From Candidatus Ignatzschineria merdigallinarum (GTDB lineage Bacteria; Pseudomonadota; Gammaproteobacteria; Cardiobacteriales; Wohlfahrtiimonadaceae): a DNA stretch of 34,628 bases. Below the pieces are notes generated by a model. That model searched no databases. It saw only the letters and a list, made by a program, of their open reading frames with translations, and was not told the DNA's origin. Positions within the stretch are counted from its first letter, which is position 1, and each line of letters starts with the position of its first letter. Of the stretch, positions 1-34,628 are shown piece after piece. The stretch spans positions 1 to 34,628 of the forward strand of contig DXHP01000038.1 in NCBI GenBank assembly GCA_019113305.1, read 5' to 3'. A program made the translations under genes and the position numbers.

Positions 1-86
1 AAGAGATTTACATCTTTGTAGTCGATTTCTTTAACGCCTTCAGCGGTAAAACGACAATATTTTCTACGACGAACATAACGTGACAT
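1..86 (-). CDS. rpsR: Small ribosomal subunit protein bS18, N-terminal part
   Basis: Only the first 28 codons are inside the window; the gene runs off the left edge. The translation starts [20 protein letters not shown], the conserved basic start of bS18, which binds 16S rRNA as a heterodimer with bS6 in the platform of the 30S subunit. It lies 42 bases downstream of rpsF on the same strand, the usual rpsF-rpsR order, so the two partners are probably made from one message. No priB-like gene lies between them. rplI often follows, but that would be outside the window. Confidence 0.93.
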
Positions 87-128
87 ATAAATTTACCTTT
101 TTAATAGATTTTGAAAAGAGTTACTAGA

Positions 129-524
129 TTATGCTTCTTCGCTGTCATCAGCGTCTTCAGCATCATCTTCAACTTCAACTTCTTCACGAGCTTCAACGTT
201 ACGCTCAGGCTTCGCTGCAATTACAGAAGTTTCTGTTTCTGCTTCTTCTTTATTGATGATGAGATCACGGATCACAGCATCGTTAAAGCGGAATGCGCTT
301 TGAAGTTCTTCTAAGGCTGCTTTGTCACACTCGATGTTCATGAGAACGTAGTGCGCTTTGTGAATTTTTTGAATTGGGTATGCAAGTTGACGACGACCCC
401 AATCTTCTAAGCGATGAATAGCTCCACCATTGTCAGTCACAATCGCTTTGTAGCGATCGATCATTGCAGGAACTTGTTCGCTTTGGTCTGGATGAACCAG
501 AAATACTACTTCGTAATGACGCAT
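129..524 (-). CDS. rpsF: Small ribosomal subunit protein bS6
   Basis: A 131-residue protein starting [20 protein letters not shown], the first strand and helix of bS6, followed by the conserved [20 protein letters not shown] stretch (residues about 41-60). It binds bS18 and the central domain of 16S rRNA. The C-terminal 30 residues are almost all Glu, Asp and Ala; E. coli bS6 also has an acidic tail that receives extra glutamates from RimK, and whether that happens here is unknown. The start is set by an AAGGAG site nine bases upstream (plus-strand 533-538). It is the first gene of an rpsF-rpsR message with its own promoter and a structured leader, separated from psd upstream. Confidence 0.96.
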
Positions 525-532
525 TATTCATG

Positions 533-590
533 CTCCTTATGGATTTAAAAATATTTAAAGTCTTTCAATAAATCCTTGAAAGACAAGGAG
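533..590 (-). promoter_or_regulatory. Structured rpsF leader (hairpin plus possible SD mask)
   Basis: In the RNA, GTCTTTCAA and TTGAAAGAC form a perfect 9-bp hairpin with a 7-base loop (560-584). Just upstream of the hairpin is CTCCTT (585-590), complementary to the rpsF Shine-Dalgarno AAGGAG (533-538), so a helix enclosing the hairpin could hide the ribosome site. Leaders of rpsF in many bacteria are bound by the bS6:bS18 pair for feedback control. I do not see the CCG-containing loop described for that motif, so this is a structural candidate and not a recognised family member. Confidence 0.4.
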
Positions 591-631
591 ACCTAGACCT
601 TTTACAAGAAAAGATCAAAATCAAGCTGAGC

Positions 632-637
632 ATTATA
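632..637 (-). promoter_or_regulatory. Candidate -10 box for rpsF
   Basis: On the minus strand the sequence reads GGTATAATGC, a consensus TATAAT box about 110 bases before the rpsF start and just after the end of psd. The -35 region is poor (TTCCCT at 17-bp spacing). It would give a leader of about 100 bases carrying the hairpin described for rpsF. Confidence 0.45.
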
Positions 638-674
638 CCGATTATTTCCTTTAAAGGGAAGATCGAAAGCGTCT

Positions 675-1499
675 TTAGTCGGCTTTCTGCAGTAAAGGTT
701 CGCCTAATTTAATCGGTTGATACTCTTTGAGGGTTTCATTGAGTTGAAGATTATTATTTTCAGTAATCACAATCACGGTTGATCCCATATTAAATCGGCC
801 CATTTCCGCACCTTTTTCTAGGATAATCTCTTCATGTGAGTAATCACTATATTTTAAAATGGAAGCATATGGCGGCGTGATAGTTCCTTCCCAAACGTTT
901 TCCATGCTTGAAACGTTAATTGCGCCTACCAAGATGACAATAACTTTGCCATATTCCGTTTCGAAGAGGGAAACGTGACGTTCATTTTCGGCGAACAATG
1001 TTGGGATATTCTCTGCTGTTTTAAGAGAGACGCTATAAAGTTTGCCAGGGATATGAATGGTGCGTTGTAATTGGCCTGTCACCGGCATATGGATACGGTG
1101 ATAATCTCTAGGTGAGAGATAGATCGTTGCAAATTGACCATTTTTAAACTCTTCAGCTAGATCTGGGTCGGCGATAAGGGCTTCTAAAGTAAAATGGTGC
1201 CCTTTGGCGTGAATAAACTCTGTGTTACTCAATTGGCCACATGCAGCAATTTTACCATCTGCCGGTGAAATAATTGCAACATCGCTTAAAGGGCGAGCCT
1301 CAGGCTTTAATTCTCGTGTGAAGAAGTCATTGAAGTTTGTAAATTGTTCAGGACGCTGTCTAACACAATCTTGCCACTCAATTTTATAAATTTTTGCAAA
1401 TTGGCTAATAAATAAATTTTTAAACCAGCGTGTTTTAATTCTAGTGATTTTTCGGAAAAACCATGAAGATAAACGTTGAAAGGTAATGTTCTTGAGCAT
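675..1499 (-). CDS. psd: Phosphatidylserine decarboxylase proenzyme
   Basis: A 274-residue PSD-B type enzyme that converts phosphatidylserine to phosphatidylethanolamine at the inner membrane. The protein is made as a proenzyme that cuts itself between Gly and Ser and turns the serine into a pyruvoyl cofactor. The cleavage motif is visible as FNMGSTVIVIT, with Ser240 the expected pyruvoyl residue (MGST here, LGST in E. coli). ISPADGKIAACG (about 80-91) and YLSPRDYHRIHMPVTG (about 127-142, with the conserved His residues) are further family signatures. Length is close to the usual 285-320. It is a minus-strand gene between kdsB and rpsF; its ATG lacks a good ribosome site. pssA is not in the window. 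Confidence 0.95.
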   Translation of the reverse strand: MLKNITFQRLSSWFFRKITRIKTRWFKNLFISQFAKIYKIEWQDCVRQRPEQFTNFNDFFTRELKPEARPLSDVAIISPADGKIAACGQLSNTEFIHAKGHHFTLEALIADPDLAEEFKNGQFATIYLSPRDYHRIHMPVTGQLQRTIHIPGKLYSVSLKTAENIPTLFAENERHVSLFETEYGKVIVILVGAINVSSMENVWEGTITPPYASILKYSDYSHEEIILEKGAEMGRFNMGSTVIVITENNNLQLNETLKEYQPIKLGEPLLQKAD

Positions 1500-1594
1500 A
1501 AATATTATGGAGTCCAGATAGAGGAGTGAAGGTGCCTAGGTATCAGTGTTGTAATTGATATTGAGATACTGAAAATTTAGCAATGGATATGTTA

Positions 1595-2362
1595 TTAAGA
1601 GTGGGTCTGCTTAGCAATCCATGCTTGTGCTTTTTGTAGATCTTCAGCGGTATCAATTCCTGGTGGAGGCGTTTCTGTAGAGATCGCAACGGCAATTTTA
1701 CGATTATTTGCTAAAGCTCTTAATTGCTCTAATTTTTCCATCTCTTCTAATGGTGAAGGGGTTAAATGAGGATATTCATTTAAGAAAGCTGCTCGATAAG
1801 CATAGAGACCTATATGGCGAAGATATGGAGATTGCCCACTGATTTTTCCGGATAGCTTCATTTCACCGCGTTGATAAGGGATCGCTGCTCTTGAAAAGTA
1901 AAGAGCCTCATCAGATTCGTTGAGAACAACCTTAACGGCATTTGGATCATGAACTTCTTCCCAGTCTTGTATGGGGGTTGCGAGTGTACTCATTGAAACC
2001 GCTTTATTTTCATGAAGTGCTGTGACTACTTTATCGATAAATGACAGTGGTAGGAAAGGTTCATCCCCTTGCCAGTTAACGATAATTTCATGATCAGAAA
2101 ATTGTAGTTTTTGTGATACTTCGCTGAGACGATCAGTACCTGTTTCATGAGAGTCCAAAGTCATAATGACATCAGCGCCAAGGGCTGTAAGATGGTCAAA
2201 AATTTGCACATCATCTGTGGCGACGAGGACTTTTTGGGCGGTGCTCTTCATGGCTGCACGCCAGCTCCATTCGATAAGCGGTTTTCCATGGAGTTCGCGT
2301 AACATTTTGTTAGGGAGTCGTGTTGACTTCAGTCGTGCAGGTATAATGATGTTGTAGTTCAT
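1595..2362 (-). CDS. kdsB: CMP-KDO synthetase (3-deoxy-manno-octulosonate cytidylyltransferase)
   Basis: A 255-residue enzyme that activates KDO with CTP for lipopolysaccharide inner-core synthesis, in the cytoplasm. The N-terminal IIPARLKSTRLPNKML (residues 5-20) is the nucleotide-binding signature of the family. QGDEPFLP (about 99-106) holds the metal-binding Asp, and the HIGLYAYR stretch lies near the substrate site. Length matches E. coli KdsB (248). It lies 95 bases upstream of psd on the same strand, so the two envelope-lipid genes may share a message. Its presence shows a KDO-containing LPS and so a Gram-negative host. Confidence 0.96.
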   Translation of the reverse strand: MNYNIIIPARLKSTRLPNKMLRELHGKPLIEWSWRAAMKSTAQKVLVATDDVQIFDHLTALGADVIMTLDSHETGTDRLSEVSQKLQFSDHEIIVNWQGDEPFLPLSFIDKVVTALHENKAVSMSTLATPIQDWEEVHDPNAVKVVLNESDEALYFSRAAIPYQRGEMKLSGKISGQSPYLRHIGLYAYRAAFLNEYPHLTPSPLEEMEKLEQLRALANNRKIAVAISTETPPPGIDTAEDLQKAQAWIAKQTHS

Positions 2363-3166
2363 GCCATGCCTTAATTAATTGATGGATGAGAAAAGGAGCG
2401 TAATTGGAAATTATAGCAATAAGTCTTTCTTTCAGCGACGATAAAAAAATGTGAATACTTTTTTGCTGTTCTATTGTTGATCAATATGCCGCATCTATTT
2501 TGAAATAATTAAAAAACAGATTATCTCATTTACATTTTTTTTCAAAAATAGCGCTGAAATTTGCATGAAAAATGTGACAAAAAAAGCCATTATTCTACTT
2601 GACTTATTCACAACGCCTGAAATCTTCGATGGTTGCCTACTTTCATTTTAAAGTTGTTGTTGTGAGATTGTGATTCCTGAAAACGCTTGATATTACTAGC
2701 TTTAAAGGTTGAGTAATTATTGATCAATTTCTCATAATTGGCATATCCATGCCCTTAAAGCTCTTTTTTATGAGGTTATCCTCAAGGTTATCCACAAGAT
2801 CTGTGGGTATCTATTAATAAATAATATTTCTATTAAATGTAAATTTAAATATTAATTTTTTGATAATTTTTCAATGAAAGGCATATTTTTTATTCAGTTT
2901 TAAATTTTTGAATTACGAAAATAAATTTGTGGTTAAATATTATTACAATGACTTATCTTGTGACTCTTAATCAAAATTGCTTTACGGTAATGGCTGCTGG
3001 AGGGAAAGATCAATTTTGTAGGTTGATAGTGAGTTGCGAAGTACCTATTTCGTGATGATGTTTTTTGTCATTTTTTTAATGATCTTGGGTATGATAAGAG
3101 CGATTGATGGAAGATTGATAATACTCTCATCGAAAAGGTCTAAAGTTAATGAAAGGAAAATGCAGT
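2363..3166. other. Gene-free AT-rich region with DnaA-box-like sites
   Basis: No convincing gene is present across about 800 bases between divergent kdsB and mazG. Two exact DnaA boxes of form TTATNCACA lie on the plus strand at 2604-2612 and 2788-2796. One-mismatch boxes lie at 2450-2458 (minus), 2776-2784 (plus) and 2928-2936 (minus), and a two-mismatch site at 2802-2810 (minus). A very AT-rich stretch (2811-2945) follows the densest group. GATC occurs at 2479, 2722, 2798, 3008 and 3081, the first two inside the palindrome TTGATCAA. The parts resemble a replication origin, but see the finding for contrary strand-composition evidence. Confidence 0.45.
2410..2415 (-). promoter_or_regulatory. 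Candidate -10 box for kdsB
   Basis: The minus strand reads TTGCTATAATTTCC, giving a consensus TATAAT 48 bases before the kdsB start. I see no convincing -35 hexamer at 16-18 bp, so this rests on the -10 alone. Confidence 0.35.
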
Positions 3167-3976
3167 ATGGGAACGAATTCTTTGCAAGAGTTATTGGCGG
3201 TCATCAAAAAGCTACGTTCAGAGAATGGATGTCCTTGGGATCGTGCACAGACGCATGAATCTTTGATTCCTTTTTTAGAAGAAGAGGGTGCAGAAGTTAT
3301 CGATGCTATTTATGAGCAAGATGATATGCACTTAAAGGAGGAGTTAGCTGATCTATTGTTGCAGATTTTATTGCATAGTGAGATTGCTTCTGAACGCGGA
3401 GCTTTTAATTTTATTGATGTGATGCAATCTGTACAGGAGAAAATGGTTAGAAGACATCCTCATGTTTTCTCTAATAAAAAATATGTCTCTATTGCAGAGC
3501 AGAAAGTGGATTGGGTTCGAATTAAGCAGCAGGAACGTAAAGCGAAGGGATTGCCGGAGCAACAATCACTGTTAGCAGGGATTCCTTTTTCCTTACCGGC
3601 TCTAAAGCAAGCGGATATTTTACAAAATAGAGCGGCAACGGTCGGGTTTGATTGGGACGATATTAAGGATGTATGGGCCAAAGTTGAGGAGGAGAAGCAA
3701 GAGCTTGCAGCCGCGATGCTTGAAGGATCCTCCTTAGAAATTCAAGGAGAATTAGGGGATCTTCTGTTTTCATTGGTGAATTTATCTCGTTTCTTAGAAT
3801 TGGATGCGACAGAAGCACTAAATCTCACTAATCAAAAATTTAGACGGCGTTTTCAATATATTGAAGAACATGCGCCGGAACCATTGTCAGAATTAAGTCT
3901 TGAAGTATTAGATCAGTATTGGAATTTAGCGAAAGAGATGGAAAACGTCTTAGAAAAGGATGCAGAAAATGTTTGA
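3167..3976 (+). CDS. mazG: Nucleoside triphosphate pyrophosphohydrolase MazG
   Basis: Two tandem MazG domains, the classic full-length form (269 residues; E. coli 263). The enzyme cuts NTPs to NMP and pyrophosphate in the cytoplasm and is thought to clean the nucleotide pool or lower ppGpp. Each domain shows the Mg-binding pattern: EEEGAEVIDAIYE with EELADLLLQ in the first, EEEKQELAAAM with GELGDLLFSL in the second. GCPWDRAQTHESL is also typical. I chose ATG 3167 because AAAGGA lies about 10 bases upstream; an in-frame ATG at 3149 would add six residues. The end overlaps the start of xseA, so translation is probably coupled. Confidence 0.94.
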   Translation: MGTNSLQELLAVIKKLRSENGCPWDRAQTHESLIPFLEEEGAEVIDAIYEQDDMHLKEELADLLLQILLHSEIASERGAFNFIDVMQSVQEKMVRRHPHVFSNKKYVSIAEQKVDWVRIKQQERKAKGLPEQQSLLAGIPFSLPALKQADILQNRAATVGFDWDDIKDVWAKVEEEKQELAAAMLEGSSLEIQGELGDLLFSLVNLSRFLELDATEALNLTNQKFRRRFQYIEEHAPEPLSELSLEVLDQYWNLAKEMENVLEKDAENV

Positions 3977-5333
3977 TGGAATAATTAGAGAGCGTCATCA
4001 AGCATCTCAGGTTTATAGCGTTTCAACGTTAAATTTAGCCATTAGAGATCAGTTGGAAGGGCAATTTTTTTATTGTTTAGTTGAAGGCGAGGTTTCAAAT
4101 GCCGCGTTTCCTCAGTCAGGTCATATTTATTTTAATTTAAAAGATGATGGGGCGGTTATTAAAGCAGTTATTTGGCGTTCACAAGCGATATTGTATCGAG
4201 GATTAATTGCAAGTGGTCAAAAAGTTCGTGTAACTGGGAAAATTACGGTATATGCGCCAAGGGGAGAGTATCAGTTAATCGTTTCTCGAGTAGAGGAAGC
4301 AGGTAAAGGAGATCTTCATTTACAGTTTGAAGCTTTAAAGCAGCAATTGGCGAGAGAAGGATTATTTAATACGGAGTTTAAGAAAGAAATTCCCCGAAAT
4401 CCTCAAAGAATTGGGATTGTGACTTCAAAAACGGCTGCGGCTTTGCAGGATGTTTTAAATGTCTTGAGTGAGCATCGACCCGATATTCCTTTGATTCTTT
4501 ATGAAACGAAGGTACAAGGGGAAAATGCCGGCAATGAGATTGCCGCGGCAATCGCTCGTGCAAATCATGAAGATGAATGTGATTTGTTATTGGTAATACG
4601 GGGCGGTGGCAGTATTGAAGATTTATGGGCTTTTAACGAAGAGATTGTTGTAAGAGCGATATTTGCTTCAAGTATACCTATTATTACCGGTATTGGTCAT
4701 GAAACGGATATGACAATTGCTGATTTTGTTGCGGATCTTCGTGCGCCGACGCCTTCAATTGCGGCTAAAAATTCCTCCCAATCTCGAAATGAATTACTTC
4801 AATTATTAGGTGAGTTTGATGGGCAATTGCGTTATTTGATAGAAAAAAAACAGCAAACAGTGCAGCAAAACATGATGATGCTTTTGCATCGACTTCGTAC
4901 GAAAGAGCCAAAATTACGATTGGTACAATTTCAGGGGATGTTAAGCCCTTTAAAAGAGCGGTTACGAGAGATTGTTACAAAGCGTTTTATTGAGACTAGA
5001 TTCGCTTTTCAAGCATTAGATTCTCGTTTAGATGCTCGTTATCTTATGAATGTCTTTAATGCGCGACAGAAATCTCTTCAAGAGTTATCTCGTCGGTTAG
5101 AAGTCGCGATGGTATCTCAGCAAACAAAGAAAGTTCAGGTATTTATGGGACAAGTAGAAAAGCTCCATGTTTTGAGCCCATTAACGACATTATTACGAGG
5201 GTATTCAATGGCTACGAATGAGAGGGGGGAAGTGGTAAAAAGTATTACACAAGTACAGCCTTATCAAGCATTGAAGCTACAGGTTTCTGATGGAGTGATT
5301 GATGTGGAGGTTAAAGGAATTAACTTAATATAG
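3969..5333 (+). CDS. xseA: Exodeoxyribonuclease VII large subunit
   Basis: The 454-residue large subunit of exonuclease VII, which degrades single-stranded DNA from both ends. An N-terminal OB fold (about residues 15-110, with FYCLVEGEVSNAAFPQSGHIYF) binds ssDNA. The catalytic domain follows with IGIVTSKTAAALQDVLNVL, VIRGGGSIEDLWAFNEE and ITGIGHETDMTIADFVADLR, all hallmark motifs. A long helical region occupies about 275-400, and LLRGYSMATN is near the C-terminus. ATG 3969 is favoured because AAGGA sits eight bases upstream; ATG 3960 is also in frame. It overlaps mazG by 8 bases. The small subunit gene xseB is not in the window. Confidence 0.96.
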   Translation: MFDGIIRERHQASQVYSVSTLNLAIRDQLEGQFFYCLVEGEVSNAAFPQSGHIYFNLKDDGAVIKAVIWRSQAILYRGLIASGQKVRVTGKITVYAPRGEYQLIVSRVEEAGKGDLHLQFEALKQQLAREGLFNTEFKKEIPRNPQRIGIVTSKTAAALQDVLNVLSEHRPDIPLILYETKVQGENAGNEIAAAIARANHEDECDLLLVIRGGGSIEDLWAFNEEIVVRAIFASSIPIITGIGHETDMTIADFVADLRAPTPSIAAKNSSQSRNELLQLLGEFDGQLRYLIEKKQQTVQQNMMMLLHRLRTKEPKLRLVQFQGMLSPLKERLREIVTKRFIETRFAFQALDSRLDARYLMNVFNARQKSLQELSRRLEVAMVSQQTKKVQVFMGQVEKLHVLSPLTTLLRGYSMATNERGEVVKSITQVQPYQALKLQVSDGVIDVEVKGINLI

Positions 5334-5364
5334 CGGAGTTTTTTTACGGCTTTTATTAAAAATA

Positions 5365-6045
5365 TTAATTCAGTTTAGCTTCAGGAACATTAAAACGATG
5401 GTGATGAATAAAATGATCGCAGAGTATCGGAAGCTGAGGATCAAATAATATCATCGTGTGAGATTTGTGTAGCGTTGTAGTATCGGTCGATCCGATAATT
5501 TCTGTTTCATCTAAATATACTGTTCCATCGCTTAGGAGAGAATTTTTTTCAACTGTATTGGTCAGCTTCTCTAAGAGCAAGGATGTTGGGCCATAATTTT
5601 GAGTGCCAGCAATGACACCTAATGGAAGAGGAATATCCCATAGTTGGTTGTCATTAGGAGTTAACGCTTCTTCTGATTTCCCTATTAAAAAACTCCCATA
5701 ATGATCTGATAGATATTTCACAATACGTGAACCATGAAACGGTGGTGTAATCGCAATGACAGATTGTAGTTGAGGAAATGTCGTTTTTTTAAGGGCATGT
5801 AGTGTTAGTATACAGCCTAGGCTATGAGCGATAATTGAGAAAGGCTCAGAAAATTGTTCTAGGTAAATTGTTAATAAATCAACATTATTTGAAAGAGCTT
5901 TTTTGAGTGTTGGGTAATCAAAGTAGTGCACTTGATATCCCATTTTTTTTAATCGCTTGCCAAGAATCTTCATGACTAAGCTGTTTTGATAAAGCCCATG
6001 AATAAGAATAACATCTGTGCATGGAGCGGTAGTAGAAAGTGTCAT
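5365..6045 (-). CDS. Small alpha/beta-hydrolase, lipase-like
   Basis: A 226-residue alpha/beta-hydrolase. ILIHGLYQ (about 13-20) is the HG oxyanion-hole strand, and IIAHSLGCIL (about 71-80) is the nucleophile elbow with Ser75. Later, SDGTVYLDE and LHKSHTMIL (near the C-terminus) offer the acid and His of a Ser-Asp-His triad. I see no signal peptide, so it is probably cytoplasmic. The fold resembles small lipase or PGAP1-like hydrolases, but the substrate cannot be told. It lies 49 bases downstream of sspB on the same strand and converges with xseA, with only 31 bases between the stops and no clear terminator. Confidence 0.75.
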   Translation of the reverse strand: MTLSTTAPCTDVILIHGLYQNSLVMKILGKRLKKMGYQVHYFDYPTLKKALSNNVDLLTIYLEQFSEPFSIIAHSLGCILTLHALKKTTFPQLQSVIAITPPFHGSRIVKYLSDHYGSFLIGKSEEALTPNDNQLWDIPLPLGVIAGTQNYGPTSLLLEKLTNTVEKNSLLSDGTVYLDETEIIGSTDTTTLHKSHTMILFDPQLPILCDHFIHHHRFNVPEAKLN

Positions 6046-6094
6046 TTATGTCCCTATCGTGCTCGTGGTTATGCTTTTGGACTTTGAATTAAAA

Positions 6095-6634
6095 TTATTT
6101 GATGATAGTAAATGTGGGTTTACTCTTTTTCTTTGAGGAATTTGATTTTACTGTTTTTTTACTTTCTAGAACTAATGAGGTTTCAGAATCAGTGGGCGTC
6201 TTTGTGACATTTAAGTGGTCATCAGGATTTGATTTTGTTTCTATCACATTTAACAGAGGTTTGGGGCTAGATGTTTTGCTTGGAGTGTTAATGACTGTCT
6301 CATTAGTGAAATAATCCTCAGGAAGCGCTTCTGTTTGAAAGCCCATTCCTTCACCATTTTCTTGAGCATAAATTGCCGCAACGGCACCAATAGGCACATT
6401 GACATCTTGTGAAATGCCGGAAAATCTAGCAGAGAAGGTTATCCAATCATCTCCTAGATATAGATCATGGGTAGCAGAAGGCAAGATGTTTAAGATGATC
6501 TTGCCTTCTGTAATAAATTGCTCAGGAACTTCAACGAATGGAAGAGTTGCATCCACAACAATATAAGGAGTGCAGTTGTTATCTAATATCCATTCGTATA
6601 GTGCGCGTATGAAATAGGGCTTATTTGAAGTCAT
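6095..6634 (-). CDS. sspB: ClpXP adaptor, stringent starvation protein B
   Basis: A 179-residue SspB. The folded N-terminal domain (residues 1 to about 110) includes PYFIRALYEWILDNNCTPYI and the strand segment LNILPSATHDLYLGDDWITF; this domain binds ssrA-tagged and other substrates and hands them to ClpXP. A Ser/Thr/Lys-rich flexible linker follows (about 115-170). The very end, KPTFTIIK, matches the short basic-hydrophobic ClpX-docking tail of E. coli SspB (LRVVK) in pattern. It follows sspA with a 14-base gap, the normal sspA-sspB operon. An AAGGA site lies upstream of the chosen ATG. Confidence 0.93.
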   Translation of the reverse strand: MTSNKPYFIRALYEWILDNNCTPYIVVDATLPFVEVPEQFITEGKIILNILPSATHDLYLGDDWITFSARFSGISQDVNVPIGAVAAIYAQENGEGMGFQTEALPEDYFTNETVINTPSKTSSPKPLLNVIETKSNPDDHLNVTKTPTDSETSLVLESKKTVKSNSSKKKSKPTFTIIK

Positions 6635-6648
6635 GAGTTATATAATCC

Positions 6649-7257
6649 TTAAATGGTTTTTTCTTTCTTGTCGAAAGCCATTTTAACACTCTCTTTCTCA
6701 AATAGGCGATCATAGTAATCTAATACCGGTTGCGCTTTTTTGGGGAGTGGAATATCTAAGAATTTTACCCACCATAAGAATGGAACGATAGTTGCATCAA
6801 TAAGTGAGAAATCATCACTTTGGAAATAATTCGTTTGACTGAACAATGGTGAATAAGCAACGAGAAGATCAGCGATTGCTTTGTTGGTTTTATTATCCGC
6901 CGTTTTACGACCAATAAGTTTCTCAACTAAAGGATACCAATCATTGACGATGGTTTTTAGTGTGAGACGAAATTTTGCTCGAAGAATCGGATCGTTAGGA
7001 AGAAGTGGGGGATGTGGAAAGCGCTCATCTAAGAATTCTAAGATAGTATCTGTATGATAGATCGCAATTTCACGAGTAATAAGGGTCGGAAGAATAACTT
7101 GAGGATTAACTTCTAAAAGATCCCCTGGCGGATTATTGGGGTCGACAATTACTGTTTCACAGGTAATGTTTTTCTCTAAAAGGGTAACTTTGACTCTGTC
7201 ACCATCTAAAGAATTCTTTTCAGTAAATAATGTAAATCCTGTGCGTCTTGTTGACAT
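6649..7257 (-). CDS. sspA: Stringent starvation protein A, RNA polymerase-associated
   Basis: A 202-residue GST-fold protein without expected GST activity. In E. coli SspA binds RNA polymerase with sigma70 and affects stationary-phase and acid-stress transcription. The thioredoxin-like N-terminal half carries VNPQVILPTLITRE and YHTDTILEFLDERFPHPPL; the PHP triplet in the last stretch is a known conserved SspA surface needed for function. The helical C-terminal half spans about 90-195. The gene sits between petC and sspB, as in many beta- and gammaproteobacteria. Its Shine-Dalgarno (AAGGAG, nine bases before ATG) lies next to a strong hairpin whose 3' arm could mask it. Confidence 0.94.
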   Translation of the reverse strand: MSTRRTGFTLFTEKNSLDGDRVKVTLLEKNITCETVIVDPNNPPGDLLEVNPQVILPTLITREIAIYHTDTILEFLDERFPHPPLLPNDPILRAKFRLTLKTIVNDWYPLVEKLIGRKTADNKTNKAIADLLVAYSPLFSQTNYFQSDDFSLIDATIVPFLWWVKFLDIPLPKKAQPVLDYYDRLFEKESVKMAFDKKEKTI

Positions 7258-7266
7258 AATTATGAT

Positions 7267-7312
7267 CTCCTTAATCGCAAGTAAGGAGCAACTACAACTA
7301 ATTGCTCCTTAC
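7267..7312 (-). promoter_or_regulatory. Hairpin that may toggle the sspA ribosome site
   Basis: Read as RNA, GTAAGGAGCAA (from 7302-7312) pairs perfectly with TTGCTCCTTAC (from 7281-7291) over 11 bp with a 10-base loop. The 3' arm also contains CTCCTTA, complementary to the TAAGGAG (7267-7273) that is the sspA Shine-Dalgarno, with an 8-base loop. The two pairings exclude each other. No T-run follows, so it does not look like a terminator. Confidence 0.5.
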
Positions 7313-7357
7313 AGATTTTATAATAGTTTTTGAATCATGTGAAAAGGGTTGTGGTAC

Positions 7358-8179
7358 TTATTGTACATCTTTCCAATACTCACGATTTAATGCATACGCA
7401 AGGATCGTAAAGATAACTAAGAAACCGAGTACCCATGGACCATATTTTGCACGCTCTAACTGTGCAGGTTCTGCAACATAAGTAAGAAATGTTGTGAGGT
7501 CATTGATAGATTTACGATATTCGAGATCTGTCATTGCTCCATCATTTACTTTCTCAAGTCCAACAACAACATCTTCAAATTGACACTCATCTGGTTGCTC
7601 AAGATTACACTCACCAATTGCTACTTTTTGAATAATTGGTTTATTGGTTCCTTGAAGCTCAGCAAGAACATGTGGCATACCAGCGTTAGGGAATGCAATG
7701 TTGTTCATGCCAGTTGGGCGACTTTCATCTTCGTAGAAAGATAAAAGGTATTTGAAAATATAATCAGGACCTTTCGCTCGAGCGATTGTTGATAAGTCTG
7801 GCGGTGCAACTCCTAACCAAACTTGGGCATCGCGACGATCCATTGCAGTGTAGATAAGATCCCCATCTTTTGATCTGATAAATTCAGCTTCGCGAGGATC
7901 ATAACTTCCTGTATTAATCAGCTTTTGAATATCTTCCTCTTGAAGTCCCATATCACGAGCAGTGATGTTATAGCGTTGGAACTCTAATGAGTGGCAAGCA
8001 AGGCAGTAGTCCATATAGAGACGAGCACCTGATTGCATTGATTCATGATTACTTACATTAATTTGAGGAGTACCAAGCTCTTTAAGAGCTTGGGCAGTTA
8101 ATTCCTCTGATGTTTGTGCATTTGCTGCAGCTGTCATTAACATTAAGCAGCTTGCGAATAGAGTTACGATTTTTCTCAT
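7358..8179 (-). CDS. petC: Cytochrome c1 of the bc1 complex
   Basis: A 273-residue cytochrome c1. It has a cleavable signal peptide ending near ANAQT (residues 1 to about 22), a c-heme site CLACH at residues 59-63, a likely Met ligand in FPNAGMPHV, and one C-terminal membrane helix (VLGFLVIFTILAYAL) that anchors it facing the periplasm. It passes electrons from the Rieske centre to soluble or membrane cytochrome c. The start overlaps the petB stop by four bases (ATGA), so translation is coupled. Gene order petA-petB-petC is standard for ubiquinol-cytochrome c reductase. Confidence 0.96.
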   Translation of the reverse strand: MRKIVTLFASCLMLMTAAANAQTSEELTAQALKELGTPQINVSNHESMQSGARLYMDYCLACHSLEFQRYNITARDMGLQEEDIQKLINTGSYDPREAEFIRSKDGDLIYTAMDRRDAQVWLGVAPPDLSTIARAKGPDYIFKYLLSFYEDESRPTGMNNIAFPNAGMPHVLAELQGTNKPIIQKVAIGECNLEQPDECQFEDVVVGLEKVNDGAMTDLEYRKSINDLTTFLTYVAEPAQLERAKYGPWVLGFLVIFTILAYALNREYWKDVQ

Positions 8180-9450
8180 TTCATTGTCACCCTTGTTGGA
8201 ACTGGTTTAACTTTACCCCATCTAGACCACCATGGCATACCAAGGAAGAAGATGAAGTAGAAGACAGTACAGATACGTGCAACTAATGTACGAGCATCAT
8301 TTGCAGGAACAACACCTAAGTAACCTAAGATGATGAAGCAGATTACAAAGAGAGCGATCATGATTTTAATGAATGCACCTTTGTAACGAATAGAACGTAC
8401 AGGGCTTCTATCCAGCCATGGAAGCATAAAGAGTACTGCGATTGATGCACCCATTGCAATAACACCCCAAATCTGAGTACCAAACCATGATGGGATTGCA
8501 CGAAGAATGGTGTAATACGGTGTAAAGTACCATACCGGTGCGATATGTGCTGGCGTTGCTAATGGGTTAGCAGGCTCAAAGTTTGGTGCTTCTAAGAAGA
8601 GGCCATACATATCAGGGAGATAGAAAATAATCAAAGCAAAGAAGATTAAGAAGATCCCTACTGCAAATGTATCGTGTACTGTGTAGTAAGGGTGGAATGG
8701 GATACCATCGAGAGGTTTTCCATTTTCATCTAAATTATCTTTAATTTCAATACCATCAGGGTTGTTAGAACCTACTTGGTGAAGAGCAAGAAGATGCGCG
8801 ACAACAAGACCAACTAATACTAATGGAAGTGCAATTACGTGAAGAGCAAAGAAACGGCTTAATGTTGCTTCAGAGATAACGAAGTCCCCACGAATACCTG
8901 TTACTAAAGTATCTCCGATATAAGGAATTGCACCAAAGAGTGAAATGATAACTTGCGCACCCCAGAATGACATTTGTCCATATGGAAGTACATATCCCAT
9001 AAAGGCTTCAGCCATTAGTACGAGGTAGATCAACATTCCGAAGATCCATACAAGTTCACGAGGTTTACGATGTGAGCCATAGATTAACCCACGGAACATA
9101 TGCATGTAAACGACGATAAAGAACATCGATGCACCGACGGCATGCATATAACGTATGAGCCACGTCCAGTTTGCGTCACGCATGACAGCTGTTTCTAGTG
9201 AAGCGTAAGCGATTGGAATGCCCGTTGCACCTAGTGCTCCATCAGGTTTGTAGTACATGACAAGCCAGATACCCGTTAAAATTTGATTAACGAGAGCAAC
9301 ACTTGCCAAAATACCAAATACATATAACCAGTTAAAGTTTTTTGGTGCGTAATACTCGGTTACGTGAGTACGAAGCGCGCGCTTATAAGGAAGACGATAG
9401 TCAACCCAGTCGCCTAAGCGTTCGAGTCTTGATTTTGATTGAGTTGTCAT
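8176..9450 (-). CDS. petB: Cytochrome b of the bc1 complex
   Basis: A 424-residue membrane protein with the usual eight or so helices. Two His pairs for the b hemes are visible in the second and fourth helices (HAVGASMFFIVVYMHMF and HVIALPLVLVGLVVAHLL). The quinol-oxidising site carries PVWY in APVWYFTPYYTILRAIP, where mitochondria have PEWY; from memory PVWY is normal in gammaproteobacteria, so it is probably not a defect. The protein runs the Q cycle, moving protons across the inner membrane. Its ATG overlaps the petA stop by one base (TAATG). There is no fusion to cytochrome c1. Confidence 0.96.
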   Translation of the reverse strand: MTTQSKSRLERLGDWVDYRLPYKRALRTHVTEYYAPKNFNWLYVFGILASVALVNQILTGIWLVMYYKPDGALGATGIPIAYASLETAVMRDANWTWLIRYMHAVGASMFFIVVYMHMFRGLIYGSHRKPRELVWIFGMLIYLVLMAEAFMGYVLPYGQMSFWGAQVIISLFGAIPYIGDTLVTGIRGDFVISEATLSRFFALHVIALPLVLVGLVVAHLLALHQVGSNNPDGIEIKDNLDENGKPLDGIPFHPYYTVHDTFAVGIFLIFFALIIFYLPDMYGLFLEAPNFEPANPLATPAHIAPVWYFTPYYTILRAIPSWFGTQIWGVIAMGASIAVLFMLPWLDRSPVRSIRYKGAFIKIMIALFVICFIILGYLGVVPANDARTLVARICTVFYFIFFLGMPWWSRWGKVKPVPTRVTMK

Positions 9451-10049
9451 TATGCAACACCCTCCCCACTAATACCAACGACAATAGAACTGTCAGTTTT
9501 ATAGTAATGATCAGGAACAAGTAAGTTAATTGGTGCTGGAAGATTTTTAAATACGCGTCCGGCTAAGTCAAATCGTGAGCCGTGACATGCACAGAAGAAT
9601 CCGCCGCGCCATGCTGGACCTAGGTCTGCTGGGGCAACCTCAGGTCTAAATGTTGGCGAACAACCTAAATGCGTACAGATTCCTACAAGGATGAGGTACT
9701 CAGGTTTAATTGAACGGTACTCATTTTGAGCGTACGGAGGCTGTTGATCACTTGATGAATTAGGGTCTACTAATGCATCAGGTGGTGAGGTTAATAAACG
9801 ATCAAGCATCGCTTCAGTTCGGTTTAACACCCAAACTGGTTTACCTTGCCACTCAACACGGAGTAATTCTCCTGGGGAAAGCTTGGATAGATCAACTTCA
9901 ACAGGCGCACCTGCACTTTTTGCACGTTGACTTGGCATCCAAGACTTAACAAAAGGAACGCCGAGAAATCCTGCTCCAAAAGCCGCAACAGCAACGGTTG
10001 CATAGCTCAGGACTCGTCTCCTTTTATGATTAACATTCTCCGAACTCAT
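9450..10049 (-). CDS. petA: Rieske iron-sulfur protein of the bc1 complex
   Basis: About 199 residues. A twin-arginine signal (HKRRRVLSYA followed by a hydrophobic helix) points to Tat export and N-terminal anchoring. The 2Fe-2S ligands are in CTHLGC (about 125-130) and CACHGS (about 153-158; CPCHGS is more usual). It accepts an electron from ubiquinol and delivers it to cytochrome c1. I chose ATG 10049 because GGAG lies nine bases upstream; an in-frame ATG at 10064 would add five residues but has no ribosome site. It lies 37 bases downstream of efp, so some transcripts may start at the efp promoter. Confidence 0.95.
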   Translation of the reverse strand: MSSENVNHKRRRVLSYATVAVAAFGAGFLGVPFVKSWMPSQRAKSAGAPVEVDLSKLSPGELLRVEWQGKPVWVLNRTEAMLDRLLTSPPDALVDPNSSSDQQPPYAQNEYRSIKPEYLILVGICTHLGCSPTFRPEVAPADLGPAWRGGFFCACHGSRFDLAGRVFKNLPAPINLLVPDHYYKTDSSIVVGISGEGVA

Positions 10050-10086
10050 GTTCTTCGTCTCCATTAAAAAATTTTACTTTTTCTAT

Positions 10087-10656
10087 TTACTTGCTTACAC
10101 GTGACACATATTCGCCTGTGCGTGTGTCGACTTTGATCACTTCACCAATTTGTACGAATAACGGTACACGAACCACTGCTCCTGATTCAAGTGTCGCTGG
10201 TTTTCCACCAGTTCCCGCTGTATCACCTTTAAGACCTGGATCTGTTTCAGTGATTTTCATTTCGATAAAGTTAGGCGGAGTTACTGAGAGTGGCGCGCCA
10301 TTGTATAAGGTTACGGTACACATATCTTGTTCCATTAACCATTTTTTACTGTCTTCTACAGCACTTTCATTCGCAGCAACTTGATCAAATGTTTCTGGGT
10401 TCATAAAGTGCCAAAACTCTCCATCGTTATAGAGATATTGTAGTTCGACATCAATGACATCTGCTCCCTCAACCGACTCCCCTGAACGGAATGTTTTTTC
10501 AATAACACGTCCTGTTTTGAGATTTCTGATTTTAACACGGTTGAATGCTTGTCCTTTTCCTGGTTTTACCATTTCATTTTCAATGATAGAACAAGGATCT
10601 CCATCAAGCATGATTTTTAATCCACTTTTGAACTGATTTGTTGTATATGTTGCCAT
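10087..10656 (-). CDS. efp: Translation elongation factor P
   Basis: A 189-residue EF-P, which rescues ribosomes stalled at polyproline stretches. [15 protein letters not shown] places the modified lysine at position 34, matching the E. coli type in which EpmA/EpmB add beta-lysine. The three beta-barrel domains are complete, with the C-terminal [16 protein letters not shown] signature. The petA start is 37 bases away and no terminator is visible between them, so efp may lead into petABC. Confidence 0.97.
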
Positions 10657-10696
10657 TTTTAATCACTATCTCCCGATAATAAATTTTTCTACGCAG

Positions 10697-10702
10697 ATTA
10701 TA
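10697..10702 (-). promoter_or_regulatory. Candidate -10 box for efp
   Basis: The minus strand reads CAGGTATAATCTG, a consensus TATAAT about 40 bases before the efp start, in the 77-base gap after dctP. The -35 is weak. The same GGTATAAT string precedes rpsF and mlaC. Confidence 0.45.
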
Positions 10703-10733
10703 CCTGAACTCCAATTTAAATTCAGCTTACATC

Positions 10734-11837
10734 TTACCTATTTTGCTTGCGGATTTGTGAGATCATGAAGTTTTGGAAAATATTTTCATTAATCCTAAAC
10801 CATTGGTATTCTTGATTGAGGAAGTCTTTCCAATGATCGTATACCATTTTGAAATCTGCATTTTTTTCTGATTCTTCTTTATAGATTTCTTGAGCTACCT
10901 CATAAGAAGCTTCTAAAATCTCTTTTGAAAAAGAGCGTAGTTTAGCACCATTTTTAGTAAGAGTGGCAAGTGCTGGAGGATTTTTTGCATCGTATTGGGC
11001 GATCATCCACTGATTGATGTCAGCGGCCACCGTTTCAAAGATGTCTTGATAAAGTTTTGGAAGCTCATTCCATTTTTGATCATTCACAAAGAACGAGGTG
11101 GTTGCAGAGCCTTCCCAGAAGCCGGGAGTATAGTAGTAAGGAGCTACAGCTTGTAATCCTAGTTTTTCGTCATCATAAGGACCGACAAATTCTGCGGCAT
11201 CGATTGTCCCTTTTTCTAATGAAGAATAGACATCGCTTGCTGGAATGCTTTGAGGAATAACCCCAAGTCTGGAAAGGATTTCTCCTCCAAATCCGGGGAT
11301 TCTAAATTTTAAACCTTTGAGATCTTCAAGCGTTTTAACTTCTTTACGGAACCAGCCGCCCATTTGTGCGGTGGTATTTCCGCCGGGGAAATTAATAATA
11401 TTGTATTTTGCAAATACTTTGCGGAGAACTTCTAATCCACCACCTGCGTAGAACCACGCATTTTGCATTCTGGCGCTCATGCCAAATGGAAGAACGGTGT
11501 CAATAGAGAGGGCGGTATTTTTACCATGGTAGTAATATGATGCTGAATGCCCAACTTCTACGGTGCCTTGTGAAACGGCATCAAATATTTGGTTTGCAGG
11601 CACGAGTTCTCCTGGTGCAAATACTTGAATTTCAAATTGACCATTTGTGAGTTTGGAGACCTTTTCTGAAAGCATGGTTGAAGCGGCAAATAGGATATCG
11701 AGGTTTTTAGGAAATCCTGCAGCAATTCTCCATTTTACTTTTGGATAAGTGTCAGCTTTTGCAATTGATGTTGCGGCAGCTAATCCAGAAACAGCGGCGG
11801 TTGCGCTAGCTTTTTTAATAAAATCACGGCGTTTCAT
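10734..11837 (-). CDS. TRAP transporter solute-binding protein, copy 1 (DctP family)
   Basis: A 367-residue periplasmic binding protein with a twin-arginine start (MKRRDFIKKASATAAVSGLA), so probably exported folded by Tat. The family motifs GWFRKEVKTLEDLKGLKFRI and AAEFVGPYDDEKLGL line the ligand cleft; the second stretch and APYYYTPGFWEG resemble the TakP type that binds 2-oxo acids or related monocarboxylates. The substrate is inferred, not shown. It is the last gene of the dctQ-dctM-dctP-dctP cluster and closely related along its whole length to the protein at 12063-13160, roughly two thirds identical by eye. GGGAGA lies before its ATG. Confidence 0.9.
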   Translation of the reverse strand: MKRRDFIKKASATAAVSGLAAATSIAKADTYPKVKWRIAAGFPKNLDILFAASTMLSEKVSKLTNGQFEIQVFAPGELVPANQIFDAVSQGTVEVGHSASYYYHGKNTALSIDTVLPFGMSARMQNAWFYAGGGLEVLRKVFAKYNIINFPGGNTTAQMGGWFRKEVKTLEDLKGLKFRIPGFGGEILSRLGVIPQSIPASDVYSSLEKGTIDAAEFVGPYDDEKLGLQAVAPYYYTPGFWEGSATTSFFVNDQKWNELPKLYQDIFETVAADINQWMIAQYDAKNPPALATLTKNGAKLRSFSKEILEASYEVAQEIYKEESEKNADFKMVYDHWKDFLNQEYQWFRINENIFQNFMISQIRKQNR

Positions 11838-11967
11838 AAAGTATCTCCCATATTTTAATATCTGTTTTGTTAGAAATGTTTAGATATTAATCATAATTAA
11901 AGTTAATTTTTAAATTCGTTATCTATTTTTTAGATTATTTCAATGATAGTTAAATCTTAATATATCG

Positions 11968-11990
11968 ACTCAATTTATAATTGAGTTTTT
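11968..11990 (-). promoter_or_regulatory. Intercistronic hairpin between the two binding-protein genes
   Basis: ACTCAATT and AATTGAGT form a perfect 8-bp stem with a 3-base loop (968-986 within the 11-kb block) in the 224-base gap between the two dctP genes. The T-run (986-990) is on the plus-strand side, so as a terminator it would suit plus-strand transcription; for these minus-strand genes it is better seen as a processing or stabilising hairpin. The rest of the gap is AT-rich and shows no gene. Confidence 0.4.
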
Positions 11991-12062
11991 CAGCGATTTT
12001 TTGTGTTGAGCATTTAAGGCTTGTCTTGAAAGCTATAAACACTTTTGGTGAAACATGATGTT

Positions 12063-13160
12063 CTACGAATTCTGTTTCCGTAATTGAGAAAACATGAACT
12101 GTTGAAATATGTTTTCATTGACTCTAAACCATTGGTATTCTTTATTTAGAAATTCTTTCCAATGATTGTATATTTTTCTGAAATCCTCATTTGCTTCGGC
12201 TTCCTCGGCGTAAATGACTTGGGCAGCATCGTAGGCGGCTTGTAAAATTTCTTTTGAGAAAGAGCGAAGTTTTGCACCATTTTTAATAACGGTTGCGAGT
12301 GCTTCAGGATTTTTAGCATCATATTGTGCCGCCATCCAAGTATTGCATTCCGCAGCTGCTCGTTCGAAAATAATTTTATTTCGTGCTGAAAGACTGTGCC
12401 AAGCATCTTTATTAACATAGAAGGTCAACATTGCTGAGCCTTCCCAAAAGCCTGGAGTGTAGTAATAAGGGGCGACTTGTTGTAATCCGAGACGTTGATC
12501 ATCATAAGGGCCGACAAATTCAGTAGCATCTATCGTACCTTTTTCAAGTGAGGAATAGATATCGCCGACAGCGATGTTTTGTGGGATCGCACCAAGTCTA
12601 GAAAAAATTTCTCCACCAAATCCCGGGATTCTAAATTTTAAGCCTTTGAGATCTGCTACGGTTTTAACTTCTTTTCGAAACCAACCACCCATTTGGGTGT
12701 TAGAGTTGCCGCCAGGGAAGTTGACAATATTATATTTATCAAATAGATCACGTAAAATCTCTGTTCCACCGCCGGCATAATACCAAGCATTTTGCATTCT
12801 TGTGGTTAGCCCAAAAGGAAGGCATGTATCGATAGAGAGCGCTTTGTTTTTTCCATGATAATAGTTTGAAGTGGAATGTCCCATTTCAACGGTACCATTT
12901 TGAACGGCATCAAATACTTGTGTGGATGGAACAATTTCACCTGGCGCAAATACTTGAATTTCAAATTCTCCATCACTCATAGCTGATACCGAGTCGGCAA
13001 GGCGTTGAGAAGTGCCGTAGAGAAGGTCAAGGTTTCTAGGAAAACTTGTTGTCATTCTCCATTTGACTTTAGGGTTGCTGCTGGCTTTTGCGATTCCTAC
13101 AGATGCAATACCGGCACCGGCGATGGTGGTTGCTTTGGTAATAAATTGACGGCGTTTCAT
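12063..13160 (-). CDS. TRAP transporter solute-binding protein, copy 2 (DctP family)
   Basis: A 365-residue paralogue of the protein at 10734-11837, with the same twin-arginine start (MKRRQFITKATTIAGAG), the same GWFRKEVKTVADLKGLKFRI and ATEFVGPYDDQRLGL cleft motifs, and the same end (EYQWFRVNENIFQQFM). ATG 13160 is chosen because GAGGA lies about six bases upstream; ATG 13172 is in frame but would place that site inside the gene. Differences cluster outside the cleft motifs, so the two copies may bind related acids with different affinity, or just raise the dose. It follows dctM after a strong hairpin. Confidence 0.9.
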   Translation of the reverse strand: MKRRQFITKATTIAGAGIASVGIAKASSNPKVKWRMTTSFPRNLDLLYGTSQRLADSVSAMSDGEFEIQVFAPGEIVPSTQVFDAVQNGTVEMGHSTSNYYHGKNKALSIDTCLPFGLTTRMQNAWYYAGGGTEILRDLFDKYNIVNFPGGNSNTQMGGWFRKEVKTVADLKGLKFRIPGFGGEIFSRLGAIPQNIAVGDIYSSLEKGTIDATEFVGPYDDQRLGLQQVAPYYYTPGFWEGSAMLTFYVNKDAWHSLSARNKIIFERAAAECNTWMAAQYDAKNPEALATVIKNGAKLRSFSKEILQAAYDAAQVIYAEEAEANEDFRKIYNHWKEFLNKEYQWFRVNENIFQQFMFSQLRKQNS

Positions 13161-13254
13161 ATAGATCCTCATTTTGGTTATTTCTAATAGACTAGTATGA
13201 GTTATAAATTGTTATTATTTTTATGTAGATGTCTATCTGTGTATTAGATATTTG

Positions 13255-13295
13255 CTTTGCCCGATGCGTCATAAAAGATGATGCATTGGGCAAAG
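13255..13295 (-). promoter_or_regulatory. Long hairpin between dctM and the binding-protein gene
   Basis: CTTTGCCC-G-ATGC-G-TC (255-270) and GATGCATTGGGCAAAG (280-295) form a 16-position stem with a 9-base loop. On the plus strand it is fully paired with two G-T wobbles and is followed by TTTT. On the minus-strand transcript the same two positions are A-C mismatches. Placed after dctM and before the binding-protein gene, it may protect or process the binding-protein message, or stop antisense transcription. Confidence 0.45.
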
Positions 13296-13313
13296 TTTTA
13301 CTCATGGCGGAAC

Positions 13314-14735
13314 TTAGAAGTCTACCCCGAAACTGTCAAAGTCATTGAAGCTATCGAAGCCATCATCGCCCATATCGAGATTGAATTCGATATCAGATCC
13401 TGAGCCTTCAAATTTTTCAAGTTTTTCAGATTTAATAATTCCAGGGAAGGTAATAAGAATAATGACCATGACAATTTGTAGGAGTAAGAACGGCATTGCT
13501 CCATAGTAGATATCCTTAGTTGTCACTTCTTTTGGTGCTACGGACTTTAAGTAAAAGAGCGAGAAGCCAAAAGGTGGATGCATAAAGGATGTTTGCATAT
13601 TCATGGCTAAGATAACGCCAAACCACGTTAAATCGATACCAAGTGCTACGGCGATAGGAAGCAATAATGGAACTAGGATTAAGGCGATTTCAAAGAAGTC
13701 TAAGAAGAAGGCAACAAAGAAAATCAAGATATTCACAGCAATGATAAAGCCTAACGCTCCTCCTGGGAGATTGCCGAGAATCCCTTCAATCCAAATTCCA
13801 CCATTAAGGCTCGTGAATGCGAGAGAGAAGAACATTGAGCCGATCATGATGAATACCACAAAGGTAGTGATCTTCACGCTCTGATCAAGTGCTTGGTAGA
13901 GAAGCTCTTTTGTTAAGGACTTTCTAAATATTGCAAGAATCATCGCACCAACAGCGCCAATAGCTCCGGCTTCAGTCGGTGTTGCAACTCCCATGAATAC
14001 AGTACCTAACACGAGGAAAATTAATGTTACTGGCGGAATAACGCTTGTAATCACTTTTTTGAAAAGATCCATGCCGAAAAGCGTTCTTTCGTGATCCGGG
14101 ATTGCCGGCATTGACGCTGGTTTAAGAATCGACATAATCATGATAAAGAGAATATAGGCGCCTATAAGAAGGGCGCTAGGAATAAGTGCTGCTTTATACA
14201 TTGAACCAATGGATACACCGAGCTGGTCACCTAAAACGATGAGAACAAGGCTGGGCGGTACGATTTGTGCTAAGGTTCCTGATGCCGCAATTACCCCAGA
14301 AGCTAAACGTTTTGAATAGCCGTAACGTAACATGATAGGGAGAGAGATTAATCCCATTGCAATCACTGATGCTGAAACGATCCCAGTTGTTGCTGCTAAC
14401 ATTGTTCCTACAAACACAACTGAATAAGCAAGACCGCCTCGAAGCTTTCCGAAAAGCTGCCCCATGGTGTTTAGTAGGTCTTCTGCCATTCCTGTTCTTT
14501 CCAGAACTAATCCCATCAAGGTAAAGAAAGGAATCGCGAGTAGTGTTTCATTGCTAATAATGCCGAAGAATCTGTCACTTAATGCACCTAGTAAGGCGAA
14601 GTCGAGATGTCCGAGATAAATGCCGATCGCGGAGAAGAATAACCCAGTTGCCGCAAGTGAAAATGAGATGGGGTAGCCCTTCAAAAGAAAAATAATGAGG
14701 GCGACAAACATTAAAGGGGGTAAAAATTCTAACAT
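13314..14735 (-). CDS. dctM: TRAP transporter large permease subunit (DctM family)
   Basis: A 473-residue, strongly hydrophobic protein with about 12 membrane helices, the ion-coupled channel of a TRAP importer. Typical stretches are IPFFTLMGLVLERTGMAEDL, AATTGIVSASVIAMGLISLP, GTLAQIVPPSLVLIVLGDQL and MGVATPTEAGAIGAVGAMIL. The start overlaps the end of dctQ by seven bases, so the two membrane subunits are translationally coupled. After the last helix comes an unusual tail rich in Asp, Phe, Ser and Gly, including repeated DSF units (residues about 451-473). Confidence 0.95.
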   Translation of the reverse strand: MLEFLPPLMFVALIIFLLKGYPISFSLAATGLFFSAIGIYLGHLDFALLGALSDRFFGIISNETLLAIPFFTLMGLVLERTGMAEDLLNTMGQLFGKLRGGLAYSVVFVGTMLAATTGIVSASVIAMGLISLPIMLRYGYSKRLASGVIAASGTLAQIVPPSLVLIVLGDQLGVSIGSMYKAALIPSALLIGAYILFIMIMSILKPASMPAIPDHERTLFGMDLFKKVITSVIPPVTLIFLVLGTVFMGVATPTEAGAIGAVGAMILAIFRKSLTKELLYQALDQSVKITTFVVFIMIGSMFFSLAFTSLNGGIWIEGILGNLPGGALGFIIAVNILIFFVAFFLDFFEIALILVPLLLPIAVALGIDLTWFGVILAMNMQTSFMHPPFGFSLFYLKSVAPKEVTTKDIYYGAMPFLLLQIVMVIILITFPGIIKSEKLEKFEGSGSDIEFNLDMGDDGFDSFNDFDSFGVDF

Positions 14736-15274
14736 TTTTGCTGTTGCTCCGAATGATTAGCGTTGTCGTTAGATAAAGTGCGAAGCGTGATGATTGCTTT
14801 GCAAAGCTCAGAAACTCCTTGTAATAGTAAGAAGAACATACCTACAGGAAGTAACGCTTTAATAGGAGCTCGCGGGAGTCCACCTGGGTTAGGTGACATT
14901 TCCCAAATTTGCCAGGAGCTGATAGCGGGGCCAATTGTGAGATATAAAAGCATCGTGAAAGCAGGGAAGAGGAAGAAGACAATACCGATGATCTCGAAAA
15001 TCGCTTTAGCTTTTGGCGAGAAGCGATGTGAGAGGATATCTATCCGAATGTGTTGGTCTTTTAGATAGGTATAGCCTGACGCAAGTAAGAATACTGTCGC
15101 AAATAGATACCATTGAACCTCTAACATGCCGTTAGAGCTCATATGAAATAGATATCTAAAAAGTGCGTTCCCCGCAGAGATAATGGTTGCTAGGAAAATA
15201 GCGATAATTGCAATTTTTCCTAAAGCTATATTGATTGAATCGATAATATGCGAGATTTTTTTTAAGATATTCAT
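14729..15274 (-). CDS. dctQ: TRAP transporter small permease subunit (DctQ family)
   Basis: A 181-residue membrane protein with four helices, the small partner of DctM. The second helix region WYLFATVFLLASGYTYLKDQ and HIRIDILSHRFSP are the DctQ signature (the loop with basic residues after HIRID). It is the first gene of the dctQ-dctM-dctP-dctP cluster. No clear Shine-Dalgarno precedes the ATG. A candidate promoter lies about 85-110 bases upstream. Confidence 0.92.
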   Translation of the reverse strand: MNILKKISHIIDSINIALGKIAIIAIFLATIISAGNALFRYLFHMSSNGMLEVQWYLFATVFLLASGYTYLKDQHIRIDILSHRFSPKAKAIFEIIGIVFFLFPAFTMLLYLTIGPAISSWQIWEMSPNPGGLPRAPIKALLPVGMFFLLLQGVSELCKAIITLRTLSNDNANHSEQQQKC

Positions 15275-15355
15275 AGTCTAAGAGATTGCGCATAGCTTGC
15301 GTATATTGATTTAAAAGATGTTGTCGTAACATGCAACTAGTACAGTGCGTCATTT

Positions 15356-15384
15356 AATGTACTTCATCTAATAAATTTTGCCAA
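15356..15384 (-). promoter_or_regulatory. Candidate promoter for the TRAP cluster
   Basis: The minus strand reads TTGGCA, a 17-base spacer, then TACATT, a fair sigma70 promoter 82 bases before dctQ. TTGGCA contains TGGCA but lacks the TTGC element at the spacing needed for sigma54. The remainder of the 15275-15443 gap holds nothing else I can name. Confidence 0.4.
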
Positions 15385-15443
15385 TAATTTCTTCTCTCAG
15401 ACTATGTGTTTGATTTTTTTATCTTAACTGCTTTGGATGAAGG

Positions 15444-16496
15444 TTATTGATATTGTTCACATTTGTGTGTGAATTCTTTACCAGTCTCTTTAGCGTACGT
15501 TTTATGATTATCGAGAATGATCGTCATATCTTCAGTAGATCCCATAATAACTGGGACGCGTTGGTGAAGCTTTTGAGGATTAAGATCTAAAATGCGCTCA
15601 TATCCTGTTGAGGCAATACCCCCCGCTTGTTCTACCAAGAAAGCCATTGGGTTCGCTTCATACATGAGACGTAAACGACCGCCTTTTTCAGTAAGAGTTG
15701 AGTCGATTGGATATGCAAATGTTCCGCCGCGTTGAATAAGACGATGGATGTCCATCACCATTGCACCAACCCAGCGCATCGTGTATTTTTTCTTACGTGG
15801 ACCATCTTTGCCCAAGTCACATGCTTCAACGTAATCGCGCATTGGAGGTTCCCAAAGATTACGATTTGAATGATTGATCGCGTATTCAGCTGTTTCCTTA
15901 GGAATTTGCATATTTGGGTGCGTTAAGATGAACTCACCGATCGAAGGGTCAAGCGTAAAACCATGTGTACCGTGACCGATAGTAAGAACCATCATGGTTG
16001 CTGAGCCGTAAAGACAATATCCGGCACATACTTGCTTAACGCCTTCTTGTAAGAAGTCTGCTTCAGTTGGGAACTCCTTATCTGTTTTTAAAATAGAGAA
16101 GATCGTTCCAATAGGGCCATTGACCTCGATATTACTTGAACCATCTAATGGGTCAAAAATCAAAAGGTAGTTGCCACGAGGGCTGCCTTTAGGGATTTCA
16201 TAAACTTCATCCATCTCTTCACTCGCCATTGCCGCAACATGTCCGCGCTTTGCATTGTTTTTGATGAAAAGATCGTTCGCAATTACGTCAAGGATTTGTT
16301 GAGTTTCGCCTTGGCAGTTTTCATTGTCAGTAGCGCCGATAATATTTGCAAGCTGACCTTTTTGTACAGCTGCAGCGATCATTTTGCATGATACCGCGAT
16401 ATCGTTAAGGAGGAGGGTAAAGTTGCCCGTTGCTTCAGGGAAGCGACGTTGTTCTTCCATGATGAATTGCGAGAGCGTTACGCCAAAGTGAGTCAT
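15444..16496 (-). CDS. fbp: Class I fructose-1,6-bisphosphatase
   Basis: A 350-residue FBPase that removes the 1-phosphate in gluconeogenesis. Metal and substrate motifs are clear: ASEEMDE, then FDPLDGSSNIEVNGPIGTIF (the DPLDGS metal loop), TMRWVGAMVMDIHR, and GGRLRLMYEANPMAFLVEQAGG. ATG 16496 is set by GGAG seven bases upstream; the frame stays open to a GTG at 16508, but that GTG overlaps the ribosome site. It is transcribed away from fur, sharing a 267-base promoter region. An FBPase beside an organic-acid transporter fits growth on non-sugar carbon, although that link is an inference. Confidence 0.96.
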   Translation of the reverse strand: MTHFGVTLSQFIMEEQRRFPEATGNFTLLLNDIAVSCKMIAAAVQKGQLANIIGATDNENCQGETQQILDVIANDLFIKNNAKRGHVAAMASEEMDEVYEIPKGSPRGNYLLIFDPLDGSSNIEVNGPIGTIFSILKTDKEFPTEADFLQEGVKQVCAGYCLYGSATMMVLTIGHGTHGFTLDPSIGEFILTHPNMQIPKETAEYAINHSNRNLWEPPMRDYVEACDLGKDGPRKKKYTMRWVGAMVMDIHRLIQRGGTFAYPIDSTLTEKGGRLRLMYEANPMAFLVEQAGGIASTGYERILDLNPQKLHQRVPVIMGSTEDMTIILDNHKTYAKETGKEFTHKCEQYQ

Positions 16497-16646
16497 TGAA
16501 ATCTCCACAGTTTGATTGAGGTAATAAAAATTGTGGTTATGATATACTTTTTAGGTGTTTAGTTAAAGCGTTTTGTAGTTTGCATGTAGTTTTGAGTCTT
16601 TTATGAGAACTATAAATTAACTAAATGGTCATGGCTTGATCATTGC

Positions 16647-16675
16647 TTGGATTTATCGCTGTTTGCAGTTATACT
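16647..16675 (+). promoter_or_regulatory. Candidate promoter for fur
   Basis: TTGGAT (16647-16652), a 17-base spacer and TATACT (16670-16675) form a reasonable sigma70 promoter about 90 bases before fur. A weak dyad TGATTTATCA (16716-16725) lies downstream and could be a poor Fur site, but it does not match the 19-bp consensus well. Confidence 0.4.
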
Positions 16676-16763
16676 CAGCCATAAGTTAAATCCTGATATC
16701 TTCGATAGATAGAAATGATTTATCATCCATATAAAAGAATTAATAAATGGAGATTAAGAATAT

Positions 16764-17186
16764 ATGAGTTCTATAGAGTTAAAAAATGCGGGTTTAAAAG
16801 TTACTTTGCCACGCCTTAAAATTTTAGATATTTTAGCAAAAGCAGCAGCAACACCAGTATGTCACTTGACGGCAGAAGAAATTTACATGCAGTTAAGTAG
16901 TTCTGGTGAAGAAGTTGGATTGGCAACTGTCTATCGTGTTTTGACGCAATTTGAACAAGCGGGTTTAGTAAGACGCCATTTCTTTGATGGTGGTCAGTCG
17001 ATGTTTGAAATTGATGATGGTGATCAGCACGACCATATTATTTGTATCAATTGCGGACATATTGGCGAGTTCTCTCATGAAAAAATTCATGAAAAACAAG
17101 CACAGATTGCCGCAGAATTAGGTTATGAGTTAACGGATGCTCGTACTATTTTGCACGGTGTTTGTGCACAATGCAGAGAGAAATAG
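16764..17186 (+). CDS. fur: Ferric uptake regulator
   Basis: A 140-residue Fur. The N-terminal winged helix contains AGLKVTLPRLKILDIL and EEVGLATVYRVLTQFEQAGL, the DNA-recognition part. The dimerisation domain has the metal-binding HDHIICINCGHIGEF (HDHxxCxxC) and a final CAQC, giving the two-Cys-pair structural zinc site. It is expected to repress iron-acquisition genes with Fe(II). The distribution of motifs fits Fur and not Zur or PerR, although PerR cannot be fully excluded by eye. A membrane glycosyltransferase gene overlaps its last codons. Confidence 0.94.
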   Translation: MSSIELKNAGLKVTLPRLKILDILAKAAATPVCHLTAEEIYMQLSSSGEEVGLATVYRVLTQFEQAGLVRRHFFDGGQSMFEIDDGDQHDHIICINCGHIGEFSHEKIHEKQAQIAAELGYELTDARTILHGVCAQCREK

Positions 17187-18787
17187 TTTTTCTTCGGCAA
17201 GAGTTTACGACTCGACGCTATGCAATAATCTGGATTAGTATTTGGCTAATCCTGATTTTTGCGACATGGTTTTCAAGACCATTAATCCCTTTTCAAGAGA
17301 CGTTCTTCTCGGGCGTTGTGTGGGAGTTATATCTATCTAATAACTGGCTCTACCCTCATATAAATGAGGTTTATCAGCATGCTAGTTTTCCACTGAATTA
17401 TTGGCTTGCGCTTGGTGTTTGGAAGCTTTTTGGAGTTTCTGATTTTTCACTCCGCGTATTAGCAAGTTTTTTTAGTCTGAGTACGTTGTTTTTAACGGCT
17501 TGGGCAGCATATCAACTTTGGCCTGATCGGCGCAATGTTCGAGCAAATGCACCTTTAGTTTTAATCGGAAGTTTAATGTGGACGGTTTTTGCGACCGCAA
17601 ACGTGGAATATGTCTACTTCACGTTTTACTTAATGCTAGCGATTAATTTTTTAATTAGAGTTTGGCGATTTCAGCAGAAATTATGGTGGATTGGTTTTAC
17701 TGTTAGTTTGACATTGGGGCTTTATTCATCCGGTTTGATCTTTCTATTAGTGGTAATGCCCGTTATTTTCTTGGCGCCGTATTGGGCAAAATTATCTTGG
17801 AAGAGCATTTATGTTTTTGGTCTGATATCTATCTGTATTGCTTTACTGTTCTTTTTTATTTGGGCTCTAACGGTAAGCTCGAGCTTGGGGATTTCTCTGT
17901 GGGATGCTTTAGGGTTACGATACATTTTAAAAGCATTTAACCAAGCACCACCGCTTTATGTTTATGTGTTGAATTTGGTCATTATCTTATTTCCTTGGCT
18001 CTTTTGGTTGAGGATTTATAGACTTTATCGAGATGTGGATCGAGATGAGTCCTTTCAGTTTGTGGTTGTATGGTTTTTATCTCTGGTGGTTGTTTTAGGT
18101 ATTTTAAGTTTAACTTCCTTAGATGCTTTATTGCCGATATATCCTGCTTTTTCATTAATTATTGCTCGAATTTATTACCAAGGCTTTAGTCGAAAGCTTG
18201 ATGTGGCACCGATAGTGGTATTTATGGTGTTGGTCGGATTATTAATGATTGTTATTCCTTATAATTATCAATGGCTCTCTTTGCCGCAATGGGTTGGTCA
18301 AGTGTCTCCTTTCTGGGGGGCTGGTCTTATCTTATTTAGTATTACTTTACTGTTTAACGCAGCGAATACGAGAATAATGACATTGGCTTTAATGGGTGTC
18401 GCTTTAACATTGGCGATGAATTTTGGTGTTGTGCGTGTTGCGACTGATTTTTATGATTTAAGACCTGCAGGAGAGCGCTTATCATGGTATCAATCAAAAG
18501 GAATTGTTGTAGGGCATCCTGAAAATTATAGAGGGCATCTACATTTTGTAGGGCAGCTGCAATCGCCGCTAAGAGAGATTGGTTCTCGTAAGGATCTGCT
18601 CGAGATTTTATCAGTGGATGAAAATGCACGAATGATCTTGTATGTTGAAGATCACATGCGTTTTGATAATGGGATTGTTGAGTATTGGCAGCCTTTTAGA
18701 GGGCGTTATTTAATCATATTAAAAGCTGAAGCGGTTTTACAGTTACTCAATCAAGCAGGTGAGCGGTCTTTGGAAGCAATTTTTTAG
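17171..18787 (+). CDS. Polytopic glycosyltransferase, ArnT/PMT superfamily
   Basis: A roughly 538-residue inner-membrane protein with about 10-12 helices, similar in layout to GT-C enzymes that use polyprenyl-phosphate sugars (ArnT, dolichyl-phosphate-mannose transferases). The first periplasmic loop reads IPFQETFFSGVVWEL; ArnT-type enzymes usually have a catalytic Asp-Glu pair there, and here it is Gln-Glu. HASFPLNYWLALGVWKLFGV after it is the typical second loop. A soluble C-terminal part begins near residue 430. Substrate unknown: lipid A, O-antigen or glycoprotein are all possible. ATG 17171 overlaps the end of fur by 16 bases; a TTG at 17162 is also in frame. Confidence 0.78.
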   Translation: MQREIVFLRQEFTTRRYAIIWISIWLILIFATWFSRPLIPFQETFFSGVVWELYLSNNWLYPHINEVYQHASFPLNYWLALGVWKLFGVSDFSLRVLASFFSLSTLFLTAWAAYQLWPDRRNVRANAPLVLIGSLMWTVFATANVEYVYFTFYLMLAINFLIRVWRFQQKLWWIGFTVSLTLGLYSSGLIFLLVVMPVIFLAPYWAKLSWKSIYVFGLISICIALLFFFIWALTVSSSLGISLWDALGLRYILKAFNQAPPLYVYVLNLVIILFPWLFWLRIYRLYRDVDRDESFQFVVVWFLSLVVVLGILSLTSLDALLPIYPAFSLIIARIYYQGFSRKLDVAPIVVFMVLVGLLMIVIPYNYQWLSLPQWVGQVSPFWGAGLILFSITLLFNAANTRIMTLALMGVALTLAMNFGVVRVATDFYDLRPAGERLSWYQSKGIVVGHPENYRGHLHFVGQLQSPLREIGSRKDLLEILSVDENARMILYVEDHMRFDNGIVEYWQPFRGRYLIILKAEAVLQLLNQAGERSLEAIF

Positions 18788-18958
18788 TAGGGTTTCGTTT
18801 GTAAATCATGACACTCCAGAAATATGGGTTTATTTAATGAGGACGAATAGTATATACTTTCTACTATTTGAAATAATTTCACAATTAATGGCTTGCTTAA
18901 TCAAATTTGATAATTCGGTAAGCGTAATCAGGATAAATAAAAAGGATAAGTCTGAATT

Positions 18959-20869
18959 ATGATGCAATTCATCCGTGACCACTCTAATAGCTTGTGGGCA
19001 AAAATCTTATTAGTGGGGGTTGGTGTTTCTCTAGCAGGTATCGGGGGAACTCAGATTTTTAGTGGTCCAAGTGCTGATACGGTGGCAACGGTCAATGGTG
19101 AGAAAGTGTCACTTCAAGAGGTGGAAGCACAATATCAGCAATTACTGAATGCAAATGCCCAAAATGGTGATTTGACCGATGAAATTCAAAAACAGTATAA
19201 GCTGATTGCAAGACAAGATCTCATTCAGCGTAGAGCAATGGATAGTCAGATTAAAACATGGAAGATTCGAGCATCTGATCGCTCTGTTGCTGAGGAAATT
19301 GTCTCTATCCCATCATTTCAAAAAGATGGTGTGTTTGATCAGGAAACGTATAAAACAGCATTATTTTATTCTGGGTATAGTATTGAAGGATTTGAAGATG
19401 CAATTCGAAGAGACGTTGAAGAGCGAGTTGTTCGTGAGGCGCTAGTAAATAGTGCATTTGTTTCTGATAAAGAGTTGCAAGAGCAAATTGCTTTTTTAGG
19501 ACAAACACGAGATCTTGAAGTTGCTACTTATAATTATTTAGAAGATTTAGATAGTGTTGCGGTTTCAGAAGATGAAATTAAGGCGCAGTATGAAAATAAT
19601 ATGTTGCAATATCAGACGCCAAACCTTGTAAAGTTACAATACATTGAACTAATGGTAGATGCTTTAACGCCAGAAGCTCAGGTTTATAATTCTGAGCAAA
19701 TTCAGGCTGAGGCGCAAAAGATGAAGCAGCAAGATGAGCAACGTCTTTCTGAACAGTTTACGATTGAGTATTCGACAGATGCGCAAAAACAAGAGGCTAT
19801 TGATGTTTTGGCAGATCTAAAAGGGCGTATTGAATCTGGCGAGATGACTTTTGATGTTGCGAAGTCAGAAATTACACAAATCGATAATGCTTATTACAAC
19901 CGTAATGGGAATTTTAAATACGGTGCTGCAGGAATTCCGGCATTTGACGATGCGCTTTTTGAGTTAACGATGGATGCGCCATTATCTGAACCATTTGCCA
20001 CAGATGGTGAAGTGCATATGGTCCATTTATTAAATGTTAGTTCTCCTTATGCTGATGAAGCGGCTCTTTTATCTGCGGCAGAAAAATCTTTAAAAGAGAA
20101 CTCTAAAGCTGAGGCTTACATGTTAAAAGAAGCAAGAATGCAAGAGTTGGCAGAGACATATACAGAATCTCTTGGGGAAATGGCGCAAGATTTAGGTCTT
20201 GAGGTTAAAGAGACAGATTGGCTGAACTTGGATGATCAAGAAGGCTTATTGGCTGATGGGACTGTTTGGTCTGCGGTTAATCATTATGATGTGATGGAAA
20301 ATGGGCGCAATAGTTTGCCGTTTGCATTTAATGAACAAAGTAATCATGCAATGATTGTTCGGGTTATGGATAAGAAAGCGAGTAGAGTGAAGTCGTTAGA
20401 AGAGAGTTATGACGAGATTAAGCTGGAATTAGCTAAAAATAGAGCGAAAGATTCTATGATTAATCAAGTGAATGCGATGCTTGAGTCTGGCGATGTTCAA
20501 AGTTTTCAAAATAATATTGAACAATTAGGATTTGCTTATAATCAATATAATGATTTAGCGATTACATCTGTTGGTCTATTGCAAGCCAAGCCTGTTGAGC
20601 AATATGCGATTTCTAATGGCTTCCAAAAGATACATCGATTAGAGTCGCAAAAGCCTAGGTATTTAGTTGAAGCGATTGATGGGCACGTATATGTTGTTGC
20701 CGTTAATGCCATTAATACAGGTAGTTTAGAAGGTTTTTCTGAAGATGATAAAGCGCAATTGCAGGAATATTTGCAAGGACGCGAAGCGAGTTTTGAGTAT
20801 CAAGCATTGATGCAGTATCTATTTAATAATAGTAAAGTTAAAGTTTATAATAATAGCTTCTTTGAATAG
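18959..20869 (+). CDS. ppiD: Periplasmic chaperone PpiD, membrane anchored
   Basis: A 636-residue SurA-like chaperone that sits near the Sec translocon and helps outer-membrane and periplasmic proteins fold. One N-terminal membrane anchor (about 11-33, LWAKILLVGVGVSLAGIGGT) is followed by the VATVNGEKVSLQEVEAQYQQ start of the chaperone domain. A parvulin-like region lies at about 260-365, ending in YGAAGIPAFDDALFEL. The usual first strand with its catalytic His is missing (it reads FTIEYST), so prolyl isomerase activity is unlikely, as in E. coli PpiD. Tandem ATGs at 18959 and 18962 make the exact start uncertain. A perfect terminator follows. Confidence 0.92.
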   Translation: MMQFIRDHSNSLWAKILLVGVGVSLAGIGGTQIFSGPSADTVATVNGEKVSLQEVEAQYQQLLNANAQNGDLTDEIQKQYKLIARQDLIQRRAMDSQIKTWKIRASDRSVAEEIVSIPSFQKDGVFDQETYKTALFYSGYSIEGFEDAIRRDVEERVVREALVNSAFVSDKELQEQIAFLGQTRDLEVATYNYLEDLDSVAVSEDEIKAQYENNMLQYQTPNLVKLQYIELMVDALTPEAQVYNSEQIQAEAQKMKQQDEQRLSEQFTIEYSTDAQKQEAIDVLADLKGRIESGEMTFDVAKSEITQIDNAYYNRNGNFKYGAAGIPAFDDALFELTMDAPLSEPFATDGEVHMVHLLNVSSPYADEAALLSAAEKSLKENSKAEAYMLKEARMQELAETYTESLGEMAQDLGLEVKETDWLNLDDQEGLLADGTVWSAVNHYDVMENGRNSLPFAFNEQSNHAMIVRVMDKKASRVKSLEESYDEIKLELAKNRAKDSMINQVNAMLESGDVQSFQNNIEQLGFAYNQYNDLAITSVGLLQAKPVEQYAISNGFQKIHRLESQKPRYLVEAIDGHVYVVAVNAINTGSLEGFSEDDKAQLQEYLQGREASFEYQALMQYLFNNSKVKVYNNSFFE

Positions 20870-20910
20870 GGCATAGTGTTCATAGCGGATATTGATGCAT
20901 TAATAATTCT

Positions 20911-20943
20911 AAGAAGGTTGGTAGAGATATCAACCTTCTTTTT
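20911..20943 (+). terminator. Rho-independent terminator after ppiD
   Basis: AAGAAGGTTG and CAACCTTCTT form a perfect 10-bp stem with a 10-base loop, followed by TTT running out of the stem. It ends ppiD about 40 bases after its stop and separates it from murB. Confidence 0.88.
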
Positions 20944-21062
20944 AATTGTTGGTAAATAGAATATTCTCAATAGCTTCTTGCGTTATTAAAGATAATAAGG
21001 ATGCTGATTGTCTATTTTGCCATCAATAATGAGTAGGTAAAACAGTAGATGAAAGTAGGTAG

Positions 21063-22073
21063 ATGATGAATATTGTTGAAAACCATTCTCTGCAGGCGCT
21101 GAATACATTTGGTGTTGCAGTAAAAAGTCGATTTTTTGTGGAATTGTCAGATGTCGCTGATTTGCAGGAAATTAAGAAATTGCCGAAGCCAACACTATTT
21201 TTAGGGGGCGGGAGCAATGTGTTATTCACGAAAGATTACTCAGGCACTACGATTCACAATAAACTGCAAGGTATTTCGGTGTTATCTCAATCGGAGGATC
21301 AGGTTGTTGTAAAAGCTATGGGGGGAGAGAATTGGCACCAGTTTGTCATTAAGATGAATGAGGCGGGTTTTCATGGTTTAGAGTATTTAGCTTTAATTCC
21401 AGGCACGGTAGGGGCGGCTCCTGTTCAAAATATTGGCGCATATGGCGCTGAAGTAGAGCAATTTATCCAGTCTGTAGAAGTGTTTGATTGCCAAACTAAT
21501 ACGCTTTATTCATTGGCTCATGAAGCATGTCATTTTTCATATCGAGATAGTCTTTTTAAGCGTGAAAAAGGTCGATACCTGATTGTTTCTGTAACGTTTA
21601 AATTAAACCGTAAAATGGATGCTGTCGTTCGATATCGAGCGTTGGAGCAGTATTTTGAAGAAAGTAATCAAAATACTGCGTTGTTATCGATGCGAGATAT
21701 ATTTGATGCTGTTGTAGCTGTTCGATCGAGTAAATTGCCGGATCCTGCAGTGATTGGCAATGGGGGGAGTTTTTTTAAAAACCCTATTGTGACAAAGGAG
21801 TATTCGCAAGTATTGATTGAAAAGTACCCTTATTTAGTGATGTATCCTCATGGAGAGCATGAAGTAAAGTTAGCGGCTGGGCAATTGATTGAGTTGTCGG
21901 GTTTTAAGGGACAGTATCAACGAAATGTTGGGATGTATGAAAAGCAAGCATTGGTGTTGGTGAATCTAGGTGGAGCGACTGGTGTTGAATTATGGGCATA
22001 TGCTCAAACTGTACAAAAGAAAGTGCAGACAGATTTTAATGTAATACTTGAGCCTGAACCGTTAATATTGTAA
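21063..22073 (+). CDS. murB: UDP-N-acetylenolpyruvoylglucosamine reductase
   Basis: A 336-residue type I MurB (E. coli length 342), the FAD enzyme that reduces UDP-GlcNAc-enolpyruvate to UDP-MurNAc in peptidoglycan synthesis. LGGGSNVLFT (about 48-57) and LIPGTVGAAPVQNIGAYGAE bind FAD. SYRDSLFK carries the conserved Tyr-Arg, and GNGGSFFKNPIV holds the catalytic Ser loop. The C-terminal CAQTVQKKV-like end with a Glu near the end (LEPEP) is present. Tandem ATGs at 21063 and 21066 leave the start open by one residue. The upstream gap holds the ppiD terminator. Confidence 0.95.
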   Translation: MMNIVENHSLQALNTFGVAVKSRFFVELSDVADLQEIKKLPKPTLFLGGGSNVLFTKDYSGTTIHNKLQGISVLSQSEDQVVVKAMGGENWHQFVIKMNEAGFHGLEYLALIPGTVGAAPVQNIGAYGAEVEQFIQSVEVFDCQTNTLYSLAHEACHFSYRDSLFKREKGRYLIVSVTFKLNRKMDAVVRYRALEQYFEESNQNTALLSMRDIFDAVVAVRSSKLPDPAVIGNGGSFFKNPIVTKEYSQVLIEKYPYLVMYPHGEHEVKLAAGQLIELSGFKGQYQRNVGMYEKQALVLVNLGGATGVELWAYAQTVQKKVQTDFNVILEPEPLIL

Positions 22074-22092
22074 TTTGTTGATTGCTTTCAGG

Positions 22093-22098
22093 TATAAT
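22093..22098 (+). promoter_or_regulatory. Candidate -10 box for mlaC
   Basis: CAGGTATAATTTC gives a consensus TATAAT starting 20 bases after the murB stop and 35 bases before mlaC. No strong -35 is seen. It suggests that mlaC-mlaB can be transcribed apart from murB. Confidence 0.4.
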
Positions 22099-22132
22099 TT
22101 CAACAATTCATTATTGATATATAGGATATAGA

Positions 22133-22744
22133 ATGAAAAGAAATTTAAAAAAGATCATGATGTTTGGTTTTTTTGTGGCATTAATGTCATTGTTTCAAGC
22201 AAGTTATGCTCAGGAAGATCCTGTTAGTGTGATTAAAAATACATCGGATCAGCTTTTTAAGACCTTAAAGAGTGATAAGGCAAGTCTTAAAAAAGATCCT
22301 TCAAAAGTTTATGGGATTGTTGAAAAAATTTTAGTGCCACGTTTTGATTTCGGGACTATTTCTCAGTGGGTAATGGGAAGATCGTGGCGCGATGCAACAC
22401 CGGTTCAACGCGAAGAGTTCACTGCGGAATTTAAGAAATTATTGATTAATTCTTATGCTGGAGTTTTGTTGGATTACACAGATGAAACATTAAATGTTTT
22501 ACCTTTACCGCCAAATGCGGCGAAAGGGGATGAAGTAACTGTGAGATCAGAAATTATCTCTCAAGATCGTCCGCCAATTGCGATTAACTATTCGATGATT
22601 AAATCAGGAAGTCGTTGGATGGTATATGATGTATCGGTAGAAGGTGTGAGTATCGTTGCAAATTATCGATCAGAAATTAGAGAGCTTGTTTCTAGGCAGG
22701 GTGTAGAGGGAATGATTGATACTTTAAAACGGAAAAATAAATAA
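22133..22744 (+). CDS. mlaC: Periplasmic phospholipid shuttle MlaC
   Basis: A 203-residue periplasmic protein with a clear signal peptide (MKRNLKKIMMFGFFVALMSL, cut near SYAQE). MlaC carries phospholipids between the outer-membrane MlaA complex and the inner-membrane MlaFEDB transporter. PRFDFGTISQWVMGRSWRDA and LINSYAGVLLDYTDETLNVL are typical, as is the DVSVEGVSIVANYRSEI end that lines the lipid pocket. It is followed by mlaB, but mlaF, mlaE and mlaD, which normally precede it, are absent; murB is upstream instead. Confidence 0.94.
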   Translation: MKRNLKKIMMFGFFVALMSLFQASYAQEDPVSVIKNTSDQLFKTLKSDKASLKKDPSKVYGIVEKILVPRFDFGTISQWVMGRSWRDATPVQREEFTAEFKKLLINSYAGVLLDYTDETLNVLPLPPNAAKGDEVTVRSEIISQDRPPIAINYSMIKSGSRWMVYDVSVEGVSIVANYRSEIRELVSRQGVEGMIDTLKRKNK

Positions 22745-22765
22745 TATTGTTGATAGGGTAGGTTA

Positions 22766-23053
22766 ATGCAAAAGAATCATTATCTGAATATTGATGTATC
22801 GACAGGGACGTATCAATTGCAAGATGCTTTTGATAAGTTTACGATCCCTCAACAGTGGCAGGTCATAAAAGAGGCATTTAAAGAAGTTCAGCCAGTAGTA
22901 ATTGATTTGAAAAATGTTTCGGAGTGCGATAGCGCGTTAATCGCTTTGCTTGTTGAAATAAAAAGGCTGTATGCTGATATCTCAATTGCTAATGCGCCTG
23001 ATAATCTTGTTCAGTTGCTCGATTTATATCAAGTTAAAACACTGCTTTTTTAA
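22766..23053 (+). CDS. mlaB: STAS-domain protein, probable MlaB
   Basis: A 95-residue cytoplasmic STAS-domain protein. The core VVIDLKNVSECDSALIALLV contains the conserved SALIALL segment; the Ser at this place in MlaB contacts MlaF and supports ATPase assembly. It follows mlaC by 21 bases, as in the normal mlaFEDCB order. The family is short and variable, so the call relies partly on context. Confidence 0.82.
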   Translation: MQKNHYLNIDVSTGTYQLQDAFDKFTIPQQWQVIKEAFKEVQPVVIDLKNVSECDSALIALLVEIKRLYADISIANAPDNLVQLLDLYQVKTLLF

Positions 23054-23078
23054 GGGTGTATAAAAAACTCTCTAATAG

Positions 23079-23106
23079 TTGACTGTCGAAGATTTGTAGC
23101 TATAAT
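23079..23106 (+). promoter_or_regulatory. Strong promoter for the tRNA/4.5S RNA unit
   Basis: TTGACT (23079-23084), a 16-base spacer and TATAAT (23101-23106) match the sigma70 consensus at 11 of 12 positions. Transcription would start near 23113, about nine bases before tRNA-Gly. Confidence 0.85.
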
Positions 23107-23121
23107 ACATATCTTCACTTA

Positions 23122-23197
<76 letters not shown>

Positions 23198-23203
23198 AAT
23201 ATA

Positions 23204-23277
23204 GGCTGGATAGCAAAATGGTTATGCAGCGGATTGCAAATCCGTAGACGCCAGTTCGATTCTGGCTCCAGCCTCCA
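23204..23277 (+). tRNA. tRNA-Cys (anticodon GCA)
   Basis: A 74-base cloverleaf with GGCTGGA pairing to TCCAGCC, the anticodon loop TTGCAAA (GCA at 23236-23238), the T arm CCAGTTCGATTCTGG and an encoded TCCA end. Six bases separate it from tRNA-Gly, so one transcript is processed into both. Confidence 0.96.
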
Positions 23278-23299
23278 AATTTTTATGGCACCGTTCTAT

Positions 23300-23411
23300 G
23301 GTGGCCTGTATTGGTTTCCTAACAATGGACTATTGTAAACCGTGTCAGGTCCGGAAGGAAGCAGCACTAGCAAGACATTCATGTGTTATGGGTCGGCTAA
23401 TACGGGTCATC
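23300..23411 (+). ncRNA. ffs: Signal recognition particle RNA (4.5S)
   Basis: The central GTCAGGTCCGGAAGGAAGCAGC is the SRP hairpin with its GGAA tetraloop and the Ffh-binding internal loops. The ends GGTGGCCTGTATTGG (23300-23314) and CTAATACGGGTCATC (23397-23411) pair over 15 positions, allowing four G-U wobbles, giving an RNA of about 112 bases. With Ffh it delivers membrane proteins to FtsY and the Sec translocon. It lies between tRNA-Cys and dnaX, with no separate promoter obvious. End coordinates are from pairing and may be off by a few bases. Confidence 0.92.
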
Positions 23412-23440
23412 TCCATATTTATTAAATAAGTGATGGCAAA

Positions 23441-25516
23441 ATGACTCAACAAGTTCTCGCACTAAAATGGCGACCTCGAACCTTTAACGAAGTCATTGGT
23501 CAGCCACACGTCGTACAAGCTCTCTCCAATGGTTTAGACAATGATCGATTGCATCATGCTTTCTTGTTTACAGGAACTCGTGGCGTTGGAAAGACAACTC
23601 TAGCAAGAATCTTTGCAAAGTCTCTCAATTGTGAAAAAGGCGTCTCATCAAATCCCTGCGGGGAATGTTCTGTTTGTACAGAAGTTGATGAGGGGCGCTT
23701 TGTTGATTTAATTGAAATCGATGCGGCTTCACGTACAAGGGTGGAAGATACCCGAGAGATTCTTGATAATGTTCAGTATGCGCCAACACGTGGTCGTTAT
23801 AAAATTTACCTTATAGATGAAGTTCACATGCTTTCAAACAGCAGCTTTAATGCGTTATTGAAAACGCTTGAAGAGCCGCCGAGCCATGTGAAGTTTTTAT
23901 TAGCGACAACAGATCCTCAGAAATTACCGGTGACAGTTTTATCTCGTTGTCTTAGATTCCAATTAAAGCGAATTCAGGATCAAGAGATTGCGGAGCAGTT
24001 GGAGAAGATTTTAATTAGTGAAAATATCCCTTTTGAGACAGAAGCAATTAAATTAATTGCAAAAGCTGGGGATGGTAGTATGCGTGATGCGCTTTCACTG
24101 TTAGATCAGGCGATTGCGTATACTGGGCAGAATGTTCAGTTTCAGCAAACACATGAGATGCTTGGATTAATTGACACACAATACTTAGTGAGAGTATTGG
24201 AGGCGCTTGTTGCTAGAGATCGTCAAACATTATTATCAGCACTATCTTTGTTGAAATCACATGGTTTGGATTATTATCGGTTTTTAGAAGACCTTATTGA
24301 TGCATTCCACCTGTTAACAATGGTTCAGCTTTCAAAAGAGATGGGGGAGCATGAAAATGCAGAGCTGGTTGCTTTAGCGGAGGCATTTACTGCTGAAGAT
24401 TTACAACTCTATTATCAGATCGCATTAAATGGTCGTAAAGATCTGCATAATCATCCAAATGCTGAAGTCGGTTTTGAAATGACGCTTTTACGTATGGTAT
24501 TGTTTGCGCCAACTGCACCAGTAGGTGTAATGGAAGCTCAAAAAAAAAGTCAGACAGTTTCACTAAATAGTGCGGATGCGCTTTCTAATGCTGAAATAGA
24601 AGCTTCTGCAGGTATAGCACTAAAAGAACATCTGTCAGATAAAGTGTCATTACCAGAAAATCAATCAGGTCAATTACTACCAGTATCAGCTACATCTGCC
24701 TCGAAGGAAGCGTCGGCTGTTGATCTTCCGTGGGAAGATCCCCCGAAAGCAGATATGACTCCATCGAATGCTCCTGAAGTATATGAAAAAAGTAGGAGTG
24801 ACGAGCAAGAATTAACTGCAGATTTAGATCATCAAATAGAAGATGAGATATCTATTCTAGAACCTCCGGTATTTGAGATTTCAGAAGCAGAGCATATTGT
24901 TTCTTCGTCAGAAATTGTAGAGTCATCAAATATAGCAGTGCTAGAGAATGACCGATTAGATGATGAGTTAATACCAGTATGGGATGTTGAAGAGCCTTTT
25001 AGTGCGAATAACGCTTCTATTATGGAGAGCTCTATCAATAATGGTGAATTAACTACCGATAGACCGTTTGTATTAGATAGCACTTTATCGGAATCTAGTA
25101 GATTACAGACAGCATCATTGCTCAATAATAATGAGGAATGGCTCTCTTTAGTGTCAGGTTTAACCTTAGAGAGTGTTTTGTCAGGAATCGCGCATAGTTT
25201 GGTTTTTAAAAGCTTTGATGGAGAGTATTTAATTCTTCAAAGACCTTTGTCTGTGAAAGATTTTCGAGTGGATGAAGCGGAAATGCGCCTAGCAATGGCA
25301 ATTTCTAATAGTCTGAATGTTAAAATATCCTGTAAGATTGAATATGTTGAAACACTCAATCTTGAAAATCTTCATGAAAGAACAGAGCGTTTGGATGAAG
25401 AGCGTCTGCAGCAAGCTTTAAGTAGTTTTAAGCAAGATGAAGTCGTGCAGTATTTAGAGCAAGAATTGGGCGCAAAGCTTTTAATGAAAACATTAAAGCC
25501 ATTAGATGATTGCTGA
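23441..25516 (+). CDS. dnaX: DNA polymerase III subunits tau and gamma
   Basis: A 691-residue clamp-loader ATPase. Walker A is GTRGVGKT (45-52), followed by a four-Cys zinc module (NCEKGVSSNPCGECSVC), the IYLIDEVHML Walker B and the LSRC sensor 1 arginine finger. Domain III ends near residue 365. A long acidic Ser/Glu-rich linker follows (about 370-560), then the tau C-terminal domain that binds the polymerase alpha subunit. A run of nine A at 24540-24548 lies exactly at the domain III/linker junction, with stops close by in both other frames, so a shorter gamma form is likely. It is followed by ybaB and recR, the standard order. Confidence 0.96.
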   Translation: MTQQVLALKWRPRTFNEVIGQPHVVQALSNGLDNDRLHHAFLFTGTRGVGKTTLARIFAKSLNCEKGVSSNPCGECSVCTEVDEGRFVDLIEIDAASRTRVEDTREILDNVQYAPTRGRYKIYLIDEVHMLSNSSFNALLKTLEEPPSHVKFLLATTDPQKLPVTVLSRCLRFQLKRIQDQEIAEQLEKILISENIPFETEAIKLIAKAGDGSMRDALSLLDQAIAYTGQNVQFQQTHEMLGLIDTQYLVRVLEALVARDRQTLLSALSLLKSHGLDYYRFLEDLIDAFHLLTMVQLSKEMGEHENAELVALAEAFTAEDLQLYYQIALNGRKDLHNHPNAEVGFEMTLLRMVLFAPTAPVGVMEAQKKSQTVSLNSADALSNAEIEASAGIALKEHLSDKVSLPENQSGQLLPVSATSASKEASAVDLPWEDPPKADMTPSNAPEVYEKSRSDEQELTADLDHQIEDEISILEPPVFEISEAEHIVSSSEIVESSNIAVLENDRLDDELIPVWDVEEPFSANNASIMESSINNGELTTDRPFVLDSTLSESSRLQTASLLNNNEEWLSLVSGLTLESVLSGIAHSLVFKSFDGEYLILQRPLSVKDFRVDEAEMRLAMAISNSLNVKISCKIEYVETLNLENLHERTERLDEERLQQALSSFKQDEVVQYLEQELGAKLLMKTLKPLDDC
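24540..24570 (+). promoter_or_regulatory. Slip site in dnaX for the short gamma form
   Basis: Nine consecutive A (24540-24548) are read as codons CAA AAA AAA AGT. A -1 shift there continues AAG TCA GAC AGT TTC ACT AAA and stops at TAG 24568-24570, giving about 376 residues. A +1 shift stops at TAA 24564-24566. A weak dyad CACTAAATAGTG lies just downstream (24561-24572). Confidence 0.7.
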
Positions 25517-25622
25517 TGGATGTGAATGAGATTGTGTTATTAAGATACAGATGATTTTTTGAAAGTATATTAATATGCTGAATTTGAAACTATTTTAAAG
25601 AATAAGAGAAGAAGGAGACCTT

Positions 25623-25952
25623 ATGTTTAAAGGCGGAATCGCGGGCATGATGCAAAAAGCACAACGCATGCAAAAAGAGATGGAAAAAGCGCAAGAAGCA
25701 TTGGCGGATATTAATGTCACTGGTGAGTCAGGTGCTGGTTTAGTGAAGATCGAGATGAGTTGTCGTCATGTTGTACGTGCAATTCGTATCGATGATTCTT
25801 TAATGTCAGATGATAAAGAGATGTTAGAAGATCTTTTGGGTGCGGCATTTAATGACGCATTAGCCAAAGTTGAAAAAACATCTTCAGAAAGAATGGCAGA
25901 AGTTACGGGTGGTTTAGGTCTTCCTGCTGGAATGAAAATTCCTGGATTTTAA
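25623..25952 (+). CDS. ybaB: Nucleoid-associated protein YbaB/EbfC
   Basis: A 109-residue small DNA-binding protein that forms a tweezer-like dimer. The start MFKGGIAGMMQKAQRMQKEM, the GAGLVKIEMSCRHVVRAIRI core and the Gly/Pro-rich end LGLPAGMKIPGF are family features. A strong AAGGAG site precedes the ATG. It sits between dnaX and recR in the widespread dnaX-ybaB-recR order and may take part in replication restart or recombination. Confidence 0.95.
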   Translation: MFKGGIAGMMQKAQRMQKEMEKAQEALADINVTGESGAGLVKIEMSCRHVVRAIRIDDSLMSDDKEMLEDLLGAAFNDALAKVEKTSSERMAEVTGGLGLPAGMKIPGF

Positions 25953-25966
25953 TTGAGGACGGTCTC

Positions 25967-26560
25967 ATGTATCCAAAGTCACTACAGAATGTGATCGATT
26001 CATTGCGTATATTGCCGGGAGTTGGTCAAAAGACGGCGCTAAGAATGGCGCTTTATCTTCTTGAACGAAATCAGGTTGGAGCGGAAAAGATTAGTAGATC
26101 TTTAACGTACGCATTAGAAACGATTCAAAAATGCTCTCAATGCCGTAATTTAACGGATGAAGATATCTGTAGTGATTGTCGTGATATGAGTCGTAACGAT
26201 GCGCTATTATGTATCGTTGAAAATCCTGTAGATGTTTTTGCCTTGCGACAAAGTGTTGAGTATAAAGGTCGTTACTTTGTATTATTTGGCCGTTTATCAC
26301 CGCTTGATGGAATTGGTCCTTCTGAGCTAGGTTTAGATCTCTTAGAGTCACGTTTTGCTGAAGGGGTTATTAAAGAAATTATCTTAGCAACAAACTCAAC
26401 GGTTGAAGGTGAAGCGACAGCGCATTATATTTCAGAGATTGCAAAGCAGTATGAAATTGAAGTGAGCCGTATTGCTCATGGTGTTCCATTAGGTGGAGAG
26501 CTCGAGTATTTAGACAGCGGTACATTGTCACATGCATTTGCATCTCGTAAAAGTTATTAG
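25967..26560 (+). CDS. recR: Recombination mediator protein RecR
   Basis: A 197-residue RecR that, with RecO and RecF, loads RecA on gapped DNA. A helix-hairpin-helix segment SLRILPGVGQKTALRMALYL is followed by a four-Cys zinc finger (CSQCRNLTDEDICSDC) and a Toprim domain starting ALLCIVENPVDVFAL, with GRLSPLDGIGPSELGLDLL. The C-terminal RIAHGVPLGGELEYLDSGTL is the conserved end. It lies 14 bases after ybaB. Confidence 0.97.
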   Translation: MYPKSLQNVIDSLRILPGVGQKTALRMALYLLERNQVGAEKISRSLTYALETIQKCSQCRNLTDEDICSDCRDMSRNDALLCIVENPVDVFALRQSVEYKGRYFVLFGRLSPLDGIGPSELGLDLLESRFAEGVIKEIILATNSTVEGEATAHYISEIAKQYEIEVSRIAHGVPLGGELEYLDSGTLSHAFASRKSY

Positions 26561-26568
26561 GAGGTTTT

Positions 26569-26910
26569 ATGAGTACAATCTTTAGTAAAATTATCCAAAA
26601 AGAGATTCCGGCAAAAATTGTTTATGAAGATGATGAGGTTTTAGCATTTGAAGATGTTGCACCTCAAGCGCCAGTGCATATCTTAATTATCCCTAAAAAA
26701 GAGATTCCGACATTAAATCATCTTGTAGAAGAGGATGCGCAATTAATGGGAAAACTCTTTTTAGTTGCACAGAAAATTGCAAAAGAGCAAGGTTTTGCGG
26801 ATCAAGGATATCGCACAGTCTTTAATTGTAATGAAGATGGTGGGCAAACAGTTAACCACATCCATCTGCATCTATTGGCGGGAAGGAGTCTTACTTGGCC
26901 ACCGGGCTAG
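26569..26910 (+). CDS. hinT: HIT-family purine nucleoside phosphoramidase
   Basis: A 113-residue HinT. The opening TIFSKIIQKEIPAKIVYEDD and the catalytic NHIHLHLLAGR (the His-x-His-x-His triad) define the family, which hydrolyses nucleoside phosphoramidates such as adenylyl-lysine. The end SLTWPPG matches the Trp-Pro-Pro-Gly end of bacterial HinT. It starts eight bases after recR with an AGGAGG site, so it belongs to the dnaX-ybaB-recR message. A terminator follows. Confidence 0.95.
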   Translation: MSTIFSKIIQKEIPAKIVYEDDEVLAFEDVAPQAPVHILIIPKKEIPTLNHLVEEDAQLMGKLFLVAQKIAKEQGFADQGYRTVFNCNEDGGQTVNHIHLHLLAGRSLTWPPG

Positions 26911-26937
26911 ATCCTTTATTCATGGCAATGAATATGT

Positions 26938-26967
26938 AAAAGCCACTTTTAATAGTGGCTTTTTTTG
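26938..26967 (+). terminator. Rho-independent terminator after hinT
   Basis: AGCCACT and AGTGGCT form a stem with loop TTTAAT, flanked by AAA on the left and a run of seven T on the right (26960-26966). It ends the dnaX-ybaB-recR-hinT unit. Confidence 0.9.
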
Positions 26968-27218
26968 TATTATGCTCTATGTTTCTTGTCCTGTATCAAC
27001 CGTTATAAGTTTTGTTTATCTCTTTGATAAATATATTTTATTAATATATTGAATTTTATAGTAAATTTAAATATGCAACTAGATAGAATGGTTAATTGAT
27101 CTATGTAGATTATTATGTAAACAGTTATATCTTTGCTGTTTTTCGTGCTTTTTATCTCTTATGATGGTGATGATAGGTAGTTAATTCACCCTGTTAAACA
27201 GAAATAAGGAGTCATTCA
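26968..27218. other. AT-rich intergenic region before the peroxidase gene
   Basis: About 250 gene-free bases between the hinT terminator and the cytochrome c peroxidase gene. TTGATCTATGTAGAT at 27094-27108 is at best half of an FNR-type site. No certain promoter could be fixed. The gene's ribosome site AAGGAG lies near the end. Confidence 0.3.
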
Positions 27219-28262
27219 ATGGCTATGAAAAAAAGCAGAAAAAAATTATTCACTATTGGTGTATTAGCAGCAGCGATGTTGACAGGTTTTGCGGCTAATG
27301 CAGCAACAGATAAAGATAATGGTTCAGTCAGAGGCGAGATTATTCTTCCATTGATACAGGAAGTAACTGTTGATCCTAAAAAAGCAGAATTAGGTAAAAA
27401 ATTATGGTTTGACCCAAGATTATCGAAGTCTGGTTTTATTTCTTGTAACTCATGTCATAACTTGAGTATGGGGGGATCGGATAACCTACCCACATCAATT
27501 GGTCATAAATGGCAAGAAGGACCAATTAACTCGCCCACTGTCTTAAACTCTAGTTTAAACTTTGTTCAATTTTGGGATGGTCGTGCTAATACGCTTAAAG
27601 AGCAAGCAGGTGGGCCGATTGAGAACCCTAAAGAGATGGCATCAGATCATGATTTAGTTGTGAATGTGATTGCATCTATTCCGGGATATGTTGAAGAATT
27701 TAAAGATGTATACGGCGATGGAGAGGTTAATATTGATCGTATCACGGATGCCATTGCAGTATTTGAAGAAACATTAATTACTCCAAACTCACGTTTTGAC
27801 CAATGGTTACGCGGTGATGATAATGCGATTACAGCTCAAGAGTTAGAAGGTTATGAACTCTTTAGAAATAGTGGTTGTGTAGCGTGCCACTACGGAGAAG
27901 GAATTGGAGGCTCAAGTTTCCAAAAGATGGGTTTATTAGAAGAGTATAAAACTGAAAACTTAGCGAAAGGTTTAGCGGACTTTACAGGTAAAGACAGCGA
28001 TAATATGTTCTTTAAAGTTCCAACGCTTCGTAACGTTGTTTTAACATACCCGTACTTCCATGATGGGCAAGTCAATACTTTAGAAGAAGCAACACAAGTC
28101 ATGGGTAAATTACAGTTAGGTAAGAAGTTTACAGATGAAGAAGTTGAAAAAATCGTTGCTTTCTACGGCACATTGACAGGCGATCAACCGCAATTAATGA
28201 TGCCGATTCTTCCGCCATCAAATAATGATACACCATTACCAAAGCCATTTAGTGAAGAGTAG
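27219..28262 (+). CDS. Periplasmic di-heme cytochrome c peroxidase
   Basis: A 347-residue bacterial cytochrome c peroxidase (MauG/CcpA family) that reduces H2O2 to water with electrons from small cytochromes. The signal peptide covers residues 1 to about 29 (GVLAAAMLTGFAANAATD). Two c-heme sites are visible: CNSCH (76-80) for the low-potential heme and CVACH (220-224) for the high-potential heme. KVPTLRNVVLTYPYFHDGQV near the C-terminus is the conserved segment near the hemes. The end is Pro-rich. AAGGAG lies eight bases before ATG 27219. Downstream is a bidirectional-looking terminator. The bc1 complex in this window could feed its electron donor. Confidence 0.93.
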   Translation: MAMKKSRKKLFTIGVLAAAMLTGFAANAATDKDNGSVRGEIILPLIQEVTVDPKKAELGKKLWFDPRLSKSGFISCNSCHNLSMGGSDNLPTSIGHKWQEGPINSPTVLNSSLNFVQFWDGRANTLKEQAGGPIENPKEMASDHDLVVNVIASIPGYVEEFKDVYGDGEVNIDRITDAIAVFEETLITPNSRFDQWLRGDDNAITAQELEGYELFRNSGCVACHYGEGIGGSSFQKMGLLEEYKTENLAKGLADFTGKDSDNMFFKVPTLRNVVLTYPYFHDGQVNTLEEATQVMGKLQLGKKFTDEEVEKIVAFYGTLTGDQPQLMMPILPPSNNDTPLPKPFSEE

Positions 28263-28328
28263 TGGGTTGTAATAAAATAGGTATTTAATAAAATATCTAT
28301 TTATAGTTAAATATCATTGAAAAGAGAA

Positions 28329-28353
28329 AAGCGCCATTAAGGCGCTTTTTTAT
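28329..28353 (+). terminator. Terminator between the peroxidase and the CDF gene
   Basis: AAAGCGCC and GGCGCTTT form a stem around a short ATTAA loop with A-rich and T-rich flanks, so it could serve both the plus-strand peroxidase gene and the converging CDF gene. Confidence 0.88.
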
Positions 28354-28381
28354 GGTGTATTTTATTAGATCTAAACGATAT

Positions 28382-29428
28382 TTAATGGGGATTAACGGGA
28401 ACATCAGGTTGCTGAATTTTTTGTTCTGCTAAATCTTTGATGCTATGACGTTGATCTTCTGAAATTAATTTGGCAGTCCATTGAATGGTATCTACGAATT
28501 TCATTTGGCGGTGCGCGCACTCTTTGAGTGGGCAAATCTCGCATGAGAAGGGTTTACAGTCATCTGTATGAATATACATTTCGTGTTTTTCACCAAATTT
28601 GTGTTCTAGAACCTTTTTCATTTTATCTAGTTCTGTATGGGCTTCTCGCATATTGAGATACCAAGGAAGCGTTAAATGTGCATCGAGATGCACATGATTT
28701 CCATATTTAATAAAACGCACTTTATGAAGATCCACCCAATATGGAGAGCGGTTTTCGTTAATAACTTCTGTAAACTCCTCGATCAGATCTTCATCGGCTT
28801 CATCCATAATGCCGGCGATTGATTCCCGAAGAATTTTAATGCCGTTATAGATGATGATTCCACCAAATAAAAGTGCGATTGCGGCATCGAGCCACTGCCA
28901 GCCTGTCAGCCAAACTAACGTTAATCCTAAAATAATGCCTACCGTAGAATAAGTGTCGGAATGTAGGTGCTGGCCGCCGGCAACAAGTGGTAAGACATTG
29001 TATTTTCGTCCACGACGAATTGCATAAAATCCAACAATATAGTTAATGATTGCAGTTAGCGCAATAAGGATTAATCCTGACCCTAAACTTGTTAGTTCGC
29101 CGCTGCTGTCAATAAGTCTTTTAACCCCTTCATAGATAATGACAACGCCGGCAACAAGGATTAAGGTTCCTTCTACACTTGCGGAGACAAACTCGATTTT
29201 TCCGTGTCCATGTGGATGGTTGTGATCTTTAGGTTTTGCTGATAGATATAAACTAAAGAGGGTAAAGGCGCCGGCAAGCATATTGGTAATACTCTCTAGC
29301 GCATCTGTTAAAATTGCAACGGATGAAGTGATGTACCATGCTGCAAATTTCATTAAGAAAAGTAAAACCGCGACTAAGAAGATAATTTTTTGAAAGTTAT
29401 AGTTAGCGCGGTCATCTTTATTCATCAT
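28382..29428 (-). CDS. Cation diffusion facilitator metal exporter
   Basis: A 348-residue CDF protein with six helices that exchanges protons for a divalent metal at the inner membrane. Helix 5 has the HxxxD site (His154, Asp158 in QHLHSDTYS). In helix 2 the second Asp of the usual DxxxD is changed: TDALESITN has Asp42 with Ser46 and Asn49. A His-rich loop HNHPHGHG (69-76) lies between helices 2 and 3. The cytoplasmic C-terminal domain is followed by a CKPFSCEICPLKECAHR cluster (Cys291, 296, 299, 304 and His306). Length exceeds FieF (300) because of this extension. The metal is uncertain: Fe, Zn, Mn or Cd. Confidence 0.88.
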   Translation of the reverse strand: MMNKDDRANYNFQKIIFLVAVLLFLMKFAAWYITSSVAILTDALESITNMLAGAFTLFSLYLSAKPKDHNHPHGHGKIEFVSASVEGTLILVAGVVIIYEGVKRLIDSSGELTSLGSGLILIALTAIINYIVGFYAIRRGRKYNVLPLVAGGQHLHSDTYSTVGIILGLTLVWLTGWQWLDAAIALLFGGIIIYNGIKILRESIAGIMDEADEDLIEEFTEVINENRSPYWVDLHKVRFIKYGNHVHLDAHLTLPWYLNMREAHTELDKMKKVLEHKFGEKHEMYIHTDDCKPFSCEICPLKECAHRQMKFVDTIQWTAKLISEDQRHSIKDLAEQKIQQPDVPVNPH

Positions 29429-29451
29429 GGAATTTCTCCCAGTTAAAGTGA

Positions 29452-29979
29452 CTATTCGATACGGCTATAGATGACTTGATCTACAAAGTCGCCGCAGAGA
29501 TTTTTGGTGTGGCGAAGAATGCCCTCTTTTTCCATGCCAATTTTTTCCATTACACGCCCAGATGCTGGATTTTCAGAGGAAAATTTTGCCCATAAACGTT
29601 CAATTTTAAGATCTTGGAAGGCGAGTTCGAGGAGTTTTTTTGCAGCTTCTGGTGCATAGCCATTTCCCCAATATTTTTTATTAATGGCGTAAGCTAGTTC
29701 TGCGGATTTCTCACTTTCGTTAACACGAAGATCACAGGTGCCAATCATTTTGCCATTTTCTTTAAGTTCAATAGCAAAGTTGCCTAGTGGAGAAGACATG
29801 AAAAGGTTAGAAATAATCCACTCTGTTTCTTCAATAGATTGATGTGTTGGGAAGGTATGTCTCGTATTTTCAGGATCACTGGCATATTCAAAAAGGTCTT
29901 CGGCATCATCTAAGGTGATGGGGCGAAGCATTAAGCGATCTGTTTCTAAGATACGATTTTTGGCTAATTGATAAAGCAT
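29452..29979 (-). CDS. GNAT acetyltransferase, RimJ/RimL type
   Basis: A 175-residue GNAT protein. ILETDRLMLRPITLDDAEDL is the start of the RimJ/RimL subfamily, and KKYWGNGYAPEAAKKLLELA carries the acetyl-CoA-binding QxxGxG/A-like motif (here YWGNGYAPEA). The end NPASGRVMEKIGMEKEG is also typical. It acetylates an unknown target: a ribosomal protein N-terminus, a drug or a small molecule. It lies 23 bases upstream of the CDF gene on the same strand, probably one message, although the functional link is not obvious. Confidence 0.85.
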   Translation of the reverse strand: MLYQLAKNRILETDRLMLRPITLDDAEDLFEYASDPENTRHTFPTHQSIEETEWIISNLFMSSPLGNFAIELKENGKMIGTCDLRVNESEKSAELAYAINKKYWGNGYAPEAAKKLLELAFQDLKIERLWAKFSSENPASGRVMEKIGMEKEGILRHTKNLCGDFVDQVIYSRIE

Positions 29980-30007
29980 AATGAGATCCTTCTGCTAGGA
30001 AAGGAAT

Positions 30008-30050
30008 ATTGTTTATTCCAATCGGAGGTTTTTTTAGTGATTGTTTATTC
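30008..30050 (-). repeat. Two 11-bp direct repeats upstream of the GNAT gene
   Basis: ATTGTTTATTC occurs exactly at 30008-30018 and 30040-30050, start-to-start distance 32 bp, about three turns of the helix. The nearer copy is also part of a dyad GGAATA...TATTCC (30003-30019). They are 29-71 bases before the GNAT start and could be operator sites. Confidence 0.4.
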
Positions 30051-30148
30051 TCATAAAAACTAAAAAACTATTTCTACAAGAGCCTCTCGAGGCGACCTGA
30101 TATATTACCACTTTTTAAGTGGAGTGTATTTTTAGAAGTTTTATCAGT

Positions 30149-30188
30149 AAAAAAATCCCTTATCAATCACAGGGATCAATAAGGGATT
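30149..30188 (-). terminator. Rho-independent terminator after katA
   Basis: Read on the minus strand, AATCCCTTAT and ATAAGGGATT form a perfect 10-bp stem with a 15-base loop, then TTTTT. It ends the catalase transcript. A second small hairpin, CCACTT-TTT-AAGTGG, lies further downstream at 30108-30122. Confidence 0.88.
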
Positions 30189-30247
30189 ATGTAAATTATA
30201 AGAATGATTTACTAAAAACTTATAATGATATTCGTTGTTATGGAAAT

Positions 30248-31720
30248 TTATGCCATTTCTTGAATGATTTTATCAATATCAAATCCTAATGCTTTAGCAA
30301 CACCAGCCCCATAGTTAGGATGAGCTTTGTAACAATGTGTAATATGGCGAACTTTAATATGATCTTCGCTATCACCCATGTTGCGAGCGGTATTGTCAAA
30401 AAGGCGTTGTTTTTCTTCATCATTCATGAGCATGAAGAGTTTGCCGGGTTGCTCGAAGTAGTGGTTATCATCTTCGTGGAAATCCCAGCGGCTTGCCGGC
30501 CCAATGAGATCTAATACTGGTTCATCAAGATGTTTACGATCCTCCCATTCGCCATAGCTATTCGGTTCATAAGCAATCGTACTACCTTGGTTGCCATCAA
30601 CTCTCATGGCGCCATCTCTGTGGAAGCTATGAACAGGACATTTAGGTGAGTTGACAGGAATTTGATGATGGTTCACGCCTAAACGGTAACGCTGTGCATC
30701 GCCATATGAGAACAGGCGACCTTGCAGCATTCTGTCTGGTGAAAATCCGATTCCAGGAACAATATGTGCAGGGTTGAAAGCAGCTTGTTCTACGTCTTGG
30801 AAATAGTTATTAGGATTTCGGTTGAGTTCAAATGTTCCAACAGGAATTAGTGGAAAGTCTTTTTTGTACCAAACTTTTGTTAAGTCAAATGGGTTGTAAG
30901 GCATATTTTCTGCTTCTTCAAGTGTCATGACCTGTATAAACATATCCCATTTAGGAAAATTGCCATCTTCGATAGCATTATAAAGATCTCGTTGACTTGC
31001 TTCTCGGTCTTTACCGATGATTTTTTCAGCTTCTGCGTCCGTGAGGTTTTCAATGCCTTGTTGTGATACAAGATGGAATTTCACCCAAAAGCGCTCTTTT
31101 TGTTCGTTGATGAAACTAAACGTATGGCTACCAAAACCATGCATGTGGCGGAAGGATCTTGGAATGCCGCGATCACTCATCGTGATCGTTACCTGATGTA
31201 GTGCTTCCGGCAATCCTGTCCAGAAGTCCCAGTTGGTGTTAGGGCAGCGCATATTAGTGCGCGGATCGCGTTTGACGGCATGATTTAAATCAGGGAATTT
31301 AAGAGGATCGCGGAAGAAGAATACTGGCGTATTATTTCCTACTAAATCCCAGTTACCTTCTTCTGTATAGAAGCGCATTGCGAACCCGCGGATGTCACGT
31401 TCAGTATCAGCGCCACCACGTTCGCCGGCAACCGTTGAGAAGCGGACAAACATTTCAGTTTCTTTACCGATCTCTGAGAAGATTTTCGCCGCCGTATATT
31501 TTGTGATGTCATGAGTAACAGTGAATTTACCAAATGCGCCCGAACCCTTCGCGTGCATGCGACGCTCAGGAATGACTTCGCGATCAAAATGCGCAAGTTT
31601 CTCTAAGAACCAGACATCTTGTAACAGCATAGGGCCTCGGCGACCTGCGGTAAGAGAGTCTTGGTTATTTGCAACGGGTGCGCCGGCAGCAGTTGTGAAA
31701 TATTTTTTATCTGTAGACAT
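30248..31720 (-). CDS. katA: Monofunctional heme catalase
   Basis: A 490-residue small-subunit catalase that turns H2O2 into water and oxygen in the cytoplasm. The distal His is in [13 protein letters not shown] (His56), the conserved Asn in [12 protein letters not shown], and the proximal heme Tyr in [36 protein letters not shown] and [20 protein letters not shown] are further signatures. No signal peptide is visible. AGGAG lies eight to nine bases before the ATG. Its promoter region is shared with the divergent Cys-rich gene and holds an inverted repeat. A strong terminator follows. Confidence 0.96.
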
Positions 31721-31765
31721 GATTATTCGCTCCTATATATGTATTATTCGTTATATAAATTTAAT

Positions 31766-31794
31766 AATGACATAATAATGAGGAATGAGTCATT
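31766..31794. promoter_or_regulatory. Inverted repeat between katA and the Cys-rich gene
   Basis: AATGAC (31766-31771) and GTCATT (31789-31794) are inverted 6-bp arms separated by 17 bp, in a longer imperfect dyad. It lies about 45 bases before katA and could bind a peroxide or metal regulator. It does not match the OxyR or Fur consensus clearly. Confidence 0.35.
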
Positions 31795-31871
31795 AATGAA
31801 ATGAATAAAATTGATCTAGTTGATAGTGCCTGCTAAAAAGAGAGATATTTAAAAAATTTATAGAGAGTTTT

Positions 31872-31880
31872 TGATATAAT
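31872..31880 (+). promoter_or_regulatory. Extended -10 promoter just before the Cys-rich gene
   Basis: TGATATAAT is a perfect extended -10 (TGnTATAAT). No good -35 is present, which extended -10 promoters tolerate. The predicted start near 31887 is only about three bases before ATG 31890, so the message could be almost leaderless. Confidence 0.5.
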
Positions 31881-31889
31881 TTAAACGCT

Positions 31890-32297
31890 ATGAATAAATC
31901 GAATTTAATGAAACGACTACTATGGATCATGATTGCAATGTTTCTATTGCAACCTGTTTTTTCGTCTTTCAAAAATAATGATCATTCTATGCAAATAATG
32001 CCGGCAATTGAGCTGACATTGTCAGATATAAAGTCAGTTTCAGAAGAGCTTGTTATTGATCGTATCGATATCTCTTTCCCTGCTTATCCTAGTATGCAGA
32101 TATCACAGGCTCATCAAGAGATGGATTGTTGTCAATCACTTGATATGAGTTCTTGCTTGAGTAGCTGCCATTATGTTCCCTTTGTAAATCGTATTGAAAT
32201 TATCAATTTGAAAACAGCATCGCCTTCTGATGCTTCCGTTTATTGGCTTTCTTATCTCGCCATCTCTGAAAACCCTCCTCCACAGATCGTTATCTAA
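31890..32297 (+). CDS. Small Cys-rich exported protein, possibly copper-related
   Basis: A 135-residue protein I cannot assign to a named family. A signal peptide is likely (MKRLLWIMIAMFLLQPVFSS from Met7). The middle has a dense thiol and His group: HQEMDCCQSLDMSSCLSSCH (His75, Met78, Cys80, Cys81, Met86, Cys89, Cys93, His94), well placed to bind soft metals such as Cu(I). The end is Pro-rich (ENPPPQIVI). It lies 177 bases upstream of a Tat-exported multicopper oxidase with a Met-rich start, so a role in periplasmic copper handling, like CopL-type small proteins, is an inference from content and context. It may start at ATG 31890 or 31908; neither has a ribosome site. Confidence 0.65.
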   Translation: MNKSNLMKRLLWIMIAMFLLQPVFSSFKNNDHSMQIMPAIELTLSDIKSVSEELVIDRIDISFPAYPSMQISQAHQEMDCCQSLDMSSCLSSCHYVPFVNRIEIINLKTASPSDASVYWLSYLAISENPPPQIVI

Positions 32298-32300
32298 AGT

Positions 32301-32339
32301 TTCCAAGATCACTTTTATAATTTAGATAAAAGCTTGGAA
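32301..32339 (+). promoter_or_regulatory. Two-part hairpin between the Cys-rich gene and the oxidase
   Basis: TTCCAAG pairs with CTTGGAA, and inside it CTTTTAT pairs with ATAAAAG (7 + 7 bp) with a one-sided ATCA bulge. It begins three bases after the stop codon. No T-run follows, so it is not a standard terminator and may control read-through or RNA stability. Confidence 0.45.
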
Positions 32340-32431
32340 CAGACTTCATTTTAAACGTAAAAATGTTTTCCACGGGAATAGACACCATTCAAAATGCTGA
32401 TCTGTTTCGTGTGGTATACCAATGAATGAAA

Positions 32432-32456
32432 ACTCACTTTGTCAGGAAAAGTGAGT
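32432..32456 (+). promoter_or_regulatory. Hairpin with AGGA loop before the multicopper oxidase
   Basis: ACTCACTTT and AAAGTGAGT form a perfect 9-bp stem with loop GTCAGGA, 18 bases before the oxidase start. A six-codon ORF (ATG at 32458, encoding MKELTL, stop TGA 32476-32478) follows and overlaps the oxidase ATG as ATGA. The loop AGGA sits about 10 bases before the small ORF. Confidence 0.45.
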
Positions 32457-32474
32457 AATGAAGGAATTAACTTT

Positions 32475-34100
32475 ATGAAACGTAATCAACAAAATAATGC
32501 TGCTCGTCGTCAGTTCTTAATTAAAGGTTCTGCTGCATTGGGCGCTTTGTCTATTTCTCCATTATTAGCACAAGGTATGATGGGTATGAATCATGGTGAT
32601 ATGAACATGGGCTCAATGGATCACAGTATGATGAGCGGAATGGATCACGGAATGATGGGGAGTGATATGAGCATTCCACCGATGGTTCGTGAGGGGTATC
32701 AGTTAGGTGCAAATAAGTTAACTGCACGTGATATCGAAGTGATGAAGAACGCAAATAAAAACCTAATGCCGGTAGAAGCCATTTCTTCAGGGAATGTTTT
32801 GCCAGATCTTCCTTTATTGAAAAATGAATCAGCAGTTCAAGGTGTTTTTAAGGGAACACTTAGGGTGCAAAAAGCGAAAGTGAGCTTAGCGCCGGGAACG
32901 ACAACAGAATTTTGGGGCTATAACGGAATGTTGCCGGGACCACAAATTGTAGTATACGAGGGAGATAAAGTTTCCATTGAAGTAATGAATGAATTGGATG
33001 AAGAGACAACGGTACATTGGCATGGATTGTTAGTGCCGGCATCTGAAGATGGAAACCCGCAAGATCCTATTAAGCCGGGAGGGCGTCGTACTTATCAGTT
33101 TGATATTCCTAAGGATACGGCAGGAACATATTGGTATCATCCGCATGCGCATGGTTCTGTTGCAAAGCAGGTTTTCATGGGATTAGCAGGAACATTTATT
33201 GTGAAAAAACGCGATGATATCTTTGCAGATCTTCCTGAGAGACATCTTTTGATATCGGACTTAAAGTTACATGCGGACGGTAAAATTGCCGAAAACTCCT
33301 TTTTTGATTGGATGAATGGGCGAGAAGGGCAATTTACATTGATAAACGGCGCATTAAATCCAATAATCAATATTGATCAGCCTACACGTTTTCGGATTTG
33401 GAGTGCAGGATCATCGCGGTATTTAAATCTAGACTTTAGTTTTGCAGATAGTTATCTAATTGCGACAGATGGGGGCTATCTTGAAGCGCCGCAGAAATTG
33501 GATGTAATCTTACTTTCGCCGGGTGAGAGAATAGAAGTGATCGTCATTCCATCTCGTACTGGGCAGATTAAGTTCAATAATCTAAGTTATAATCGTCAGA
33601 AAATGGGGCCAGTATCGGTAACACCAACGTATAGCATGGCAACAATAGAGATGACGAAAAGCCCTCAGGATTTTCAAATGCCAACTGCAATAACGAATTT
33701 GCCAGGTTATGCGCCGGCAACAAAGTCGCATTATATTGAATATACTGAAGTGATGAACCCTAATCAGTTATTGTTTTTAGTCAATGGAAAAATGCATGAT
33801 CCAAATCGAATTGATGAAGTTGTCGAAAAAGATGCTGTTGAAGAGTGGATTGTTTTTAATAATTCACATATGGATCATAACTTCCATATTCATGGAACGC
33901 AGTTTTATGTGATTGAGCGAGAGATGAGTGGCATTGTAAATCAATCAAAATTTAAAGCATTTAAAGATACGATTAATCTCAAGCCTTACGAAAGAGTAAA
34001 ACTCGTGATGAAGCAAGATTTCACAGGGCTTCGTATGTATCATTGTCATATTCTAGAGCATGAAACTCTGGGAATGATGGGGCAATTAGAAACGAAGTAA
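32475..34100 (+). CDS. Tat-exported multicopper oxidase, CueO/CopA-like
   Basis: A 541-residue three-domain multicopper oxidase. The twin-arginine start AARRQFLIKGSAALGALS means folded export by Tat. A Met/His/Gly/Asp-rich segment (about residues 35-66, with repeated MxHxxM-like units) lies at the mature N-terminus and probably binds Cu(I). Copper ligand motifs are complete: HWHG, YWYHPHAHG, then HNFHIHGTQFYV and MYHCHILEHETLGMM at the C-terminus. It should oxidise toxic periplasmic Cu(I) to Cu(II). ATG 32475 is chosen because AAGGA lies nine bases upstream and the signal fits; the frame is open 12 codons further up to a TTG. CopA and CueO cannot be separated by eye. Confidence 0.93.
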   Translation: MKRNQQNNAARRQFLIKGSAALGALSISPLLAQGMMGMNHGDMNMGSMDHSMMSGMDHGMMGSDMSIPPMVREGYQLGANKLTARDIEVMKNANKNLMPVEAISSGNVLPDLPLLKNESAVQGVFKGTLRVQKAKVSLAPGTTTEFWGYNGMLPGPQIVVYEGDKVSIEVMNELDEETTVHWHGLLVPASEDGNPQDPIKPGGRRTYQFDIPKDTAGTYWYHPHAHGSVAKQVFMGLAGTFIVKKRDDIFADLPERHLLISDLKLHADGKIAENSFFDWMNGREGQFTLINGALNPIINIDQPTRFRIWSAGSSRYLNLDFSFADSYLIATDGGYLEAPQKLDVILLSPGERIEVIVIPSRTGQIKFNNLSYNRQKMGPVSVTPTYSMATIEMTKSPQDFQMPTAITNLPGYAPATKSHYIEYTEVMNPNQLLFLVNGKMHDPNRIDEVVEKDAVEEWIVFNNSHMDHNFHIHGTQFYVIEREMSGIVNQSKFKAFKDTINLKPYERVKLVMKQDFTGLRMYHCHILEHETLGMMGQLETK

Positions 34101-34126
34101 AGTCTGATTCATGAGTGGATTTATAG

Positions 34127-34154
34127 ATAGCGATCTTTTTAGGTCGCTATTTTT
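34127..34154 (+). terminator. Rho-independent terminator after the multicopper oxidase
   Basis: ATAGCGATC and GGTCGCTAT form a 9-bp stem (one G-T) with a 6-base loop, followed by TTTT. It ends the oxidase transcript. Confidence 0.87.
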
Positions 34155-34299
34155 AAGAAGGCTTTATTGCTGTTTTAAATAAATGCCGGTACTAATTGAA
34201 AATTCGCGATGCATGATTTTGCCAAAATATGGAAGTTGCTAGTAATACTGCTTAAGGGAATTCTTGATCGTCTTCTTTTACATATATCTGATATGACAA

Positions 34300-34370
34300 C
34301 CTAATATTGGCACATCGGCTGAAGGAAGCGTGAGATCGTTCTTGCCAACATCCCGTAAATCTATTTGATG
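34300..34370 (-). repeat. Diverged 71-bp repeat, copy 1
   Basis: This copy aligns without gaps to 34439-34509 at 54 of 71 positions (about 76%). On the minus strand one frame is open through the whole unit and reads IDLRDVGKNDLTLPSADVPI; it stops shortly after. It may be a decayed coding fragment or a dispersed repeat. Confidence 0.6.
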
Positions 34371-34438
34371 TTCGCTTACTTTGTATAAGAGTTGTCAATG
34401 ATAACTATCAGCATTCTTTTTCGGCGTATGTATAGCTA

Positions 34439-34509
34439 CCCAATGTTGGCGTATCGGCTATGAGAAGCGCATGATGGTTCTTTTCAACATCCTGCAAGTC
34501 TATTTGATG
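34439..34509 (-). repeat. Diverged 71-bp repeat, copy 2
   Basis: The partner of 34300-34370, 139 bases apart start to start. The same minus-strand frame reads IDLQDVEKNHHALLIADTPT and is flanked by stops on both sides, so neither copy is a working gene. Confidence 0.6.
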
Positions 34510-34536
34510 CGTTTTTTAAGAATTTTCTAAAATAAA

Positions 34537-34558
34537 AACGCCTTTAAAACAGTGCGTT
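34537..34558 (-). terminator. Weak minus-strand terminator
   Basis: On the minus strand AACGC pairs with GCGTT over 5 bp around a 12-base loop, then a T-rich GTTTTTATTTT. It might end a gene entering from the right, beyond the window. Confidence 0.35.
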
Positions 34559-34628
34559 AAGAATAAAATAGAGTGTTGCGCAAAACTCAGTCATAAGTTT
34601 GCTTGCCAAAACGAAAAAAGAGCGTAAG

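Follow-up and report, generated by a model that had tools for sequence, protein, structure and literature searches.

Between the divergent genes kdsB and mazG of Candidatus Ignatzschineria merdigallinarum lies a gene-free gap of 786 bp (positions 2363 to 3148), in agreement with the roughly 800 bases given by an earlier, sequence-only reading. The window analyzed here, a stretch of 34,628 nucleotides, is contig 180 of a 233-contig draft genome (G000). The earlier reading had noticed a cluster of DnaA boxes in the gap, and this raises the question of what such a cluster does between these two genes: it had proposed a displaced origin of replication, a DnaA sink like datA, or a DnaA-regulated promoter. 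Our findings point, with a probability of about 0.78, to a DARS2-type element of a widespread layout, predicted from its sequence features to reactivate DnaA.

The three-box core and its conservation beside kdsB

GC content is 29% in the gap and 38.8% in the window as a whole, whose lowest-GC 100-mers begin at 2808 to 2813; the very AT-rich tract described earlier is present beside box I (Table 1). Five GATC sites are also present, as claimed, but their density in the 786 bp is little above that of the window (5.1 per kb). Exact matches to TTWTNCACA occur at 2604-2612 and 2788-2796; measured against TTATCCACA, the box at 2788 has no mismatch and those at 2604, 2776, and 2928 have one each. The three box-like sites reported to be packed into 2776-2810 were all recovered. 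The claim of a cluster held for the arrangement of the boxes but not for their number, which is at chance level in the window (4 observed, 4.97 expected). The core reads III-3 bp-II-5 bp-inverted I with a total of three mismatches, and in 2000 simulated gaps that kept the neighbor-base frequencies of the real one, this geometry was never reached at three or fewer mismatches (the best, seen once, had four); the arrangement was therefore judged nonrandom.

Table 1. Features of the kdsB-mazG gap and its flanking genes (window coordinates; Fis consensus taken from PMC8682772)
Feature	Position	Strand	Remarks
kdsB	1595..2362	-	TIGR00466; accompanies the element in the loci examined
Conserved block CTTGACTTATTCACAA with outlying DnaA box at 2604-2612	2598..2613	+	Box exact in 6/9 and with one mismatch in 3/9 genus gaps
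IHF-like site (AAAACGCTTGATA)	2680..2692	+	Consensus match, 1 mismatch to YAAnnnnTTGATW; 83 bp from box III
Fis consensus GnnYAnnnnnTRnnC (GAGTAATTATTGATC)	2711..2725	.	Consensus match, exact; 50 bp from box III
DnaA box III (TTATCCTCA)	2776..2784	+	1 mismatch to TTWTNCACA
DnaA box II (TTATCCACA)	2788..2796	+	Exact; 3 bp from box III
DnaA box I (ATACCCACA)	2802..2810	-	2 mismatches; inverted; 5 bp from box II
AT-rich tract	2811..2936	.	Beside box I; 86.5% AT; sequence without conservation
mazG	3149..3976	+	TIGR00444; neighbor in 11 gaps of genera g1 and g4

Within the genus, few parts of the gap are as well conserved as the CTTGACTTATTCACAA block. It resembles a -35 element and was considered as one, but by eye no -10 element is conserved alongside it. 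No terminator-like site was found in the region, four weak Rfam matches all fell far below gathering scores, and a search of a plasmid collection gave zero matches. Short shared stretches in L039, L040, L042, and L045 were dropped as chance matches within genes, judged by eye.

The gap was also looked for in relatives, a check that the earlier reading had proposed. Among named genomes, KdsB finds its nearest counterparts in Ignatzschineria species (72 to 74% identity for the first three matches listed), which places the source of the window within or very near Ignatzschineria, a genus of the order Cardiobacteriales (class Gammaproteobacteria). Eleven kdsB-mazG gaps, nine from the genus and two near-identical ones from genus g4, were aligned; they share conserved blocks, and in each of the 11 the distance from box III to an exact Fis consensus is 50 bp. 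TGTGGGTAT at box I is invariant across the nine genus gaps, and box III has three mismatches in L052 (g4). Among 13 kdsB loci from named records, 12 carry the core with an exact Fis consensus at 49 to 50 bp; the exception is L058, where the element is absent from the 900 bp examined. With six of these 13 taken as duplicates of gaps already counted, 18 distinct loci from Ignatzschineria, Wohlfahrtiimonas, and their kin remain; 17 of them carry the element upstream of kdsB, each with the exact Fis consensus at 49 to 50 bp. The distance from core to kdsB start ranges from 286 to 458 bp across loci and is 413 bp in the window. Three g2 loci, with cores identical to those in named Wohlfahrtiimonas records, have a KDPG aldolase gene in place of mazG as the right neighbor; the element stays with kdsB while the opposite side changes between the g2 and the g1 and g4 loci.

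The IHF consensus, at one mismatch or fewer, occurs 83 to 85 bp from box III in 12 of the 17 element-bearing kdsB loci. Four Wohlfahrtiimonas loci have an exact match; the site is poor (two or three mismatches) in G004, G007, L057, and L086, and no site at one mismatch or fewer was found in G002. Of the proteins expected to act together here, DnaA was found in all 13 genomes of the order, a Fis orthologue in all 13 genomes tested (46% identity in G000), and IhfA above the cutoff in 11 of 13, G000 among them. Hda did not exceed its curated cutoff in any of the 13 genomes of the order, G000 included, a cutoff that 1 of 14 control genomes passed, and the best matches were DnaA itself.

The geometry is specific in these relatives. 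Across 18 genomes, the pattern at three or fewer mismatches gave 68 matches, some of them a single site counted on both strands. Read backwards, the pattern gave 1; a version with 4- and 6-bp gaps gave 6 (3 when that was read backwards), and one with box I not inverted gave 3. At this threshold, neither G000 nor G004 has a match anywhere in its assembly other than the kdsB-mazG gap. Sampled stretches of G002 and G004 were cut into 582 tiles of 900 bp (11 unscorable because of N); two reached three mismatches and none fewer, and both were the kdsB-mazG gap. A second, weaker core in the window's own genome (C54, L256) has two mismatches in box I and neither Fis nor IHF sites. Other geometry sites among the 30 loci listed are without an exact Fis consensus at 48 to 52 bp and are DARS1-like. 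Cores of DARS geometry beside genes with BipA (L192 and L196), LysE (L171 and L175), and MraW (L182) domains are candidates of this DARS1-like kind, and no exact Fis site was found at 48 to 52 bp in any of these five.

Relationship to DARS1, DARS2, and other DnaA-binding loci

The DARS sites of Escherichia coli exchange ADP for ATP on DnaA; by function, a DARS prefers ADP-DnaA and promotes the loss of its ADP. In E. coli K-12, the arrangement III-3-II-5-inverted I is found both in DARS2, which lies between rppH and mutH, and in DARS1, which lies between bioD and uvrB; mismatches to the geometry number two in DARS1, three in DARS2, six in the datA region, and eight in the oriC region. This accords with PMC5742627, which describes DARS as boxes I to III with a spacing common to DARS1 and DARS2 and with box I opposite to II and III. 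By eye, the homology arms for DARS2 deletion given in PMC4585315 flank the stretch read here as DARS2, and its two IHF-like sites lie 3 bp apart, matching the spacing of IBS1 and IBS2 given for DARS2 in PMC4245941.

The window shares with both E. coli sites the three boxes, the opposite box I, and the common spacing, and it shares with DARS2 an intergenic location between origin and terminus (as placed in three relatives) and Fis and IHF sites, here consensus matches, on the box III side. DARS1 has the same core without a Fis or IHF match at window-type distances. The order of the flanking sites differs from that of DARS2, in which IHF-like sites lie 58 and 74 bp and a Fis consensus 110 bp from the core (core-IHF-Fis), whereas the window has core-Fis(50)-IHF(83). 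Because of this order, and because its neighbors are kdsB and mazG rather than rppH and mutH, we do not class the window element as an orthologue of E. coli DARS2. The same two differences count against a DARS2-type reading in general, as do the two mismatches in box I and the one in the IHF site, the poor or missing IHF sites of five related loci, the absence of the element at L058, and the strict cores elsewhere that have no Fis or IHF site. That reading is nevertheless the one we prefer because of the combined evidence of the geometry of DARS1 and DARS2, the Fis consensus 50 bp and the IHF-like site 83 bp outward of box III, the conservation in 17 of 18 loci, and a mid-to-late replichore position in three relatives. 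The broader suggestion that the gap is a DnaA-binding control region is well supported, as a prediction from sequence.

By analogy with E. coli, ADP-DnaA would assemble on boxes I to III, with the molecules on boxes I and II in head-to-head contact, while Fis and IHF would give the flanking DNA its shape and activate the complex. Release of ADP would follow, and apo-DnaA would depart and take up ATP for the next initiation, at an origin located elsewhere.

Chromosomal position and alternative explanations

As the sequence-only reading had noted, there is no skew switch within the window, where 2-kb skew is positive nearly throughout (1 of 18 bins negative). A wider GC-skew check, which that reading had called for, was run by sampling 6- to 20-kb stretches of three relatives, the single-contig congeners G004 and G002 and the genome G011 of the sister genus g4, the window's own genome being a 233-contig draft. 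In G004 (3.07 Mb), the gap lies at 0.457 Mb; the samples have positive skew from 2.53 Mb across 0 to 1.08 Mb, and those between 1.23 and 2.51 Mb have negative skew. In G002 (2.56 Mb), the gap lies at 1.554 Mb; samples between 1.15 and 2.27 Mb are negative, those from 2.35 Mb across 0 to 1.03 Mb are positive, and the interval from 2.29 to 2.35 Mb is noisy. In G011, the gap lies near 1.085 Mb, with positive skew from 0.097 to 1.406 Mb and negative skew at the contig start and from 1.55 Mb. The sign in 2-kb bins varies, also beside the gap and at the G004 switch, and the argument rests on the 6- to 20-kb samples. Measured from interval midpoints, the gap falls at about 0.59, 0.63, and 0.72 of the arm from origin to terminus in the three relatives. 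Judged by skew sign, the replication fork passes IHF, Fis, and then boxes III, II, and I in the same orientation in all three.

The proposal that the gap is the chromosomal oriC of the lineage, displaced from dnaA, draws on the DnaA boxes, the AT-rich tract, and the divergent genes, all of which are present. We rejected it, since in G004, G002, and G011 the samples flanking the gap agree in skew sign and the switch lies elsewhere. The AT-rich tract, moreover, is not conserved, and the G004 switch (2,520.8 to 2,526.5 kb) carries 10 exact TTATCCACA boxes in 5.7 kb, a dense cluster that is likely to be the true origin. That the kdsB-mazG gap serves as the origin is very unlikely, and we give the idea almost no credence. 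The densest box group at the G004 switch (L294, 2799-2980; G004:C1 about 2,520,800-2,520,980) lies between genes with Ham1 and branched-chain-transporter domains, and dnaA is at the start of the G004 record, about 0.55 Mb from the skew-switch cluster.

The suggestion of a sink like datA comes nearer than that of an origin. Such a site would bind DnaA, perhaps with IHF, and lower the amount of active DnaA, either by titration or by hydrolysis of DnaA-ATP. Like datA, which as described in PMC5742627 has an IHF site, the window has a DnaA-box cluster with an IHF-like site outside oriC; titration would follow from binding alone, and PMC12371093 credits DARS1, DARS2, and datA jointly with much of the titration power of the chromosome. 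The three-box geometry, however, is absent from the E. coli datA region, whose best fit has six mismatches where DARS1 and DARS2 have two and three, and in the relatives the enrichment is specific to an inverted box I at 5 bp (68 matches against 3 with box I turned). datA is characterized by one IHF site alongside its boxes 2, 3, and 7 and by hydrolysis of ATP; it needs IHF, while Fis is unnamed as a part of it in the passages on datA in PMC5742627 and PMC8682772. A datA-like role is unlikely. So, to a slightly greater degree, is a promoter of kdsB or mazG regulated by DnaA, Fis, and IHF, which would link lipopolysaccharide or nucleotide metabolism to replication. The constant company of kdsB at 17 of 18 loci speaks for such a promoter, as does the regulation of genes by DnaA through double boxes spaced 2 to 3 bp apart (PMC11317965); the double boxes of purH, polA, and nrdA resemble the window in having two direct boxes 3 bp apart, although the published double box is defined without an inverted third box. 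The core, on the other hand, is hundreds of base pairs from the kdsB start (286 to 458 bp), promoter-like hits show no clear excess (7, against 4.8 in shuffles; standard deviation, 2.3), and the same core-Fis layout adjoins many unrelated genes elsewhere, with PriA, SelO, MlaA, and other domains.

The layout among gammaproteobacteria

A strict core pattern, free of Fis and IHF letters, was run on 369 gammaproteobacterial genomes and gave 47 matches in 40 of them, against 0 for the reversed control. All 47 cores were read (31 in 30 loci, 13 fetched later, and 3 others); the window's genome contributes two of them, the window site and one other, and the set, spread over 34 genera, is not made up of independent cases. 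A Fis consensus with at most one mismatch lies 49 to 52 bp from 38 of the 47 cores (25 exact), and an IHF consensus with at most one mismatch lies 83 to 87 bp from 31 (13 exact), on the same strand in 31 of 31. Both sites accompany 30 cores, while 9 are without Fis and 16 without IHF. In 82 control windows of the same widths, Fis averaged 2.30 (maximum, 7) and IHF 0.88 (maximum, 4). The distances were first noticed in 31 of the 47 cores; among the 13 fetched after they had been set, 11 have the Fis site and 10 the IHF site. A composite search restricted to Fis at 49 or 50 bp found 5 of the 369 genomes, the window's own included, a figure too low for the class because the commonest Fis distance is 51 bp. 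The logo of the Fis-position site resembles strong Fis sites.

Neighbors of the cores examined are diverse and include genes with PriA, uracil-DNA glycosylase, shikimate dehydrogenase, MOSC, SelO, MlaA, and adenylosuccinate synthetase domains. One genome record, G279:C1, holds three elements of the class type, at 0.013, 3.234, and 4.404 Mb; none lies within 3.746 to 4.020 Mb, where sampled skew turns positive, and the sample at 4.86 Mb is opposite in sign.

DARS as a kind of locus is already known. DARS2 has been worked out for E. coli, and its conservation has been shown in relatives up to Vibrio and Shewanella (PMC8682772 compares seven with E. coli); PMC10380432 reports DARS-like sequences in many proteobacteria. 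No title or abstract in the literature searched describes the core-Fis-IHF layout, although Figure S10A of PMC4245941, on conservation, may show it.

The observations suggest, at somewhat better than even odds, that a fixed-register DnaA-reactivating element (I-5-II-3-III, about 51 bp, Fis, about 20 bp, and an oriented IHF site) is common to many gammaproteobacteria, with the kdsB-mazG gap as one member and E. coli DARS2 as a rearranged version. If this is so, the fixed-register rule would predict DARS2-type sites from sequence alone in unstudied bacteria, and the core geometry together with the phased Fis and IHF rule, which 30 of the 47 cores follow, would locate the DnaA-recharging switch in many of them. 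The layout also makes two questions testable: whether the gating of DnaA recharging by Fis and IHF is an ancestral trait, and whether the helical phasing of these two proteins and DnaA relative to one another is important.
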